From Candidatus Gastranaerophilales bacterium (GTDB lineage Bacteria > Cyanobacteriota > Vampirovibrionia > Gastranaerophilales > Gastranaerophilaceae): a DNA stretch of 64,000 nt. The notes beneath the pieces were generated by a model. It saw only the letters and a program-made list of their open reading frames with translations, was not told the DNA's origin and did no database searches. This document shows, piece by piece, positions 1-64,000 of the stretch. The stretch lies in NCBI GenBank assembly GCA_944325175.1, contig CALUYZ010000001.1:1-64000 (forward strand), written 5' to 3'. Positions within the stretch are counted from its first letter, which is position 1. Each line of letters starts with the position of its first letter. A program made the translations under genes and the position numbers.

Positions 1-83
1 AAGTAATACTTCACATATTCTAATATTATCATTATTTTGTTTTGCCTTCAATGTATGGAGTAAGGCTTTATCCTTTTCAACTT
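1..83 (-). promoter_or_regulatory. 5' leader of a pseudopilin gene lying off the left edge
   Basis: This stretch aligns with 24140-24225, the leader of the pseudopilin gene 23126-24097. Both contain CTTCACATATT, CATTATTTT and a closing ATCCTTTTCAACTT or ATCCTTTCAACTTT next to the inverted repeat. By that alignment a minus-strand pseudopilin start codon should lie about 45 bp beyond position 1. The similarity is seen directly; the off-window gene is inferred. Confidence 0.55.
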
Positions 84-253
84 TGCACCAATTTGAGCAA
101 ATTTGATGCATGGGGTTAAAAGTTTTGTTGGTATAGGGTTTTTGACATGTGGAAAACAAAAATATTAAAATTTGCTGCTCTTGAATTAATGTGGAAATGG
201 TGATATATTGAGAAAAAAGGATGAAATGCACCAAGATTGCTCATTTTGGTGCA
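84..253 (+). promoter_or_regulatory. Invertible promoter segment 1, 170 bp, facing away from the off-window gene
   Basis: Two 27-bp arms, 84-110 and 227-253, are inverted repeats of each other (22 of 27 positions agree). Each arm starts TGCACCAA or its equivalent and ends TTGRTGCA; the shared centre of this pair is TGAGCAA. The interior carries TTGAAT (181-186), a 17-bp spacer and TATATT (204-209) reading rightwards. The right arm is followed by eight T, so it also looks like an intrinsic terminator. Homologous segments lie at 22785-22955 and 24226-24396. Confidence 0.75.
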
Positions 254-352
254 TTTTTTTTGGTTGAAAAAGCTCTTTATGTAAGAATAGCTAAGATAAT
301 AGGGTGGGTGAATATGTTGGGTGAGTGTGGATGTATACGGAAGATGAGATTT

Positions 353-377
353 TGTTGGGGTAGAAACCCCAACCTAC
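353..377. repeat. Short palindromic repeat, copy 1
   Basis: A hairpin of TGTTGGGG, a six-base loop and CCCCAACCTAC. Its reverse complement begins GTAGGTTGGG and ends CCCAACA, as does the repeat at 22983-23006, which lies in the opposite orientation. Both copies sit on the distal side of an invertible promoter segment. Confidence 0.6.
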
Positions 378-417
378 GAGGGTGGGGGGTAATGTTTTTT
401 GATGAAAAAAGGATAAT

Positions 418-937
418 GTGACAGAAGGTATGGTGGTGGAAAAGCTTTATTTTGGATGTATTAGGGAATCGGTTGCTGTTTTTTATAATCATTTGTGTGG
501 TTATGATAGTGATTTTAATTATTATGCGCAGAATAAAATGTGTGTGAATTTTGTTTATGATTTGAATGGGAAAGAAGGTCAAAATGAGGTGGGGAAGGAT
601 GTTGGGTTTATTACGGAAAAACCCTGTTGTGGTTGCGCAAATACCAAAGGGGAAATTAGGGGAAGCAGGTTTTCCTTTAGATAGCAGTGATGATAAAACA
701 ACAGATGCAAAAAGGTTGTGTGCTATGGTGAATGAAGATGCGAGAATGGCTGATAGGGATGAAATTGCCTCAATGGCAATAAACGGGAATTTGGTAAATG
801 TAACTGTGGGTGGAGTTTGGTCGAGTTCGGTTGTTGAGGCGGGACCAGCCAAAAATGCATGGATGCAACATTTTAGCGGGTACAGATGTCTTTTAGAGAA
901 AACAAGCTTTGGCGGTGTGTGGTGTGTTAGTAAATAA
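418..937 (+). pseudogene. Decayed pseudopilin gene, frameshifted and lacking its 5' half
   Basis: Two reading frames together match the C-terminal 60% of the intact pseudopilins at 21805-22761 and 23126-24097. Frame one (from 418) holds ESVAVFYN, KMCVNFVYDLNGKEG and VGKDVGFIT. Frame two (to 937) holds RKNPVVVA, ADRDEIASM, VWSSSVV and a closing WCVSK. The switch falls near 615-625, where the codons for the residues between GFIT and KNPVVVA are partly deleted. The type IV N-terminal methylation segment is absent, so no pilin can be made. It resembles a donor or relic copy of the family. It may be transcribed from the rightward promoter at 181-209 if the hairpin at 227-253 does not stop polymerase. 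Confidence 0.8.
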
Positions 938-1067
938 GATATTGTCAAATTGCCTTTAAAAAATAAGGGCAGTTTTTATAGTAAGAATTGTTTTATTAAA
1001 TTTAAAAAACTATACAAAGGTTTGTTTTTTATCTATAATTCTAGAATATCGAATAAGGGAAAAATTG

Positions 1068-1934
1068 ATGAAGGGAATTATTCTTGCAGCAGGTTCAGGA
1101 ACAAGATTATATCCGGCAAGTTTGCCAATATCTAAAATTTTGCTTCCTGTTTATGATAAGCCGATGATTTATTACCCGATAACAACTTTATTATTGGCGG
1201 GAATTAAAGATATATTAATCATCACAAGCCCTTATGACATTGAAAATTTTAAAAGGGTTTTAGGGGACGGTTCAAAATTAGGAATTAAATTTTCTTATGA
1301 AATTCAAAATGAGCCAAAAGGTATTGCGGAAAGTTTTATAATAGGTGAAAAATTTATAGGAAAAGAAAGCGTTGCTCTTATTTTGGGAGATAATATTTTC
1401 CATGGGTTTGGTTTTTCCACCATGCTAAAAATGGTTGGAATTAAAAACAAAGGGGCGACTGTTTTCGGATACAGAGTAAAAGACCCTGAAAGGTTTGGTG
1501 TTGTTGAATTTGATGAAATGGGGCAGGCCATTTCGATTGAAGAAAAGCCAAAAAACCCAAAATCAGATTTTGCAGTAACGGGTTTATATTTTTACGACAA
1601 CAAAGTTGTGGAATATGCCAAAAATTTAAAACCTTCAGATAGAGGCGAATTAGAAATTACTGATATAAATAAGCTTTATTTAAAAGAAAACAATTTGAAG
1701 GTTGAAATTTTGGGCAGGGGCTTTGCTTGGCTTGATACAGGAACAACGGAAAGCCTTCTTCAAGCAAGCAATTTTGTTTCTGCTATGGAAATAAACACAG
1801 GAATGAAAATTTCTTGTATTGAAGAAGTTGCATACAGAATGGGCTATATTTCAAAACAAGAATTATCTGACCTTGCAAAAAATTTCAAAAACGGTTACGG
1901 CGAATATCTTCAAAGAATAGTTAATAAAGAATAA
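1068..1934 (+). CDS. rmlA: Glucose-1-phosphate thymidylyltransferase
   Basis: Makes dTDP-glucose from glucose-1-phosphate and dTTP, the first committed step towards dTDP-rhamnose and related surface sugars. The nucleotide-binding signature GSGTRLYP lies near residues 9-16, followed by [12 protein letters not shown], then GDNIFHG and WLDTGT, all typical of RmlA. At 288 residues it is close to the usual 290. The ATG at 1068 is preferred over an in-frame TTG at 1065, with AAGGGA eight bases upstream. The next gene starts one base after this stop codon, so the two are probably cotranscribed. No rmlB, rmlC or rmlD is present in the window. Confidence 0.92.
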
Positions 1935-1935
1935 A

Positions 1936-3057
1936 ATGGCAAAAATCTCAATAAGAGAAGCAAATAATTTTAATTTTAATTTTAGTGAACAAAGTAAAAA
2001 AGAAGCCTTGGCGCTATCTTGGCTTATTGCTTTCAGAGAATATCTTTTAAAAAATAAAATTGCCAATTATGGCGATATTATGCCGAGCAAAAAAGATATT
2101 TCAAAATATCTGAAAGTTAGCACCGGCACAATTCAAAATGCCCTTAAATATGCTGAAGACAAGGGGTTTTTTACATCGAAGCAATGCATCGGAACAATAA
2201 TAAAAAACGAAAACGAAAAAGCGCCAACTAAAATGGTTTCAAAAAAAGACAGGGCAACGATTGAAATAAAAAGATATTTATTAAATCAACAATATGAAGA
2301 AAATGAATTTATTCCCTCTATTCAAGAATTTGCCACAGAGCTTAAAACCTCTACAAATACAATTCGACTTGCCATATATGAACTTATGGAAGAAGGGTTT
2401 TTAAAAAAAGAATTTTATAAAAATAATGCGCATATTGTTATAAACAAACAAATTAAATTAACGGAAAAAGAAAAAAATTTTGGAAATGAAATTAAAAATA
2501 AAAATTTAGTAAAAATCACAAAAGAAAATATTAAAAAATACATTCAAAAAAATTTTAAAACGGGCGATAAAATTCCCCCAAACAGCTTTTTTGCAAAAAT
2601 GTTCAATGTTTCGATAAGAACAATAAATACAGCCACAAAAGAATTGAACAAAGAAAAGTTTCTTTTATCAAAAAGGGGGAAATACGGCACAATTTATATT
2701 AATTCTAATTTAAAAGAAAAAAAATCCGAAAAATCTATGTTTATGTCAAAAGTAAAGGCTGAACATGATATAAAGCCAAACTATGATTATAAATGGGAAA
2801 TTGCCTTAAATAACATAAAAAATTATATTTTAAAAAACCATGAAGTGGGGGATAAAATTCCTTCTATGAAAGATTTTGCACAAAAATTAAATGTTTCTGT
2901 TTCTACAATAAAAAAAGCTGTATATGAGCTTACATTGCAGGGCATTTTATTTACACAAAAGGGCAAATATGGGGGTTTATTTATAGTTGAGATGCCACAA
3001 AGGGAAGATTCCTACACCTGGCTTGCAATAAACCCTTTATATTTCAATGAAAATTAA
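1936..3057 (+). CDS. Protein with four tandem GntR-like winged-helix domains
   Basis: The 373 residues contain four copies of one pattern: an amphipathic helix, then a phrase like GDKIPSMKDFAQKLNVS, then VSTIKKAVYELTLQG and a wing ending KGKYGGLFIV. Copies centre roughly at residues 25-85, 105-165, 195-255 and 285-350; the last two are the best conserved (NFKTGDKIPP and NHEVGDKIPS). GntR regulators normally carry one such domain fused to an effector-binding domain; none is visible here. It is likely a multivalent DNA-binding protein, but its targets are unknown. It follows rmlA almost without spacing, so a role in surface-sugar control is possible but only inferred from position. Confidence 0.7.
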   Translation: MAKISIREANNFNFNFSEQSKKEALALSWLIAFREYLLKNKIANYGDIMPSKKDISKYLKVSTGTIQNALKYAEDKGFFTSKQCIGTIIKNENEKAPTKMVSKKDRATIEIKRYLLNQQYEENEFIPSIQEFATELKTSTNTIRLAIYELMEEGFLKKEFYKNNAHIVINKQIKLTEKEKNFGNEIKNKNLVKITKENIKKYIQKNFKTGDKIPPNSFFAKMFNVSIRTINTATKELNKEKFLLSKRGKYGTIYINSNLKEKKSEKSMFMSKVKAEHDIKPNYDYKWEIALNNIKNYILKNHEVGDKIPSMKDFAQKLNVSVSTIKKAVYELTLQGILFTQKGKYGGLFIVEMPQREDSYTWLAINPLYFNEN

Positions 3058-3060
3058 AAA

Positions 3061-3131
3061 GCGGGCGACGAGACTCGAACTCGCGACGTTAACCTTGGGA
3101 AGGTTACATTCTACCACTGAATTACACCCGC
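3061..3131 (-). tRNA. tRNA-Gly (CCC)
   Basis: A 71-nt cloverleaf on the minus strand. Acceptor GCGGGTG pairs with CGCCCGC (one G-T pair), the anticodon stem TAACC/GGTTA encloses TTCCCAA with anticodon CCC, and the T loop reads GTTCGAG. CCA is not encoded. Confidence 0.9.
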
Positions 3132-3181
3132 AAAACTTATGTAATTATTATAATATAAAAAAATCTAACTGATGACGTTCT

Positions 3182-4387
3182 TTAATCTAATGGAAGAGTT
3201 ATTCTAAATGTTGTTTTTTCTTTTGTTGATTCAAGAAGCTCTAATTTTCCTCTTAATTCTTCTATATATTTTCTGCAGGAATAAAGCCCTATTCCCCAGC
3301 CTTTTTGCTTTGTTGTAAAGCCTTTTTCAAAAAGAAGTTTTTTATTTTCTTCTTTAATTTTTTCTCCATGGTTTATAATATCAATGTAAACAGAATTTTT
3401 ATCAGGCTTTAAATTAATGGTAAATTCATCGTTTTTACTGCTTTCATTGGCATTTTTAATAATATTATTTATAGTTGATAAAAGCTTATTTTCATCTGCA
3501 AAAATTGAAATGTCATATTTGTGGTCTGATACAAATGTAATTTTATTTCCTTTTGTTTTTACAAGTTCGCTCATAATTTCTATGGCTTCTAAAATTACAT
3601 CTTGAAGAATAAATTCCCTAATGTTTGATTCGCCATAGTTTTTAAGCTCATTTAATTCTGCCGTTATAATTGAAATTGTTTTTTTCAAAACATCAATATT
3701 CTTGTTATTGCCTAACTGCTTTTCCAATAATTTCAAATAAACATCCATTATTGAAATTTGATTTTTAACTTCATGGGATATTTCTTTTATTCTATTTTCA
3801 TTATTGTCTTCTTCTGAAAGATCTACAATAAAATCTTCATTTTGGCTGTATTCATTTTCTTCAATGCTTGCATTTAATTTTTTCAAAACATTAAACAATG
3901 CTTCGTTTAAAAGTTCGTTTTCACGACGTTCGGGTTTGTGAAGGTAAAATTTTTCTCTGTAATCTTTTGTAAGATTAGCCTGAATTGTTTCATAAACATC
4001 GTTTACTGCTCTTGAATTTGCCAAAAAGTAGCAATTTGTGTAGTTTTTGTTTGAATCGTACGAATAATCCCAAATTAAAACAAAGTTATATCTTGCAGAT
4101 GTAAAAACAATGAATTCAAGTTCAACGTAATCATCTTTAATTAAAACCCCTTGATTTGTGGTGTCGATAATTTCAACATTCGTGCAATATTCAAGCCTTT
4201 TAATTAACCCTTCCAGCCCTTCTTTATTTTTTAATCTGGTAAAAATAAGCGAAACGGCATTTTGATTTATAACAGGTTCTAAAAGCGCCCTTATAATTGT
4301 TGTCATTGAATTTCTTGAAAACAATTCGATTGAATAATTGCCAAGGTTTAAAAATGATTTTAATTGTTTTCTTTGTTTTTTATACAT
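3182..4387 (-). CDS. Sensor histidine kinase, cytoplasmic
   Basis: Second gene of a two-component pair, 31 bp after the response regulator. The H box EISHEVKNQ puts the phosphorylated histidine at about residue 205. The N box KNANES is near 311-316 and the G box GWGIGLYS near 363-370. There is no membrane segment, so it should sense a cytoplasmic signal. Residues 1-190 form an N-terminal domain I cannot assign with confidence; it resembles small ligand- or protein-sensing domains of cyanobacterial kinases. No strong ribosome binding site precedes the ATG, which fits translational coupling to the gene upstream. Confidence 0.85.
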   Translation of the reverse strand: MYKKQRKQLKSFLNLGNYSIELFSRNSMTTIIRALLEPVINQNAVSLIFTRLKNKEGLEGLIKRLEYCTNVEIIDTTNQGVLIKDDYVELEFIVFTSARYNFVLIWDYSYDSNKNYTNCYFLANSRAVNDVYETIQANLTKDYREKFYLHKPERRENELLNEALFNVLKKLNASIEENEYSQNEDFIVDLSEEDNNENRIKEISHEVKNQISIMDVYLKLLEKQLGNNKNIDVLKKTISIITAELNELKNYGESNIREFILQDVILEAIEIMSELVKTKGNKITFVSDHKYDISIFADENKLLSTINNIIKNANESSKNDEFTINLKPDKNSVYIDIINHGEKIKEENKKLLFEKGFTTKQKGWGIGLYSCRKYIEELRGKLELLESTKEKTTFRITLPLD

Positions 4388-4418
4388 TGCCTATACCAAG
4401 AAATATCCCATAAAACTT

Positions 4419-5126
4419 TTATGCAATTTTTGTTTTTTGTCTTGTTAAAAACCCTTTGTTAATTGCATATAAAACAGCTTGTGTTCTGTCATTTACTTGC
4501 AACTTTTGGAAAATATTGTTCACATGGGTTTTAACGGTGGTTTCAGATATAAACAATTTTTGCGCAACGCCTTTGTATGTAACACCTTGAGTTAAAAGAG
4601 ACAGAACTTCTTCTTCTCTGTTTGTAAGGTCGTTTAATAAGTTGTTTTCATCTTCATAGCTTGCATTTTGTTGGTTCTTTTCAAAATTTTGGAAATATTC
4701 AAAGAACCTTGAGCATAAAACGTTTGGAAGGTAAATTTTACCTTGTGAAACTTCATCCAGCGCATGGATTAATTGATGTGATGCCATTGTTTTTAAAATG
4801 TAGCCTTTAGCGCCTAATTTCATTGCTCTGAAAATTAAATCGGGGTCATCATAAGCTGTTAAAACGATAATTCTTGTTTCTAAATTTAATTCGCTGATTT
4901 TTGAAATAGCTGTGATGCCGTCAACATCCGGCATGTTCATATCCATTAAAACAATATCAGGTTGATATTTTTTAATTAAAGAAATTGCAACGTTTGCGTT
5001 TCCTGCGTTTGCAATTACTTCATATTCGTTTTCCAAATTAATTAATTCTCTAATGCCAGACGCATGGTCATAGTTATCATCAACAACGATAACTCGTGTT
5101 TTTCTTTGAAAATCTAATCTTCTCAT
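4419..5126 (-). CDS. NarL/FixJ-type response regulator
   Basis: Receiver domain at residues 10-128 with acidic pair D16-D17, phosphoacceptor D62 in VLMDMNMPD, T90 in VLTAYDD and K112 in GYILKT. A LuxR-type helix-turn-helix follows at about 172-230 (LTNREEEVLSLL, ISETTVKTHVNNIF). The longer in-frame start at 5177 is rejected because GGAGG lies nine bases before the ATG at 5126. It is the first gene of the regulator-kinase pair and is probably the kinase's partner. Its targets cannot be read from the sequence. Confidence 0.9.
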   Translation of the reverse strand: MRRLDFQRKTRVIVVDDNYDHASGIRELINLENEYEVIANAGNANVAISLIKKYQPDIVLMDMNMPDVDGITAISKISELNLETRIIVLTAYDDPDLIFRAMKLGAKGYILKTMASHQLIHALDEVSQGKIYLPNVLCSRFFEYFQNFEKNQQNASYEDENNLLNDLTNREEEVLSLLTQGVTYKGVAQKLFISETTVKTHVNNIFQKLQVNDRTQAVLYAINKGFLTRQKTKIA

Positions 5127-5372
5127 TTTTATATTTCCTCCAAAACCCTTATTTTTCATCTTGATAATGTAGCTCAATTAGCTGATTACACTAGAATAAT
5201 AGCCCGTATATATTAGGCAAACATCAATATAGGGGTTGAAAAAAATCAAAATACGGGTGATAAATTTATCTAAACCTATAGATTTAGTTGCATCTGAAAT
5301 GGTTGATTTTAGTGGGTTTTAGTTGTCAATACAAAGAAAATTCTAAAATCCGTTGAAATAATTTTTTTGTTG

Positions 5373-5378
5373 TATAAT
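5373..5378 (+). promoter_or_regulatory. Probable -10 box of the ATP synthase operon
   Basis: TATAAT 29 bases before the atpB start in an otherwise gene-free stretch. No good -35 box at 16-18 bp is visible (TTGAAA is 14 bp upstream), so only the -10 is claimed. Confidence 0.45.
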
Positions 5379-5406
5379 TAGTTTGTAATTATGGGGCATT
5401 GATTTT

Positions 5407-6195
5407 ATGAACTTGAACGTAGGAGAACACTATATAGTTAATCTTCTTGGAATGAACGTTCATATGGATACTTTAATTACATTATGGATTGCAATGGGTA
5501 TAATTCTTTTCTTTGCAATTCTTTCGGTTTCAAAAATAAACATTCTGCCAAACAAAATTCAAGCAATTTTTGAAAATATTTTAGGCTCTTTCGTAAGGCT
5601 GACAAGCCCAATGGGCAAAGAACAAGGAAATAGCGCCTTAATTTTAATGTGTTTATTTTTGCTTATTATAACCTCTAATTTAATCGGTCAAATGCCCTTC
5701 AAGTTAATTCATCTTCCGCAAGGTGAACTTGCAGCACCTACAAACGATTTGAATACAACTTTAGCCTTAGCTTTATTTGTTGTTGTTTACTATATTTATA
5801 AAGGTGTAAAAGCAAAGGGAATTAAATATTTTGAACATTATTTTAAACCCGTTTGGTTTATGACGCCATTTAATATTATGGAAGATTTTATAAGACCCCT
5901 AACCTTATCTGTCCGACTTTTTGCCAACATTTTGGCAGGCGAAATTTTGATTATGGTTTTGGGTGCTTTAGCTATAACGGTTTTAAACCCTCAAACAGCG
6001 CAGGCATTAATTCAAAAGTTAACATTTGGGCTAACTTTACCGCCGATTGTTTCATACGATATAACGGCACTAATAGGTTCTTTAATGCCTTTGCCTATTA
6101 TGTTTTTTGAATTGTTTGTAGCATTTATTCAAGCGCTTGTATTTACTTTGCTTGCAAATTCATATATACAAGGCGCTGTAGCCAAAAGTCATTAA
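5407..6195 (+). CDS. atpB: ATP synthase F0 subunit a
   Basis: Membrane stator subunit that carries protons to the c ring. Of its 262 residues most lie in five or six hydrophobic helices. The key helix RPLTLSVRLFANILAGE (about residues 164-180) contains the essential arginine of RLFAN. The C-terminal helix region is rich in LPIMFFELFVAFIQAL, typical of the subunit. It heads an operon in the order a, c, b', b, delta, alpha, gamma, which is the cyanobacterial arrangement. The usual atpI gene is not seen upstream. Confidence 0.95.
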   Translation: MNLNVGEHYIVNLLGMNVHMDTLITLWIAMGIILFFAILSVSKINILPNKIQAIFENILGSFVRLTSPMGKEQGNSALILMCLFLLIITSNLIGQMPFKLIHLPQGELAAPTNDLNTTLALALFVVVYYIYKGVKAKGIKYFEHYFKPVWFMTPFNIMEDFIRPLTLSVRLFANILAGEILIMVLGALAITVLNPQTAQALIQKLTFGLTLPPIVSYDITALIGSLMPLPIMFFELFVAFIQALVFTLLANSYIQGAVAKSH

Positions 6196-6213
6196 AATAA
6201 GGAGAAATAAAAA

Positions 6214-6459
6214 ATGGATTTATCAATTTTAGTAAGCTGCTTTAAATATCTTTCAATGGGTATTGCAATAGGTTTGGGCGTTGCAGGACCGGCTTTAGGT
6301 TTAGGCATTGCAACAAAAACAATAATTGAATCAATAGCAAGGCAACCTGAAGCTGAAAAACAAGTTTCAACATATTTTTACATAGGCGCCGGCTTAATTG
6401 AAGCATGTGCAATTTATGCTTTACTTGTTGTAATTTTAATGGCATTTGTTGTTAAATAA
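6214..6459 (+). CDS. atpE: ATP synthase F0 subunit c
   Basis: An 81-residue hairpin of two membrane helices with the polar loop ARQPEAE (42-48). The ion-carrying acid is E63 in GLIEACAIYAL. Sodium-coupled c subunits usually have Gln in helix 1 (pattern GQG) and Ser or Thr after the Glu. Here these positions are Leu (GLG) and Ala, so a proton ring is predicted. The start has AAGGAGAA nine bases upstream, the strongest ribosome binding site of the operon, as expected for a subunit needed in many copies. Confidence 0.95.
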   Translation: MDLSILVSCFKYLSMGIAIGLGVAGPALGLGIATKTIIESIARQPEAEKQVSTYFYIGAGLIEACAIYALLVVILMAFVVK

Positions 6460-6470
6460 GGAATTTTGAA

Positions 6471-6944
6471 ATGCTTCTTCAAATAGATGCCACTTTTATT
6501 TTTGTTTTCATAAGCTTTTTAGTATTTGTTTTCTTAATGAAACTTATTTGCTATAAGCCGTTAACTTTGCTTATAAAAAAAAGAGAAGGGCTTTTATATA
6601 AAAATAAAGAAACCGTTAATGAAACAAATAATAAAAAAGCCAAAATTGTTGAAAATATGAAAAAAGAACTGTCAAACGCTGAATTTGAAGGTTCGAACAT
6701 CTTGAAAGAGGCTTCAGACAAAAATAAAAAAGAAAAACAAGAAGCAATTTTGAATAAAAAAGAAGAAATTATAAACAACCTGAAAGACTATGAAAACAGG
6801 CTTTCAACCTCTTCCATTGAAGCAAAAAATATTTTAAAAACAGAGGTTGAACAGTATGTCAAAATGACCGTTTCAAAAATTCTTAATATAGATGAAAATT
6901 TAGTAAATGTTGATAAAAACAAAATAGAAGAAATTGTGAAATAA
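6471..6944 (+). CDS. atpF2: ATP synthase F0 subunit b' (first b-type stalk gene)
   Basis: One N-terminal membrane helix (residues 7-27) followed by a long Lys/Glu-rich coiled coil, 157 residues in all. Two consecutive and different b-type genes mean a heterodimeric peripheral stalk, the state of cyanobacteria, chloroplasts and some other lineages. By analogy with cyanobacteria the first of the pair is taken as b'; the assignment rests on order, not on a diagnostic residue. It ends in the TAATG overlap with the next gene. Confidence 0.85.
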   Translation: MLLQIDATFIFVFISFLVFVFLMKLICYKPLTLLIKKREGLLYKNKETVNETNNKKAKIVENMKKELSNAEFEGSNILKEASDKNKKEKQEAILNKKEEIINNLKDYENRLSTSSIEAKNILKTEVEQYVKMTVSKILNIDENLVNVDKNKIEEIVK

Positions 6945-7453
6945 TGAGTTTGCAAGAAATATACTTAAAAATATTAGAATCCAATATCATAAATTTTATA
7001 TTGATGATATCAATTCTTGTTTTCATTTTTAAAAAATTTAAGTTAGGAAAAATAATAGATAATTTTGCAAACGATATTCAAAATGAAGTCACAACAAGTT
7101 TTAATGCAGTTCAAAATGCACTAAAAGAATATAAAGAAACAAGGAAAGAGCAAAGGGAAATTCCAAACAAAAAAGAAGAAATTCTAAACAATGCAAAAAT
7201 AATTGCAAAAAAGCTTGAAGACAAGAACAAAGAAGAAATTATAAAAAAACAAAGCGAGCTTGATAAATCTTACAATAAAACTCAAAATTCTCTCTATCAA
7301 AGAGGAATACAAAAAACCGCAAACGACATTCAAGAGGCGGTTTTAACCCTTACAAAAGAAACAATTCAAGATATGATGACAGATGAAATTAAATTAAAAT
7401 CAATTTATCTGGCTTTAGATGAATTTGACAAGCTTGAAGAGGTTATACAATGA
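6944..7453 (+). CDS. atpF: ATP synthase F0 subunit b
   Basis: Second b-type stalk subunit of 169 residues. A short N-terminal hydrophobic helix (about 13-30, IINFILMISILVFIF) anchors a charged coiled coil that holds subunits delta and alpha. Its start codon overlaps the stop of the preceding gene by one base, and its stop overlaps atpH in ATGA, so the three are translationally coupled. Confidence 0.87.
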   Translation: MSLQEIYLKILESNIINFILMISILVFIFKKFKLGKIIDNFANDIQNEVTTSFNAVQNALKEYKETRKEQREIPNKKEEILNNAKIIAKKLEDKNKEEIIKKQSELDKSYNKTQNSLYQRGIQKTANDIQEAVLTLTKETIQDMMTDEIKLKSIYLALDEFDKLEEVIQ

Positions 7454-7986
7454 AAGAACTTACTCTAAAAAATGTCAAACCCGCAAAAAGGTATGCTGAA
7501 GCCTTTTTTGAAACCATGCAAGAAAATGATTTTGACAAAATTTTGTCTGAATTCAAATTAATTGTTCAAATAATTGAAGAAAACGAGGAATTTAAGAATT
7601 TTCTTAATCACCCTTGCATATCAAACGACGAAAAAAAACAGCTGATAAAAGAATGTAGCGCAAATTTTTCAGACATTATCAAAAACTTTTTGTTCGTCCT
7701 TATCGATGAAAACAGAATAAATTGCCTTTTTGAAATTCAAACCTTTTTAATTGATAAAATTAACAAAAAAAATAATGTAATTGAAACAAATGTTACTTTA
7801 GCATTTGAACCTTCAGATGAAATTAAACAACAAATATCAGAAAGGCTAAAAAAGAAATTAAACGCCGATGTATACATCAATTTTACCGTAAACCCAAATA
7901 TTATAGGCGGTTTAAAAATTCAAATTAAAGATACGGTTATTGATTTAAGTATCAGCAAAAAAATAGAAAATTTTAAGAAAATATAG
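7450..7986 (+). CDS. atpH: ATP synthase F1 subunit delta
   Basis: Links the peripheral stalk to the top of the alpha/beta hexamer. The 178-residue length fits. The helical N-terminal domain opens with AKRYAEAFFETMQEN, and the C-terminal part carries the family's conserved NPNIIGGLKIQIKDTVIDLSI. It overlaps atpF by four bases and is followed after 12 bp by atpA. Confidence 0.92.
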   Translation: MKELTLKNVKPAKRYAEAFFETMQENDFDKILSEFKLIVQIIEENEEFKNFLNHPCISNDEKKQLIKECSANFSDIIKNFLFVLIDENRINCLFEIQTFLIDKINKKNNVIETNVTLAFEPSDEIKQQISERLKKKLNADVYINFTVNPNIIGGLKIQIKDTVIDLSISKKIENFKKI

Positions 7987-9525
<1,539 letters not shown>

Positions 9526-9530
9526 TTCAA

Positions 9531-10514
9531 ATGCCCTCTTTAAGAGAAACAAAAGACAGAATACAAAGTGTTAAGAATACTCAAAAAATAACACGTGCAA
9601 TGAAAATGGTGGCAGCTGCCAAAGTTAAAAAAGCGGAAAATGCCGTTAAACTTTCTCGCCCTTTTTCTATTGAACTTGTTAAAACCTTTATTGAAATATA
9701 TTCTGCCATTGAAGATAAAAAATTTGAAACAATAAAATCGGCAAATCCGCTTGATAATTACCCCGTTTTATTAAAAGCCCGTCCGATTAAAACATTGGGG
9801 CTTGTTATAATTTCATCCAACAAGGGCTTAGCAGGCGCATATACGGCAAACCTTTTAAGATTTGCAGAAAAGGAAATAAAAAAAGCAAATGATGAAAATA
9901 TAAAAGTTGAAGTTTTTCTTGTCGGACAAAAAGCAGAAGCAGGGTTAAAAACACTTTTATCTCAGTATGATTTTGAAATAAAAGAAGTTTATACAGGCGT
10001 TTTGGATGATATTAACGCAAGCTCGGCTAAAATTGTGGCATCTGATTTAGCAGAAGAATATGTTAATCATAGAATTGATAAAATTGAACTCATCACAACA
10101 AGATATATTAATATGATGAAATATAAAGTGGAAGCTTGGACACTTTTACCTGTTTTTGGGCTAAATTCTGATGAAGTAAGGACATTTTCAAAAGAAGAAT
10201 TTAACAAAGAAAACAACATTAACTATAAAGCATTTTTTGATGATGAAAACAAAAATTTTCAAGCTCAAATTTTTGAACCAAACCAAAAAGTTTTACTTCA
10301 AAAAATAGTTCCAATGTATATTACAAACACAATTTTTCAAGCAATATTAGAAGCTCAAGCATCTGAATTAGCATCCAGAATGACTGCTATGAGTGCTGCT
10401 ACAAATAATGCAGATGAAATTATCAATCATCTTACCATTGAATACAATAAAGCAAGACAAAATGCCATAACTCAAGAAATAACGGAAGTTATTTCAGGCA
10501 GCTTGAATAAATAA
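9531..10514 (+). CDS. atpG: ATP synthase F1 subunit gamma
   Basis: Central rotor shaft. The N-terminal helix RETKDRIQSVKNTQKITRAM and the C-terminal helix ASRMTAMSAATNNADEII form the coiled coil of the shaft. At 327 residues it is somewhat longer than most bacterial gammas (280-315), with extra sequence around residues 50-80 and 220-255. The redox-regulatory cysteine pair of chloroplast gamma is not present. It is the last gene of the ATP synthase operon; 110 bp separate it from the flagellar cluster. Confidence 0.95.
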   Translation: MPSLRETKDRIQSVKNTQKITRAMKMVAAAKVKKAENAVKLSRPFSIELVKTFIEIYSAIEDKKFETIKSANPLDNYPVLLKARPIKTLGLVIISSNKGLAGAYTANLLRFAEKEIKKANDENIKVEVFLVGQKAEAGLKTLLSQYDFEIKEVYTGVLDDINASSAKIVASDLAEEYVNHRIDKIELITTRYINMMKYKVEAWTLLPVFGLNSDEVRTFSKEEFNKENNINYKAFFDDENKNFQAQIFEPNQKVLLQKIVPMYITNTIFQAILEAQASELASRMTAMSAATNNADEIINHLTIEYNKARQNAITQEITEVISGSLNK

Positions 10515-10623
10515 TTTTTTATACACCTTTTATATGATTTTTTTGACTTTTCCTCTATTTTCATTAAACAAAATAGGGAATAATCCCGTAAAATAATAAT
10601 GTACCCATATAAAAACGGTTATT

Positions 10624-11091
10624 ATGCCATTTAGATACAGACTCCAAAAATTCCTTGAAATAAGAATAAAAGAAAAGGAAGCACAATTAAAGGTTGTTCA
10701 AGAGGCACAAAACGCCGTTGTTGCCGTTGAAAAAAAGATACAAGAAAACAACAAAAATATAAACGATACAAGGCTAAATATGAGAAAATCAGACCCAAGA
10801 ATGTATGACGGGTTTGATAAATTCTTAAAACATTTGTATGAAATAGGCGAAAAACTTGAACAAGAAAAAATAGAAGCAGAAAAAAGACTTCAAAAAGAGC
10901 TTGAAATTCTAAAGGAAAAAGAACAAAAGGTAAACGTTTTAGAAAAACACAAAGAACATAAAAAAGAAGAATATCTATACGAAGAAAAAATGGCAGAATT
11001 AAAAAATCTGAATGAAATAGGCTCGCAAAAACATTTTATCCGCCAAAGAGAAAATAAAGAACAAGAAGAAATTGAACAAAATGAACATTAA
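10624..11091 (+). CDS. fliJ: FliJ-like flagellar export chaperone
   Basis: A 155-residue, almost wholly coiled-coil protein. The opening FRYRLQKFLEIRIKEKEAQL is typical of FliJ, which couples export ATPase FliI to the export gate. Sequence identity in this family is low, so the call relies on the N-terminal pattern, length and position: the next two genes look like a hook-length protein and a hook/rod protein. Its 3' end overlaps the next gene's start by 11 bases. Confidence 0.65.
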   Translation: MPFRYRLQKFLEIRIKEKEAQLKVVQEAQNAVVAVEKKIQENNKNINDTRLNMRKSDPRMYDGFDKFLKHLYEIGEKLEQEKIEAEKRLQKELEILKEKEQKVNVLEKHKEHKKEEYLYEEKMAELKNLNEIGSQKHFIRQRENKEQEEIEQNEH

Positions 11092-11755
11092 TGAAACAGA
11101 AAAATTAAAAGGTAATATCGAAACAACATCAAGTTTAAATTCATCTCAAATTACACCGCTAAAAGAGGTAACCTTTCAGGACGAATTAAGCAAATTAACC
11201 CAAAAAAAGGCTGAACTTGGAATGGTTGATTTTTCCCAATTTATAGCATTAGGGCAAACAAGTTTTTCAAGCTTTCAATACAGCCCCAATATGACAGACA
11301 GTTTAGTTAATGAAACCTTAAATGTCGGTGAAACATATAAATATGACACAAAAAAAATTGAAAATGTTGATGCAATGTTTTTCTTAAACGCTGCAACCAA
11401 CAACGGCACAATAAACATTAAAATGAACGATGAAACAAGCGTTATAGATGCAACAAACTATAAAACCATGGAAGTTTCCAAAACCTTGGGTGATTTAATT
11501 ACAAAATCAATGGAAACAAATAAATCCGTAAGGCTTGATTTTGATGACCACGTTACAGTAATTTTAAAAGTTGCAAAAGACGGCAGAATTGATACAACTT
11601 TTATTCCTCAAGATAAACAAGTTGAACAGTATTTAAAAAACAATATAGATTACTTAAAAGTAAGGTTTGATGAACAAAATATTGCCTATTCAAATATAAG
11701 CTACAAGCCATACAGGCAAAATAGAAACAACAACAAGCAAGGAGATAAACAATGA
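11081..11755 (+). CDS. FliK-like hook-length control protein (tentative)
   Basis: A 224-residue protein with a polar, Ser/Thr/Asn-rich first half and a compact C-terminal part (about 145-210: LDFDDHVTVILKV, YLKNNIDYLKVRFDEQNI). This ending recalls the FliK C-terminal domain, in which a two-strand segment is followed by a helix and an NI motif. The placement between fliJ-like and hook/rod genes is that of fliK in many flagellar operons. The ATG at 11081 is used; the in-frame TTG at 11072 is less likely. The function is inferred mainly from position. Confidence 0.45.
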   Translation: MNINETEKLKGNIETTSSLNSSQITPLKEVTFQDELSKLTQKKAELGMVDFSQFIALGQTSFSSFQYSPNMTDSLVNETLNVGETYKYDTKKIENVDAMFFLNAATNNGTINIKMNDETSVIDATNYKTMEVSKTLGDLITKSMETNKSVRLDFDDHVTVILKVAKDGRIDTTFIPQDKQVEQYLKNNIDYLKVRFDEQNIAYSNISYKPYRQNRNNNKQGDKQ

Positions 11756-12585
11756 ACGACGCTTACGTTAACGCTATGAATACTCAAAAAGCAAGTATAA
11801 GCTGGATGGATTCTGTTACAGAAAACCTTGCAAATATCTACACCCCTGGGTATAGAGAAAACAAAGTTAATTTTAAAACATTTTTAGATAGCATATCTTG
11901 TGACGGTTTTTTAAAAAATACCGATCAAGGTAAAGCAATCCCAGGAACCTCAAACGAAAACGTTTACCTTGAAGGGCAAGGATATTTTGTTGTAAGAAAC
12001 GATGAAGGAAGAATTGCCTACACAAGGCTCGGTGAATTTAAGTTTGATGAAAACGGCGTTTATAAAAGCCCTGATGGTTCAACCGTTCAAGGCTACATTA
12101 TGAACGAAAAAGGCGAAATTATGTCAGGCACAAAATCTTTAGATAAAGAAGAATATAATAGAATTTTATCTGAAGGGGGTTCATTAAATATTCCGACAAC
12201 AGAAATTAAACTTTGGGTTGACCCTGACAATGGTAAATACTTAGGAAAATACGATGAATTTGAAATAAAAGGAGATGGCATTTTATACGGCAAGGCAAAT
12301 AACGGGCAAGAATCTTCTCCGTTATTTAAACTTGCCATAATGAATTTTCACAATCCGCAGGAATTGTTTCAATATAAAGACGGCATGTTTGTTGAAACAG
12401 AGGCTTCAGGCAGACCCGTAATTGGCAGAGGCGAGGTTAGAAGCGGTCTTATCGAGCTTTCAAACGTAGATTTTAAGGCTAATATTACATACTACCAACA
12501 GGCAAAACTTCAAATGGATTTAGCCAAAAACATCATGTCAAGCTATAAAGATTTACTTGAAAATGCAATTTCTCTTATGAGCTGA
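11752..12585 (+). CDS. Flagellar hook/rod protein of the FlgE/FlgF/FlgG family
   Basis: The N-terminal rod motif reads NAMNTQKASISWM, followed by TENLANIYTPGYRENKVNF (about residues 20-45), the hallmark SDN-type motif of axial proteins. LEGQGYFVV and YTRLGEFKFDENG match the FlgG/FlgF core. The C-terminal helix (YYQQAKLQMDLAKNIMSSYKD) completes the coiled coil. At 277 residues it is near FlgF and FlgG and short for a hook protein. Which axial protein it is cannot be decided from this gene alone. Its start overlaps the previous stop as ATGA. Confidence 0.82.
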   Translation: MNDAYVNAMNTQKASISWMDSVTENLANIYTPGYRENKVNFKTFLDSISCDGFLKNTDQGKAIPGTSNENVYLEGQGYFVVRNDEGRIAYTRLGEFKFDENGVYKSPDGSTVQGYIMNEKGEIMSGTKSLDKEEYNRILSEGGSLNIPTTEIKLWVDPDNGKYLGKYDEFEIKGDGILYGKANNGQESSPLFKLAIMNFHNPQELFQYKDGMFVETEASGRPVIGRGEVRSGLIELSNVDFKANITYYQQAKLQMDLAKNIMSSYKDLLENAISLMS

Positions 12586-12654
12586 TTTTTTGACTTTTTA
12601 ATTCAAGATGCCATAATGTCCTTAACTGGATATTAAGAAGGAAAAAGATTGCCT

Positions 12655-13353
12655 ATGAAGAAAAAAACATTATTTTTAGCCTCACTATTATTATTTACCT
12701 CAACATTGCCAACTTTTGCAATAACAGAGCCGCCATACAACAAAGAACTTCCAAAAGGCGGCATACAAGAAGCCCCTTTAAGAGAAGACATATATATCGA
12801 TAATGACACATATAAGCTTTATAAAAAAGTAAGCAAAGAAGACAAAATAATCGAAGCGCTTGAAACCATGAAAGGAAGTTTGGGCGACTATTCAAGACGT
12901 GCAATTTTAGGGGAAAACCTTACAGGGCGCCCAATTAAAGTTGAATTTAGAGATTTAAGCCTTTTAAATGAAGCATACAAAGATTTTGACGCTCTCGGGT
13001 GGAAACAAAAAAATCAACTTTATATTTTTATAAATCAAAAACATTTTGATGCCCCAAAAGAGGCGCTTGCTGCGGTTTTATCCCATGAAGCAATTCATCA
13101 GGATGAATTAAATTCAATTAATGAAGAAACTTATTGCTGGACATTAGAAGCTGCTGTTTGGAACGATTTCACCGAAAAAAATCCAACACTGGAAAATATA
13201 AACCACCCGCTTGTCGTTCGTGAAAATACAATCAAAAGGCTTTTTATAAAAGGCGACTATACAGATAAATACATAAGAAAATCCGTTATGTCAAATGCGG
13301 GCTATCAAACCCTTCCTTCTCGTTCCCCGGGGTTTGAGGATGAAAATTTATAA
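12655..13353 (+). CDS. Secreted zincin-like putative metalloprotease
   Basis: A signal peptide (KKKTLFLASLLLFTSTLPTFA) is followed by a mature part of about 210 residues. HEAIH (near residue 145, in LSHEAIHQDE) fits the zinc-binding HExxH pattern, and a glutamate in NEETYCW some 12 residues later could be the third ligand. No close family is recognised, so the enzyme activity is a prediction. The ATG at 12655 is chosen over an in-frame TTG six bases earlier; GAAGGAAAAAG precedes it. The mature protein would act in the periplasm or outside the cell. Confidence 0.55.
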   Translation: MKKKTLFLASLLLFTSTLPTFAITEPPYNKELPKGGIQEAPLREDIYIDNDTYKLYKKVSKEDKIIEALETMKGSLGDYSRRAILGENLTGRPIKVEFRDLSLLNEAYKDFDALGWKQKNQLYIFINQKHFDAPKEALAAVLSHEAIHQDELNSINEETYCWTLEAAVWNDFTEKNPTLENINHPLVVRENTIKRLFIKGDYTDKYIRKSVMSNAGYQTLPSRSPGFEDENL

Positions 13354-13360
13354 AAATGTT

Positions 13361-13386
13361 TATGGCGGTAAAATTTTACCGCCATA
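13361..13386. terminator. Perfect 26-bp palindrome after the zincin gene
   Basis: TATGGCGGTAAAA is followed directly by its reverse complement. No long T run follows on either strand, so termination would be weak; the position after a stop codon supports the call. Confidence 0.5.
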
Positions 13387-13470
13387 ATTGATATATTTAG
13401 TGTAATTTTTTTAAAAAAAATATTAAATTGGGTAAAATGCTGTATCATAATAATATTCAAGAGGTTTAAG

Positions 13471-14130
13471 ATGCAAGCACCTATAAAAGAAATTTTTGAA
13501 TCAATCCAAGGCGAGGGAATTTTAGCAGGATATAAACAGATTTTTGTAAGGTTTACAGGATGCAACCTTAATTGCGCCTTTTGTGATACAGATTTTCTTA
13601 AAGATGAAAAAACCCTACATCTTAAAGAAGAAGAGCTTTTTGACAAAGTAAGAAGATACGATGCAGAATCAATAAGCCTGACAGGCGGCGAGCCTTTATT
13701 GCATCATCAATTCATTAAGTCTTTTTTAACAAAATACAAAAAATATTTAAAAAAAGAAATTTATCTGGAAACAAACGGCACATTATATAACGAACTTAAA
13801 GAAGTTATAAATTTAGTTGATGTTGTTGCAATGGATGTTAAATTGCCTTCTGCTACGGGTGATATTGAACATTTTGAAGATAACGAAAAATTTTTAAATA
13901 TTGCATCTTCTTTAGCAACTTTTATGAAGGTTGTTTTCGATTCAAAAATAGATGATGATGAAATTGATATTTGCACAATTCTTGCAAAAAAATATAATAT
14001 TCCGATTGTACTTCAACCAAAAATGCCGCTTGATAATGCGGATTATTTTGAAATTTACAACAAATTTTTTGCACAATTTAAAGATGTAAGGTTAATTCCT
14101 CAAATGCATAAATTTTTAAATCTTCAATAA
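13471..14130 (+). CDS. queE: 7-carboxy-7-deazaguanine synthase (radical SAM)
   Basis: Converts 6-carboxytetrahydropterin to 7-carboxy-7-deazaguanine on the way to queuosine in tRNA. The opening FESIQGEG and the radical-SAM cluster motif CNLNCAFC (about residues 31-38, CxxxCxxC) are typical of QueE, as are SLTGGEPLLH and YLETNGT. The 219 residues are complete. No preQ1 riboswitch could be found in the 117 bp upstream. The 3' 370 bases are duplicated exactly just downstream (see 13761-14744). Confidence 0.93.
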   Translation: MQAPIKEIFESIQGEGILAGYKQIFVRFTGCNLNCAFCDTDFLKDEKTLHLKEEELFDKVRRYDAESISLTGGEPLLHHQFIKSFLTKYKKYLKKEIYLETNGTLYNELKEVINLVDVVAMDVKLPSATGDIEHFEDNEKFLNIASSLATFMKVVFDSKIDDDEIDICTILAKKYNIPIVLQPKMPLDNADYFEIYNKFFAQFKDVRLIPQMHKFLNLQ

Positions 14131-14744
14131 TTAAAAGCGCCCACATACATAAATTTTTAAATAATATTTACTTTTGCAAAAATGATATATATCTTGCGCC
14201 TTAACCAAAATGCCGCTTGATAATGCGGATTATTTTGAGGTGTATTAATATTTTATCTGGAAACAAACGGCACATTATATAACGAACTTAAAGAAGTTAT
14301 AAATTTAGTTGATGTTGTTGCAATGGATGTTAAATTGCCTTCTGCTACGGGTGATATTGAACATTTTGAAGATAACGAAAAATTTTTAAATATTGCATCT
14401 TCTTTAGCAACTTTTATGAAGGTTGTTTTCGATTCAAAAATAGATGATGATGAAATTGATATTTGCACAATTCTTGCAAAAAAATATAATATTCCGATTG
14501 TACTTCAACCAAAAATGCCGCTTGATAATGCGGATTATTTTGAAATTTACAACAAATTTTTTGCACAATTTAAAGATGTAAGGTTAATTCCTCAAATGCA
14601 TAAATTTTTAAATCTTCAATAATTAAAAGCGCCCACATACATAAATTTTTAAATAATATTTACTTTTGCAAAAATGATATATATCTTGCGCCTTAACCAA
14701 AATGCCGCTTGATAATGCGGATTATTTTGAGGTGTATTAATAAT
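13761..14744. repeat. Exact tandem duplication, 492-bp unit, covering the 3' end of queE
   Basis: Bases 13761-14252 recur as 14253-14744 with no difference that I can see. The unit holds the last 370 bases of queE and 122 bases of spacer. The spacer itself ends in a partial copy of queE coding sequence (about 36 bases, AACCAAAATGCCGC and onward, a copy of 14017-14053). Both queE and the facing nadC remain intact. Confidence 0.9.
14253..14622 (+). pseudogene. Truncated second copy of the queE 3' end
   Basis: This copy lacks the start codon and the radical-SAM cysteines, so it cannot encode a working enzyme. An internal ATG at 14323 would give a 99-residue peptide identical to the QueE C-terminus, but no ribosome binding site is evident. 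Confidence 0.85.
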
Positions 14745-15601
14745 TAAAGATAATCAAACCCTAAATCTATTGCAGATGCTTTTGTTATAATTGCGCTTGA
14801 ACTTATAACATCCACACCTGTTTTTGCAAGCTCAGGCAAAGTTTCCAGTTTTACATTACCTGAAATTTCAACTATGGCGCGCTTATCTATAAATTCTGTG
14901 CATTTTTTAATTTCATCTAACGACATATTATCAAGCATGATAATATCAACTTTGGCTTCAAGCGCCTCTTTAACCTGTTCAAATTTATCACATTCAACTT
15001 CAATTTTATGAGCGTGAGAGTTAAATTCTTTTACCTTTTGAACGGCTTCTTTAATATTACCGCCAAGAAGCGCTATGTGGTTATCTTTTAGCATTATACA
15101 ATCGCATAAATTAAACCTGTGCAAGGTAGCGCCGCCTATTGCAGCTGAATATTTTTCAAACATTCTGAAATTTGGCGTGTTTTTTCTTGTATCTGCCATT
15201 TTAACGCCATAAGGTGCTAAAATGTCGACGAATTTTTTTGTATAGGTTGCAATACCTGACATTCTTTGAACAAAATTGAGAGCAAGCCTTTCACCTGTTA
15301 AGACGTATCTCGGGAAGCCTTTTATTTTTGCTAAGATGTCGCCTTTTTTCATCTCGTCGCCGTCATTTACAAAAAATTCAACCTCAACTTTTCCGTTTGA
15401 TAAAACATCAAAAACAATTTCAAAAACTTCTCTGCCGCAAAAAATGCCGTCTTGCCTTGTTCTTAAATTAACTTCAAAAATTTCATCACCTTTAAGGTGG
15501 GCGCAAACGTAATCGGTTGAAATATCGCCATAGCCTATATCTTCTTTTAGGGCTTCTTTTACATAATCTCTTACTATAAAATCATTTAACAGAAATTTCA
15601 T
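14744..15601 (-). CDS. nadC: Nicotinate-nucleotide pyrophosphorylase
   Basis: Quinolinate phosphoribosyltransferase: joins quinolinate and PRPP to nicotinate mononucleotide, CO2 and PPi in de novo NAD synthesis. LKEDIGYGDIST near the N-terminus, TRKNTPNFR (PRPP/quinolinate arginines, about 137-145), KDNHIALLGG and IEVECD, IMLDNMS are all present. The 285 residues are normal. Its start lies inside the 3' end of nadB (20-bp overlap), so the two are translated together. Confidence 0.96.
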   Translation of the reverse strand: MKFLLNDFIVRDYVKEALKEDIGYGDISTDYVCAHLKGDEIFEVNLRTRQDGIFCGREVFEIVFDVLSNGKVEVEFFVNDGDEMKKGDILAKIKGFPRYVLTGERLALNFVQRMSGIATYTKKFVDILAPYGVKMADTRKNTPNFRMFEKYSAAIGGATLHRFNLCDCIMLKDNHIALLGGNIKEAVQKVKEFNSHAHKIEVECDKFEQVKEALEAKVDIIMLDNMSLDEIKKCTEFIDKRAIVEISGNVKLETLPELAKTGVDVISSSAIITKASAIDLGFDYL

Positions 15602-17192
15602 CGTTTACAATACCTCTATTTTCAACCGTTTCATCTATATTTGTATATGTGTCGGACCTAAAATGCGCCCCAACAGATGTTCTTCTTTCAATCGCAGAAT
15701 TTATGATAATTTCTGCAACACCCAGCATATTTCTTATTTCATAGGAATTAAAATCAGAAAATACCTGTTTTTTGCCAATAACTTGTTTAATTTCTTCAAG
15801 CTCATACAGTCCTTTTCTTAAAAGAACCTCGCTTCTTAATATGCCGGCATAATTCCACATTATATTTTTAATTTTATTTTTAATTAAATCTGCATCTTCA
15901 ATATATGATGAATCTTGTTCTTCATACATTGAAATAACATTTTTGATTTTTTCGTCATAATTTTTAGGTGCAGTTAAATCTTTATAACTGAGATTATCAT
16001 AAAGCCCCATAGCAGAAACAACACATTCCAATAAAGAATTGGATGCCAATCTGTTGGCGCCATGAAGCCCTGTTCTTGCACATTCGCCTATTGCATATAA
16101 ATTTTTAATATTGGTTTCAAAATCGAGATTAACTTTTATGCCGCCCATTAAATAATGACAAGCAGGCGAAACGGGAATTAGTTTTTTGTTTAAATCTATT
16201 CCAAAATCTTCACAATATTTTGTTATTGAAGGAAACCTTTTTTTAAATTTTTCAACGCCTATATCGGTAATATCAAGATAAACACACTCTTCGTTTGTTT
16301 GTTTTAATTCATCATAAATTGCCCTTGCAACAACATCTCTTGGTGCAAGTTCGCCCATTTTGTCATATTTTAGAATAAATCTTTCGCCGTTTTTATCTAC
16401 AAGCTTTGCGCCCTCTCCTCTTACGGCTTCTGACACTAAGGGCATTGTTGTTTCATTTTTAACACTTAGAGCTGTCGGGTGGAATTGAACAAATTCCATA
16501 TCGGCAATTTCTGCCCCTATTTGTTTTGCAAGGTAGATGCCATCGCCTGTTGCAGGCGGTCTGCTTGTTGAATATTTATATAATTGCCCTATACCGCCTG
16601 TTGCAATGACAACGGCATTAGAAAGAATGGCTTCAAATTCGCCTTCTCTTTCATTGAAAGTGATAACACCTTTTACCGTGTTGAATTTATCCGCCAAAAG
16701 CTGAACAGCCATTGTGTGTTCATAAATTTCAACTTCTTTTGCTTTATTAACCTTTTCTATAAGGGCATTTTCTATTGATTCGCCCGTTTTATCTTTGGTG
16801 TGAAGAATTCTGGGTAGGCTATGAGCTGCTTCCAGTGCAAAATCAAAGGAACCGTCTTCTTTTTTATCGAATTTAACTCCGGCATTTATAAGCCCCCTTA
16901 TTGCAAGAGCGGAATATTCAGAAACATATTTAACCGCATTAAAATCGTTTAAACCGGCACCGGCTTTAACTGTGTCAAATACGTGGGAACTTATTGAATC
17001 TGCTTTATTGACATCAGGCATAACGGCAACAATGCCGCCTTGTGCAAGCTTAGAATTACATTCGTTCGTTTCGCATTTTGTTATAACCAAAACGCCGTCT
17101 TTGTTGTTTTTGCTTTTTGCTAACTTGTGTGCTAAATATAACCCTGATATACCTGAACCAATAATGACTACAGAATATTTTGAATATTTCAT
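15582..17192 (-). CDS. nadB: L-aspartate oxidase
   Basis: FAD enzyme that oxidises L-aspartate to iminoaspartate, the first step of de novo NAD synthesis. The dinucleotide fold GSGISGLYLAHKLA lies at residues 12-25. The signatures SKLAQGGI, FHPTAL, RGEGAKLVD and GANRLASNSLLECVV fit NadB rather than a succinate dehydrogenase flavoprotein. At 536 residues it is complete. AAGGT precedes the start. nadA, which supplies the next step, is not in the window. Confidence 0.95.
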   Translation of the reverse strand: MKYSKYSVVIIGSGISGLYLAHKLAKSKNNKDGVLVITKCETNECNSKLAQGGIVAVMPDVNKADSISSHVFDTVKAGAGLNDFNAVKYVSEYSALAIRGLINAGVKFDKKEDGSFDFALEAAHSLPRILHTKDKTGESIENALIEKVNKAKEVEIYEHTMAVQLLADKFNTVKGVITFNEREGEFEAILSNAVVIATGGIGQLYKYSTSRPPATGDGIYLAKQIGAEIADMEFVQFHPTALSVKNETTMPLVSEAVRGEGAKLVDKNGERFILKYDKMGELAPRDVVARAIYDELKQTNEECVYLDITDIGVEKFKKRFPSITKYCEDFGIDLNKKLIPVSPACHYLMGGIKVNLDFETNIKNLYAIGECARTGLHGANRLASNSLLECVVSAMGLYDNLSYKDLTAPKNYDEKIKNVISMYEEQDSSYIEDADLIKNKIKNIMWNYAGILRSEVLLRKGLYELEEIKQVIGKKQVFSDFNSYEIRNMLGVAEIIINSAIERRTSVGAHFRSDTYTNIDETVENRGIVNDEISVK

Positions 17193-17268
17193 TTTATACC
17201 TTGTTAGTTTTTACCTATTATAATTTTATTACAAATAAAATGTGGTTTTATTTTTTTTAATAAAACTT

Positions 17269-18057
17269 TTATATTTTATCTAAAATTCCCAAATTTTCTT
17301 TTTTTATAACATCAAAGCCGCTAACTCCTGCACCAAAAAGAGCAAAATCGTATCCTACAGGGTCATCCGAGTTAAATTCTTTTAATTTTTCGGTTAATTC
17401 AACCGCCGCTTTCATATCATTTTGTTTTCTTTTTAATAAATTTAATTTTCTTGAAACATTGCCCACATGTACATCTAGTGGAATTATTAAATTTTTTGGC
17501 TCGATAAAATTCCACAAGTTTAAATCTACAGGCGGTTTTCTAACCATCCACCTTAAAAACATGTTTAATCTTTTGTTGGCGCCATTTTTGTTTGGATTTG
17601 AGAGCATGAAAGAAAAACCTTGCGAGTTTATAAAATATTTTGATTTTTCAAACTCGTTGTATACGTTTTTTAAAATATCACCTGCATTGCTGCTTCTTTT
17701 TTCGTAAAAAATATCGCCCAAACTCATTCCTTTTTTTAATTTTTCAGATAACAAAAAACATAGCGCTTTTATATCGTCCGGTTTATAAAAACGATACAAA
17801 AAACCGTTAAGTTTATCTTCGTTTTTTTCAATATTTAAAATAAATTCATAAGGGTTATGATTCATTATTTCAAATAAAATGTTTAATTTTTGAATAAAAA
17901 CTTCTCTTTTTCCAAAAGCAAATAAAGAAACAATAAACCCAAAAAGCTCGGCATTTTTTATGTCATCTTTAAATAAATGCACAAATTTGACAGGGTCTTG
18001 TTTTATAAAATCTTTTGTTTCATATTTTTTTCTTAAATAATCAAGATATTCTTTCAT
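17269..18057 (-). CDS. TIGR02757-like conserved protein of unknown function
   Basis: The 262 residues carry the family's C-terminal block: FLRWMVRKPPVDLNLW, then IPLDVHVGNVSRKL, KRKQNDMKAAVELTEKL and DDPVGYDFALFGAGVSG. The arrangement of helices resembles the HhH-GPD DNA glycosylase fold, and LDVHVGNV corresponds to the helix-hairpin segment, but the biochemical role is not established. It is the gene upstream of nadB on the same strand, with a 76-bp gap. Confidence 0.75.
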   Translation of the reverse strand: MKEYLDYLRKKYETKDFIKQDPVKFVHLFKDDIKNAELFGFIVSLFAFGKREVFIQKLNILFEIMNHNPYEFILNIEKNEDKLNGFLYRFYKPDDIKALCFLLSEKLKKGMSLGDIFYEKRSSNAGDILKNVYNEFEKSKYFINSQGFSFMLSNPNKNGANKRLNMFLRWMVRKPPVDLNLWNFIEPKNLIIPLDVHVGNVSRKLNLLKRKQNDMKAAVELTEKLKEFNSDDPVGYDFALFGAGVSGFDVIKKENLGILDKI

Positions 18058-18093
18058 AATAATATTAAATCATAAAACCGTAATATAAAAAAA

Positions 18094-18120
18094 TACACCA
18101 AAATCAGCCATTTTGATGCA
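18094..18120 (-). terminator. Hairpin terminator after the small LuxR-type gene
   Basis: On the minus strand an 11-bp stem (TGCATCAAAAT pairing with ATTTTGGTGTA, two G-T pairs) is followed by seven T. It sits about 50 bases after the stop at 18170. It resembles the arms of the invertible segments, but no partner arm exists nearby. Confidence 0.6.
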
Positions 18121-18169
18121 TTTTATTTTTTTAAGGTGAGATTAAGATATTTGCTGCAAATTAATTCTG

Positions 18170-18400
18170 CTATAAATCAAGTTCTTTTATTGCTTTTATA
18201 ACGGCAAACATTCTTGATTGCACGTTTAATTTTGTTAAAATCGCACTAACATGCGCTTTTGATGTATGCGATGAAATATGCAAAAATTCTGCAATTTCCC
18301 TGTTTGATAAGCCTTTTATAACAAGATTTAATACTTCCAATTCTCTTTTCGTAAGCCCATGGAAACTTTTTGAGTTCTCAAGCTCTAATACACTATCCAT
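18170..18400 (-). CDS. Small stand-alone LuxR-type DNA-binding protein
   Basis: About 76 residues consisting almost only of a LuxR/GerE helix-turn-helix: LTKRELEVLNLVIKGLSNRE, then IAEFLHISSHTSKAHVSAIL. No receiver or ligand domain precedes it, so it may act as a dimerising repressor or activator controlled by its own level, as GerE does. The ATG at 18400 has GGGAAAG upstream; an in-frame ATG at 18430 would add ten residues. Targets are unknown. Confidence 0.75.
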   Translation of the reverse strand: MDSVLELENSKSFHGLTKRELEVLNLVIKGLSNREIAEFLHISSHTSKAHVSAILTKLNVQSRMFAVIKAIKELDL

Positions 18401-18500
18401 ATTTTCTTTCCCTTTATTTATTAATTCCATTCAGATTTGAATTAATATTATAATATTGAGAAATTATAAGTAACTGGTCACATTACCGGTTTTTACGGAT

Positions 18501-18528
18501 TAAAAAAAGCGCCTTTTTAAGGCGCTTT
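18501..18528 (-). terminator. Intrinsic terminator of aspS
   Basis: On the minus strand, stem AAAGCGCC / GGCGCTTT with a short A-rich loop, followed by seven T, beginning six bases after the aspS stop codon. Confidence 0.85.
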
Positions 18529-18533
18529 GTATT

Positions 18534-20309
18534 TTAAACTTTTGGCATATTTCTTAATTTTATATGCAACTCTCTTAGTTGTTCTTCGCTTGCAATTCCT
18601 GGGGCATCAGACATTAAATCTTTTGCTTGAGAATTTTTAGGAAATGCTATAACATCTCTGATTGATTCAGAACGAGTTAAAAGCGCAACAAGCCTGTCTA
18701 ACCCGATTGCTAAGCCACCATGGGGTGGGGTGCCGTATTTAAACGCTTGAACAAGAAAATCAAATTTTTCTTTAATATCTTCTTCAGATAAGCCCAATGC
18801 CTTGAATACTCTTTCTTGAACTTCGCTGTCATGGATTCTGATTGAACCGCCGCCAAGTTCACATCCGTTGTATACAATATCGTAAGCTATTGATTTAACA
18901 TTTCCTTTGTCGTTTTCAAGTTTGTCTAAATCTTCAAGAGCAGGCATTGTGAATGGGTGGTGAACGGAAACAAACCTGTCATCTTCTGCTGAATATTCAA
19001 ATAAAGGAAAATCAACAACCCATAAAAGGTCGTGTTTAGATTTATCAATTAAGCCTAATTTTTCGCCAAAATAAAGTCTGAATCTGCCTAAAACATCAAA
19101 CACAACTTTTGGTTGGTCTGCAACAAAGAAAACAATATCGCCTTTGTTTGCATCTGCTCTTTTTTGAATTTCTGCTATTTGTTCTTCATTTAAGAATTTA
19201 AAGACAGGAGATTTAACCGTGCCATCTTCCATATAAGTTACCCATGCAAGGCCTTTAGCACCAAATTTAATTGCAAGGTTTCTAACATCATCCATATCTT
19301 TTCTTGAATAATGTGCAATGTTTGGAATTTTAATAGCACGAACTGTGCCGCCAGAAGCAATTACAGCCTTGAATGCTTCAAAAGTTGAAGCTTCCATAAT
19401 GTCTGTTACATCAAAAAGCTCTAAACCAAATCTTGTGTCAGGTTTATCTGAACCGAACCTGTCCATTGCTTCTCTCCAAGTTAACCTTTTAAATGGCGGG
19501 TTAACTTCAACACCTGCGGCTTTAAATGCTTCTTTGATAAGCCCTTCTGTCATTTTAATAACATCATCTTGTTCAACAAAGCTCATTTCAATGTCAACTT
19601 GAGTGAATTCAGGTTGCCTGTCTGCCCTTAAGTCTTCATCTCTAAAGCATTTTGCAATTTGATAATATTTTTCAATGCCGCCAACCATTAAAAGTTGTTT
19701 AAACACTTGTGGTGATTGTGGAAGCGCATAAAATTTGCCGTCTTGAACTCTGCTTGGAACTAAATAATCTCTTGCACCTTCAGGTGTTGTTTTAATTAAA
19801 ATTGGGGTTTCAACTTCAAGAAAATCTAAACTGTTCATGTAATTTCTTATAGCAGTTACAATTTTGTGCCTTAAAGTTAAATTATGAAGCATTTTTTCAG
19901 ATCTTAAATCTAAATAACGATATTTTAACCTGATATCTTCTGAAACGGCTTCATCTTCAATAATAAAAGGAAGGGTTTTTGCGGCTGATAAAATTTTAAT
20001 TTCATCAGGGTACATTTCAATTGTTCCTGTTTGAAGTTTTTCATTAATGGTGTCATCAGGGCGTTTTGAAATTTTGCCTTTAACTTGAATAACATACTCT
20101 GATTTTAATTTTTGGAAGGTTTCATAAACTTGAGGGTTAATTTTCGGGTCTGCAACAATTTGAAAAAGGCCCGATCTATCCCTTAATTCAACGAAAATAA
20201 TTCCGCCTAAATCTCTAATTGTAGAAGCCCAGCCTGCAAGAGCGGCTTCTTTTCCAATCCAATTTTCATTAATTTCTGTGCAACTTTGTTTTTTGTATGT
20301 TAATTCCAT
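18534..20309 (-). CDS. aspS: Aspartyl-tRNA synthetase
   Basis: Class II synthetase of bacterial type, 591 residues. The N-terminal OB-fold anticodon domain ([20 protein letters not shown]) is followed by motif 2 ([18 protein letters not shown]), a GAD insertion domain at about 290-410 and motif 3 ([14 protein letters not shown]). The presence of the GAD domain marks the bacterial AspRS family. A terminator follows at once, so it seems to be a single-gene unit. Whether it is discriminating or also charges Asn-tRNA cannot be told from the motifs seen. Confidence 0.96.
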
Positions 20310-20455
20310 TTCAATTCCTTTTATTTTAGTGTTTTAGCTAAATTATAAAATAAAAATATAATTTTACCAAATAATATATTTGTAATAGAATGTATTAAAC
20401 CGGGTTGGAATTAAAAACCTTACCGGTATAGTTATAAATTAAGGAGAGAAAAGTT

Positions 20456-21724
20456 ATGGCACTTAAAAATTTTTTATTTACATCTGAATCTGTAACTGAA
20501 GGCCACCCTGATAAAGTATGTGACCAAATTTCAGACGCAATTTTGGATGTATTTTTAACAAAAGACCCTACAAGCCGCGTTGCAGCTGAAACAACCGCAA
20601 CAACAGGTATGGTTTTAGTTTCAGGTGAAATTTCTTCATCTTGCTATGTTGATATTCCATCCGTTGTAAGAGAAACTATTAAAAGAATCGGTTACAAAGG
20701 CGAAGAAGGCGGCGGCTTTGATTATAAAACCTGCGCTGTTTTAACAAGCATAGATGAACAATCAACAGATATTGCAGGCGGTGTTAATAAAGCGCTTGAA
20801 ACAAGAAACGATGTAAGCTCAACTTCAAAAACCGAAACCGTAAATATTGGAGCCGGCGATCAAGGCATTATGTTTGGTTACGCTTGTGATGAAACAAAAG
20901 AATTTATGCCTCTTCCAATTTCACTTGCTCATAGGTTAGCTTACAGATTAGCAGAAGTTAGAAAAGAAAAACTTGTTAACTACCTAAGACCCGACGGCAA
21001 AACCCAAGTAACCGTTGAATATGAAAACGGCGAACCAAAAAGAATTGATACAATCGTTATTTCAACTCAACACGACCCTGAAATAAACGGCGAATCTGAC
21101 AACCAAAAAATTCAAGCCATTATTAAAGAAGATATGATGAAATATGTGATTGATGAAGTATTTAAAGATGAAAAAATTAAACCTGATTCAACCACAAAAT
21201 ATTATATCAATCCTTCAGGAAGGTTTGTAATTGGCGGCCCGCAAGGTGACGCAGGTTTAACAGGCAGAAAAATCATCGTTGATACTTATGGCGGCTACGC
21301 TCGTCATGGTGGCGGTGCATTTTCAGGCAAAGACCCAACGAAAGTGGACAGATCTGCAGCATACGCTGCAAGGTGGGTTGCAAAAAATATTGTTGCAGCA
21401 GGCCTTGCAAAACAATGCGAAATCGAACTTGCTTATGCAATCGGTTTAGCAGAACCTGTTTCTGTTCTTGTTGATACTTTTGGCACAGGCAAAATCGATG
21501 ATGAAGAATTAGCAAAAATTGTTAAATCTCATTTCGACCTAAGACCCGCAGCCATTATCAAACAATTTGAACTCCGTGAACTTCCGTCTAAATTTAACGG
21601 CAAATTCTACCAAAAATTGGCAGCATACGGCCATATGGGAAGGTCTGATTTCTATGTTCCTTGGGAAGAAGTTCAAATGGCAGACAAATTAAAAGAAGCT
21701 GCCAAACAATTTGCAGCTGTCTAA
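20456..21724 (+). CDS. metK: S-adenosylmethionine synthetase
   Basis: Makes S-adenosylmethionine from methionine and ATP. Opening [20 protein letters not shown], the [12 protein letters not shown] loop, and [19 protein letters not shown] with [18 protein letters not shown] are the standard signatures. The 422 residues are slightly longer than the usual 380-400. AAGGAGAG precedes the start. No SAM riboswitch was recognised in the upstream 140 bp. Confidence 0.97.
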
Positions 21725-21741
21725 CATATAAAAACCATAAA

Positions 21742-21769
21742 AATAGGGGCTTATAACCCCTATTTTTTT
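21742..21769 (+). terminator. Intrinsic terminator of metK
   Basis: AATAGGGG, loop CTTATAA, CCCCTATT and a run of T, 18 bases after the stop. Confidence 0.88.
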
Positions 21770-21804
21770 ATCCGATATTAAAAACCTTTCTAATGAAATA
21801 ACAT

Positions 21805-22761
21805 TTATCTTTTGATGCAACGAACAGAATTTGAAGCCGAACGAACATCATAGTATCTATAGCCGGTAGTAAAACTTTGATACCAAGCAAGCCCTGAAGC
21901 ACCTGATGATATAACCGAACTTGACCAAAAAGTGCCAGCTATTCCAAGAAGAGGTTCATTAACAAATAGTGACGCAAGCTCGTCCCTGTTAGGAAGTCTA
22001 AAATCTTCTCCTATGCTTTTGCAAGCTGCTGCTGCATCAACTGCATCGGCTGTATCTGAATATTGCGGTACTTTCCCATAATTATATATGTATGGTACAG
22101 GTGCCACAACGACAGGATTTTTATCATAAAAAGCGGTAATAAATCCAACATCTTTACCAACTTGATTGGGTCCTTCTTTACCATTTAAGTCGTATAAGAA
22201 ATTGACACACATTTTATCTTGCACAAAATGATAGCTCGATGAGTCTGAAGCGCAACGAGGATTATAAAACACAGCCACCGATTCCCCATTCACCGTTTCA
22301 AATGCTGCCGCCTTCGTATCAACCATGCTTCCGTCTTCAACTATCTCGTTATCAATCAATAGTTTTTCATTCAACTCGCTTATTTTTGTTGGAAAATCAA
22401 TTTCAGATTTCCCGTTTATTGTTGTAATTTTATTTGGCACCCCGCAAGCAGAAAGCTTATCCGCCCCACAAACGTTATTTATTTTGTAAACCTTAGAAAG
22501 TGCATCCAAAATAAAACTTTCAGCTGCCGTATCTTCTGTTGCCGTTCCTTCTTCATCGGTTTCAAATGTTCCATACCCACCCAACGTATTCATCTGCCCA
22601 ATCGCTTGCGCCATTCTGGCATGCAACGCCTTCTTCTGTGCATCCCAAGCTTTTTCGTTAACATTAACCAATAAACTCGGCAACGTAATCGCCGCCACAA
22701 TTCCAATAATCGCCAAAGTAATTAACACCTCAGCTAAAGTAAAACCTCTAAACTTTTTCAT
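21805..22761 (-). CDS. Type IV pseudopilin with lectin-fold (DUF1566-like) C-terminal domain, gene A
   Basis: 318 residues. The prepilin motif RGFTLAEVLITLAIIGIVAA predicts cleavage between G6 and F7 with the invariant E at +5, followed by the conserved NEKAWDAQKKALHARMAQAI helix. The C-terminal 80 residues (RLPNRDELASLF, FWSSSVI, AWYQSF, SVRC) match the DUF1566/Lcl type of C-type-lectin-like domain. The protein is probably a tip or minor pilin displayed on the surface. Its promoter lies in the adjacent invertible segment (22785-22955), here facing the gene, so it is predicted ON. GAAAGGAT lies about ten bases before the ATG. A paralogue lies directly upstream (23126-24097). Confidence 0.85.
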   Translation of the reverse strand: MKKFRGFTLAEVLITLAIIGIVAAITLPSLLVNVNEKAWDAQKKALHARMAQAIGQMNTLGGYGTFETDEEGTATEDTAAESFILDALSKVYKINNVCGADKLSACGVPNKITTINGKSEIDFPTKISELNEKLLIDNEIVEDGSMVDTKAAAFETVNGESVAVFYNPRCASDSSSYHFVQDKMCVNFLYDLNGKEGPNQVGKDVGFITAFYDKNPVVVAPVPYIYNYGKVPQYSDTADAVDAAAACKSIGEDFRLPNRDELASLFVNEPLLGIAGTFWSSSVISSGASGLAWYQSFTTGYRYYDVRSASNSVRCIKR

Positions 22762-22784
22762 ATCATTCTATCCTTTCAACTTTT

Positions 22785-22955
22785 TGCACCAATCTGTTTA
22801 AGTTTGGTGCATTTTAGGTCTTTTTATTAATATAGCATTGTTTTGGATTTTGTTCAAGGTTGGGAAAAGGGGCGGATGAACTTTTTAAGGGGTTAAAAAG
22901 TATTGTTATTATTAGATTTTCAATGGGTTGCAACAAACTTAAACATTTTGGTGCA
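22785..22955 (-). promoter_or_regulatory. Invertible promoter segment 2, 171 bp, in the ON orientation
   Basis: Arms at 22785-22811 and 22929-22955 are inverted repeats (24 of 27), sharing the centre TGTTTAA. On the minus strand TTGAAC (22852-22857), a 17-bp spacer and TATATT (22829-22834) point at gene A. Predicted transcription start is near 22822, giving a leader of about 60 bases that includes the proximal arm. The interior aligns with that of 24226-24396 only after reverse-complementing. Confidence 0.8.
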
Positions 22956-22982
22956 TTTTTTATTATCAAATTCCCTCATAAA

Positions 22983-23006
22983 GTAGGTTGGGCTTTCAGC
23001 CCAACA
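22983..23006. repeat. Short palindromic repeat, copy 2
   Basis: GTAGGTTGGG, CTTTCAG, CCCAACA; a hairpin with stem GTTGGGCT/AGCCCAAC. It is an inverted relative of 353-377. Confidence 0.6.
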
Positions 23007-23125
23007 GCATCACTGTTTTTTAAAGCATCAAAAATAAAAAAGCGCCACTTAAAAAAGTGACGCCAAAGATAAAATAATAATGTTGAAAAGATTATCACAT
23101 TTTAGCAAAATGCTAAAATGTCAAT

Positions 23126-24097
23126 TTATTTCCTTAGACAGCGCACAGAGTATGCTGTAGAGCGGGCACTACGGTAACGGTGACCATTATTGAAGCCCTG
23201 ATACCAAGCTAACCCAGAAGCGCCAAGCGAAATAGCCGAGCTCGACCAATAGGGGCTAGTGCTTTCACCTAGGTTAATAAGAGGTGCATTGACAAAAAAC
23301 GAAGATAATTCATCTTTATCGGGAAGCCTTAGGTCTTCTCCCATAGTTTTGCAAGCTGTTGGCGCATCAGTTGCTTCTTTTGTTTCTGTATATTGTGGTA
23401 CTGTTGATGTGTAATCTGAACTATATGGAGTTGGTGCTACAACAACCGGGTTTTTGTTGTAAAAGGCTGTGATGAAGCCAATATCTTTACCAACTTGATT
23501 GGGTCCTTCTTCACCATTTAGGTCGTAAATAAAGTTAGCACACATTTTATTTTGAACATAATGATTAGCTGTTGTATCTGAACTGCACATTGGGTTGTAG
23601 AATACTGCTATTGATTCGCCATTCACTGTTTCAAATGCGGCTGCTTTTGTGTCAACTATATCACCGTCTTCGCCTTCATAGTGCACTCCGTTTAATAGCT
23701 TTGAATTTAATTCGCTCATTTTGGTTGGAAAATTTATTTCGGATGCGGCATTTAGTGTTGTGATTTTACTTGGTATGCCGCAAGATGAAAGTTTATCAGG
23801 TCCGCAAACGTTGTTTATTTTATAAACCTTTGATAGTGCATCTAAAATAAAGCTTTCAGCGGCGGTGTCTGTGGTTGCGGTTCCTTCATCATCTTCAGTA
23901 TAGGTTCCATAACCGCCTAGGGTATTCATCTGCCCAATAGCTTGTGCCAGTCTTGCATGGAGAGCTTTTTTCTGCGCATCCCATGCTTTTTCATTAACGT
24001 TTACAAGTAAGCTTGGTAAAGTAATAGCTGCCACAATCCCTATGATTGCTAAAGTAATTAATATTTCAGCCAAAGTAAACCCTTTTTTCTTTTTCAT
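23126..24097 (-). CDS. Type IV pseudopilin with lectin-fold (DUF1566-like) C-terminal domain, gene B
   Basis: 323-residue paralogue of gene A; the first 60 mature residues are nearly identical (KKGFTLAEILITLAIIGIVA, NEKAWDAQKKALHARLAQAI), while the middle and the last 40 residues vary. The C-terminal domain shows RLPDKDELSSFF, YWSSSAI, AWYQGF and SVRC. AGAAAGG precedes the start. The leader between ATG and the invertible segment at 24226 is about 130 bases and is shared with the sequence at 1-83. The promoter in that segment faces away, so gene B is predicted OFF in the cell or population sequenced. Readthrough from 24226 leftwards would need inversion. Confidence 0.85.
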   Translation of the reverse strand: MKKKKGFTLAEILITLAIIGIVAAITLPSLLVNVNEKAWDAQKKALHARLAQAIGQMNTLGGYGTYTEDDEGTATTDTAAESFILDALSKVYKINNVCGPDKLSSCGIPSKITTLNAASEINFPTKMSELNSKLLNGVHYEGEDGDIVDTKAAAFETVNGESIAVFYNPMCSSDTTANHYVQNKMCANFIYDLNGEEGPNQVGKDIGFITAFYNKNPVVVAPTPYSSDYTSTVPQYTETKEATDAPTACKTMGEDLRLPDKDELSSFFVNAPLINLGESTSPYWSSSAISLGASGLAWYQGFNNGHRYRSARSTAYSVRCLRK

Positions 24098-24225
24098 AAA
24101 AACTACCTTTCTTTTGACAGTTAATTTTAATGGGAATAAAAATGAAGTACTGCTTCACATATTTCTATACTACCATTATTTTATCCCGCTTTCAACAGTT
24201 GGTATGAATTCATCCTTTCAACTTT

Positions 24226-24396
24226 TGCACCAATTTGAGTGAATTTGATGCAATGGTTTAAAAATCGCACTATTTATTTGTTTCCGCCATTGAAAATGTT
24301 AAAAATTTTAAACTTTTTCCCTCTTGAACTAATTTAAAAACAATGATATATTGAGAAAAAGAAGATAAATGCATCAAATTCACTCATTTTGGTGCA
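24226..24396 (+). promoter_or_regulatory. Invertible promoter segment 3, 171 bp, OFF with respect to gene B
   Basis: Arms at 24226-24252 and 24370-24396 agree at 25 of 27 positions with shared centre TGAGTGA. TTGAAC (24324-24329), a 17-bp spacer and TATATT (24347-24352) point right, away from gene B and towards the phosphohexomutase gene. The distal arm followed by TTTTTG forms a terminator-like hairpin 18 bases after the -10 box. The flank next to gene B, ATCCTTTCAACTTT, is the same as in the other two segments. Confidence 0.8.
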
Positions 24397-24540
24397 TTTT
24401 TGTTTTGTTAGGTGCGGGTTAAAAATATTAAAAAATGTAAAATATCAAATTATGGCTGGCAAATGCAAATTTTTAGTGGTTTTGTAGATAGAGCCTGAGT
24501 TATGATGGCGTTTCCTATTGATAGTGGGGAAGAGGATATT

Positions 24541-26229
24541 ATGAAAGTTTTATTTAATTCATCGTTTAATGCGCAGAATATTTTTAGAATGAAAAATTTT
24601 GCTATGGGTGCAAATTTTAATGAAAATTTGATACAGCCTATTGAAGACAAGGTTGTGTTTACAGGCAATGTTGAAACTCACAAAATTAATGTCGATAAGG
24701 ATACGGCAGAATTTGTTGCAAACAGCCTTTTGTCTTCAGAATCGGGTTATATGGCAAAATATCCTTCGGATAAGTTTAATGCTGAAGTTGTTGAGCTTTT
24801 AACTTTAGGTGTAGCAAAATATGTTAAAGACAGGGCAAAAGAAGAAAATGAAACGCCAACTGTCGCTATTGGCGGTGATACAAGAAAAGCAACAAGAGAT
24901 ATGTTGCCTATGATGAATGATATTTTTACAAAGCAGGGAGTTGGTGTTTTATATGCCGAAAAGCCAATGCCTACCCCGCTTTTTTCAAAAATGATAAGAG
25001 CTATGTCTTTCCCCGTTTCTGTACTTATGACAGCGGGTGATAGCCCTTGGTCGAATGGCGGATATAATTTATTGGTAGGAGATGAAGCTATAGCGCCTGA
25101 AAGTGTCACAAAAGAAGTGGCAAAAAATATTTTAGAATATGCAAATCAGGGCTATTATACGACAAATAAAAAAGAAGAAGCTTATTCAGATATCGTTTAT
25201 CCCTACAGTTATTATCAAGAAAAAATTGATGAAACGAATTTGATTGACTGGTACGATATTTCTTATGAGGATATTTCAATCATTTATGATTGCATGGAAG
25301 GTGTTGGCGACTATGTTTTTCCGCTTCTTTTAAGAGATAAAGGAATTGAATATACGGTAATTGATGCCGATCGTAAAATTGGCCCTAAACTTACAAGCTC
25401 AAACCTTCATGAGCTTAAAAGGTGGGTAAGAGATGACAAAGCAAGGTTAAAAGTCGGGCTTGCAAATGACGGTGATGCCGGCAGACTTGGCGTGGTTGAT
25501 GAAAAAGGAAATTTTGTATCTCCAAATGATGTTATGTTGCTTGTGACATATCATCTTGTAGACAATAAAGGAAAAACGGGCTCAATCATTAAAAGTCAAG
25601 CAGTATCTTCCGAGCTTGATTTATTTGCAAAAAGCAGGGGGTTAAAGGTTATAGAAACACCTGTTGGTTTTAAATATATTAGTGAAGAAATTTCAAAAGA
25701 GAGAAAAGAAGAGAAGGATGTTTTAATTGCAGGAGATGAAACAGGCGGTTTGACTGTTTGCAATCAAATACCCGAAAAAGACGGTATTATTGCTAATTTG
25801 CTGATTATAGATTTAATAGCAAAAGAAAAAATGCCTTTATCGGATATACTAGAAAAAGTGAAAAGCTCTTTAGGTGTTGAATTCAGAACTTATGACTTTA
25901 GTAAAAAGTTAGATAATGCAAAGCAAGAAGCGATTATGAGAAAAGTCAAAGATATATATTCTGCTGCGCTATCAGGTAATACAAAGTTTGGCGATTTTGA
26001 AATTGATGTTGAAAAAACCCGTGCCAATATGGATGCAATGGAGCATTGTAAAAAAGGCGGTGACGGTGTCAAATTGTTTATGACGGACGGTTCATCGATT
26101 TTGGTAAGAAAATCAGGCACAGAACCAAAAATTGATGCATATATTGAAACCTGTAATAAAGATGCAGACGTTGCAGAACAAAATCTGTCTGAACTAAAAG
26201 CAAAACTGGTTGATATTTTTGATATTTAA
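24541..26229 (+). CDS. Phosphohexomutase-family protein with altered active-site residues
   Basis: 562 residues of the phosphoglucomutase/phosphomannomutase superfamily. The sugar loop GDETGG and phosphate loop VRKSGTEPK (near the C-terminus) are good. The catalytic loop, normally TASHNP or TASHLP with a phosphoserine, reads TAGDSP, so Gly replaces that Ser. The metal loop, normally DGDGDR, reads DGDAGR, losing the third Asp. It may be a mutase with a shifted serine, or a non-catalytic homologue. AAGAGGA is six bases before the chosen ATG; a longer frame from 24502 lacks a site. A rightward promoter at 24324-24352 could read into it in the present orientation. Confidence 0.75.
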   Translation: MKVLFNSSFNAQNIFRMKNFAMGANFNENLIQPIEDKVVFTGNVETHKINVDKDTAEFVANSLLSSESGYMAKYPSDKFNAEVVELLTLGVAKYVKDRAKEENETPTVAIGGDTRKATRDMLPMMNDIFTKQGVGVLYAEKPMPTPLFSKMIRAMSFPVSVLMTAGDSPWSNGGYNLLVGDEAIAPESVTKEVAKNILEYANQGYYTTNKKEEAYSDIVYPYSYYQEKIDETNLIDWYDISYEDISIIYDCMEGVGDYVFPLLLRDKGIEYTVIDADRKIGPKLTSSNLHELKRWVRDDKARLKVGLANDGDAGRLGVVDEKGNFVSPNDVMLLVTYHLVDNKGKTGSIIKSQAVSSELDLFAKSRGLKVIETPVGFKYISEEISKERKEEKDVLIAGDETGGLTVCNQIPEKDGIIANLLIIDLIAKEKMPLSDILEKVKSSLGVEFRTYDFSKKLDNAKQEAIMRKVKDIYSAALSGNTKFGDFEIDVEKTRANMDAMEHCKKGGDGVKLFMTDGSSILVRKSGTEPKIDAYIETCNKDADVAEQNLSELKAKLVDIFDI

Positions 26230-26260
26230 CGGTTTTTGAAAAAAATAATTTTAATCAAAT

Positions 26261-26284
26261 AAATGCAGTTTTTAGCTGCATTTA
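26261..26284 (+). terminator. Terminator of the phosphohexomutase gene
   Basis: AAATGCAG and CTGCATTT around a T-rich loop, followed by ATTTGTTTTG, 32 bases after the stop. Confidence 0.7.
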
Positions 26285-26548
26285 TTTGTTTTGTGCAAAT
26301 GTAAGTTTTTTGCATAAAAAAATTAGCGGATTTATAATAGCTTGAGTTCAAAAATTTTTGTTATTTCTTACGAGTATTTAAAATTTTGCCATTTTAACAT
26401 TATAAGTTTTTATTAAAACCGTTATTAAAATTGCTTATAATTAATAGATAGTAAGAATGTTGATTTAAAAATATTTAAGTTTGTTTTTATGCTTGCGGCA
26501 GCTATTTGTTTTGTCAATTTTCCATGTTTTTAAAAAAATAGGCAAATA
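26285..26548. other. Gene-free AT-rich stretch between convergent genes
   Basis: I see no reading frame with a ribosome binding site, no RNA gene and no repeat here. The sequence is rich in A and T runs. Confidence 0.5.
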
Positions 26549-26583
26549 AAAAACCTCGGAAATATACTTTCCAAGGTTTTTTA
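26549..26583 (-). terminator. Terminator of tuf
   Basis: On the minus strand AAAAAACCTTGGAAA and TTTCCGAGGTTTTTT pair with one mismatch and end in six T, 19 bases after the tuf stop. Confidence 0.8.
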
Positions 26584-26601
26584 TTAATTTGTTTATATAG
26601 A

Positions 26602-27810
26602 CTATCCGAGGATTTTGTCTACAACGCCGGCACCAACTGTTCTGCCGCCTTCTCTGATAGCAAATCTCATACCTTCTTCAATAGCTACAGGAGCGATAAG
26701 TTCAACTTCCATAACTACGTTATCACCAGGCATAACCATTTCGCCGTCAAATTTAATTGAACCGGTTACGTCAGTTGTTCTGATGTAGAATTGAGGTCTG
26801 TAACCAGGGAAGAAAGGAGTGTGACGTCCGCCTTCATCTTTTGTTAAAACGTAAACGTTAGCGGTGAATTTTGTGTGAGGTTTAATTGAACCCGGTTTAG
26901 CAAGAACTTGACCGCGTTGAATATCTTTTTTATCAATACCTCTTAAAAGTGCACCGATGTTGTCACCTGCTTGACCTTGATCAAGAAGTTTTCTGAACAT
27001 TTCAACGCCTGTAACAGTTGTTTTCTTTGTTTCGCCGAAACCAACGATTTCAACTTCATCACCAACTTTAACAACGCCACGTTCAACTCTACCGGTTGCA
27101 ACAGTACCACGACCTGTAATTGAGAATACGTCTTCAACAGGCATCAAGAATGGTTTGTCTAAATCACGTTCAGGAGTTGGAATGTAGCTGTCGATAGCAT
27201 CCATTAATTCCCAAATTTTATCAACCCATTTGTCTTGGCCTCTTTGAACTGATGGGTTAGCTTGAACAGCTTCTAAAGCTTTAAGAGCTGAACCTTTAAC
27301 GAAAGGAATATTGTCGCCGTCGAATTCATAAGAAGAAAGCATTTCTCTTACTTCCATTTCAACGAGGTCTAATAATTCTTCATCGTCAACCATATCGCAT
27401 TTATTCATAAATACAACAAGTCTGGGAACACCAACTTGACGGGCAAGAAGAATGTGTTCTCTTGTCTGAGGCATAGCACCATCTGTTGCAGCAACAACAA
27501 GAATAGCACCGTCCATTTGAGCTGCACCTGTAATCATGTTTTTAACATAGTCTGCGTGGCCCGGGCAGTCAACGTGCGCATAATGTCTTGATGCTGTTTC
27601 ATATTCAACGTGTGCTGTTGAAATCGTAATACCACGAGCTTTTTCTTCAGGAGCTGCGTCGATTTCATCAAACTTTTTAGCTTCAGCTTGGCCAGCTGCA
27701 GCCATAGTACCTGTAATAGCTGCTGTTAACGTTGTTTTACCATGGTCAACATGACCAATAGTACCGATGTTAACATGCGGCTTGGTTCTTTCAAATTTTT
27801 CTCTTGCCAT
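26602..27810 (-). CDS. tuf: Elongation factor Tu
   Basis: GTPase that brings aminoacyl-tRNA to the ribosome. G1 GHVDHGKT, switch [11 protein letters not shown] and NKCDMVD are intact; domains 2 and 3 are complete to the closing [11 protein letters not shown]. At 402 residues it is full length. AAGGAG precedes the ATG. It lies behind tRNA-Thr, tRNA-Thr and tRNA-Tyr on the same strand, a variant of the widespread tRNA-tuf operon, so the tRNAs are likely processed from a common transcript. Confidence 0.98.
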
Positions 27811-27866
27811 AAGTTTTTTTCTCCTTTGTTTTTATTTTTGGTTTGATTATTTTTAAAAATAAAAAA

Positions 27867-27949
27867 TGGGTAGAGGTGGATTCGAACCACCGTAGACTCA
27901 CGTCAACAGATTTACAGTCTGCCCCCTTTAGCCACTCGGGCATCTACCC
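27867..27949 (-). tRNA. tRNA-Tyr (GTA)
   Basis: 83-nt type II tRNA. Acceptor GGGTAGA/TCTACCC, anticodon stem CAGA/TCTG around CTGTAAA, long variable arm (TTGACGTGAGTCTAC region), T loop GTTCGAATC. Confidence 0.92.
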
Positions 27950-27979
27950 TTAATATAAAAATTGTTTTGGTGTTAAATT

Positions 27980-28051
27980 TGCCCATGACGAGACTCGAAC
28001 TCGTGGCCTCTCCCTTACCAAGGGAGTGCGCTACCACTGCGCCACATGGGC
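27980..28051 (-). tRNA. tRNA-Thr (GGT)
   Basis: 72 nt. Acceptor GCCCATG/CATGGGC, anticodon stem CTCCC/GGGAG around TTGGTAA, T loop GTTCGAGTC. Confidence 0.92.
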
Positions 28052-28146
28052 ATACCTTTTTTGTTTCGCCCTGCCGCGCTCTCCCCTTTAGGGAGTGCCA
28101 CCCTCTCACAAAACGTGACATTTAGTCACCTTTTGTTCGGCAGAGT

Positions 28147-28164
28147 CACTGCGCCACATGGGCG
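28147..28164 (-). repeat. Partial copy of the tRNA-Thr(GGT) 5' end
   Basis: CACTGCGCCACATGGGC at 28147-28163 repeats 28035-28051, the acceptor 5' strand and D stem of tRNA-Thr(GGT). The intervening 95 bases are more G+C-rich than their surroundings and contain small hairpins. It cannot fold as a tRNA. Confidence 0.75.
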
Positions 28165-28250
28165 TGTTTTTATGATTTTCACGCTTTCACACCCTCGCCG
28201 GGCATGGCTTTATAACACTCATATCAATGTACCGTAATTCAAGAAACAAA

Positions 28251-28322
28251 AGCCGATGATGGGACTCGAACCCGCAACCTACGGTTTACAAAACCGTTGC
28301 TCTGCCATTGAGCTACATCGGC
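28251..28322 (-). tRNA. tRNA-Thr (TGT)
   Basis: 72 nt. Acceptor GCCGATG/CATCGGC, anticodon stem ACGGT/ACCGT around TTTGTAA, T loop GTTCGAGTC. Confidence 0.92.
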
Positions 28323-28419
28323 ATTTTGTTCTGTTACATGATATATTATGAAAGACACGGTAAACTGTCAAGGGCTTTGAGAATTTTTTTAGTCTTAAAT
28401 AATACAACATATTATATAT

Positions 28420-28447
28420 TTTACATTACTTTTGTGTATAGTATAAT
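28420..28447 (+). promoter_or_regulatory. Sigma70-type promoter upstream of the 926-residue gene
   Basis: TTTACA (28420-28425), 16-bp spacer, TATAAT (28442-28447), about 50 bases before the start codon at 28497. Confidence 0.55.
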
Positions 28448-28496
28448 AGTTTTGGAATAATTATATATAATTTGAAATTGGAATATTCTTTAATAA

Positions 28497-31277
28497 ATGC
28501 GCGTAATACAGACAGTTAACGATACAATCAGATTATTATTCAATCCGAAAACCGAAGTTTTCAGCTTGGGTGATTTTTTGCTTGTAAGAGATGCTGATGA
28601 AAACTTTTTGGCGCAAGTGGTTGAGGTTTACGATGATAAGTTTGATCAAGAGGCAAATGTTGCAAAAATTAAACTTATATATAGAATTGTAAACGGAAAT
28701 GAAATAAAACCTTATGATAATTACACCCCATCAAGAGAATGTGAAGTTGCAAAAATTAAGCAATCGGAAATAGAAAAATGTATTAATTTAGATAAAAAAA
28801 CAATTTCAATCGGCAAAAGCTATAAAACAAAAGAAGAAATGAAGTTGAATACAAATTTCTTTGATAATAATTGTATAATTTTTGCAGATAAATTCGAGCA
28901 GACAAATCAAATTTTTGAAATATTATCTCCCAGATTATCTAAATATAAAAATGTTTTAATTCTTGATTTTTCAGGTGCTGTAAGAATTGAAGGCGCAAAT
29001 AATTTTGCTGCAACGGAAAATTTTAGATTGCCGCTTGCCTTTGATACTATTGATTATATCCAGCAAAAATGTTTAATGAGAGCAAAACTTGAAACACAGG
29101 TTGTTCTTGGGGATGTTTTTGAAGAAGTTAAGAAGTTTTTACTTTCAAATGAGGAATATTACATTCCTTATCAAAGGTTTATAAAAGTTATTCAAAATCA
29201 AGCAAAACAAACCCCCTCGGTTGAGCTTCAAGTTTTAATCAGCTGGCTGAAAAAATATGACAGATTAAATGTTTTTGCAAGAAATAAAAAAGAATATGAA
29301 GGTTTGTTTAAATCTGTTGAAAAAAACAAAATAACCGTATTGGATTTATCAAATCTTAAAGTTGAATGGCAAAAAGAATTTGTCGAATATATTTCAAATC
29401 ATATTGAAAAAGATACTTTTTTACTTGCAAGGCTGAATGACAACAATATAAATAATGATATTTTAAATAATTTCTATTTTAAAAAGAAAAATATATCTTT
29501 TATTCCGAGTTTTGCCTACGGCTACAAAAAAGCATCTTATATAATGGAATTTGCGCAAAATTATATTTTGCTGCCTGCTATGAATCCAAAAAGAGATTTT
29601 ACCCATGCCAATTTTCAAATTCAATCTTTAAATAAAGATGCCTACATGCTTTTTGGTGAAGATACAAAAGATTTTATCTTCACACTTGAGCTTGAAACCC
29701 CCTTTAAGCCAAAAGAAAAAAATGAAGACAAAGACAAGCTCTTTATATCTTTGAATTTTGAGCTTGAAGATATGATGCCTTTTGAATTAAGACCAAATAA
29801 CTTTGAAGTAAGACAAAAGGAACCAAGGCAAAAAAGGCTTCATGAAGAAATAAGCCTTTCTGATATTTTAGAGCCAAAAGATGAATCTTCAAATGCTAAC
29901 AATGATGGCTTTGAACAAGCTCAAATGCAAGAAAATTCAGTTGGTGAAGATTTAGTAAATAATGCCCTTCCTCAATCGGAAGAAATTATTGAAGAACAAG
30001 CACCTATGGCGGCAGATGTTCTTTCTCAAGATGAACTCGATTATTTCATCGAGGAAGATATTCAAACCGAAAATAAACCCTCTGAGCTTGAAAATAGCGA
30101 CAAAAAACCCTTAGATAAACCTGAAACAGAATCAAAGCCTGAATTAGAAGAAATTACGGAAGCAAAAGAAGAAGAAAATACAGAACCAAAACCAAAGGCA
30201 AAAGCAGAAGAAAATTCTTTACCGATTAAAAATAATGAAGAAGAAAATTCGCCCGACCTTAAAGAAGAAAACAAACAAACTCAGTCGGAAAATGCTGCAA
30301 AAGAACCTTTGCAACAAGAAGAAAATATTGAAATAAAACAAGAATCAAAAACCATAGAAATAGAAGCATCCAAAACAAAAGAAGATAAAAAACCCGCCCT
30401 TGATGAAAAAGATGAATCTTCTATTGCTGTAAAAAATGAAACAGAAACAATAAAAGAAGAACAAACATCAAAAGAAGATAAAAAAGCTTCTCAAATGCCA
30501 AAAATCAAAGAAACAGACATCTTAGGCGAAGAAAAAATTAAAGAGCTTTCTGAAATTAAAGAAACAAAAGCTGAGCTTAAAGAATTTGCCAAAATACAGG
30601 AAAATTCATATAAAAGTGAAAATGATGTTATTAACGACAACATTTTAGATGCTATTGATGAGGTCAATGCTCTTGAAAATGTTGAAAAATCAACCTCTTC
30701 TTTTAAAGAAACGCTTAAAAACGAAGAAGCAAAAGATGAACCTGTCATAGAAAAAACAAAAGATGAAGTTTCAACAATCATCAAAGAAGTTGTTGACACA
30801 AGCCTTACAGACAAAATTAAGGATGATAAAACAACAAAAATTCTTGATGAAATGAACAGTGAAAAAGAAAAAGAAATTCAATCTGCATCAATAAAAGCGG
30901 ATGAAGCTAAGCAAGAGGAAAATATCGATATTGAATTTGAAAAAATTATAAATGATGACTCGGATGAAACAAATTCAAATCAAAAGTTAAAAATTAATGA
31001 TAACGTTTCTATTGATTTAGAAAAAATTAAACAAGAAATAAAAACCCCTGAGCGCAAATTGCCCGTTTTTGATGACATTAAAAATGATGATGAGCCAAAA
31101 AATGTTCTTGGGTTCAAAGAAGGCGACAAAATAACCCATGAAAAATATGGCGAAGGAACAGTTTTAAAGGTTATAAACTATGGTCAAAGATGCCTTCTTC
31201 AAATTGAATTTCCTGACATCGGAAAGCGTCTTTTGGATCCAAAAATTGCAAAATTAAAGCCTGTTGAAGAAATATAA
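28497..31277 (+). CDS. HAS-barrel/ATPase-like protein with acidic-lysine linker and UvrD-type Tudor tail
   Basis: 926 residues in three parts. Residues 1-70 (SLGDFLLVRD, LAQVVEVYDD) resemble the HAS barrel that opens HerA-type ATPases. Residues 100-440 look like a RecA-fold core, but the P loop position (IIFADKFEQTNQIFEIL) lacks a GxxxxGK[ST] motif, so ATP binding is doubtful. Residues 460-860 are a Lys/Glu-rich low-complexity linker. The last 60 (GDKITHEKYGEGTVLKVI, FPDIGKRLLD) match the Tudor domain at the C-terminus of PcrA/UvrD helicases, which contacts RNA polymerase. A role at the interface of DNA transactions and transcription is inferred. Confidence 0.6.
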   Translation: MRVIQTVNDTIRLLFNPKTEVFSLGDFLLVRDADENFLAQVVEVYDDKFDQEANVAKIKLIYRIVNGNEIKPYDNYTPSRECEVAKIKQSEIEKCINLDKKTISIGKSYKTKEEMKLNTNFFDNNCIIFADKFEQTNQIFEILSPRLSKYKNVLILDFSGAVRIEGANNFAATENFRLPLAFDTIDYIQQKCLMRAKLETQVVLGDVFEEVKKFLLSNEEYYIPYQRFIKVIQNQAKQTPSVELQVLISWLKKYDRLNVFARNKKEYEGLFKSVEKNKITVLDLSNLKVEWQKEFVEYISNHIEKDTFLLARLNDNNINNDILNNFYFKKKNISFIPSFAYGYKKASYIMEFAQNYILLPAMNPKRDFTHANFQIQSLNKDAYMLFGEDTKDFIFTLELETPFKPKEKNEDKDKLFISLNFELEDMMPFELRPNNFEVRQKEPRQKRLHEEISLSDILEPKDESSNANNDGFEQAQMQENSVGEDLVNNALPQSEEIIEEQAPMAADVLSQDELDYFIEEDIQTENKPSELENSDKKPLDKPETESKPELEEITEAKEEENTEPKPKAKAEENSLPIKNNEEENSPDLKEENKQTQSENAAKEPLQQEENIEIKQESKTIEIEASKTKEDKKPALDEKDESSIAVKNETETIKEEQTSKEDKKASQMPKIKETDILGEEKIKELSEIKETKAELKEFAKIQENSYKSENDVINDNILDAIDEVNALENVEKSTSSFKETLKNEEAKDEPVIEKTKDEVSTIIKEVVDTSLTDKIKDDKTTKILDEMNSEKEKEIQSASIKADEAKQEENIDIEFEKIINDDSDETNSNQKLKINDNVSIDLEKIKQEIKTPERKLPVFDDIKNDDEPKNVLGFKEGDKITHEKYGEGTVLKVINYGQRCLLQIEFPDIGKRLLDPKIAKLKPVEEI

Positions 31278-31870
31278 TCTAAATTTCAATTTGCGGAATT
31301 GAGCTTATCAGGGTTTTTGTATAATCTGTTTTCGGGTTATTAAAAACATCCTCAATTTTGCCTGTTTCTTCAATTTTGCCCTTGTTCATAATTACAACGT
31401 TTTCGCATAAATATTTCACAACGTTCAGGTCGTGGGAAATAAAAAGATACGTTAAATTATATTTTTCTTTTAAATCTATTAAAAGATTAATAATTTGCGC
31501 TTGAATACTAACATCTAAGGCAAAAAACGGGTTCATCCGCAACAATAAAATCAGGTCTTAAAATTAAAGCCTGTTGAAGAAATATAATCTAAATTTCAAT
31601 TTGCGGAATTGAGCTTATCAGGGTTTTTGTATAATCTGTTTTCGGGTTATTAAAAACATCCTCAATTTTGCCTGTTTCTTCAATTTTGCCCTTGTTCATA
31701 ATTACAACGTTTTCGCATAAATATTTCACAACGTTCAGGTCGTGGGAAATAAAAAGATACGTTAAATTATATTTTTCTTTTAAATCTATTAAAAGATTAA
31801 TAATTTGCGCTTGAATACTAACATCTAAGGCTGAAACGGGTTCATCCGCAACAATAAAATCAGGTCTTAA
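31251..31870. repeat. Imperfect tandem duplication, about 310-bp unit, at the 3' end of the OppF-like gene
   Basis: 31251-31560 repeats as 31561-31869. The unit starts with the last 27 bases of the 926-residue gene and holds the final 280 bases of the OppF-like gene. Almost all bases agree; GGCAAAAAACGGG in the left copy replaces GGCTGAAACGGG, shifting the frame by one. Both flanking genes stay intact. Confidence 0.88.
31279..31560 (-). pseudogene. Truncated, frameshifted second copy of the OppF-like gene 3' end
   Basis: Encodes ALDVSIQAQIINLLIDLKEK to the stop, identical to the complete gene, but has no Walker A motif or start. The extra base near 31522-31531 breaks the frame just where DEPVSALDVS should begin. 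Confidence 0.85.
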
Positions 31871-32374
31871 AATTAAAGCTCTTGCTATTGCAATTCTTTG
31901 TCTTTGACCGCCTGAAAATTCGTGAGGATACCTTTTTAGGTCATCTTCGTTTAAACCGACGGATTGAATTGTTTCATATAAAATATTTTTTCTGTTTTCC
32001 TTAATTCTAAAAATATCCAATGGTTCCAGTAAAATGTCTTTGATTTTCATTTTAGGGTTTAGGCTTGAATATGGGTTTTGAAAAATCATTTGCGCAGATT
32101 TTCTGAAATTTTTTGTTTCTTTTTTGTTAAATTTTGAAATGTCTTCCCCTTTAAATAAAATTTCTCCGTCGGTAATATCGATTAATTTTAAAATCATATT
32201 CCCCAAGGTTGTTTTGCCACAGCCGGATTCTCCGACCAAACCCTTAATTTCGCCCCTTTTAATGTTAAAAGAAACATTATTAACCGCATTTGTTTCTATA
32301 ATTTTTTTTGAAAATGCATTTATTTTTGAAAAATATGTTTTATAGACATTTTTTATTTCAACAAGGTTTTCCAT
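31589..32374 (-). CDS. OppF/DppF-like ABC transporter ATPase, orphan
   Basis: 261 residues with Walker A GESGCGKTT (about 49-57), Q loop MIFQNPYSSLNP, signature FSGGQRQRIAIA, Walker B FIVADEP and the switch histidine in LFISHDL. The NPYSSLNP segment is typical of the second ATPase (OppF/DppF) of oligopeptide importers. No binding protein, permease or OppD gene is next to it, so the partners lie elsewhere or were lost. At 261 residues it lacks the C-terminal oligopeptide extension of about 60 residues that many OppF proteins have. Confidence 0.82.
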   Translation of the reverse strand: MENLVEIKNVYKTYFSKINAFSKKIIETNAVNNVSFNIKRGEIKGLVGESGCGKTTLGNMILKLIDITDGEILFKGEDISKFNKKETKNFRKSAQMIFQNPYSSLNPKMKIKDILLEPLDIFRIKENRKNILYETIQSVGLNEDDLKRYPHEFSGGQRQRIAIARALILRPDFIVADEPVSALDVSIQAQIINLLIDLKEKYNLTYLFISHDLNVVKYLCENVVIMNKGKIEETGKIEDVFNNPKTDYTKTLISSIPQIEI

Positions 32375-32483
32375 AAATTAAAATTTACACTATCTTGTTT
32401 TATTTTTCAATTACTCTTATATATAAAAAACCCTTGCAAGAATGTTTGTGTCATTGTATATTAGATTCAGGAGAACTTTTAAA

Positions 32484-32729
32484 ATGAACCAAATTACAAA
32501 AATTGCATGGGAATTAAACGAAAAAACCGAAAACAGGTATCAGCTTGTTTATGAACTTATTGATATTGCTAAAAGATTGGTTGACGAATCTCAAATCAAA
32601 AAAAATAAAGATGATTTTGGCTATGATTTCGAAGTAACCTATGATGCTAATATCAAAAAAGAAAAACCTGTTCAACATGCCATTATGGTAAAGGCTTCAG
32701 AGTCAGACGACAGTGGTCTTGTCGGTTAG
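32484..32729 (+). CDS. rpoZ: RNA polymerase omega subunit-like protein
   Basis: 81 residues. ITKIAWELNEKTENRYQLVY, then IAKRLVDES matches the omega core, in which NRYELV and the following helix wrap the beta' C-terminal tail. The rest is charged and not conserved. AGGAG lies nine bases before the ATG. It is followed after 20 bp by punA. The match is short, so the call is moderate. Confidence 0.6.
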   Translation: MNQITKIAWELNEKTENRYQLVYELIDIAKRLVDESQIKKNKDDFGYDFEVTYDANIKKEKPVQHAIMVKASESDDSGLVG

Positions 32730-32749
32730 GTTTTTATATAAGGTATTCA

Positions 32750-33556
32750 ATGCAAATAGAAAATGCTGTAAATTTTATTAGGGAAAAAACAAACGGTTTT
32801 GTTCCTGATATTTTGTTGGTTCTTGGCTCCGGTCTGGGCAATTATACAGACGGTCTTGTTGGCGTGACCATTCCTTATTCGAAAATTGATGGTTTTGTGC
32901 CTTCTACCGTTGCGGGGCATAGGGGTGCGTTGTTTTTTTATTCTTCAAATAATAAAAATATAGCGGTTATGCAAGGAAGATTCCATTTTTATGAAGGAAA
33001 TTCCATGGAAACCATAACCTACCCTATAAAATTACTCAAAAAACTGGGTGCAAAAACCGTAATTTTGACAAATGCAGCAGGGGCGCTGGATACAACGCTT
33101 TCACCCGGAGATTTAATGCTAATTAAAGACCACATTAATTTAATGGGCACAAACCCCCTGATTGGAAAAAATGACGATGCAATGGGCGAAAGATTTCCCG
33201 ATATGAGCAATGTTTATTGTCAAAACCTGATTAAAAAAGCTCACATTGCAGCAGATGAAATGGGCATTAATTTAAAAGAGGGCGTTTATGCTGCAACAAC
33301 AGGTCCTTCTTATGAAACGCCAAGTGAAGTTAAAATGTTAAAAATTATGGGGGCAGATGTTGTCGGAATGTCTACCGTGCCTGAGGCAATTATTGCAAAT
33401 TGGCTTAATATGAAAGTTTTAGGAATAAGCCTTGTTTCAAATTATGCCTCAGGTGTAACTGATTCAAAACTCAGTCACAGTGAGGTTTTAGAAATAGGTA
33501 AAGAAACTTCTGATAAATTTAAAAAACTTGTGAATAAAATAATAGAAAAAATGTAA
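32750..33556 (+). CDS. punA: Purine nucleoside phosphorylase
   Basis: Trimeric-type (PNP I) enzyme splitting inosine and guanosine with phosphate in purine salvage. LVLGSGLGNY near residue 23 is the phosphate loop; AGHRG, MQGRFHFYEG, LTNAAGAL, TGPSYETPSE and VVGMSTVPEA follow in the expected order and include the substrate-binding Glu and Met. The 268 residues are complete. A degenerate copy of its last bases recurs 238 bp downstream. Confidence 0.95.
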   Translation: MQIENAVNFIREKTNGFVPDILLVLGSGLGNYTDGLVGVTIPYSKIDGFVPSTVAGHRGALFFYSSNNKNIAVMQGRFHFYEGNSMETITYPIKLLKKLGAKTVILTNAAGALDTTLSPGDLMLIKDHINLMGTNPLIGKNDDAMGERFPDMSNVYCQNLIKKAHIAADEMGINLKEGVYAATTGPSYETPSEVKMLKIMGADVVGMSTVPEAIIANWLNMKVLGISLVSNYASGVTDSKLSHSEVLEIGKETSDKFKKLVNKIIEKM

Positions 33557-33833
33557 ATCCTATTAAAATAAAGTGACATTATTTTAAGAAAGATAGTTTC
33601 TCGTTCCTCTTTATTTTTTTAAAAGACTCATTTTTGTATTTCTAAGCGCTTTGTTATCTTTTAAAAAACGATTATTGCAAATTGTTTAGTTTAAAATACT
33701 TTGGTGTATTTCAAATTCAATATTAAGTTATGACAAGCAAAGAAAAATTAGAAAAGTTTAAAAATCGGCAAGTAAAATAATAGAAAAAATGTAAATGCCG
33801 CCATAACAGCGGCATTATATTTTAAGAAAGGTA
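33535..33833. repeat. Degenerate direct repeat at the punA/sigma convergent junction
   Basis: The end of punA (TAAAATAATAGAAAAAATG, 33535-33553) recurs at 33773-33791, and ATTTTAAGAAAG at 33581 recurs at 33819, both with an offset of 238. The second block covers the true end of the sigma gene. The bases between (33596-33772) hold no convincing gene. Confidence 0.75.
33794..33816. terminator. Bidirectional hairpin between punA and the sigma gene
   Basis: AATGCCGC, loop CATAACA, GCGGCATT, six bases from the sigma stop. AT-rich on both sides, without a strong T run. Confidence 0.55.
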
Positions 33834-34772
33834 ATGTTTTAATTCTTCAATTTCTTTGCATTTTCTCAATTTTCTGATTGCTTCTCCTTCGATTTGCCTT
33901 ATTCTTTCTTTTGAAAAGCCCAGCGTTTTTCCTAATTCCTCAAGTGTTTTTTGGTGTCTTCCAAATAAACCGAACCTGTTTAAAATAATAAATCTTTCTC
34001 TTTTTGTTAAAATGCCAAGTAAGCTTACAATGTCTTCTTTTAAAAAGCTGTCTTCTGCTTTTGTATCGGGGCTTTTGTCCTCTTCGTCTTTAATATAATC
34101 TTCAATGCAAAGGTCTTGTGCAACAGGGGTGTGAAGGCTGATTGGCTCTTTTATCATTGATGCTTTTATTTGTTTGATTTTCTTTTCATCACATTTTAGA
34201 TGTTTGGCAAGTTCAAAATCTTCAGGCTCTCTTCCAAGTGAAACGCTTAATTTCAAGATTGCTTTTTTTAAGTTTCGAATTTTATCGCTCATATGAACAG
34301 GAATTCTTATTGCTCTTGAATGGTTTGCTATTGCTCTTATAATTGTTTGTTTTATCCACCAAGTGGCATAAGTTGAAAACTTAAAACCTTTTGTATAGTC
34401 AAATCTTTCTGCTGCTTTAATTAACCCCAAAGACCCTTCCTGAACTAAATCCATAAACAAAATGCCTTGCCCTGTGTATCTTTTTGCTATTGAAACCACA
34501 AGTCTTAAATTTGCCTGAATTAACTTCTTTTTTGCTATGATTGCTTCTTTTTCACTTCCTTCTTTGATGATTTTCCCTGTCATGACTTCATTTTTTTTAT
34601 TCATAAGTTTGATTTTGCCAATTTCTTTTAAATAAGTTTGCAAAATTTCATCCTTATTCATTATGTTATTGAAGGTTTTTATTTCTTCATCTTCTTCAAT
34701 TTCATCCAAAAAATCAAAGTTAAAATCATTTTCTTGATTACTCTCCATTGAACTCATTAATTCCTTTTCCAT
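33822..34772 (-). CDS. RpoD-family sigma factor without region 1.1
   Basis: 316 residues. Region 1.2 [17 protein letters not shown], region 2 [17 protein letters not shown] and [20 protein letters not shown], region 3 with [11 protein letters not shown] and region 4.2 [20 protein letters not shown] are all intact. The acidic region 1.1 is replaced by about 40 acidic residues ([15 protein letters not shown]). It could be the primary sigma factor of a reduced form or a group 2 paralogue like the cyanobacterial SigB-E. The presence of region 2.4 RAIANHSR favours -10 TATAAT recognition. Confidence 0.88.
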
Positions 34773-34852
34773 TTCTCATCCCTTTTAAAAAGTCAAATAT
34801 TGCTTATCTAAAATGTAAGACGGAAAAAAAATAAAAAAGTTTCAATGTTTAA

Positions 34853-35671
34853 TTAAAGCGAATTGTAATAATCTGATAAAAGTTTGCAATCTTCTTCAAT
34901 ATTGGGGCTTTCGCAAACAACTGCACCTTTAATATCAAACTTTTTAAAGGCTTTCAATAAATCTTTATAATTAAATTCTGAGTCTAAAAGGTTTAAATGC
35001 TGTTTTTCGCCTTTGCCTGTATATTCAATGCCTGCAATATGAGCGTGGAAATTATCAAGTGCGATTTGCCCTAATGAATTTCCGATTTTTTCAAAAACAT
35101 TGCAAAAATCATCATAGGAATTAAATTCGCCGATTTCTCTGGCGTAAAGGTGTGAAAAATCAACACAAGGAAGAACCATTTCAAATTCTTTAGATAACCT
35201 TATAATTTCATCAACATCGCCCCATTGGCTTTTTTTGCCTGTTGTTTCGGGGCGAACCCAAATTTTAACGTTTTCTTTATCCAAGGTTTCAAAAATTTTT
35301 TTATTTCCTTCAACTACTTTTTTATAAACTTCTTCTTTGTCTTTTTCCATATAATAAGCAGCATGGTAGGTTATAGAAAAAGCATTTAGGGAATTTGCAA
35401 CAAGGGCTGTTTCAATTATTCTTTGAATAGAAGCTTCAATTTTTTCTTCTTCTTTTGAATTCAAATTAACATAAAATGGCGCATGGGCTGTTACTATAAG
35501 GTTTTTATCTCTATTTAAAACACTTTGTTTTGAAGTGTCAGAAATTCTAACACCCCTTACAAATTCAAGCTCTAAACCATTTAAGCCCATATCAGATAAG
35601 GTTTCAAACCCTTGTTTATAATCTTTCGCACGAAGTGGAATACCTGCTGTTAAAAAATTCAATTTGTCCAT
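34853..35671 (-). CDS. TIM-barrel protein of the endonuclease IV / sugar-phosphate isomerase family
   Basis: About 272 residues with the xylose-isomerase-like barrel. The strands ITYHAAY, VRPETTG, CVDFSHLYAR and IAGIEYTGKGEKQHL carry His, Glu and Asp at places where endonuclease IV binds its metals, and TAHAPFYVNL is the characteristic strand-2 end. It is closer to archaeal-type Nfo-like proteins than to E. coli Nfo. AP endonuclease activity is possible but not proven by motifs. The ATG at 35671 is used rather than TTG at 35677. Confidence 0.65.
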   Translation of the reverse strand: MDKLNFLTAGIPLRAKDYKQGFETLSDMGLNGLELEFVRGVRISDTSKQSVLNRDKNLIVTAHAPFYVNLNSKEEEKIEASIQRIIETALVANSLNAFSITYHAAYYMEKDKEEVYKKVVEGNKKIFETLDKENVKIWVRPETTGKKSQWGDVDEIIRLSKEFEMVLPCVDFSHLYAREIGEFNSYDDFCNVFEKIGNSLGQIALDNFHAHIAGIEYTGKGEKQHLNLLDSEFNYKDLLKAFKKFDIKGAVVCESPNIEEDCKLLSDYYNSL

Positions 35672-35712
35672 AGTCAAAAGTATATGTCTAAAAAACCTGT
35701 TTGTCGACTATA

Positions 35713-36672
35713 TTAAGAAAGCTTACCTTGATTTTCAAGAATTTGCATAACAGAGAAATTATAAGCATTTGATGACTTTCCACGGTAGTTTCTGAAGTAT
35801 TTTATAAGGCTTTTTGAAGAATTTATTTTGCCTGAATTAAAGAGTTTGTTATCTAAAAAAGAAAAATGCGGAACATCGCAAAAATCTGCAGCTTTTTCTT
35901 TTCTTAAAAGTTCGCTTAAATATTTTTCTTTAACTTCATCAGATAAAAATTCTGAATTTTGAATTAAATCGTTAACAGTATATGTTTCAAGCAAATTTTC
36001 ATCTAACCCCAAAGGTTCTTTTAACATAAATAGAGAAAGTTCCAAACTTCTTCCTGAAACCGTATAATCGCAAATTATTCCTTGTTTACCCTCTTTTTTA
36101 AGGTTTTCGTTGCTAAGCCCCATTTCTTTCATATAGCTTTTATAAAAATCAATATATGGAGATTTTTTGAGCCATTGTTTTGTGCATGTTGAATGTGAAT
36201 AAGACATAGGAAGATAAACAACGTCAACACCCATTAATTCAAGAACTTTTGCAATACATGCAGGCGAAGTTCCCAAAGAAATAAATTTATAATTTCCGCT
36301 CCCGTATTTTTCATCAAATGCTTTTTTAAAAATAGTCCCAATCTCAACGTTTATTGCGGCTAATTTTTTAATTTCAGTTGGTATATTTGCATCTATAAAA
36401 CTTTTTTCTAAAGAGGATAATTTTTTGTAATCTTGAAGGAAAAATTTTCCGTTTTGGGGGCTCATTTTTATTTTTGGAATTGAAAAAAATTGGGTTAGCG
36501 TAACTTTTTTCGATTCCTTATTTTCAACATTACTGCTTTGCGGAATTTCTTTTTTGCCGCCAAAGGTTTGCTTTTTTGGCGGAAGCTGCAAATTTGTCGG
36601 GTAATTATATCTTGTAACAGGTGCTATATTCAAAAAATACCCCTTTTTCCTGACATTAATTTTATAATGCAT
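35713..36672 (-). CDS. Unknown protein with phosphoribosyltransferase-like core
   Basis: About 319 residues; not recognised as a known family. Residues 35-45 hold the segment KKQTFGGKKE, like the short F-G-G or F-x-G motifs at the starts of the proteins at 57657 and 62473. In the centre, YKFISLGTSPACIAKVLELM and a later IICDYTVSGRSLELSLFML recall the phosphate loop and PRPP loop of type I phosphoribosyltransferases; this is a motif-level resemblance only. The first ATG lies 31 bases from the start of the divergent deaminase gene, so their promoters overlap. Confidence 0.45.
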   Translation of the reverse strand: MHYKINVRKKGYFLNIAPVTRYNYPTNLQLPPKKQTFGGKKEIPQSSNVENKESKKVTLTQFFSIPKIKMSPQNGKFFLQDYKKLSSLEKSFIDANIPTEIKKLAAINVEIGTIFKKAFDEKYGSGNYKFISLGTSPACIAKVLELMGVDVVYLPMSYSHSTCTKQWLKKSPYIDFYKSYMKEMGLSNENLKKEGKQGIICDYTVSGRSLELSLFMLKEPLGLDENLLETYTVNDLIQNSEFLSDEVKEKYLSELLRKEKAADFCDVPHFSFLDNKLFNSGKINSSKSLIKYFRNYRGKSSNAYNFSVMQILENQGKLS

Positions 36673-36690
36673 AAAAAGCAAAAAATTTGC

Positions 36691-36696
36691 TATAAT
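36691..36696 (+). promoter_or_regulatory. -10 box giving a leaderless deaminase transcript
   Basis: TATAAT ends six bases before the ATG at 36703, so transcription would begin at or next to the start codon. No clear -35 box is visible. Confidence 0.4.
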
Positions 36697-36702
36697 TTGA
36701 AT

Positions 36703-37197
36703 ATGAATGAAAATGATGTTTTGATTATAAAAACTCTGTTGAAAGAGCTGGATGAAACCGTGGATGACGGGTATGGTCCGTTTTTGGCTGCAATTTATGA
36801 TGAAAATTATAATTTAATATCAAAAGCTAAAAATTCTGTAGTGAAATCTAATTTAAGCTTAGCCCATGCAGAAATTAATACAATAAAATTGGCTGAAGAA
36901 AAATTAAATTCTTATGATTTGTCAAAATATAATCTTTCAATTTATGTTACAAGCGAGCCTTGCATAATGTGTTTGGGTGCAATTATGTGGGCAGGAATTA
37001 AAAAAATTTTTTATTCTGCGCCATCTGATTCAGTTGAAAAAATAACAGGGTTTTATGAAGGCTATAAACCAAACTGGATAGTTGAATTTGAAAAAAGAGG
37101 AATAAAGGTTTTCCCTGATATTGAAAAAGATGAGGGCGAAAAAGTTCTTTTAAAATATGTTAAATCGGGTGGTGTTATATATAAACCGGAAAATTAA
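36703..37197 (+). CDS. Nucleoside/tRNA deaminase family protein (guanine or cytosine deaminase type)
   Basis: 164 residues with the zinc motifs HAE (about residue 47-49) and PCIMCLGAI (87-95), the CDA/TadA fold. AIMWAGIKKIFYSA follows. The C-terminal FYEGYKPNW and VFPDIEKDEGEKVL resemble the guanine deaminase (GuaD) branch more than TadA, but the substrate cannot be fixed. The in-frame extension upstream to 36538 overlaps the divergent gene and is rejected. It ends three bases before the next gene. Confidence 0.75.
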   Translation: MNENDVLIIKTLLKELDETVDDGYGPFLAAIYDENYNLISKAKNSVVKSNLSLAHAEINTIKLAEEKLNSYDLSKYNLSIYVTSEPCIMCLGAIMWAGIKKIFYSAPSDSVEKITGFYEGYKPNWIVEFEKRGIKVFPDIEKDEGEKVLLKYVKSGGVIYKPEN

Positions 37198-37199
37198 AG

Positions 37200-38237
37200 A
37201 TGAAAGCATTAATTTATAATAAAGATTGCGATAAAAAAATAGAATTAGTTGAAATTGAAAAACCAAAAATAATAAGTGATTCTGATGTTATTTTAAAAGT
37301 TACCCTGTCTTCAATTTGCACTTCAGACATTCATATTAAAAAAGGTTTTGTGCCAAGGGCAAAAAACGGAGTTGTTTTGGGGCATGAATTTGTCGGCATT
37401 GTAGATGAAGTTGGCAATGGCGTTAAAAATTTAAAAATAGGCGACAGAGTTGCCGTTAATTGCGAAACCTTTTGTAATGAGTGCTATTTTTGTAAACGTG
37501 GTTTTGTGAATAATTGCATAAATGGCGGATGGGAACTGGGGTGCAGAATAAACGGCGCCCAAGCGGAATATGTAAGAATTCCATACGCAGGCAACGTTTT
37601 ATATAAATTGCCAAACAATGTTACAGACAGAAACGCTTTATTTGTGGGTGATATTTTATCAAGCGGCTATTTTGCCTCTCTTATGTTGGATGTTAATAAG
37701 CAAGATAACGTTGCTATAATTGGTTCAGGGCCTGTTGGAATGTGTGCCATGATGACATTAAGAATTTTTGGTGTTAATAAAATTATTGCAATAGATATAA
37801 ATGAAAAAAGGCTTGAAATAGCAAAAAATAAAGGGCTTGCAGATTATTTCATCAACCCTGATAAGGTTGATATTGAAAAAGAGATTAAAAAAATTGCTCC
37901 CTATGGCGCAGACGGTGTGATGGAAGCAGCAGGCGGAAAAGACACTTTTAATATGGCAATTAAAATTGCAAGACCAAATTCAACAATCGGTATTGTTGCA
38001 ATGTATGAAGAAAATCAAATTTTCCCGCTTCCTGTTTGTTATGGTAAAAATCTAACTTATAAAACAGGCGGTGTGGATGCAATTCATTGCAAGGAATTAA
38101 TTCAATTAATAAGTGAAAATAAAATAAATACAGATTTTCTGATTACAAAATCTTATAAATTTGAAAATATTCTTGAAGCCTATGATGATTTTGAAAATTC
38201 AAAATTAGACACATTGAAAATTGAAATAACCTATTAA
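37200..38237 (+). CDS. Zinc-dependent alcohol/sorbitol dehydrogenase family protein
   Basis: 345-residue medium-chain dehydrogenase. Catalytic zinc ligands C38 (in SSICTSDIH) and GHEFVGIVDEVG; structural zinc cysteines in NCETFCNECYFCKRG with a fourth in NNC. The cofactor fold reads AIIGSGPVGMCAM, followed by IAIDINEKRLEIA, where the Asp after the second strand favours NAD+. It resembles threonine or sorbitol dehydrogenases. The substrate is not determined. It starts two bases after the deaminase stop. Confidence 0.82.
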   Translation: MKALIYNKDCDKKIELVEIEKPKIISDSDVILKVTLSSICTSDIHIKKGFVPRAKNGVVLGHEFVGIVDEVGNGVKNLKIGDRVAVNCETFCNECYFCKRGFVNNCINGGWELGCRINGAQAEYVRIPYAGNVLYKLPNNVTDRNALFVGDILSSGYFASLMLDVNKQDNVAIIGSGPVGMCAMMTLRIFGVNKIIAIDINEKRLEIAKNKGLADYFINPDKVDIEKEIKKIAPYGADGVMEAAGGKDTFNMAIKIARPNSTIGIVAMYEENQIFPLPVCYGKNLTYKTGGVDAIHCKELIQLISENKINTDFLITKSYKFENILEAYDDFENSKLDTLKIEITY

Positions 38238-38270
38238 AATCTTTATAATAAATTAAAAAAGGGGTTTTTT

Positions 38271-38918
38271 ATGAATAAAAAAATTTTTTGGGATATAACT
38301 TATGGAGTTTACGTTGTTTCTTCGGTTGATAAAAATAAGCCCGTAGGGTGTATTATAAATACAGCGGTTCAATTAACGGAAAATAAAATAGGCATTTGTT
38401 TAAACCATAATAACTATACAAATTCCGTTATAAAAGAAAATAAAAATTTTGCTCTCACGATTTTGTCTGAAAAAACAAACCCTAATATAATTTCAACTTT
38501 TGGGTTTACATCAAGCAAGGATAAAAATAAATTTGAAGGTTTTGAATACAAATTAATAGATAATCTTCCCGTTCTTTTGAATTCTAAAGGCTATATAGCT
38601 TTAAAAATGGTAAATTCAATAGAACTTGAAACCCACACATTTTTTATAGGTGAAGTTATAGATGGTGATGTTTTCAATGAAGATATTCCAATGACATATA
38701 AATATTACCATGATGTTATCAAAGGAAGGGCGCCAAAGGCAGCGCCTACATATATTGCGCCTGATGAATTAAATGAGCCGATAAAAAATGGCAAAAGGTT
38801 CAGATGCAAAGTTTGCGGATATATTTATGAAGGCAATATAGAAAAAGAGCCGCCAAATTTTGTTTGCCCCGTCTGCAAACAGCCAAAATCCGCTTTTGAA
38901 GAAATACTTTATGCGTAA
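38271..38918 (+). CDS. Flavin reductase-rubredoxin fusion (high-molecular-weight rubredoxin)
   Basis: Residues 1-160 form a FMN-binding split barrel of the flavin-reductase-like type (TYGVYVVSS, GCIINTAVQ, NFALTILSE, HTFFIGEV). Residues 170-215 are a rubredoxin with two CxxC pairs, RCKVCGYIYEG and FVCPVCKQPKSAFE. The same fusion (Hrb) in anaerobes feeds electrons from NADH to flavodiiron proteins that remove O2 or NO. No flavodiiron gene is in the window. GGGG lies six bases before the ATG. Its last ten bases overlap the 3' end of the facing protease gene. Confidence 0.85.
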   Translation: MNKKIFWDITYGVYVVSSVDKNKPVGCIINTAVQLTENKIGICLNHNNYTNSVIKENKNFALTILSEKTNPNIISTFGFTSSKDKNKFEGFEYKLIDNLPVLLNSKGYIALKMVNSIELETHTFFIGEVIDGDVFNEDIPMTYKYYHDVIKGRAPKAAPTYIAPDELNEPIKNGKRFRCKVCGYIYEGNIEKEPPNFVCPVCKQPKSAFEEILYA

Positions 38919-39739
38919 TATTCTTCCAGATAACCGGCTTGTTCCGATAAACTTGTGTCAACAACAGAAAAATCATATTTGCCAAGGTTTTTGGCTAAAT
39001 CTTTAATTGAAACTTTGATGCTTTCTGATGTGTCCCAAGGGTTTACAAGCTCCATATAGTTTGAATTAACCGATTTAACGGCATAGGCATGGTCGTCTTC
39101 AAGCTTTCCAAAACCTTCTCCAACGCCTATTGTCGCACTTGTTGTGTCTTGATTTTGATAATAATAATCTATTAATTCTTTAACTTCATCTTCATCATCG
39201 CCAAGGGCATATTCTACACTGTTTTTTGTGAACAGTTGGTAAAGATAATATGCACTGCCGCCTGTGATGCCATTTATTGTCTCAAGGGGAATTTCACCTT
39301 CTTGTATAAGTTTTTCTGTGGCAAGTTCAATTAAAAGCATATCATCGTCGCCTGTCGAATATTTGCTTTGAATAAAACCAAGACCGCTTAAAAAGCTGCT
39401 TTTATTTGCATTTTCAAGTTCTTCTTCTGTTATTTTATAAGTTTTATCAACGCCCTTAAAAGAAACATTGTATGAACCGTCAGAGTTTTTTGAAATTGCA
39501 TTTTGAATTAAATTTTCACCCTCATCTGTATATGAAAGGGATAAAATGCCTGAAATCAGCCAACAATCGCCAGAGTTACCTTGAAAAACAGCTTCGTCAA
39601 TTAAGCCGTTAACCCCTTTGTCTTCATTAAAAAGACCTGAAAAAGTTTCATTCAGACTTGAAACTTTTCTTTTGCTATGCCCTTTTAAATCCGGTTTTTG
39701 GTCATAATATTGATTATTTATGCCAAAATTATAGCTCAT
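38909..39739 (-). CDS. Calpain-like cysteine protease (family C2)
   Basis: 276 residues, essentially one papain-like domain of calpain type. The catalytic Cys lies in QGNSGDCWLISGILSL (about residue 58), the His in DDHAYAVKSV (about 220) and the Asn in ELVNPWDTS (about 237). All three are in the calpain context (QGxxGDCW, HAY, NPW). The domain is preceded by a 50-residue polar tail and has no signal peptide. Calpains are sporadic in bacteria. The N-terminal MSYNFGINNQYY may belong to the short-motif group described for other proteins here. AAGGGAAA precedes the start. Confidence 0.82.
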   Translation of the reverse strand: MSYNFGINNQYYDQKPDLKGHSKRKVSSLNETFSGLFNEDKGVNGLIDEAVFQGNSGDCWLISGILSLSYTDEGENLIQNAISKNSDGSYNVSFKGVDKTYKITEEELENANKSSFLSGLGFIQSKYSTGDDDMLLIELATEKLIQEGEIPLETINGITGGSAYYLYQLFTKNSVEYALGDDEDEVKELIDYYYQNQDTTSATIGVGEGFGKLEDDHAYAVKSVNSNYMELVNPWDTSESIKVSIKDLAKNLGKYDFSVVDTSLSEQAGYLEEYYA

Positions 39740-39806
39740 TAATTTCCCTTATAAACTCCTATAAGTTAATAAAGGTTTTTTGTTTAAAAAAATTGCCAAT
39801 AATCAG

Positions 39807-40646
39807 TTATCGCTTTGTGGTTTTAATAATTGATTTTGTCATTCTGTCTTGCCTTGAGGCAGATAATATATTTCTTAATTTCATAATTGCTTGAGCATGA
39901 AGCTGGCAAACCCTTGATTCTGAAACGTTTATGGCTTCCCCTATTTCTTTTAAAGTCATGTTTTCATGGTAATAAAACACCAAAAGCATCCTCTCTCTTT
40001 CAGGAAGCCTTTTTAAGGCACGTTCCAATTCGAGTTTGGCATCTTTTTTTTCTGCTGCTTCTTCAGGGCGTTCGCTTTTTGAGTCTTCAATGGTATCAAT
40101 AATTTCAACAGATTCATCCCCTAAATTTTTCTTATCATAAAGGGAATCAATTCCTGTATCTTGTGCTAAAATTTCATCAACTTTTTCTTTTTCTAAGCCC
40201 AGTTTGTCCGCCACCTCTTGATTTGTAGGTGTTCTTCCAAGCTCAATCTTTAATGTGTTTATTGTTTCTTTAACTTCTTTTATTTTTTTTCTTACAGTTC
40301 TTGGAAGCCAGTCATTGGCTCTTATTTTGTCAATAATAGCGCCTCTTATTCTCATAAGCGCATAGGTTTCAAATTTTGCACCTCTATCGGGCGAATATTT
40401 TTCAACGGCATCAATTAAGCCTTCTACACCATAGCTTGCAATGTCTTCATAGGAAAAGCTCGGTGGCAAATTCACCTTAATTCTGCCTATAACATAGCGG
40501 GTGAGATAAATATATTGAACAATGAGTTTATCTCTTGCGGTTTTATTATTTCTGTTCTGATGATATTCCATCCATAATTGTGCCAATTCCTCATCAGAAA
40601 CACGAACAACCTTTCTATAGGAATCTGTTTCAAAATTCTCGCTCAT
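39807..40646 (-). CDS. fliA: Sigma factor FliA (sigma-28 type)
   Basis: 279-residue sigma factor of the FliA/WhiG group. YIYLTRYVIGRIKVNLPPSF, then YGVEGLIDAVEKYSPDRGAK and ALMRIRGAIIDKIRANDWLP (the Arg-rich 2.4 region and DW.PR of FliA) are diagnostic. Region 4.2 reads MTLKEIGEAINVSESRVCQL. It should drive late flagellar genes, which fits the hook/rod cluster at 10.6-12.6 kb. No anti-sigma factor gene is next to it. Confidence 0.88.
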   Translation of the reverse strand: MSENFETDSYRKVVRVSDEELAQLWMEYHQNRNNKTARDKLIVQYIYLTRYVIGRIKVNLPPSFSYEDIASYGVEGLIDAVEKYSPDRGAKFETYALMRIRGAIIDKIRANDWLPRTVRKKIKEVKETINTLKIELGRTPTNQEVADKLGLEKEKVDEILAQDTGIDSLYDKKNLGDESVEIIDTIEDSKSERPEEAAEKKDAKLELERALKRLPERERMLLVFYYHENMTLKEIGEAINVSESRVCQLHAQAIMKLRNILSASRQDRMTKSIIKTTKR

Positions 40647-40783
40647 TTAATATTTTCTCTTTCCCCAAATAAAGTCTTAATAATTGTTAACAATTATATT
40701 CTACAAAAGTGAATTCGCTTTGACTTCATTTATAAGTATGAAAAGAGAAAAATTATCTAATATTTATGGTGTAACTTCAAAAA

Positions 40784-40806
40784 AAGAGGGCTTAATTTGC
40801 CCTCTT
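40784..40806 (-). terminator. Terminator of the HsdR-N nuclease gene
   Basis: AAGAGGGC and GCCCTCTT around a short loop, followed on the minus strand by a run of T; it directly follows the stop codon. Confidence 0.8.
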
Positions 40807-41859
40807 TTATTTTTTGGCTGTTGCCAATATTTCATTAACTCTTTCTTTTAGCTGCTTTTCAAATCTAAATATCGAATTAACACAATCTATAGGTATTTTT
40901 TGTTCTTTGTTTTCATCCAAAAATGCTATATATTTTTGGCTTCTATTAAAATAAAGCCTACATACAGTTTTTCTAATATTATCATCTAGCAATATATTGA
41001 AATAGCTTGAATTGTCTCTATATGTTACGCGATTAATGTCGATTGTTTCATTCAAAATACTTTTGATTATTGCATATCCTTCAAGCTCTTCCAATGTTGT
41101 CACTACATCGTTTTTTTTGTCCTTTTCTTCTGATTTTGAATTAAGGCTAAAATCCAATGATGTTTTCATTACTTTGGACATAAATAGGTTAAATGCTTCT
41201 ATAGTGGTTTTTTTATGTTTTTCTATAACCTTTGCTGTCTTAATACCGTCAAAAATGCCTGATTTATCCAATAAATATCTTACAAATTCATCCGAAGGGT
41301 TTCTATATTCTTTTTCAATAACCTCTTCAAACTGCTTGATATATTTTAAATCACCAGCATTTGAAAAAGCTTTATCAATATCAAAATTTTCTTTGCAAAA
41401 TTCAGATAATGTATCAATCTGATTTTCTTTAAAATCGAACAAATTGAATGTAAAAAATGGTTCCTTATCTAAAACATTTGTTTCTTCAACATCGGAGAAA
41501 AACTTATACACAATTCCATTTGTCAATATAATAAACTTTGCTTTAGAAGCGGTAAAATATTTAAATAATTGACCGGCATGCTTTTTCACATCTAATTTAT
41601 CATTTTCAACTTTTTTACATTCTATAAGTATTACCGGACTATTATCTTTTAATATTGCATAGTCCACTTTTTCGTCTTTTTTAAACCTTGAGTCAGCAAT
41701 ATATTCAGGTACTACTTCGAGCGGGTTAAAAACATCATAACCAAGTGCGTTCAAAAACGGCATCACTAAAGCATTTTTTGTTGCTTCCTCTGTCTTTAAA
41801 TTGTCTTTTAGTCCCAAAGCCCTTTCTTTGAGTTGATTAATTTTTTCTAAAAATTCCAT
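40807..41859 (-). CDS. HsdR N-terminal-type restriction nuclease, stand-alone
   Basis: 350 residues. The first 190 match the PD-(D/E)XK domain at the start of type I restriction subunit R: TKNALVMPFLNALGYDVFNP, KVDYAILKDN and PVILIECKKV carry the D...ExK active site, then HAGQLFKYF. The motor domains of HsdR are missing. The remaining 160 residues end in a small domain of unknown role. No methylase or specificity gene is adjacent. It may be an orphan defence nuclease of type IV style. AAAAGG precedes the ATG. Confidence 0.75.
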   Translation of the reverse strand: MEFLEKINQLKERALGLKDNLKTEEATKNALVMPFLNALGYDVFNPLEVVPEYIADSRFKKDEKVDYAILKDNSPVILIECKKVENDKLDVKKHAGQLFKYFTASKAKFIILTNGIVYKFFSDVEETNVLDKEPFFTFNLFDFKENQIDTLSEFCKENFDIDKAFSNAGDLKYIKQFEEVIEKEYRNPSDEFVRYLLDKSGIFDGIKTAKVIEKHKKTTIEAFNLFMSKVMKTSLDFSLNSKSEEKDKKNDVVTTLEELEGYAIIKSILNETIDINRVTYRDNSSYFNILLDDNIRKTVCRLYFNRSQKYIAFLDENKEQKIPIDCVNSIFRFEKQLKERVNEILATAKK

Positions 41860-41928
41860 GTTATAAACCTTTTAAACATTCATAAAGATTATAATACAAT
41901 AATATGCTCATTGTTTACAAGTGCAACT

Positions 41929-44211
41929 TTAGTCTTCGTATTTGTATATTTTAAATTCTGCGGGATTTAAAATATTTATGTCAATTTCATTTTCGATTAA
42001 GTTTTCGAGAGGTTTTTCGACCAAAATGCATTTTTGAAGTTCGTCATAATCGAATTCAAAATATGATTTTAATTTTCTTCCCTTAAAGGTTACTTTGTTG
42101 TTGTATATGGTTTCGCCTCTAACGGTTTCAATCCAAGATAAGCCTTCTTCGTTATTAAATTGCATTTTTTCTGTCGGGTTTTTGTAGTTTGCAATAATTA
42201 ATAATGACCCAAAAGCTGAATTTATTTCCCAATAACAAAGACCGTTTTCTTTTTCTTCTAAAAGCTTTGCTTTGCCTGTTGAAACTATTTTTGAGTGTTG
42301 AACAAAGTAATTAATTGCGTTAAATTTTTCGTAAAAACTCCAATTAACGTTTCTTTTCATTGAAACTTCGTTGCCGATTACATATTCAATGCCTCTTTGA
42401 GTAAAGCTTTCATCTCCGTCTATATAAAGGCATGGTCTGTTTGCAAATTGACCGCCAGGTAAGAATTTATATTTAAACCATTTGAATAAGGCGCCCTTTT
42501 CGCCTAATTGCCCGGGGTATCTGTCTATTGCTTCAAATTCGCCGTCTTGATTGTTGTATGTTTTTAAAATTGAAAGACGGTTGCCTTTTGTGGCTTCTTT
42601 AAAATTGTAATCTTCAAGGAATTTGTTGTCTTTAATAATTTGTTTTGGGGTTTTGGATGATTGAGAAACTATGTCGTTACCCCAAAGAAGGTCAAAGTTC
42701 ATATCTTTGTGGTATTCCTTGTAATAATTATCCCAAAGCATATATTCAGCCAATGTAGCAAAATAAGGAACATTTTTCTTTAAATTGGAATTTACTTTGC
42801 CTAAAACTTTCTTTGGAATTCTATAGCTTATGGGAGTTCCTTTTTGTTCCGATAGATTATCTACAATATGATCTATATGATCAACCCTAAAACCGTCAAA
42901 ATTGTATTCTTTTTGAAGTTTAGCCGTGTAGTTTATGTAAAAATCAATAACTTTGTCATTATATTTGCCGTTTTCAAGGTAGACAAAATAATATGGTGTT
43001 TGACAATCAAGGTTTGCAAATTTTGAAACATCTTGCATTTTATAGTCGAAATGCTTGTAGATTGGATATTCTTTTGTGTTATTCATTTTTTCAAAAACAG
43101 GAATTCCTGAAGAACACCAAGCGCCACCCGGCATTGACCAATAGCCATTTTGAATAAGAGCATTTATTATGTCTTTTTGACAAATTATATCTTCTTCTTT
43201 TGTAATTTTTTTGCCGTTAGTGGTTTCAATTAAATTGTGAACTTCTTTTACAAGTTCTTCTTGAACATTTTTCATTGAAGCTTCATTTGCAATTTTGATT
43301 TTAATATCATGCATATAAAGCTCAACTGTTTCTAAAATAGGTTTTTCATTTTCAAAATAAATTTCATCCGAACCGTTTAAGATATTGACATATTTATTTC
43401 TGACATTATCAATTTCATCTTCATTGAATTTATTTGAAGCTTTAATTTCAGAAATAATATTATCTAATGCTGTTGTATATTTGTTTATTAAAGTTTTAAT
43501 GTTTGCCCACCTTGCAACGCAGGGGTTTGCTAAAACGATTTTTGAAAATCTTCCCGTTTGAGGAAGAATGTCATAAATAACGGGATGCCCTGCTAATTGT
43601 GCCAAATTGATAAACAACTGAACCTGTTCTTTTGCGCTTAGCCCAAAGAATTTAGCAAGTTTTTCATCTTCCATATTGGGGCTTATTTCAGAAGATGTAG
43701 GAAGATAAGCACAGCCAAATTCCCTCGGGTGAAAAGGAAGAAGATAAATCGTATCTGCTAAAATGTTTAAACTTTTGTTCCCTTTTGGCAAACAAACAAC
43801 TTGTGCTAACCATTGAATAAAAGTTGCGCATTTAGATGAAACATTTCCGTTTCCAAGTGCAGATAAAGATAAAAGTTTTATGTTATGCCCTTCTTTTTTA
43901 AACCAGTCTGAATTTTTAAGTTTTCTTCTCGCTAAAACCGACGGATTTGTATAATTTATAAATTTTGAATTCTTATAAACACCTTCGTTTTCAAAAATTT
44001 TAACCAAAGCATAAATAACTTCCCCGTCAGTCAACTCTTCAAGGGCTTTATAGTGAGGATAAGGAATGTAGCCGAATTTATCCAGTGTTTCATCTAAATA
44101 TTTTTTTCTCTCTTCACTGACTTCGTTAATGCCATATATTTGCAATAACTTTGGAAAAAGTTCTTTTATATCAAAAGAAGTAAAAACATTTTTTTGAAGT
44201 AAACTCAGCAT
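41929..44211 (-). CDS. GH13-family alpha-glucan enzyme
   Basis: About 760 residues. The catalytic nucleophile region FDGFRVDHIDHI and the acid region FATLAEYMLWDN fit GH13 regions II and III, and GNDIVSQS could be region IV. A long N-terminal part (1-330) includes a second set of barrel strands (HPVIYDILPQTG, region I-like) and a helical insertion of about 100 residues. The C-terminus is a beta domain. The substrate is unknown; no signal peptide is seen, so it should act on cytoplasmic glucan or oligosaccharide. The ATG at 44211 has GGAG six bases before it; in-frame starts at 44232 and 44247 are weaker. Confidence 0.75.
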   Translation of the reverse strand: MLSLLQKNVFTSFDIKELFPKLLQIYGINEVSEERKKYLDETLDKFGYIPYPHYKALEELTDGEVIYALVKIFENEGVYKNSKFINYTNPSVLARRKLKNSDWFKKEGHNIKLLSLSALGNGNVSSKCATFIQWLAQVVCLPKGNKSLNILADTIYLLPFHPREFGCAYLPTSSEISPNMEDEKLAKFFGLSAKEQVQLFINLAQLAGHPVIYDILPQTGRFSKIVLANPCVARWANIKTLINKYTTALDNIISEIKASNKFNEDEIDNVRNKYVNILNGSDEIYFENEKPILETVELYMHDIKIKIANEASMKNVQEELVKEVHNLIETTNGKKITKEEDIICQKDIINALIQNGYWSMPGGAWCSSGIPVFEKMNNTKEYPIYKHFDYKMQDVSKFANLDCQTPYYFVYLENGKYNDKVIDFYINYTAKLQKEYNFDGFRVDHIDHIVDNLSEQKGTPISYRIPKKVLGKVNSNLKKNVPYFATLAEYMLWDNYYKEYHKDMNFDLLWGNDIVSQSSKTPKQIIKDNKFLEDYNFKEATKGNRLSILKTYNNQDGEFEAIDRYPGQLGEKGALFKWFKYKFLPGGQFANRPCLYIDGDESFTQRGIEYVIGNEVSMKRNVNWSFYEKFNAINYFVQHSKIVSTGKAKLLEEKENGLCYWEINSAFGSLLIIANYKNPTEKMQFNNEEGLSWIETVRGETIYNNKVTFKGRKLKSYFEFDYDELQKCILVEKPLENLIENEIDINILNPAEFKIYKYED

Positions 44212-44502
44212 TTTTTCTCCTACTTTTTTCATTCTTAAATCAAACAAAAAGGGGTTTTTATTATTTCAATACATTGATATTAGCATAAAATATATATAGC
44301 GTATCTTATTTTTAGATATTTTTTAAGTAATGTAAAGAGATGAAAAATAATATTTTTATTTTAGACTTGAATGTATTTTTTTATATGATACGATATTCTG
44401 GTGGCTTGATAATTAAACCACAAAAAAGCACAGCTGCGGAGCTTTAATTCAAAAGTATCACTCCTTGAATTAGACAGGCGAAAATTCCGTAGGGTGAAGC
44501 AA
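44212..44502. other. Upstream region of the GH13 gene, no gene seen
   Basis: AT-rich until about 44400, then passes into the repeat island. Open frames here are by-products of the repeats and lack ribosome binding sites. Confidence 0.5.
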
Positions 44503-44932
44503 AAAAGTTTGAAAATTGAATAGATTATCGGGATGTAGCAGGGTCTCCCATGAAAAAGGTTGATAACCTTTTGAATGGGGCAGGCGGCGGATTTTACGGA
44601 GTGCGAAGCGCAAGCGAAGGCACGCGGTAGCGAGGGCATAAGCGAATGAAGGCGAAAGCAAATGAGCGACTTGCCCGAGTGAAGTAAAATCCAAGAAAAT
44701 GGAGAGCGTAAGCTCGATGGAGCCGTTTCGCAAAGAATACCCAAGCTGCGCCTGAAAAGTTTGAAAATTGAATAGATTATCGGGATGTAGCAGGGTCTCC
44801 CATGAAAAAGGTTGATAACCTTTTGAATGGGGCAGGCGAATGGAGAGCGTAAGCTCGATGGAGCCGTTTCGCAAAGAATACCCAAGCTGCGCCTGAAAAG
44901 TTTGAAAATTGAATAGATTATCGGGATGTAGC
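44503..44932 (+). repeat. Repeat island with three copies of the tRNA-Pro upstream flank and 5' end
   Basis: Unit A (84 bp) occurs at 44503-44586 and 44755-44838; its first 37 bases recur at 44896-44932, where they run into the real tRNA-Pro. Each A contains CGGGATGTAGC, the tRNA acceptor strand and start of the D arm, then departs from the tRNA. Unit B (57 bp, TGGAGAGCGTAAGCTCGATG and onward) occurs at 44698-44754 and 44839-44895, so B+A form a 141-bp tandem repeat. The island is more G+C-rich than its surroundings. Confidence 0.85.
44588..44694. repeat. Possible MITE-like element with short terminal inverted repeats
   Basis: GGATTTTAC near 44589 and GTAAAATCC near 44684 face each other across about 100 bp of GC-rich sequence with many GCGAAG/GCGAAT-like steps. 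No coding capacity. The inverted ends are seen; mobility is inferred. Confidence 0.4.
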
Positions 44933-44995
44933 GCAGCTTGGTAGCGCACCTCGCTTGGGACGAGGGGGTCGCAGGTTCGAATCCTGTCATCCCGA
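44922..44995 (+). tRNA. tRNA-Pro (TGG)
   Basis: 74 nt. Acceptor CGGGATG/CATCCCG, anticodon stem CCTCG/CGAGG around CTTGGGA, T loop GTTCGAATC. A T run follows at 44996. Two truncated copies of its 5' end lie upstream. Confidence 0.93.
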
Positions 44996-45013
44996 TTTTT
45001 TGTTGCCTATTAT

Positions 45014-45060
45014 TTGACAAAAATCTTTCATTCTTTATTATTATGTTAGGTCTACCTAAC
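45014..45060 (+). promoter_or_regulatory. Consensus promoter with palindromic operator-like site
   Basis: TTGACA (45014-45019), 16-bp spacer, TATTAT (45036-45041), followed by the perfect palindrome GTTAGGTCTACCTAAC (7-bp arms, 45045-45060) over the expected transcription start near 45048. This placement fits repressor control of the gene at 45079. Confidence 0.6.
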
Positions 45061-45078
45061 AAGATGAAAGGTTTAAAT

Positions 45079-45411
45079 ATGCTTATTTTAAAAGCACTGT
45101 TGTCAGGTTTTATAATACTTTTAATTACCACAGTTGCCAAAAAGACATCTTTGCTTGGCGGAATTGTTGCAATGATGCCTTTTAATATTATATTTTCTTT
45201 AATTTGTTTAAATTATGAAAAAAACGACCCAAATCTTCTTTGGAGTTTTTCAAAATCTGCACTTTTTGGGGTTTTTCCGACAATATTTTTTCTTATAATT
45301 TTCACTTTTTTCCTTCAAAAAAATTTCAAATTTTCCAGTGCGCTCTTTATTTCAGTTTTGTTTCTTGGAATGATTGCTTTTTTGCAATATAAACTTTTAA
45401 AAAATTTTTAA
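45079..45411 (+). CDS. Small integral membrane protein (DUF3147-like)
   Basis: 110 residues with four predicted membrane helices: about 3-19, 24-42, 52-75 and 85-105. The TSLLGGIVAMMPFNIIFSL segment (Gly-Gly then small residue-Pro) fits the pattern of small four-helix DUF3147 membrane proteins. Function unknown. The ATG at 45079 has AAAGG seven bases upstream; in-frame ATGs at 45043 and 45064 are possible but the first overlaps the operator-like palindrome. Confidence 0.6.
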   Translation: MLILKALLSGFIILLITTVAKKTSLLGGIVAMMPFNIIFSLICLNYEKNDPNLLWSFSKSALFGVFPTIFFLIIFTFFLQKNFKFSSALFISVLFLGMIAFLQYKLLKNF

Positions 45412-45502
45412 AATTAAATTTTATAATGAATAATTACGCCGGTTTTTGCTTGTGAATTTATATTTCAAAGTTTTTATATAAAATGCACCTATTTTTTAAT
45501 GC

Positions 45503-46510
45503 CTAAGTAATTTTAAAATAATTTTTCACATGTTTTGAGAGCTTGTTTTTTATTTGATAAAAGGCATCATCTCCATAGGTGTAAAAAATTTCGTTATATT
45601 CATCTTCATTTATAAATAAGCTAACTTTTTTTGGGCATTTTTCTTCATATTTAATAATCTTTATTTCGGAATTATTTCTTGTATTTGTATTATCAAATTC
45701 ATAACGACTATATTTTTCAGATTTTAATTTAAACAATACTTTATATATTTTTTGTTCAACTTTCAAAAATTCGCTGCTTTCATTTAAAATTTCAGCTAAA
45801 ATTTTTATTATTTCATAGCGCCTTTGTTCTGCCATTTGCAGTATTTCCTGTTGTTCAATTTCGTTTAATTTAACATTTTCCTGTTGTAATTTCAGGCAAA
45901 TGTCAATTAAGGATATATTGTCAATTTTGTTGTAAATGTCATTTAGAATTGAAATATAATCTTTTAAAAAAATTTTTACATTTTGATTTTCTATTGTTTC
46001 TAAAATAGGGCTAATTATATGAATAATTTCTTTATAGGATATAAAAATATAGTCATCAGGAATTGTTTCATTATTTTCGGGTTTTAAATATATGTATATT
46101 TTGTTTTTGCAATTTTGGAAATTATCTTCCGCAAAATTTTTGTATCGTTCAAGCTGGTTTCTTTGTTGCTTTGAGCGTATTTTATTTTCTATTAAAAACA
46201 AAAAATCTTGTTTTTGATTAACAACCAAAATGTCCGTATTTTCTTTTTCCCTATATACAAAAACCTTGTCTTTGTCTGAATAATTAATATTTTTGCCACA
46301 TTTTTCAGCTATCATTTCCGTGAATTTTGCGAGAAATGCGCCTTTGATGTTGTGTGTTTGGTTTGGGTCTAAAAGCCATGCCAGTAAATTGGAATGTCTA
46401 ATTTCAAAATTCTCCAATTTTAGTACTCTAAAAATGTTGAATTCCTGTTTTCTTTGAAGATATTTGTTTAAAATTTTTCTTGCTTCTTCAATTCCAATTA
46501 TTTTGTTCAT
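45503..46510 (-). CDS. PD-(D/E)XK nuclease family protein (PDDEXK_4 type)
   Basis: 335 residues. The N-terminal RHSNLLAWLLDPNQTHNIKG and FLAKFTEMI are typical, then REKENTDILVV and FLFLIENKIRSKQQRNQLER hold the D...ExK active site. The second half is helical and poorly conserved. Such genes are often orphan and linked with defence islands; the HsdR-N nuclease at 40807 lies 4 kb away. The frame continues upstream to 46654, but the ATG at 46510 with GAGGA upstream is the natural start. Confidence 0.75.
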   Translation of the reverse strand: MNKIIGIEEARKILNKYLQRKQEFNIFRVLKLENFEIRHSNLLAWLLDPNQTHNIKGAFLAKFTEMIAEKCGKNINYSDKDKVFVYREKENTDILVVNQKQDFLFLIENKIRSKQQRNQLERYKNFAEDNFQNCKNKIYIYLKPENNETIPDDYIFISYKEIIHIISPILETIENQNVKIFLKDYISILNDIYNKIDNISLIDICLKLQQENVKLNEIEQQEILQMAEQRRYEIIKILAEILNESSEFLKVEQKIYKVLFKLKSEKYSRYEFDNTNTRNNSEIKIIKYEEKCPKKVSLFINEDEYNEIFYTYGDDAFYQIKNKLSKHVKNYFKIT

Positions 46511-46745
46511 TTTATTCCTCTTTTTTATTATAAAATATACCATAGATGCGCCAAAATGCTTTATATTTGAAACTCTTTTAATATTAGCAATGGAACATTT
46601 AACAGTATTTTTGATAGAAATTTTGACTTGAAATTTTTTAAAAAATATTGACAAAATTTAAAAAACTCTTTTAAAAATGCTTGCAATATAACTTTCTTTG
46701 TGTTTACATAATATGTAAGTGATAGTTAAGAGAAAGACAATCAAA

Positions 46746-47126
46746 GTGGTTAAAATCAGACTTAAAAGATTAGGTTATAAAAAGAATCCTACGTACAGAA
46801 TCATTGTTATTGATTCAAGAAATAAAAGAGAAGGTGCTCCTATTGAAGAATTAGGTCACTACAATCCTAAAACAAAAGAAATGAAATTAAATAAAGAAAG
46901 CGCTCTTAATTGGGTTAAAAAAGGCGCACAAGTTTCAGATACAGTTCAATATTTAATTAAAAACTGTGATGAAAACGGCGCACTTGTCTACAACAAAAAA
47001 GCTGAACAAAAGCTTTCAAGAAAAGCTCAAGCTAAGTTGGAAGAACAAAGACAAAAAGAAGCTGAAGCAGCCGCCGCAGCAGCTGCTGAAAGTTCTGAAG
47101 CCCAGTCAGAAGAAGCACAAAATTAA
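46746..47126 (+). CDS. rpsP: 30S ribosomal protein S16 with an alanine/glutamate-rich tail
   Basis: The first 80 residues (VKIRLKRLGYKKNPTYRIIV, DSRNKREG, LGHYNP) are S16. The start is the GTG at 46746; the frame reaches back to a GTG at 46719, but the S16 family begins at VKIRLKR. The total of 126 residues exceeds the usual 80-90 by a tail of about 40 (AEQKLSRKAQAKLEEQRQKE then a run of Ala and Glu). Neighbours usual for rpsP (rimM, trmD, rplS) are absent. Confidence 0.93.
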   Translation: MVKIRLKRLGYKKNPTYRIIVIDSRNKREGAPIEELGHYNPKTKEMKLNKESALNWVKKGAQVSDTVQYLIKNCDENGALVYNKKAEQKLSRKAQAKLEEQRQKEAEAAAAAAAESSEAQSEEAQN

Positions 47127-47146
47127 GTTTAAAAAGAACACTTTAT

Positions 47147-47174
47147 GGGCCTCAAATTTGAGGCCCGTTTTTTT
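47147..47174 (+). terminator. Intrinsic terminator of rpsP
   Basis: GGGCCTCAAATTTGAGGCCC followed by GTTTTTTT, 20 bases after the stop. Confidence 0.92.
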
Positions 47175-47330
47175 ATCCCTGATATGAATATTTGTAAATT
47201 ATATGTGTTAATAGTCTGAAATATGTGGCATAATACATAATATGATGTAGTTTGAGTGTGATTTGTTTACTTCATCTCAAAAATATGTTACGATTCTCTT
47301 AAAGTAATTTAATTAAAAGGTTGTTGACGC

Positions 47331-47636
47331 ATGAAATTGGTTTTATTAAACACTAAAAAGAAAGCTCAGAGTTTGATTGAATACGCTCTCATTCTTGCAA
47401 TGGTTGCGGTTGTTGCTATTGCAGCATTACAGTTGTTGGGTAACAATATCGGTGGTGCATTAAGAGGTGCTGCAGATACTGTTGGAACCGGTGCGCAAAA
47501 TGCAGGCAAAAATGCTTGCGATGCCATGGGTGAAGGCTTTACTTGGAACGAAGATGCTAATAATGCAGCAGGCGGTACTTGTGAATACACCGGTTTAAAT
47601 AATGAACAAGGAAATAATGATGACGGTGGCGCATAG
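47331..47636 (+). CDS. Flp-like pilin with class III signal peptide
   Basis: 101 residues. KKKAQSLIEYALILAMVAVV holds the class III motif: cleavage before the hydrophobic stretch with Gln at +1 and Glu at +5 in QSLIEY. Such pilins are cut by a TadV- or EppA-type prepilin peptidase and build Flp/Tad pili. The mature chain has a 20-residue hydrophobic helix, then a Gly/Ala/Asn-rich surface part with two cysteines and an acidic DDGG end. No tad genes are seen nearby. Confidence 0.8.
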   Translation: MKLVLLNTKKKAQSLIEYALILAMVAVVAIAALQLLGNNIGGALRGAADTVGTGAQNAGKNACDAMGEGFTWNEDANNAAGGTCEYTGLNNEQGNNDDGGA

Positions 47637-47665
47637 AGCGTTTTTAAGCTTAAAATATTTATAAT

Positions 47666-47695
47666 AAAAATGCCTGAAGTCTCAGGCATTTTTAT
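47666..47695. terminator. Bidirectional terminator between pilin and kdsB
   Basis: AAAAATGCCTGA, loop AGTC, TCAGGCATTTTT; T runs on both strands, serving the two convergent genes. Confidence 0.88.
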
Positions 47696-47697
47696 TT

Positions 47698-48438
47698 TTA
47701 GTTAGTAAAATTAGATTTGAATTTGTTAAAATCCTCGATTGTATCAATTCCTGTCGGATTAAGCTCTGTTATAACAATTTGTATTTTCATGCCGTTGTAC
47801 AACGCTCTCAGCTGTTCCAGTGATTCAGCTTTTTCAATTTCTGCTTGAGGCAGTGCAGTCATTTTTAACAGTGCAGCTTTTTTGTATGCATACATGCCAA
47901 TATGTGCGTAGTAATTGGCAAATTCTTCATTTCTCGGGTATGGAATAGGGTGCCTTGAAAAATAAAGCGCATTATAATTTTTATCAAATACACATTTTAC
48001 ACAGTTAGGACTTTCAATTTGTGTTTTATCTGTTATTTTTCGAACTAAAGTTACAATATCAGAATCTGTGTTATGAATAGCATTTAAAGATTTATCAATA
48101 ACATCGGGTGTTATTTCAGGTTCATCGCCTTGCATATTTAAAATATATTCAAATTCACTATATTTTTTTGCAACTTCAGCAATTCTATCTGAACCTGATT
48201 TATGTTCTTTTGATGTCATTTCAACATCTGCACCAAAATTTTGTGCTATACCATAAATTTCTTCGCTATCTGTTGCAATGATAACCTTTGAAGCCAGTTT
48301 GGCTTTTTTTGCGCTTTCATATACATACTGTATGATTGGCTTGTTGTTTACTTCCAAAAGAAGTTTGTTTTTCAGTCTTGTAGAATTTAGCCTTGCGGGA
48401 ATAATTATCGCGGTTTTATTAATTTTATCCTGTACCAT
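47698..48438 (-). CDS. kdsB: CMP-KDO synthetase (3-deoxy-manno-octulosonate cytidylyltransferase)
   Basis: Activates KDO with CTP for lipopolysaccharide inner core. IIPARLNSTRLKNKLL (residues 12-27), KSGSDRIAEV, NMQGDEPEI and ALYFSRHPIPYPR are the family signatures. The 246 residues are full length. Its presence implies an outer membrane with LPS. AAGGAT precedes the start, nine bases after the end of the TPR gene, so they share a transcript. Confidence 0.94.
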   Translation of the reverse strand: MVQDKINKTAIIIPARLNSTRLKNKLLLEVNNKPIIQYVYESAKKAKLASKVIIATDSEEIYGIAQNFGADVEMTSKEHKSGSDRIAEVAKKYSEFEYILNMQGDEPEITPDVIDKSLNAIHNTDSDIVTLVRKITDKTQIESPNCVKCVFDKNYNALYFSRHPIPYPRNEEFANYYAHIGMYAYKKAALLKMTALPQAEIEKAESLEQLRALYNGMKIQIVITELNPTGIDTIEDFNKFKSNFTN

Positions 48439-48447
48439 AAAAAATCC

Positions 48448-50526
48448 TTAATAATATCTTGCGCCCAAATCGAGCACTCTTTGTTCTGCTTTTTTTGCTA
48501 AGTTTTTGTCTATGTTTTCGGCTCCAAGGTATTTTTCATACATAAATAGAGCCTCTTTTTGCTTGCCGATTTTTTCAAGCGATTCAGCAAGTTTATAATA
48601 TGCCACATAATAGTTTCTATCTATTTTAATTGTTTCTCTAAAATCATTAACGGCGCCTTTTATGTCGCTTAAAGATTCTTTTGTTAAACCTCTGTAGTAG
48701 TAAACTTTCGGATCGTTCGGAAATGTTTCAACCGCTTTATTTAAGTATTTCAAAGCGCTTCTGTAGTCTTTCTTTTCGTAAAAATCGTACGCTAAATCTA
48801 TACTTTTAATTACTTCTTTTTGCTCAATAAAAGATAGCATTTTTTTAGATTTTATATTTTTTGCATTTTTTTTCAAAGAATTTTCAAAAGCCTCTTTTGC
48901 TTTTGGCAAATTATTTGCTTCTAAATATGTTATCCCAAGGGCATAATAGGCTTCTGAATTATCAGGGTCCATACTTAGCGATTTATAGTAATTATTAATG
49001 GCGGATTTAAAATCTCCAAGCTGTCTGTAACAATTCCCTATGGCCTCGTATGTTGAAGCATTTTTTGGTTCGATTTGATTGTAAACGGTTATTGCTTTTT
49101 GATATTCGCCTTCATTCAGATACGAAAGCGCTAAGTTGTTTTTTTCATCTACTTTATCTGAATTTAGAGCAGAGTATAATTCAATTATTTCTTCATTTTT
49201 TGGAAAAAGTTTATATCCTTTTTGTAAAATATTTCTGGCTTTATCATTTTGTCCTACAAGCTGATACAGTTTATATAATTCAATGTAGGGGGTTTCTGAT
49301 TTTGAGTTTAGAGAAAGTGACTTTTCAAAAAATACGATTGCATCTTTTGAATTTCCAAGCTTGTTTGCAAAATAGCCTAAATTATTGTATCCTTCATAGT
49401 TTAGCTTGAAATTTGGCTCGATTGGATAAAAAAGAGCGACTATTTTATCAAGCGAAAGTTTTTCTTTTAAAGCGCAATACAGCCCATATTGCGCTTGAAG
49501 GCTTTCAGGATACATTGCAAGTACAATTTGATAATCTTTAATTGCTTTTGCATTTTCTCCTAATGACAAATATGTTTTGGCTCTTGAAATTCTGATTTGA
49601 GATTCATAAGGATTATCTTCAAGAATTTCTGAGTATATTTCTTCCGCAAAAGAATATTCTTTAACCTCAAATAGCAAGTTGCCTAAATAATACTGAAGAA
49701 AAATATCATCAGGATTTATCATCAGAGATTTTTTTAAGAGCTGATAAGTTTTGTCATATTGCCCCAGTTTTTGATATGCCAAACCCAAAATTCCATAATT
49801 ATTTTCGTTGTTTGGGTCATTATTTGCCCTTACCATAAAATTATTAATAATTTCGTTTACTATTGCTTCAGAGTTTGTGTTTTCAATCACATCTTCAAAA
49901 TAATAAATCGCATCAGAATCGTTGCCTTTTTTTAAAAGAGCATTTGCATATTTATACTTAGCGCTTAAATTTTCAGGGTTTGTTTCTACGGCTTTTTTAT
50001 AAAAACTAAAAGCAACGTCTTCTTGATTTAGTTTTTGGGCAATATCGCCTAAATATTCAAGACAAAGATCGGTTTCATATCCTTCTTTTAGAAGAATAGA
50101 AAATTCATACCCCGAGGCAAAATATTTTCCTTCAAGATATAAGCTTTTTGCAAGCTCCAGCCTTGATGATTGAGATGAGTCTATGCCTTGTTCTTCAATT
50201 ATTTTGTTTAAACTTTCCAGTGCGTCGTTATATTTTTTGTTTTCCCCTGGCGTTTGTTGTAAAAAATATAATGCTGATCTTAGATAATCGGCGGCATCTT
50301 CTGCATTTCCTGCTCTTTTTGCCTTTCTGTATTCTTTTAGCATCAGCTTGATGTAGGCATTTACGGTTTCATTTGTCGGATTTGAAATAACATCCCTTGT
50401 TGCTTGAATTGTTTTTTGCGAGGGAGCAGCCATTATTGGCGTAATTTGTGCACAAAAAACAAGCATTAACAGAAATGCAGTGGCAATTTTATATTTTCCG
50501 GTTTGAAACATACTCTCTTTGTGCAT
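48448..50526 (-). CDS. Secreted or periplasmic TPR-repeat protein
   Basis: 692 residues. The N-terminal KYKIATAFLLMLVFCAQITP is a signal peptide. The rest is about 14 tetratricopeptide repeats with the A-x-x-x-Y/L-G-x-x-Y spacing, for example KDAIVFFEKSLSLNSKSETP and GDFKSAINNYYKSLSMDPDN. TPR superhelices scaffold protein complexes; a role at the envelope is inferred from the signal and from kdsB downstream. An in-frame ATG at 50511 with GAGAG before it could be the true start. Confidence 0.8.
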   Translation of the reverse strand: MHKESMFQTGKYKIATAFLLMLVFCAQITPIMAAPSQKTIQATRDVISNPTNETVNAYIKLMLKEYRKAKRAGNAEDAADYLRSALYFLQQTPGENKKYNDALESLNKIIEEQGIDSSQSSRLELAKSLYLEGKYFASGYEFSILLKEGYETDLCLEYLGDIAQKLNQEDVAFSFYKKAVETNPENLSAKYKYANALLKKGNDSDAIYYFEDVIENTNSEAIVNEIINNFMVRANNDPNNENNYGILGLAYQKLGQYDKTYQLLKKSLMINPDDIFLQYYLGNLLFEVKEYSFAEEIYSEILEDNPYESQIRISRAKTYLSLGENAKAIKDYQIVLAMYPESLQAQYGLYCALKEKLSLDKIVALFYPIEPNFKLNYEGYNNLGYFANKLGNSKDAIVFFEKSLSLNSKSETPYIELYKLYQLVGQNDKARNILQKGYKLFPKNEEIIELYSALNSDKVDEKNNLALSYLNEGEYQKAITVYNQIEPKNASTYEAIGNCYRQLGDFKSAINNYYKSLSMDPDNSEAYYALGITYLEANNLPKAKEAFENSLKKNAKNIKSKKMLSFIEQKEVIKSIDLAYDFYEKKDYRSALKYLNKAVETFPNDPKVYYYRGLTKESLSDIKGAVNDFRETIKIDRNYYVAYYKLAESLEKIGKQKEALFMYEKYLGAENIDKNLAKKAEQRVLDLGARYY

Positions 50527-50601
50527 TACAATACTAATTCTAATACAAAAGATTGATATATGTAAAATAAATAAGAATTCTTAACATTATTGTGGCATTA
50601 A

Positions 50602-50628
50602 AAAAGCGGAAGCTTTTGGCTTCCGCTT
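50602..50628 (-). terminator. Terminator of the TpsA-like gene
   Basis: AAAGCGGAAGC, loop TTTT, GGCTTCCGCTTT; placed 20 bases after the stop codon, with T-rich sequence beyond it on the minus strand. Confidence 0.85.
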
Positions 50629-50647
50629 TAGATTTATTATTTTAGAT

Positions 50648-53600
50648 TTATTCTAAAATGCTGTCTTCTTCGTCATCTTCATTGCCTTCATCATCTATTT
50701 GAAGTCTTGCTGCCGCTGCAACTACTGTAGCTGTTGTGTCTGCTAAGTCATTTTGTACAGGGGCTTGATTGCTGATGCCTTCTGAGTGACGAGGGATTCT
50801 TGTCCAGCTGTCGAAGTCTGTATCAGGTGTTACAACATCTTCGTATTCGCAGAAGACTACTTTTGTATCAGTAATAACTTTTCTTTCTGTGTTGACTTCA
50901 GTTATTGTTGTTGGTACTGTAACATCTTTTGTGCCAAGGTCTGTTCTTGTTACTTTGTCTTCTGTTGTTTGGCTGATGATTTCTCTGCCGGTTTGAGTAT
51001 TTGTTGAATTTTTACCATAGACAAGAACGAAGCCGTTTTGTTCTTCTTTGTTGAGAGTTGCAATGTGTTGCTCATCTCTTGAATTTGTTGTTACTTTATA
51101 GTCTTGATATGTAGTTGTTTGTTCTGTTTCTGTTTTTACTTCAGTTTGTTTGTAAGTATCTGTTCTTGTTGCTTCGTATGTTGTTTCTGTGGTTATTTCA
51201 TATTCTTGTTCTGTTGTTGTTGTTATTGTGTAACCGTCTTCGCCGTTAGGACCTTTAACGTTATCTTGTCTTTCGGTTGAAACACTAGGTTCACCAACAG
51301 GGGTTCTGCCTGTTTCTGTTTTGCTTATTTCATCACCTTTAACCGGTTCTGAAGAGTCAACAAGTTCTTCTTCGATTTGTATATCTGTATCACCGATTAT
51401 TTCTTTTTCTGTATATTGGTCGCCAACGTTTTCTTTGATAGGATCAGAAACTGTTGTTCCATAGTTTCCGCCTGTGTAGATGCCTTCGTTGCCTTCGTTG
51501 TAGTCTGTTGTAGCATCTAAGTTAAAGCCACCGTCGGTTCTGACTTCAATATAACCTTTGTTATCAATATCAGCACCTGCTTCAACCATAGCGCCTACGT
51601 TATCTGTTTCGGCTGAAATTGTTGTATCGGCTTTAAGAATTTTGTTTGCAGTTAAGTCTAAAGTATCTGCTTTGATTTTTGAAATTGCAAGAGTGCCGTC
51701 TTTAGCAGTAACTTTAACGGTTTTGCCTTCGAGAGGGTCTGAACCTTGTGATGTATTAACATCAGCGTTGATTTCAATACCGTTTTTAGTGTTTGTAACG
51801 CCTGTAACTGCAATATCTACAGCGCCTTCCGCGTTTACTGCCAATTTATTTTGGTTGGTTGCAATTACTGTATTGTCAGCAGTTGTAACTGTTTTACCGG
51901 ATAAAGTTGTTTTCTTGCCGCCTAAAATTTCATAGTCAGCTGTTGTTAGTTTGCCTGCTGCAGCTATATTTGTGTTATTAACTGCGTTTGTTGAAACATC
52001 TGTTAACAACATATCTGATGTGCTTGCAAGATTAATGTCGTTGCCTGCAACGAAATCAACTTTATTTGCAGAAGCAAGGTCTGTGATTGAAATATTATTA
52101 CCGGCTTCAACTAATGCGCCTGCAAAAATGAAGTGAGTATTAATATCATCATTATTTAATGAAACAAGGTTAGTGTAATCATTAATTTTGCCTGTGCCTG
52201 CTGCCAAGGTTGTTCCTGTGATGTCTGCATCTGAAATTAATGATAATTTATTTGTTGCTCCGATTGTTGAATTTGCGAAATCTTCGTCAATATTCATTGA
52301 AAGAGCTTGATCTATAACTGTATTACCGCCTTCTGCAATAATTTTTGAACCGTTTGCCGTTACTTTACCGGCTGTTGAGGTTAATGTCATATTGCCGTTG
52401 TTTGCCCAAACTTCAGAATTTGTTGAAGCAATGTTATTTTTAGCTGTTAAATTAACATTTCCGTTTGTAGCATATACATTTGAATCGCTAACGGTAATTG
52501 AACCGTTGTTTGCATTTGCTGTAAATGAACCGTTTGCGGTTTTAACATTTGAGCCGTTTTGTATTGCAATATTACCTTTTGTTGATTCAAGATTAATTGC
52601 ATTTTGTTTTGTAGTGTCAGATGAACCATAAGCTTGTTTGTTTAAGGTTGCATTGTCAAGTGTTAAATTTCCGTTTGTAGAAATTGTTAAAACATCTGAA
52701 TTTTTATCGTTGAATGTAGTATTGTTTTTAATTGTTACATTGTTTGTTTTTGAACCGTCAGCATCATAAAATGCTAAATCGTTGTATTGCAATAAAGAGT
52801 TGTCAACTGTTGTGTTTGTACCATACAATTTTGTGTTATCTGCAATAACTTTTGTTCCGTTTACATCAATTTTGTTATCTGCATTAATAATTGCGTTTTT
52901 AGCATTTAATAATGTATTTTTAAAGCTTACGTTTCCGGCGTTAACAGTAATTGTTCTGTTTGTATCTTTTGTTGCGCCGTAGCCTACAGCTTGAAGTTTG
53001 TCGTAGCCATCTACGTTTACTGAATCTTTTGCATTAATTTCTAAATTGCCTGCAGCTACAATACCTGTTGTGTTATATTTGCCGTCAGCAGAAGCAACAC
53101 CGCTTGTAGCTTCATCTTGAATTAAATTAACGCTGCCGTTTGAAGAAGAAATGGTAATGTTTCCGGCTTTGATATTGTTAGAATCTGTATTTTTTGTTGA
53201 ATCTGCTGATCTGATTTGTGAATTTTTAATTGTAACGCCTTCATCGCCTTCAATTACCAAATTGCCATAGCCAATATCAACTGTTTGGGGTTTATTATCT
53301 TCATTTGTTGTTTGAATATTGGAATTTTCAATATTGGTTGTACCTTTTGATGTGATTTGAATATTGCCGTTTGTACCTGTTTCTGTTGCGCTGTAATCTT
53401 GACCGCCAATATTTACATCAGTACCTAATAATTTTCTTGAATAAATTGTTGTATTTTGAATATCAATTTTGCCGTTGTCTTTAACTCCGTTATATGCTAA
53501 GAAGTTACCGGTTCTGATTTCAGAATTGTTTATATTAATACCGTATTCTTTGCCGGAAGTTTTTGGAGCGCTGGCTGTTGTTGTTACGTTGTTATCAATG

Positions 53601-54475
53601 TTGCCTGCTGATGTGTAGTAGAAATTAACACCGTCGCCTGTAACCAATTTAACATTAGATCTTGTTTGGGTTGCATTTGATGTGTTTGGAGTGCTTGTGT
53701 AAGTTGTTCTGATATCTGAATTGTTAATATCAATTTTGTTACCAACCATTGCAATAGATTTGTTTGCCTTGATTGATGCGCCGTCTGCAATGATTGAAGC
53801 TAATTTCGTACCTGTTGCATCAGCTGTAATGTAGCCGTTTCCGTCAACCATATTGTCGTTTGCAACGAAAGAAACGGTTTTATTATAGCCTGCAATGTTA
53901 AACAAGCCGCCGGTTGTGCCGCCTGTGCCTGCGTAATCTGCATAAGCTTGAGGGTCTTGCAATAAATCTTCAATATTTTTTGCGCCTTTAATATCATAAG
54001 TTGAAGCTGTAAATGAGTTTAAGTCAACTTGAGAACCATTTCCAAATAAAATACCTGATGGGTTGATTAAAATAACTTTACTTGTATTTACGCAAGAAGG
54101 GCAACCTGAACCTGATGATTCTGTTAATTTACCATAAATATATGACATACCGCCGCCTGCAAGCACTCTGTTTAATGCTGTTTGGTTGTTAGCATTGAAT
54201 ACCCAGTTAACGGTTGCATCTTTACCAACGTTAAATGAATTCCAGTCAAATTGACCAACTGTACCTTTGCCGCCAATAACATTGACGTTCATTTGATTGC
54301 CATCAACGTCAACGCTGCCGTTAATTGAATTATTGAGGTCAGGAAGAGTTCCTGCATCAATGTTTACGGCAAATGCTGGAAGGCAGCTGATTGGCATATA
54401 AGAAACGAAGCTTAATAAAGCTAAGAATGCAGTGATTCTTTTTTTGTTAATTCCCAATTTGGAACGATTACTCAT
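50648..54475 (-). CDS. Filamentous haemagglutinin-type exoprotein (TpsA)
   Basis: 1275 residues. After a signal peptide (AFLALLSFVSYMPISCLPAF) comes the TPS secretion domain at about 35-290: GTVGQFDWNSFNVGKDATVN, LNRVLAGGGMSYIYGKL and VILINPSGILFGNGSQVDLN. Residues 300-1010 are a right-handed beta helix of short repeats of the type NGNITLT-xx-SxV. The C-terminal 230 residues are Thr/Glu-rich (YEATRTDTYKQTEVKTETEQ) and end in an acidic NEDDEEDS; they look non-helical. It should be exported by the TpsB protein encoded divergently at 54893. AGAAAGGA precedes the ATG at 54475. Likely an adhesin. Confidence 0.88.
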   Translation of the reverse strand: MSNRSKLGINKKRITAFLALLSFVSYMPISCLPAFAVNIDAGTLPDLNNSINGSVDVDGNQMNVNVIGGKGTVGQFDWNSFNVGKDATVNWVFNANNQTALNRVLAGGGMSYIYGKLTESSGSGCPSCVNTSKVILINPSGILFGNGSQVDLNSFTASTYDIKGAKNIEDLLQDPQAYADYAGTGGTTGGLFNIAGYNKTVSFVANDNMVDGNGYITADATGTKLASIIADGASIKANKSIAMVGNKIDINNSDIRTTYTSTPNTSNATQTRSNVKLVTGDGVNFYYTSAGNIDNNVTTTASAPKTSGKEYGININNSEIRTGNFLAYNGVKDNGKIDIQNTTIYSRKLLGTDVNIGGQDYSATETGTNGNIQITSKGTTNIENSNIQTTNEDNKPQTVDIGYGNLVIEGDEGVTIKNSQIRSADSTKNTDSNNIKAGNITISSSNGSVNLIQDEATSGVASADGKYNTTGIVAAGNLEINAKDSVNVDGYDKLQAVGYGATKDTNRTITVNAGNVSFKNTLLNAKNAIINADNKIDVNGTKVIADNTKLYGTNTTVDNSLLQYNDLAFYDADGSKTNNVTIKNNTTFNDKNSDVLTISTNGNLTLDNATLNKQAYGSSDTTKQNAINLESTKGNIAIQNGSNVKTANGSFTANANNGSITVSDSNVYATNGNVNLTAKNNIASTNSEVWANNGNMTLTSTAGKVTANGSKIIAEGGNTVIDQALSMNIDEDFANSTIGATNKLSLISDADITGTTLAAGTGKINDYTNLVSLNNDDINTHFIFAGALVEAGNNISITDLASANKVDFVAGNDINLASTSDMLLTDVSTNAVNNTNIAAAGKLTTADYEILGGKKTTLSGKTVTTADNTVIATNQNKLAVNAEGAVDIAVTGVTNTKNGIEINADVNTSQGSDPLEGKTVKVTAKDGTLAISKIKADTLDLTANKILKADTTISAETDNVGAMVEAGADIDNKGYIEVRTDGGFNLDATTDYNEGNEGIYTGGNYGTTVSDPIKENVGDQYTEKEIIGDTDIQIEEELVDSSEPVKGDEISKTETGRTPVGEPSVSTERQDNVKGPNGEDGYTITTTTEQEYEITTETTYEATRTDTYKQTEVKTETEQTTTYQDYKVTTNSRDEQHIATLNKEEQNGFVLVYGKNSTNTQTGREIISQTTEDKVTRTDLGTKDVTVPTTITEVNTERKVITDTKVVFCEYEDVVTPDTDFDSWTRIPRHSEGISNQAPVQNDLADTTATVVAAAARLQIDDEGNEDDEEDSILE

Positions 54476-54892
54476 ATATGTCCTTTCTAATCTGTGTTTC
54501 GTTGTGCTCAATAATTATACTATCTAAATTTTGTAAACCAATTTTATAATATATAAAAAACATGTAAATGGAATAAATTGCGTATATGTTAAGATTCTTA
54601 GCAATTTTTTTGTAAATTTTTGTAACCGGAATATAAAGTTTGTTTTTTGTGTAACAAAGTTGAAAAGAAAATAATTATACTAGCAAATTTAAAAATTTAC
54701 AAGGTTTATTGATAAATATAGTGTTGCAAAAAAATGTTTAGTGGAATATTATTTTGTAACCTGTAAATATCATTTATTTAGCTTATTGAATAAATATATA
54801 TTGCCATATATTATATTTTGTAAGTGTAGTGCCTAAAATTGTGCTATTGCCGCAATTTTGAAATACGACAAGTATGAAAAGGAATTTCAAAG
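54476..54892. other. Divergent control region between tpsA and tpsB
   Basis: 417 bp, very AT-rich. On the minus strand TTGGTT, 16 bp and TATAAT (about 54518-54545) could serve tpsA. On the plus strand several TATATT/TATAAT-like boxes lie at 54700-54830, none with a clear -35 partner. No gene, RNA or repeat of the invertible type is seen. Confidence 0.45.
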
Positions 54893-56692
54893 GTGAGAAA
54901 CAACGTATTTTTAAGAAAGGTAGTTCCATTAATGGCTTTGGCAGTTTCAGCTGCAGCCGTTCAAATGCTTCCTGCATATGCCGATTCATCAGCAACCAGC
55001 TTTAGTAATCCGGTAGGTAACTTTGATGCCGGCGTTATCGATACTACCAACCTTATACAATTTAAGGAATATGAATTTAAAGCCAGTGAAGAAAACAAAG
55101 AAAAACATAAGGATTCAGGCGAAATCATTATGAATAAAGAGCTTCAATCTCAGGTTGATCAGCTCCCAAATAAAGAAGCAAGTTTCGTCTTAAATTCTAT
55201 TACTTTTAAAGGTTATACCGCCTTTACGGAAGAAGAATTAATGAACCTTATATGTGACAAAATTGGCACAAGGGTTACGGTTGGCGACTTGGTAGGTTTA
55301 ACCAATATGGTAACCGAACATTATCAAAAACACGGCTATATATCTTCAGTTGCTTATTTAGCTCCCCAAAGAGTTCAAGACGGCAACATTGTCATTAATA
55401 TAATGGAAGGTAAATATGGTAATGTTAAAGTTTCCGGCAACAAATGGAACAGAACCTCTTATTTGAATAATCAATTCTTGAGAGATAAATATATTGAATC
55501 AGGAACTCTTTTAAATGTTAATGACATCAGAGAATCCCTAAAAGAATTAAATGCTTCAGGGTATATGCACGGTTCAATTTCCTTGGAAGATAACGAAGAA
55601 TCAGCCGAGCTAACCGACTTGGAATTGACCGTAAAAGACAGATTCCCGCTTGACTTTGATTTCAGATGGGACGATATGGGTACATCTTCAACCGGTTTGC
55701 ACAGGGCGGTATTTTTTGCAGGTTTATACAACCTGACAGGTTTTGGCGACCAACTATATTCAACAACCACTTTGGCAAGACACTCGATAGGTCAAGGTGT
55801 TATGTATAGTGTACCTTTAACGGCAACAAAAGAAACCAAATTGAATGTTGGTTATTCATATTCAGGCGCTTCTGTTGCAGGCGGCGGTTTAGATTTCTTA
55901 GATTTAGAATCAAAATCACATAACTTATTCTTCACATTGTCAAGAAGATTAATCAAAACAGATAACTATAAATTATACGGTGATATCGGCTTTGACTTGA
56001 GAAACACCGAAACAACCTGGCTTGGCGGGTTAGACTTATACAAATACAGAAGCCGTAACCTTAAAGTTAACTTGACAAACATTAAAGACGACTTTTATGG
56101 TAAATGGTTTGCAAACGTAGGTACATCCGTCGGGCTTGATTGGTTTGGCGCAACAAATCAACTGGATTTTGGCATGGAAGGTGCTTATAAACATTCAATA
56201 CCTTCTAACAAAGGTGTTAGAGTTATGGGTAACATTGCAAGAATTCAAGTGTTGCCGTTTAGATCAACAGGTATTATTCAAGCAAGAGGTCAATGGGCTT
56301 CAAGAGCTTTGCTACCTTCAGAAAGAATGAGTTTTGGCGGTATGTCATCAGTTAGAGGCTATGAAGAAAGCTTCTTTATTAAGGATTATGGTGCAACTGC
56401 ATCAGCAGAGCTTCGTTTCCCTGTACCGTTCTTGAGAATGATGTTACCTGAAAAACTTAAATTTATTGATGATAGTATCAGGCTTGCCGGCTTCTATGAT
56501 ATTGGTTGGTTTGGCAACAGACACGCTTCAAACGACGGTCCTGATTACTTAATGTCAGTTGGTGGCGGTGTAATTTTGAAATTGACCAGATACTTATCAG
56601 CAAACGTATATTTAGGTGTTCCTTTGGGTGATAAGCCTGAAAATGCCTCAGGATGCAGAGTTCACTTCATTGTGACATCAAACATTCTCTAA
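54893..56692 (+). CDS. Two-partner secretion transporter (TpsB, ShlB/FhaC type)
   Basis: 599-residue outer-membrane beta barrel of the Omp85 superfamily. Signal peptide MALAVSAAAVQMLPAYA with a basic start; POTRA domains at about 90-260 (FVLNSITFKGYTAFTEEELM, GNVKVSGNKW); a 16-strand barrel follows, including the conserved RGYEE motif (SVRGYEESFF, about 490) that sits in the pore on loop 6. The GTG at 54893 keeps the basic n-region of the signal; an ATG at 54932 would cut it off. Divergent from tpsA, its likely substrate. Confidence 0.9.
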   Translation: MRNNVFLRKVVPLMALAVSAAAVQMLPAYADSSATSFSNPVGNFDAGVIDTTNLIQFKEYEFKASEENKEKHKDSGEIIMNKELQSQVDQLPNKEASFVLNSITFKGYTAFTEEELMNLICDKIGTRVTVGDLVGLTNMVTEHYQKHGYISSVAYLAPQRVQDGNIVINIMEGKYGNVKVSGNKWNRTSYLNNQFLRDKYIESGTLLNVNDIRESLKELNASGYMHGSISLEDNEESAELTDLELTVKDRFPLDFDFRWDDMGTSSTGLHRAVFFAGLYNLTGFGDQLYSTTTLARHSIGQGVMYSVPLTATKETKLNVGYSYSGASVAGGGLDFLDLESKSHNLFFTLSRRLIKTDNYKLYGDIGFDLRNTETTWLGGLDLYKYRSRNLKVNLTNIKDDFYGKWFANVGTSVGLDWFGATNQLDFGMEGAYKHSIPSNKGVRVMGNIARIQVLPFRSTGIIQARGQWASRALLPSERMSFGGMSSVRGYEESFFIKDYGATASAELRFPVPFLRMMLPEKLKFIDDSIRLAGFYDIGWFGNRHASNDGPDYLMSVGGGVILKLTRYLSANVYLGVPLGDKPENASGCRVHFIVTSNIL

Positions 56693-56707
56693 TAAAAACA
56701 ATTCAAA

Positions 56708-56733
56708 AATCGCCCCAAACGGGCGATTTTTTT
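56708..56733 (+). terminator. Intrinsic terminator of tpsB
   Basis: AAATCGCCC, CAAAC, GGGCGATTT and seven T, 15 bases after the stop. Confidence 0.9.
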
Positions 56734-56874
56734 ATTTGCTAAAATTTTATAGTATAGCATAAAAAATATTATTGCATACAATAAAAAAAATATATGGTAT
56801 ACCATAAAATATTAAGGATAAAAACTATTGTATTTATAAAATACGGAAAAAACTATAAAAATAAGGATTATATA

Positions 56875-57288
56875 ATGAAATTTTTAACTGAATACTTGTG
56901 GTTTAATACTGAAAAACATCGTGAATACATAAATATAACAAGCGATGTTGAAGAAATAGTAAGAAAAAGTAAAATTAAAGAAGGTATGGTGTTAGTTTCT
57001 GCGATGCATATTACTGCAGGAATTTATGTTAATGATGCCGAATCCGGACTTATTTCAGATATTGATAAATGGCTTGAGGAACTTGCGCCGTTTGATATTA
57101 ACTATAAGCACCATAGAACAGGTGAAACAAATGGCGATTCTCACCTAAAAAGCCTAATTACAGGTCATGAAGTTATTGTTCCCATTACTGACGGAAAGCT
57201 TGATTTTGGTCCATGGCAACAAATATATTATGCTGAATTTGACGGACAAAGAAGAAAAAGAGTTATTGTTAAAGTAATGGGCGAATAA
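56875..57288 (+). CDS. yjbQ: YjbQ family protein (UPF0047)
   Basis: 137 residues of the YjbQ fold. [22 protein letters not shown] and [39 protein letters not shown] are the conserved blocks; the His residues in [14 protein letters not shown] and DSHLK cluster at the presumed active site. Some members show thiamin phosphate synthase activity in vitro, but the true role is not settled. ATG at 56875 follows AAGGAT. It faces the SemiSWEET-like gene with only six bases between stops. Confidence 0.9.
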
Positions 57289-57294
57289 TTGCTA

Positions 57295-57549
57295 TCATTT
57301 ATTATCTTTGTATTTATACCAAAGACACATATCAATAATAAGAAATAAGGTGTTTAAAAGGTACAGTATGAAAACAAAATCCATATTGTATATTATTTTG
57401 TGCAAAATTCCGAATATATATCCTAAAAGAATAAGATATGAGAAATATATGCTTTTTCCGCCGACACATTTTGACTTATATGTTTTATAGGCGGCGATAG
57501 GCCAGCTTATTCCAAAACACACCATCATGCCTGCTTCAAAAATACTCAT
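57295..57549 (-). CDS. SemiSWEET-like PQ-loop transporter
   Basis: 84 residues with three membrane helices (about 6-20, 33-52, 56-78). FGISWPIAAYKTYKSKCVGG and KSIYFSYLILLGYIFGIL resemble the bacterial half-SWEET proteins in which WP replaces the PQ motif. Such proteins dimerise into sugar uniporters. The substrate is unknown. AAGGAGAA lies five to eight bases before the ATG. Confidence 0.75.
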   Translation of the reverse strand: MSIFEAGMMVCFGISWPIAAYKTYKSKCVGGKSIYFSYLILLGYIFGILHKIIYNMDFVFILYLLNTLFLIIDMCLWYKYKDNK

Positions 57550-57656
57550 AATATTCTCCTTATCTTTAAAAAATTTTACATCAAAAAATATTTGTAAACT
57601 AGCAAAATATAATATTCACAAGCATTAATAAAAAACACGGGTAAAAGAGAAATAAA

Positions 57657-58898
57657 ATGGAAGTAAAATTATTAAACAGTCAATTAAGCTTTAATGCGGG
57701 CTATACAAAAATTTTTTCGGATTTTGACGGCACTTTTATGCCTGTTGAATTTAATCATGATGTAATTTGTAATGACAACCCGCCTGTTGATAAAGACGCT
57801 TTCAGTGCATACTTTAGCGACTTTAAAAATATTTTAAGTCCGGACACAAACGGTAAAAAAAAGACTGAATTAACCGTTTCTACAGGAAGGAATTTGCCTG
57901 AATTTAATTATTATATGAAAAAAATTAAAGATAAAGGGCTGAATATTCCTGTTCCTGATAAATTAATCGTAACAAATGGCGGAGATGAATTTTTATGCCA
58001 TACCAAAAATTATTTTGAAGCCGACAGTTCAAATATGTTTAGCGAGCAAGATATAAATACAAAAAAAAGAAAGCAGCTTCAAAAATATATTATTAGTTGG
58101 GACGGTCATAAAATCAAAAATAAGGTGAAAAATTTTATCTCCCGTCTCTCAGGTTGCCCTTTATTGATTGAGCCTTCAACACATCAGGGAATGTATGGGT
58201 ATAAAGACAATATGACCTTGCAGGAAGAATTGGAAACGTTGCCTGAAGAATTTAGAACAAATTATGTTTCCATAAGAAATGACGGCAGCTCCTTGATTAG
58301 ATTAACTGTGCCAAACGGAAGTAAATATTTAGAGGAATTAAAATGTCTGTCAGATGAAATGCAAAATGAAGGCTATCAAATAGATTTTCAAGTAAGGGAA
58401 AATAACGGAGAAACTTTTGTTAACTCGGCAAATAATTCTAAAGATTGGCAGCTTGGCACAAGTATTGAAATGAAGCCTAAAACAAGAGGCAAGGTTCCAA
58501 CCCTTGATAAATATCACCATGTAAAAGTTATGGTAGACCATATAATTCAAAATAATTCAAACGACCTTGTAATTGCGGCAGGAGACGGCAAAAACGACCT
58601 TGATATGCTTGATTTAAGCAATTATATAGACGATATGAATTCATCCGCTGATTTTTCAAGCCAAAAATTTAGAGAGCAAGTTAGTGCATTGCCTCTATTT
58701 ACAATATTTGTCAGAAACTCATCCTCTTGTGATGAACAGATTGAAAGATTTGAAAGAGATTTTAATTTTGACGGCATAAAAAGGTTTATTATTGTTGATA
58801 AAAACGATGAAACAAAACCAAAAAGCCTGATTGAAGCAATAAAATTGGCACAACAAGAGTATGCAAAAATTAATAATGAATATAGAAAGAATTTATAA
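57657..58898 (+). CDS. HAD-superfamily phosphatase (HAD-IIB like)
   Basis: 413 residues. Motif I FSDFDGTFMP (residues 21-30) has the nucleophile and acid Asp pair; motif II is LTVSTGRN, and motif IV GDGKNDLDML (about 306-315) binds magnesium. A cap domain of about 180 residues lies between motifs II and IV, as in sucrose-phosphate or mannosyl-phosphoglycerate phosphatases. The substrate is unknown. The N-terminal NSQLSFNAGY belongs to a short-motif group (see findings). Its stop codon is followed at once by the next start, so the two form an operon. Confidence 0.8.
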   Translation: MEVKLLNSQLSFNAGYTKIFSDFDGTFMPVEFNHDVICNDNPPVDKDAFSAYFSDFKNILSPDTNGKKKTELTVSTGRNLPEFNYYMKKIKDKGLNIPVPDKLIVTNGGDEFLCHTKNYFEADSSNMFSEQDINTKKRKQLQKYIISWDGHKIKNKVKNFISRLSGCPLLIEPSTHQGMYGYKDNMTLQEELETLPEEFRTNYVSIRNDGSSLIRLTVPNGSKYLEELKCLSDEMQNEGYQIDFQVRENNGETFVNSANNSKDWQLGTSIEMKPKTRGKVPTLDKYHHVKVMVDHIIQNNSNDLVIAAGDGKNDLDMLDLSNYIDDMNSSADFSSQKFREQVSALPLFTIFVRNSSSCDEQIERFERDFNFDGIKRFIIVDKNDETKPKSLIEAIKLAQQEYAKINNEYRKNL

Positions 58899-60563
58899 AT
58901 GAGAATCACACCGGCTTTAGCTTATTACAACGATATTAATTTTACAAGCAAGGTAAAAAGGGTTATAAACGGCTCTGTTACTGATGAAATTAAAGACCAA
59001 GTGGATGTTTTTGAAGAAACAAACGGGGAAAATGCTAAGAAATTGGGTCAAGGTCTTTTTGCAGAGGCATATTTGATTAATGGTACTAAATGTGTTATTA
59101 AAAGGTCTAAACCGGGCAAAGCAGTTGGTATAAACGGTGATTTTTCACAAGAGGCAAAGGCTCTTTTAAATATACCGGACGATTTGATTCATGCTCAAAG
59201 ATTAATCGGAAATGTTGAAACGGAAGATAAAAATTTTTATCTTTTAAGCACTTTTGTTGACGGCAAAATTCCTGACGGCGACAAGGTAAAATGGGATAGG
59301 ACAAGCTTAAATTCGATATTATCAACCCTTGCTAAGCTGGATATAGCAAAAGTTTACCATGGCGATGTATCGAGGTGTAATTGTCTTATAACAGAAAATG
59401 GTGAAGTTAATCTTTTGGATTTTCAGTACTGTGATAAATTTAAAATCAGCGGAGATGAAAACCATAAAGCCAATGCACAAAAGTATAAAGTACCCTATTT
59501 TATTGCTCCTTCAAATGCTCAAATGTTCGAAGAATCAAATTTTGCAACCTATCTTTCAACTTTAGATGAAACCGATGCAAGATTATTATTTAAAACATAT
59601 CTTGAAGAAAAGTCAGTTTATCATAAGAAAAGAGCCGAAGGGTTTTCAAAGCAAGGGGCAAGACCGGAAATTGTCGAATACGACAGCTTGATGTCAAAAT
59701 ATTTGCAAAATCCTACTTGCGAGATGATAAAACTTCAAGCAATGAAACTGCAAATTTTGTCTACGCACAGATACATTTTATCTGCAATGGATACAAGAAA
59801 ACAGGAAGACTTGTACAATATCATGTCTGCGCCTACATATTATTTGCATGCAATAGATGAAAGCAATAAAATGGCTCAGTTTGCTTCAGAATGTGCTGCA
59901 AAAACAAATGATAAAGATTTGCAAAAATTATTGAATTATGAAAAGGAAACAGCTTTATTTTGGCGCTCTGTAATGAAAAATGAGTTTGCGGGAAGGTACG
60001 GTAACAGCAGTGCCTTTGAATGGATTTTAAGAAATGCAAAGCAAGAACCAAGAGATTGCTTCGATGATATAGGTACAACTTTTATTAAAACGGCAAAATT
60101 AAAACATAAAAATATTCCGGATATTACTTCAATATTATCAGGAACTGAGGTGGTATTTGGTTTTGATGCCGAAATTCAAGATGATGTATCATCAAGAATG
60201 ACCTCTGCCATTTCAAATTTAAGAAGAACGCAATGTTTTATATCCCCTATTAAATCAGCAACATATAAAGATATTAGGGATTACCATAAAACAAAACAAG
60301 AAATAATGTATAACTTAAAGGTTTCACGTGAGCTTTATACTGAAGGCAACAGATATGAATCTTTGTTTTATTCACTGAGTGCTCTTTATCAGACAACTAT
60401 TGCCGAAGGCAAAGCCTCTAAAATTATAAACGGGGGCAAGCTTTCAAGAAATGAAAAAAGCAATATGATAAAAGAAGCCGAATTTTTGGCTTGGTATAAG
60501 GGCGAGCTTGAGGGAATAAACAAAGATATATGTGGTAAATTGTTTGATAAAGCTGCAAATTAA
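58899..60563 (+). CDS. Protein kinase-like / aminoglycoside phosphotransferase-fold protein with unknown C-terminal half
   Basis: 554 residues. Residues 45-190 show a kinase fold: Gly-rich loop LGQGLFAEAY, Lys in CVIKRSK, catalytic loop YHGDVSRCNCL (HxDxxxxN) and metal-binding LLDFQY. The C-terminal 350 residues are helical and match nothing I know. No signal peptide. The N-terminal YNDINFTSK resembles the short-motif group. It directly follows the HAD phosphatase gene, so a kinase/phosphatase pair acting on one substrate is conceivable. The stop overlaps the 3' end of the facing gene by four bases. Confidence 0.68.
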   Translation: MRITPALAYYNDINFTSKVKRVINGSVTDEIKDQVDVFEETNGENAKKLGQGLFAEAYLINGTKCVIKRSKPGKAVGINGDFSQEAKALLNIPDDLIHAQRLIGNVETEDKNFYLLSTFVDGKIPDGDKVKWDRTSLNSILSTLAKLDIAKVYHGDVSRCNCLITENGEVNLLDFQYCDKFKISGDENHKANAQKYKVPYFIAPSNAQMFEESNFATYLSTLDETDARLLFKTYLEEKSVYHKKRAEGFSKQGARPEIVEYDSLMSKYLQNPTCEMIKLQAMKLQILSTHRYILSAMDTRKQEDLYNIMSAPTYYLHAIDESNKMAQFASECAAKTNDKDLQKLLNYEKETALFWRSVMKNEFAGRYGNSSAFEWILRNAKQEPRDCFDDIGTTFIKTAKLKHKNIPDITSILSGTEVVFGFDAEIQDDVSSRMTSAISNLRRTQCFISPIKSATYKDIRDYHKTKQEIMYNLKVSRELYTEGNRYESLFYSLSALYQTTIAEGKASKIINGGKLSRNEKSNMIKEAEFLAWYKGELEGINKDICGKLFDKAAN

Positions 60564-60859
60564 AAAGGTATAGTATCATCCAGCATAAATTTAAACATTT
60601 GATATTCATCATCTGCTTTTTGGTCTTTGTTTGCTTCGTATGATGCTTTTTCTTTTTCTATTCTGGCTTTTTCTTCAGGAATATCGGATCTGAGTTGAAT
60701 AAGCTCTTTGCCTTCTGCTCGGTCTTTTTTGCCTGCATTGATTTTAAACCCGTCAATCAAACCATAATCTTCTTCAGGTTTATACATGCCAAAATTAAGC
60801 GCTAAAGCCTGTGTTATGGTAAGGCATAAAATTAATGGTAATAAAAAAATCTTTTTCAT
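60560..60859 (-). CDS. Small exported protein of unknown function
   Basis: 99 residues. MKKIFLLPLILCLTITQALA is a good signal peptide. The mature 79 residues are highly charged (KKDRAEGKELIQLRSDIPEE, then EKEKASYEANKDQKADDEYQ) and probably helical. Not recognised. It overlaps the end of the kinase-like gene by four bases. Confidence 0.6.
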   Translation of the reverse strand: MKKIFLLPLILCLTITQALALNFGMYKPEEDYGLIDGFKINAGKKDRAEGKELIQLRSDIPEEKARIEKEKASYEANKDQKADDEYQMFKFMLDDTIPF

Positions 60860-60892
60860 AAGAAATATTGTACCACATTTTTGGTAAAAAAA

Positions 60893-60913
60893 TGCACTTC
60901 AAATTGAAGTGCA
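60893..60913 (-). terminator. Terminator of the portal gene
   Basis: On the minus strand TGCACTTCAATTTGAAGTGCA, a near-perfect palindrome, is followed by seven T, about 50 bases after the portal stop. Confidence 0.85.
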
Positions 60914-60964
60914 ATATGTGCGTCTATAGGATGTATGCCACCACTCCCTTCAAAAATAAGAAGA

Positions 60965-62263
60965 TTATGGGGTTTGGGGATTATTGGGGTTTATTTCTTC
61001 TTGTTCTTCCTGAATTAATTTATATTCTTCTTCTGCATCTTGAACTATGGAAAGGTTGTTTAAAATGGTTTTAAGCGAAATTACTCCTTTTAAATTTTTT
61101 GCAATTTCATAGTCTTGAGCCATATTTTCAGGCAAGTTTTTATAAAAATTAATTTGAATTTCTTCAGCTAAATTTTCATTTATTCCAAGAATTCTCAGTG
61201 TCATTTTTATTCTTTTGATTATGCTTGTTTTGTATTTTCTTATTTTTGATGTCCATAATTGGTCTATGCCCCACATTTTGAATTGCATTGCAACCCCTGA
61301 AAGGTTTCCTGCAAAAGCATCATCAGATAAATCCGGCACCATTGAAATTTGAAAAATAAAATCCAAAAGATGTTTTATTTGCCCCAAAACGCCTTCTGTA
61401 TTTGTGTTTTTAATTACCCATTGCATGGTTGCTCCAACAGGAAGGTTTGCAACTTTGTATTTATTGATTTGTTTAATTTCTTCTTCGCCCAATTTGCCTC
61501 CGCTAACGGCTAAAATTGCATTAGAAACGGATTGAAGATCGTCTGTATTGTTTGATATCATTAAATTTAAAGAATCTAATAAGTCTAAAACCATTTGATA
61601 GTCGCCAAAAGCGTCATCATTGTTTAAAGATTCAATAACGGGAATTTGCCCCATAAGGTGTTTTGTTGTAGAGGAGAGCGAGAAAGAGTTGCCAAAGCCG
61701 TCAAAAACATATATATTCTCATCATCCCAAAGATAAACCCTTGTTTTGCATTGCTTGTTTTCTATATAATCGTGAAAATATACAGCGCAAAATACATTTT
61801 CTTCAATAGAATTATCCGCTACCATAAAAGTTCTTATAGGGTCTAATCTTTTGTATTTTACACCTGTTTTAGAATTTTTATCGGGGTAAACTAATTGATA
61901 TCCTATACCATAAGCCGACATATCCCCGCCAATATGATAATCCAATTCTTCTACATAATTTTCGTTATTTGTGCATATTATTTTGTCTAATATTTTTTTA
62001 TTTTCTTCTTTTGAAACACTGTATGTTATAGGTTTTCCGAAAGTATAACCGGTTGCAACGTCTGTTATATATTTTGCCATATTTACATTTATTGAATAGT
62101 TTGGTCTGCCTTGTACGGCATTTTGTTTTATAATTTCATTTTTTCCGTCATAGTAATCTCCTAAAACTCTTCTTTTTGGCATTATCAAATTTTTATATTC
62201 AATAATCCAATCAGATAAATTAATGGAATTAATTTCTTTGTTATCAGCAATTATTCTATACAT
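60965..62263 (-). CDS. Phage portal protein (SPP1 gp6 type), isolated
   Basis: 432 residues. The N-terminal YYDGKNEIIKQNAVQGRPNY, NVNMAKYITDVATGYTFGKP and the LSGVAMQFKMWGIDQLWTSK helix region match SPP1-type portals, the ring through which phage DNA enters the capsid. The reading frame is intact with a strong AAGGAGG site. No terminase, head or tail gene flanks it; the neighbours are an exported protein and an unknown gene. It may be a prophage relic kept intact, or a gene whose phage cluster was removed. It could also serve a phage-derived particle encoded elsewhere. Confidence 0.85.
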   Translation of the reverse strand: MYRIIADNKEINSINLSDWIIEYKNLIMPKRRVLGDYYDGKNEIIKQNAVQGRPNYSINVNMAKYITDVATGYTFGKPITYSVSKEENKKILDKIICTNNENYVEELDYHIGGDMSAYGIGYQLVYPDKNSKTGVKYKRLDPIRTFMVADNSIEENVFCAVYFHDYIENKQCKTRVYLWDDENIYVFDGFGNSFSLSSTTKHLMGQIPVIESLNNDDAFGDYQMVLDLLDSLNLMISNNTDDLQSVSNAILAVSGGKLGEEEIKQINKYKVANLPVGATMQWVIKNTNTEGVLGQIKHLLDFIFQISMVPDLSDDAFAGNLSGVAMQFKMWGIDQLWTSKIRKYKTSIIKRIKMTLRILGINENLAEEIQINFYKNLPENMAQDYEIAKNLKGVISLKTILNNLSIVQDAEEEYKLIQEEQEEINPNNPQTP

Positions 62264-62472
62264 AAAAAACCTCCTTAATATCTATTGTAATGTTTTTAAA
62301 ATCCGGCACTGAAAAATGCCCTATAAGCCTTTTGTTGAAAAGCTTTTCAGGATATAATATTAATAAATATTAACCTGTCTTTTACTATATTCTTGTAAAT
62401 TAAATATTGATTTGATAAGATTTACTAATAAAGTTATTGCCATAAAAAATACATTGGAGAGGTTTTAAATAA

Positions 62473-63447
62473 ATGGGATTATCTGTTGAAAAAATAGGTT
62501 TATTTTGCAATCTGAATAATGGAAGAAAAAATAATTCTTTATCCGTGAATAAAAATTCAAATGTTGGGGAAAATAGAGAAACAAATTTAAACTATAGCCC
62601 TAATAACCTTTCTTTTGGCGGTTTATTTTTTAACAAACCCCCTAAAAAAGCAACAATAAAAACACAACCGCCTTGTTTATATGGTCCCTATAGCTTGCCT
62701 ATGGGTGTTTTGAAAGAAAACGATTCAATTACATATAATTTGTTAGAGCCTGTTGCAAAGAGTTTGTCAAGAAATAATCCAAAAAACCTCGAAGCATTTT
62801 CTTATGACACCTCAAGAGCAACTAACCAAGCAATAAATTCAATGGTGCCTGTGTGCATTTCTTTACTTGCTTGCTATCCGCAAACACAAACAGTATATCC
62901 GGAATTCCACGATTCAATCGCAAGGGCTTTCCCAAAAGCCTGTGCAAGACTTGACAAGGAGTTAGGCACCGGCAATATGTCAAAATTATATTTTAAAGTA
63001 AGAAATAAACTTGAAGAATACGGCAAAGCAGCTAATCCAAACTCTGAAGCACCGATTGAAGAAGGTATTAAATATATTTATTTTGCAGATAACATTCCCT
63101 TGCTTCAAGAAAACGGAAAAGCAGGAATTGATTCTACCGATACCTTGTTTGATTATATGCGACATGGGTATATTCCAAAATTATCGGATACTCCGGGTCA
63201 GCCAAGATGCAGTATGTCAAGAGCGGCAAATGAGATAAATGAATACGGTACACCATATATTAAAGAACACTTTTGCACCTTGCAAACCAAAGAAAGAGGA
63301 CAAGAGATTCAATATCAAAACAGTTATGGTGAAAGATTTAATTATAACTATCATCATAGGCGTGAGCCTGTTGAATCTATAATAAGCACTTCATCATCAA
63401 GCCATGATGATGACGATCGTTTTGATATTATTGAACCTGCTTGGTAA
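62473..63447 (+). CDS. Unknown protein with N-terminal NNLSFGG motif
   Basis: 324 residues without recognised domain. The first 50 residues are Asn/Ser-rich and end in SPNNLSFGGLFF. The middle (70-260) is a compact helical domain with SFDT-like repeats and several Cys (PVCISLLACYP, PKACARL, QPRCSMS). The C-terminus is Ser/Asp-rich (STSSSSHDDDDRFDIIEPAW). No signal peptide or membrane helix. GGAGAGG lies 11 bases before the ATG. It faces ftsY. Confidence 0.5.
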   Translation: MGLSVEKIGLFCNLNNGRKNNSLSVNKNSNVGENRETNLNYSPNNLSFGGLFFNKPPKKATIKTQPPCLYGPYSLPMGVLKENDSITYNLLEPVAKSLSRNNPKNLEAFSYDTSRATNQAINSMVPVCISLLACYPQTQTVYPEFHDSIARAFPKACARLDKELGTGNMSKLYFKVRNKLEEYGKAANPNSEAPIEEGIKYIYFADNIPLLQENGKAGIDSTDTLFDYMRHGYIPKLSDTPGQPRCSMSRAANEINEYGTPYIKEHFCTLQTKERGQEIQYQNSYGERFNYNYHHRREPVESIISTSSSSHDDDDRFDIIEPAW

Positions 63448-63453
63448 ACAGGC

Positions 63454-63875
63454 TATATTCCGGTAAAATCGGATTTATTATTCAAATATTGCGCTTATAA
63501 ATTCGTCTTTATCAAAGTTTCTTATGTCGTCTATTTTTTCTCCGATACCTATTAGCTTAACAGGAATAGAATATTGTTCTGCTATCGAAAAAATAACGCC
63601 ACCTTTTGAAGAGCCGTCAAGTTTTGTTAGTGCGCAAGCAGTAAGATTGAACTACAACAGACTGTATATTCCGGTAAAATCGGATTTATTATTCAAATAT
63701 TGCGCTTATAAATTCGTCTTTATCAAAGTTTCTTATGTCGTCTATTTTTTCTCCGATACCTATTAGCTTAACAGGAATAGAATATTGTTCTGCTATCGAA
63801 AAAATAACGCCACCTTTTGAAGAGCCGTCAAGTTTTGTTAGTGCGCAAGCAGTAAGGTTTACCGCTTCTTTGAAA
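63454..63875. repeat. Tandem duplication, 211-bp unit, at the 3' end of ftsY
   Basis: 63454-63646 and 63665-63857 are nearly identical, starting TATATTCCGGTAAAATCGG. The unit contains the last 170 bases of ftsY. The left copy breaks off at GCAGTAAG and continues into 18 unrelated bases before the right copy starts. Confidence 0.88.
63478..63646 (-). pseudogene. Truncated second copy of the ftsY 3' end
   Basis: Encodes ACALTKLDGSSKGGVIFSIA to ISAIFE, the same as the intact copy, but lacks everything upstream. No start codon or ribosome binding site. Confidence 0.83.
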
Positions 63876-64000
63876 ACTTTTGCTTGGCTTAAACCGTTCT
63901 GCCCTAAGTTTGCATCTAACACCAAAATGCTTTCTAAAACTGCATTTGAAGCCTTTTTGTCAATAACGCTTTTTATTTTTCTAAGTTCTTCAATTAAATT
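63689..64000 (-). CDS. ftsY: Signal recognition particle receptor FtsY, 3' part, continues past the window edge
   Basis: About 103 C-terminal residues of the SRP GTPase receptor that docks ribosome-nascent chains at the membrane. LVLDANLGQNGLSQAKVFKE is the G3/closing-loop region, TKLDGSSKGGVIFSIA the G4-G5 region with TKLDG, and IGIGEKIDDIRNFDKDEFIS the C-terminal cap. The reading frame is open to position 64000, so the N-terminal and G1 parts lie beyond the window. SRP54 (ffh) would have LGMGD and an M domain after this point, which are absent, so ftsY is favoured. Confidence 0.9.
   Translation of the reverse strand, partial: NLIEELRKIKSVIDKKASNAVLESILVLDANLGQNGLSQAKVFKEAVNLTACALTKLDGSSKGGVIFSIAEQYSIPVKLIGIGEKIDDIRNFDKDEFISAIFE

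Follow-up and report, generated by a model that had tools for sequence, protein, structure and literature searches.

The capsule promoters of Bacteroides fragilis are reportedly flipped globally by Mpi, and the locus described here resembles that system in that short promoter segments lie between inverted repeats, one recombinase would serve many loci and surface structures are what is switched. It departs from it in that at least 72 copies act on one gene family, the cores are private to each locus and a T-run lies beside one arm. The fim switch is turned by the tyrosine DNA invertases FimB and FimE. Our candidate invertase, at 183 aa, falls in the same length class as NCBIfam's tyrosine-type DNA invertases, whose models have 198 and 200 positions, but it scores far below the invertase cut-offs (37–41 versus 221–222 bits) and, unlike FimB and FimE, would act on many loci. 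In Neisseria, pilin antigenic variation proceeds by gene conversion between pilS and pilE, the single expression site; a large and mostly silent pilin repertoire is common to both systems, whereas here each gene has one promoter of its own.

The available text of PMC11892184 counts 181 invertons in a single Mitsuokella genome and puts the Bacteroidota median at 8.5, so copy number alone does not make the present genome unique. The accessible part of PMC6642488 already describes diversity-generating retroelements that target DUF1566/Lcl_C proteins, including templates with many variable repeats and targets that are putative pilins. The retroelement reported below has the same Avd, reverse transcriptase (RT), template repeat and adenine-biased C-terminal variable region in an Lcl_C-like domain as those; it differs in that its targets also have invertible promoters, and in that RT and Avd are encoded on opposite strands with the template between them. 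In Bacteroides, a retroelement diversifies the binding domain of tip pilins, as it does here, but those tip pilins belong to type V pili and ours are type IV-like pseudopilins, and coupling to invertons was not seen for the tip pilins in the accessible part of that review (PMC12632263). Going by the available text of these sources, there are precedents for invertons, for global invertases and for retroelements that act on DUF1566 and pilin targets (PMC11892184, PMC6642488, PMC12632263). The open-access full-text literature, a scope outside which most subscription papers fall, yielded no report of an inverton and a retroelement on one gene family and none joining a diversity-generating retroelement with Gastranaerophilales.

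The window is the whole stretch of DNA that was analysed, 64,000 nucleotides from a Gastranaerophilales draft genome of 2,017,861 bases in 52 contigs (89.1% complete), in which orientations are consensus calls. At its left edge, positions 84–253 form an inverton-type segment of 170 bp with 27-nt inverted arms. The gene-proximal arm (84–110, plus strand) carries the core GAGCAA at 95–100 and the gene-distal arm (227–253, minus strand) the same core at 237–242 on the minus strand. Between them lies a 116-bp invertible interior (111–226), whose promoter TTGAAT-17-TATATT (181–209, plus strand) reads to the right, away from a predicted gene on the left; as assembled, the interior is OFF for that gene. 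The distal arm, together with the adjoining T-run, forms a terminator-like structure facing the OFF promoter (223–261, plus strand; positions 223–260 fold at −17.3 kcal/mol) and was scored as an intrinsic terminator by a terminator scan. A sequence-only reading of this DNA had described a 170-bp segment with the same arms and this rightward promoter, all of which was borne out; it mentioned neither the T-run that adjoins the right arm nor the second promoter-like sequence, a fixed one, in the leader described below.

That reading counted the segment as a third invertible one, a number that has to be revised, since the genome holds at least 72 complete elements, this one included. In the window, the arm pattern with up to three mismatches gave 10 matches, all of them arms of three elements (0.00 expected from 100 dinucleotide shuffles). 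The other two elements accompany gene A (21805–22761, minus strand, 318 aa) and gene B (23126–24097, minus strand, 323 aa), both pseudopilins with N_methyl and Lcl_C regions. The gene A element (22785–22955, minus strand) is inverted relative to the others, with its promoter toward gene A (ON), and the gene B element (24226–24396, plus strand) is OFF. A lone arm-like site, TACACCAAAATCAGCCATTTTGATGCA, lies without a partner at 18094–18120.

Across the genome, the arm pattern with up to two mismatches matched 152 times per strand, against 3 and 1 matches for the reversed pattern; in a second comparison, the reversed control pattern gave 0 and 0 matches against 84 and 87. Seventy-two complete elements with arm starts 142–145 bp apart were assembled from the window and 39 genome stretches around matches, and because 8 unpaired arm-like sites were left out this figure is a lower bound. 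A promoter-like motif is present in all 72. Every one of the 69 elements with sequence beyond the gene-side arm is followed there by a prepilin gene, the remaining 3 being cut by contig ends, and the distance to that gene is 21–48 bp in 50 elements and 66–133 bp in 19. With inverted repeats around a promoter upstream of a gene, the family has the form by which promoter invertons are recognised. Seventy of the 72 elements have the promoter directed away from the gene (OFF) and 2 have it directed toward the gene (ON); these 2 are that of gene A and L071:1935, both with a short leader. By the strict motif, 66 pointed away, 3 toward and 3 were unscored; the unscored ones have TATAGT in the usual orientation and were settled by eye and by interior match, and L052:2183, whose arms are ambiguous, was re-oriented by its gene and is counted as pointing away because that gene sits on the other side. 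Anatomy, copy number, gene linkage and orientation bias are properties read from the sequence. The exact arm pattern occurred in only 4 of 58 genomes (the present one, G000, and its relatives G008, G004 and G003), a scan that used the exact pattern and so missed other arm types. Taken together, the surface genes behind flippable promoters seem to form a large, mostly silent wardrobe of surface proteins. We consider it very probable that 84–253 is an inverton, that it switches a pseudopilin gene immediately to the left of the window and that it belongs to a set of at least 72 serving about 103 Lcl_C pseudopilins.

The gene on the left is unreadable in this assembly because the first base of the window is also the first base of contig C1. 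C1 shares its first 77 bases, without a difference, with the end of contig C18, where another element with the same leader is found, so the assembler appears to have stopped at a repeat. The left flank (1–83) had been said to align with the 5' leader of gene B, and it does, at 72% over 83 columns, with other copies closer still (up to 97%). Read on the minus strand, it would be the 5' leader of the predicted pseudopilin gene, whose ATG is expected 45–51 bp left of position 1. All 32 homologues of the 83-bp leader that have further sequence run into a prepilin ATG 45–51 bp onward (31 by the strict motif, and that at L038 by a wider motif plus a protein match), which is strong indirect evidence for a pseudopilin gene at this place. 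Pilins cut at the ends of contigs C17 and C31 were considered as the off-window gene and rejected, as they have another type of N-terminal DNA.

The control of this gene may be less simple than its inverton suggests. Within the leader, on the minus strand, a fixed promoter-like sequence TTGAAG-17-TAATAT (23–51) faces the predicted gene from outside the invertible segment, and it is followed by the start of a dyad, GAAGTAtTACTT(C) (1–12, minus strand), which is cut by the contig edge and may be an operator. Such a sequence (TTGAA[AG]-17-TA[AG]TAT-like) lies outside the invertible part and faces the gene in 16 of 21 long leaders, with a dyad GAAGTA.TACTTC after it; inversion may therefore not be the sole control. 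The OFF call of the sequence-only reading accordingly stands for the invertible promoter, and for the gene itself it is uncertain because of this fixed sequence. One could go further and suppose that the long-leader genes, the one left of the window included, are governed by the fixed promoter and dyad, with the inverton doing little. The frequency of the promoter-like sequence and its following dyad speaks for this, as does the fact that both ON elements belong to the short-leader class. Against it, a simple promoter scan did not list the leader sequence, and long-leader elements retain their arms, matched cores and T-runs. We regard control by the fixed promoter as unlikely, though it is the most serious of the alternatives to switching by the inverton.

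The two arms of each element differ in what follows them. In all 72 elements a T-run (at least 5 T in 8) follows the distal arm, and in none does one follow the proximal arm, so that what the OFF promoter runs into resembles a terminator hairpin. Nine elements from G003 and G008 share this asymmetry. Hairpin strength varies, given distal-arm folds of −4.4 kcal/mol for gene A and −12.1 for gene B against −17.3 for the element at 84–253. The far-arm hairpin would, from these features, terminate transcription. This bears on the proposal of an either/or switch, in which the orientation called OFF would in fact be ON for a far-side gene. The first far-side ORF does read away from the element in 17 of 72 cases, 13 of them prepilin ORFs and among these the target gene of the retroelement; in 51 cases, however, it reads toward the element, and in 4 none was found. 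With a T-run at all 72 far arms, outward transcription should stop, which weakens the either/or proposal for the 13 elements with a divergent far-side pilin as well. We therefore hold it to be improbable and keep to a switch with one served side.

Whether the elements invert at all is a separate question, because the arms could be static repeats, only terminators or protein-binding dyads duplicated along with their genes. The far arm resembles an intrinsic terminator, the gene family has clearly expanded by duplication and 70 of the 72 elements share one orientation, all of which would fit that idea. What argues against it is the structure of the exceptions. Only the interiors of the two ON elements match the rest better when inverted (96.6% and 99.1%), and in both the outer half-sites are unmoved while the inner half-sites are swapped, the trace expected of a crossover in the arm core. 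The invertibility asserted in the earlier reading is thus backed by two cleanly inverted copies. Both orientations are seen across paralogous elements (2 of 72 inverted), each locus being in one state, and in G003 and G008 all nine elements whose two arms could both be seen are OFF (the diverged element L091 of G004 was excluded from the orientation and T-run counts of the relatives). Inversion is, on this pattern, presumably ongoing in this genome, and the element at 84–253 probably flips as well.

The arm cores are likewise hard to reconcile with static repeats. The 6-nt core occupies arm positions 12–17 and takes 11 forms across elements, and it is identical in both arms of 70 of the 72 elements, against a mean of 10.0 and a maximum of 23 in 20,000 shuffles, which ignore origin by duplication. 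In G003, G008 and G004, the core matches in 10 of 10 arm pairs, with four further cores. A terminator arm must fold on itself and need not match its partner, so that static repeats leave the identity of cores within elements unexplained. A core common to both arms and differing between elements should favour recombination within an element over recombination between loci. Neighbouring elements did not significantly avoid sharing a core (2 of 30 pairs alike, 3.8 expected, P = 0.23). Static repeats are accordingly, in our judgement, quite improbable, and we retain inversion as the reading of these elements. Non-autonomous MITE-like transposons, 170 bp long, bounded by 27-nt terminal repeats and carrying their promoter along as they spread, would also be short, numerous and inverted at their ends, but the 69 of 69 testable copies lying 21–133 bp before one type of gene, the fixed outer half-sites that tell gene side from far side, and cores that match within copies and differ between them make this extremely unlikely.

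To the right of the element at 84–253, the decayed pseudopilin noticed by the sequence-only reading is indeed present (463–928, plus strand, by protein match to gene B); it is an Lcl_C pseudopilin in two frames that lacks its N-terminal part, with out-of-frame pieces at 463–615 and 593–928 that match residues 160–210 and 207–321 of gene B. It is directly followed at 1065–1934 by a gene that we take to encode a sugar nucleotidyltransferase. Before the same following gene, the relative G002 has an intact Lcl_C pilin and G003 a different pilin, so the site has carried pilins in several relatives; G004–G006 have other genes before this anchor gene. The synteny of G002–G006 gives no view of the gene to the left. 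On C18, L056:1402–2370 repeats the pairing of an element with a decayed pilin and is 86% like window positions 75–420, which suggests that the decayed neighbour was duplicated together with its element.

The family served by these elements is large. Searched against the genome, the gene B protein matches 131 times, and 103 of these matches score at least 380 bits. Genes A and B score above the Pfam cut-off for N_methyl (class III prepilin leader), and their Lcl_C regions score below it (27.4 and 29.4 bits versus 34.9); this region is a divergent relative of the Pfam domain. A search of PDB sequences gave N-terminal pilin matches only, and a predicted structure of gene B with gene A was set aside for its mean pLDDT of 34.9. 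The pseudopilins are predicted to be displayed at the surface.

A diversity-generating retroelement was found at L037 (C2:110500–129500), where Avd and RT genes lie on opposite strands with a template repeat in between (L037:10456–12320). Avd matches Pfam bAvd above the cut-off (7.7e-14) and NCBIfam Avd below its cut-off (3.9e-12). The RT matches RVT_1 (E = 3.2e-16), its best NCBIfam matches being other RT classes, below cut-off; it contains the motif IGNLTSQ, which we presume to bear on assignment to the diversity-generating retroelement RT class. The Asn codons of the template coincide with the variable pilin sites, and across 85 genes the 11 AAY codons have a mean entropy of 3.36 bits versus 1.32 at the other 33. 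Substitutions in the 6 best variable regions fall on template A at 80 of 210 positions, on C at 18 of 222, on G at 10 of 198 and on T at 3 of 186 (31 of 606 for the non-A bases pooled). Enrichment for A at p < 0.001 was found in 20 of 87 family ORFs; most copies of the variable region have drifted, and those of the two ON genes have diverged, with 36 and 52 non-A mismatches of 101. The promoter of one element points at the freshest target of the retroelement (L037:12643–13614), which lies on that element's far side.

An invertase for the arms was sought among the recombinase matches in the genome (8 tyrosine and 3 serine), two of the tyrosine ones being XerC/XerD-like. The candidate, at C7:292–843 (L076), is a protein of 183 aa with a catalytic domain only (Phage_integrase, 1.4e-28), which scores 41 and 37 bits against the NCBIfam tyrosine-type DNA invertases, below the cut-offs of 222 and 221. 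In a tree of 14, it clusters with genes of G008 and G004 with 100/100 support, which places this clade of 3 recombinases in 3 of the 4 arm-bearing genomes; none was found in G003, an 85% complete and fragmented assembly. In the 5 other genomes of the genus, the nearest relatives reach at most 59% identity, and some other genera that lack these exact arms have homologues at 59–66%. The G004 recombinase is located about 1.2 kb away from that genome's only arm pair (L140). No repeat was found beside the recombinase at C7 of the present genome, where the gene is 291 bp from the contig end, or at C13 of G008. The FimB-sized tyrosine recombinase of C7 is likely the invertase, by association only, as judged from co-occurrence across 9 genomes.

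Three other recombinases were considered and passed over. That on C2 beside an element (L037:1284–2153) is XerD-like and has relatives at 8 other Gastranaerophilales loci without an inverted repeat or pilin, for which reason the adjoining element was judged incidental; that on C37 (L077) has a different repeat of its own 43 bp downstream; and the closest relative of that on C6 (L078) is in G006, a genome without such arms. Several other small recombinases of this family have inverted repeats with different sequences no more than 1.5 kb away (L077/L143, L139, L142, L208, L211 and L213), which supports the class as invertases and does not bear out the assignment to C7; at 17 of the 27 recombinase loci examined, some of them overlapping, no nearby repeat was found.

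These results can be drawn together in a mechanism. The FimB-sized tyrosine recombinase would act in trans on the 27-nt arms, each made of outer and inner half-sites of about 10 nt around the 6-nt core, and flip the interior. In the OFF state, the promoter would fire away from the gene into the far arm, meeting the hairpin and then the T-run; in the ON state, transcription would cross the gene-side arm, where there is no T-run, and continue into the ribosome site and gene. Separately, the retroelement would rewrite the lectin-like C-terminal segment of at least some pilins. The full picture is a two-layer receptor repertoire: about 100 pseudopilins, their lectin-like tips mutated by the retroelement, would mostly be kept silent by private invertible promoters that rest facing a terminator; a single invertase acting in trans would draw one or a few per cell, and a variable 4-nt core would confine each switch to recombination with itself. 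The DNA itself shows the two inverted copies with swapped half-sites, the matched cores, the T-run asymmetry, the template repeat and the adenine bias; the full picture we advance only tentatively, giving it a little less than an even chance. If it holds, about 5% of the genome (about 103 genes, each of about 970 bp, out of 2.0 Mb) is given over to a display lottery linked with targeted mutation, in a gut bacterium of a non-photosynthetic cyanobacterial line. The 72 natural variants would also offer a direct way to ask how the overlap sequence of a recombinase isolates many sites.

Several neighbouring observations concern other switches and RTs. On C37, L077:1435–3217 holds a 179-aa recombinase, a 216-bp inverted-repeat element of another arm type and a Stealth-family gene (PF11380, 2.5e-41); it is a second, single-locus switch, whose core matches within this element, as does that of its G008 relative, the two cores being different. 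At L139, L142, L208, L211 and L213, inverted repeats of own sequence, about 175–200 bp end to end, lie near small tyrosine recombinases, and the small recombinases of the relatives are possibly a family of invertases with private sites. L084:1261–3461 (C4) encodes a further RT, which contains IGFYTSQ; next to it is a 196-aa ORF whose end is lectin-like, so that this may be a second diversity-generating retroelement. L086/L087 (C6) encode adjacent RTs of 384 and 703 aa that are perhaps a defence pair.

Follow-up and report, generated by a model that had tools for sequence, protein, structure and literature searches.

A probable invertible promoter in the ON orientation, one of more than 70 homologous elements associated with prepilin-like genes in a gut bacterial genome

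The fimS switch of Escherichia coli type 1 fimbriae, on which FimB and FimE act, is a system with one switch per operon, 9-bp repeats and adjacent recombinase genes. In Bacteroides fragilis, multiple invertible capsule promoters (about eight operons) depend on one global invertase (PMC12632263), and inverton-rich gut genomes carry up to 181 invertons, as in Mitsuokella multacida, with about half of invertons overlapping genes and the groups being mixed (PMC11892184). Retroelements are known that diversify the tip pilins of Bacteroides (PMC12632263) or that have many variable repeats per template, DUF1566 being the commonest domain in retroelement targets (PMC6642488). The literature already covers invertible promoters, invertases shared between them, genomes with high inverton counts and retroelements that target pilins. 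In a literature search with subscription papers largely outside its range, neither an array in which more than 70 homologous promoter switches serve a single gene family nor invertible promoters on retroelement targets were found described.

The locus analysed here lies in the window, a stretch of 64,000 nt that corresponds to bases 1-64000 of contig C1 in a draft genome of 52 contigs (2.02 Mb, 89% complete), a fragmented MAG in which contig ends are frequent near the element repeats. The features of the window are listed below, where OFF and ON denote an interior promoter that points away from or at the adjacent gene, respectively.

84-253, plus strand: another OFF element, the third in the window, with core GAGCAA; the gene it belongs to would fall past the contig end
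21805-22761, minus strand: gene A, encoding a 318-aa prepilin-like protein with an N_methyl motif and an Lcl_C-like C-terminus below the cut-off
21805-21930, minus strand: 3' end of gene A, counterpart of the template variable region, differing from it at 16/32 template adenines and 33/94 other bases
22772-22777, minus strand: likely ribosome-binding sequence GAAAGG, read from the sequence, between the proximal arm and the ATG
22785-22811, plus strand: proximal 27-bp arm on the gene side, core GTTTAA; outer half proximal-type, inner half distal-type
22812-22928, minus strand: 117-bp putatively invertible interior in the ON orientation, 96% identical to OFF copies only once inverted
22829-22834, minus strand: -10 box TATATT, pointing at gene A
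22852-22857, minus strand: -35 box TTGAAC of the window element
22929-22955, plus strand: distal 27-bp arm, core GTTTAA on the minus strand; outer half distal-type, inner half proximal-type
22956-22961, plus strand: T run 3' of the distal arm, forming with it a terminator-like stop for an OFF-state promoter
23126-24097, minus strand: gene B, encoding a 323-aa paralogue of gene A (74% identity)
24226-24396, plus strand: element of gene B, OFF, core GAGTGA, with TTGAAC at 24324-24329 and TATATT at 24347-24352 on the plus strand

The initial annotation had described 27-nt inverted arms with a 117-nt gap at 22785-22955, enclosing a promoter (TTGAAC-17 bp-TATATT) that faces gene A, and both features were confirmed, the arms being 89% complementary and the promoter lying on the minus strand, with its -10 box starting 71 nt upstream of the ATG. 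Its comparison with the element of gene B also held, as the interior matches 24226-24396 solely as the reverse complement (22785-22858 vs. 24323-24396, 76%) and cctttcaactt, the flank on the side of the gene, runs the same way in the two elements. The arms of the gene B element are 93% complementary, with a spacing equal to that of the window element, and its orientation is the genome-wide default (OFF). The window element has the layout of an inverton, with inverted repeats that flank a promoter-bearing segment. Each arm is individually near-palindromic (TGCACCAA...TTTGGTGCA) and, therefore, arm direction is set by the 6-bp core and the diagnostic positions described below, not by the ends. 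A search of 21500-24700 against Rfam gave no match.

When the whole genome was scanned with the arm pattern TGCANCAA-N9..12-TTTGNTGCA, 105 sites were detected on the plus strand and 68 on the minus strand, palindromic arm copies being counted on both, compared to none for a reversed-pattern control, so the arm repeat is not a product of chance. All the sites found with a stricter version of the pattern were inside prepilin-like gene clusters. Intact elements number 72, with an arm start-to-start spacing of 142-145 bp, to which five damaged or truncated elements and one armless relic are added, and nearly all of them are directly upstream of a prepilin-like gene, mostly of the family of gene A, of which 103 members were read in the stretches around elements. 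An intact element is present just upstream of 63 of these 103 genes (61 OFF, 2 ON) and of three of the 16 members of a second prepilin class of ~250 aa, at a distance from the start codon that is mostly 20-30 or 120-140 bp. The remaining 40 family genes have no intact element, and several of the element-less genes show a promoter-like sequence at around -98 that faces the gene. Some elements (24098-24225 and L141-L144) are 120-700 bp from the start codon and show a second ATCCTTTCA-like ribosome-binding flank, a copy that looks like the block transfer of an element plus its flank. A search of viral contigs gave no match.

The interior promoter was found on one strand in 72/72 intact interiors and on the other strand in none (0/72), as TTGAA[TC] followed by TATATT, TATAGT or TATTGT, the two boxes being separated by 17 bp in 70 copies and by 19 bp in two. 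It points away from the gene in 70/72 elements and at the gene in only two, the window copy at 22785 and the copy at C38:7634; a separate whole-genome pattern scan gave 66 OFF and 2 ON. In the OFF copies the two arms can be told apart by diagnostic letters, as positions 9-10 are TT or TC in 68/70 proximal arms and AA in all distal arms, and position 23 is A or T in 62/70 proximal arms and G in 67/70 distal arms. The two ON copies have, on each side, the letters at positions 9-10 that belong there, but those at position 23 have changed sides, which places the breakpoint between positions 10 and 23, around the core. Outer half-arms are retained by side, and inner half-arms and interior are exchanged. 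After an in-silico flip at the core, the closest OFF copy was 98% instead of 60% identical for the C38 copy and 96% instead of 56% identical for the window copy, and flipping improved none of the 70 OFF copies in a sampled comparison.

The two ON copies did not group in a tree whose inner-branch support is modest, and two separate inversions are the simplest reading of them. That of the C38 copy is recent, as it shows only 3 differences in 171 positions from an OFF copy. Both orientations are represented among paralogous elements, compared between loci rather than at a single one, and are related by exchange within the repeats. The proposal of the initial annotation that the window element is an invertible promoter in the ON state is backed by the 70 paralogous elements with the opposite interior, by a swap of inner but not outer half-arms, as expected for conservative recombination within the core, and by the nearest relatives of the two ON elements, which are different OFF elements. 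Judged from sequence, 22785-22955 is very probably an invertible promoter under recombinase control, present here in the ON orientation and belonging to a set of more than 70 putative switches.

Positions 13-16 of the arms differ among elements yet agree between the two arms of one element. The 6-bp core is identical within the pair in 70 of the 72 elements, when 10 were expected and the maximum in 10,000 permutations was 23, and the damaged copy at L018:14721 carries an extra base in both arms. This matching would result from arm-to-arm recombination that needs identical spacers, and cores that are matched but varied constitute a natural library for the spacer specificity of tyrosine recombinases. 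A role for different cores in the insulation of neighbouring elements was considered and discarded: neighbours sharing the full core numbered 2 vs. 3.8 expected (P = 0.23, not significant), and the alternation of GT-type and GA-type core classes between neighbours (6 same-class vs. 16 expected, P = 5e-5) is also explicable by duplication of two-gene units.

Regarding the enzyme, the genome contains three resolvase matches and eight Phage_integrase matches, the latter including two XerC/D-like proteins and four minimal enzymes of ~180 aa. The gene at C7:292-843 encodes a minimal tyrosine recombinase of 183 aa. Among 288 genomes of the family, the four best for this C7 type were this genome (G000), G008 (89%), G004 (67%) and G269 (66%). 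An arm-pattern match of any kind was present in 38 genomes, which include all four of these. The C7-type gene of G004 and G269 is ~1.2 kb from an arm, with a neuB-type gene in between, and these two cases count as one association because the loci look orthologous. Co-occurrence with the arms and this one conserved neighbourhood make C7:292-843 the best candidate for the invertase, as yet unproven. It is not beside any element in this genome, and no C7-type recombinase was found in G003 (85% complete), which has arms. With respect to FimB and FimE, only the size and the general family fit, as its scores against the models NF007370 and NF007371 (36.6 and 40.8 bits) fall far below the subfamily cut-offs (221 and 222), and the match to most of the enteric FimB/E-type models is weak. 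Several other recombinases of the C7 type adjoin inverted repeats with a gap of 107-143 bp, in some cases with arms resembling TGCACC/TGCAAC.

Two further arrangements were observed around such enzymes. In G004 and G269 (L145, L173), the arm is upstream of the neuB-type gene, followed by the C7-type recombinase, an order that could correspond to a self-controlling switch of a sialic-acid-like pathway gene. In many genera of the family, minimal recombinases of ~180 aa adjoin repeats spaced 107-143 bp, each with its own arm sequence (L158, L178, L182, L184, L185, L192), possibly representing many undescribed switches.

A real switch operated by a different enzyme, either XerC/D, another of the ~180-aa recombinases (C37, C6, C50) or one absent from this draft assembly, is somewhat unlikely, although it is the most serious of the alternatives. 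The eight Phage_integrase and three resolvase matches and the 89% completeness of the genome leave room for it, and the gene of the XerD-like enzyme abuts an element, ending ~15 bp away. However, XerC/D orthologues were present in 17/17 relatives searched, mostly without arms, on which ground the XerD-like enzyme was rejected as the invertase, and so was the C37-type recombinase, of which G008 has a copy with 97% identity and arm-less relatives have related forms. In contrast, the C7 type alone tracks the arms and adjoins one in G004 and G269, again as a single association.

The putative transcriptional output of each orientation was deduced from the arms. The distal arm has a mean folding energy of -11.0 kcal/mol, with 6.6 T in the next 8 nt, compared to -5.6 kcal/mol and 1.9 T in 8 nt for the proximal arm. 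In the element of gene A it is the proximal arm that is the more stable (-10.9, vs. -3.6 for the distal arm), in keeping with an exchange of half-arms, although the proximal side still lacks a T run. We infer from these values that the OFF state would lead to termination at the distal arm and the ON state to read-through into the gene.

Relatives of gene A were also detected elsewhere in the genus. The sister species G002 has 47 of them, and those with upstream sequence typically show a TTGAAA plus TAAAAT-like promoter facing the gene with no such arms, which supports the interior promoter being read as the gene's own. The 3' ends of the G002 genes (L100-L119) look variable at set positions, and contigs often stop at the gene start. 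Elements of the same layout are present in G003 and G008, two genomes of the same genus, several of them before a class of ~245 aa, and 10/10 of those read are OFF. The exact promoter-arm junction pattern was absent from 28 relatives, and a scan with the neighbouring phosphoglucomutase revealed no relative with the window locus, the two closest named relatives by this enzyme (44-45%) being gut MAGs (horse faeces; RUG14844). In other genera (g34), 26-bp versions of the motif are mostly single and, like terminators, close to gene ends.

As ON is found in just 2/72 elements and all 10 of the G003 and G008 elements read are OFF, the default orientation might itself serve some purpose. Taken further, inversions would be rare evolutionary accidents, the default orientation would be the functional one (e.g. 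as the source of a short, terminated RNA) and neither ON copy would belong to a working switch. The single orientation common to 70/72 elements here and to 10/10 in G003 and G008 speaks for this reading, but such a strong OFF bias is also expected of a rarely used repertoire. Moreover, identical cores in 70/72 pairs need repeated exchange or selection for spacer identity, the 3 differences in 171 between the C38 copy and an OFF copy point to a recent inversion, and the default orientation meets a terminator-like arm, whereas in G002 a similar promoter faces the gene. Such inversion by accident is improbable.

It is still less likely, and indeed very doubtful, that the arms pair to work as attenuators or as a long hairpin, in RNA or in DNA, with the matching cores reflecting pairing instead of recombination. 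Complementary arms and a terminator-like distal arm are compatible with this and a long hairpin would favour matching arms too, but it would not limit variation to the core, as a stem would tolerate compensating changes throughout, and the two copies with a reversed interior and exchanged half-arms are left unexplained. Finally, MITE-like insertion in either orientation is scarcely credible despite the large number of dispersed copies whose terminal inverted repeats do not vary in length, since a reversed insertion would have taken the outer half-arms along, whereas both ON copies keep their side-specific outer letters, and all copies share flanks and the kind of site upstream of one gene family.

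The genes behind the elements form a large family, with about a hundred paralogues of gene A, mostly 65-76% identical, that occupy close to 5% of the genome. The N-terminal motif for prepilin cleavage and methylation (PF07963) scored above its cut-off in A and B and had a match in 25/25 members checked, and profile searches matched type IV pilins of the PDB, mainly along the N-terminus. The C-terminal domain Lcl_C (PF07603, formerly DUF1566), the candidate here for the CLec-type fold of retroelement targets, was below its cut-off in A and B and gave E<1e-3 in 21/25 members. The AlphaFold model of A was unusable (pLDDT 32). All of the 97 family proteins aligned are distinct, and their variation peaks in the last ~25 residues, where variable sites occur at set positions and are rich in N, S, T, G, D, Y and A.

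A complete diversity-generating retroelement was located inside a prepilin cluster, at C2:120955-122819 (L018:9956-11820), with an accessory protein bAvd (PF22296, 52.5 bits, cut-off 40), a template repeat and a reverse transcriptase in opposite orientation. The reverse transcriptase (L018:10618-11820; RVT_1, 60 bits) contains the motifs IGNLTSQ and YVDD, the former of which satisfies the motif [IVL]GxxxSQ of retroelement reverse transcriptases. The 143-bp template repeat matches the 3' ends of genes of the prepilin-like family. The closest gene on the downstream side departs from the template at six positions, 6/6 of them adenines, and in the seven closest genes 37% of the template A differ vs. 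6.5% of the C, 2.3% of the G and 1.4% of the T. This adenine bias is weak over all 99 genes, A included, so most variable ends, that of A among them, are either old or not derived from the C2 template. The prepilin-like genes look like targets of the C2 retroelement. Four more reverse-transcriptase matches were found in the genome (L193, L195, L196, L197), without an adjoining template for the prepilin-like family.

In the preferred reading, that of an invertible promoter acted on by a recombinase, two 27-bp arms, each formed by two inverted half-sites around a core of ~6 bp, would flank a 117-bp segment with one sigma70-type promoter, and a tyrosine recombinase (C7:292-843 being the best candidate) would recombine the two cores to invert the segment. 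In the OFF state, the promoter would fire into the distal arm, whose hairpin and T run would end transcription; in the ON state, transcription would pass the proximal arm, which has no T run, and enter the gene. The retroelement elsewhere in the genome would have rewritten 3' ends in at least part of the family, and promoter flipping would pick few members from a silent, hypermutable repertoire. The anatomy, the copy number, the two orientations, the exchange of half-arms, the matching of cores, the retroelement parts and the adenine bias in the closest genes are read directly from the sequence. Current inversion, its enzyme, termination, expression and this pick-few use of the repertoire are all parts of the model that we infer from the DNA.

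Tentatively, these components could be joined in a two-tier system, a possibility with slightly less for it than against it, in which the retroelement would hypermutate the C-terminal ends of about 100 mostly silent prepilin genes and one recombinase would draw members by promoter flips, with one or few variants displayed per cell. Differing cores would in this system limit recombination between neighbouring units, a point on which the full-core comparison is a weak test (P = 0.23). The model predicts a strong OFF bias, a single recombinase and clonal differences in the pilin variant displayed. If both tiers work, ~5% of a 2-Mb gut genome would be given over to a library of surface proteins subject to rewriting as well as switching, much like the archives that certain pathogens keep for antigen variation.

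Compared to fimS, the system shares a short, putatively invertible promoter segment, inverted repeats, a candidate recombinase of the minimal tyrosine type of ~200 aa and a predicted control of pilus genes, but its homologous switches number more than 70, their arms measure 27 bp, and its candidate enzyme is encoded elsewhere and scores far below the FimB/FimE-type cut-offs. As with the capsule promoters of B. fragilis, there are many invertible promoters that serve surface structures in the gut, with a shared invertase proposed here, whereas the more than 70 switches would act on single genes of one paralogous family, are nearly all OFF and have cores that vary between switches. The large number of invertons per genome is common to other inverton-rich gut genomes, in contrast to which the switches are homologous, intergenic and tied to one gene family. 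Finally, bAvd, the template repeat, the reverse transcriptase, the adenine-biased 3' ends and the putative DUF1566/Lcl_C-like target domain resemble the pilin-diversifying and multi-repeat retroelements, for which the literature search gave no report of targets that each lie behind an invertible promoter.
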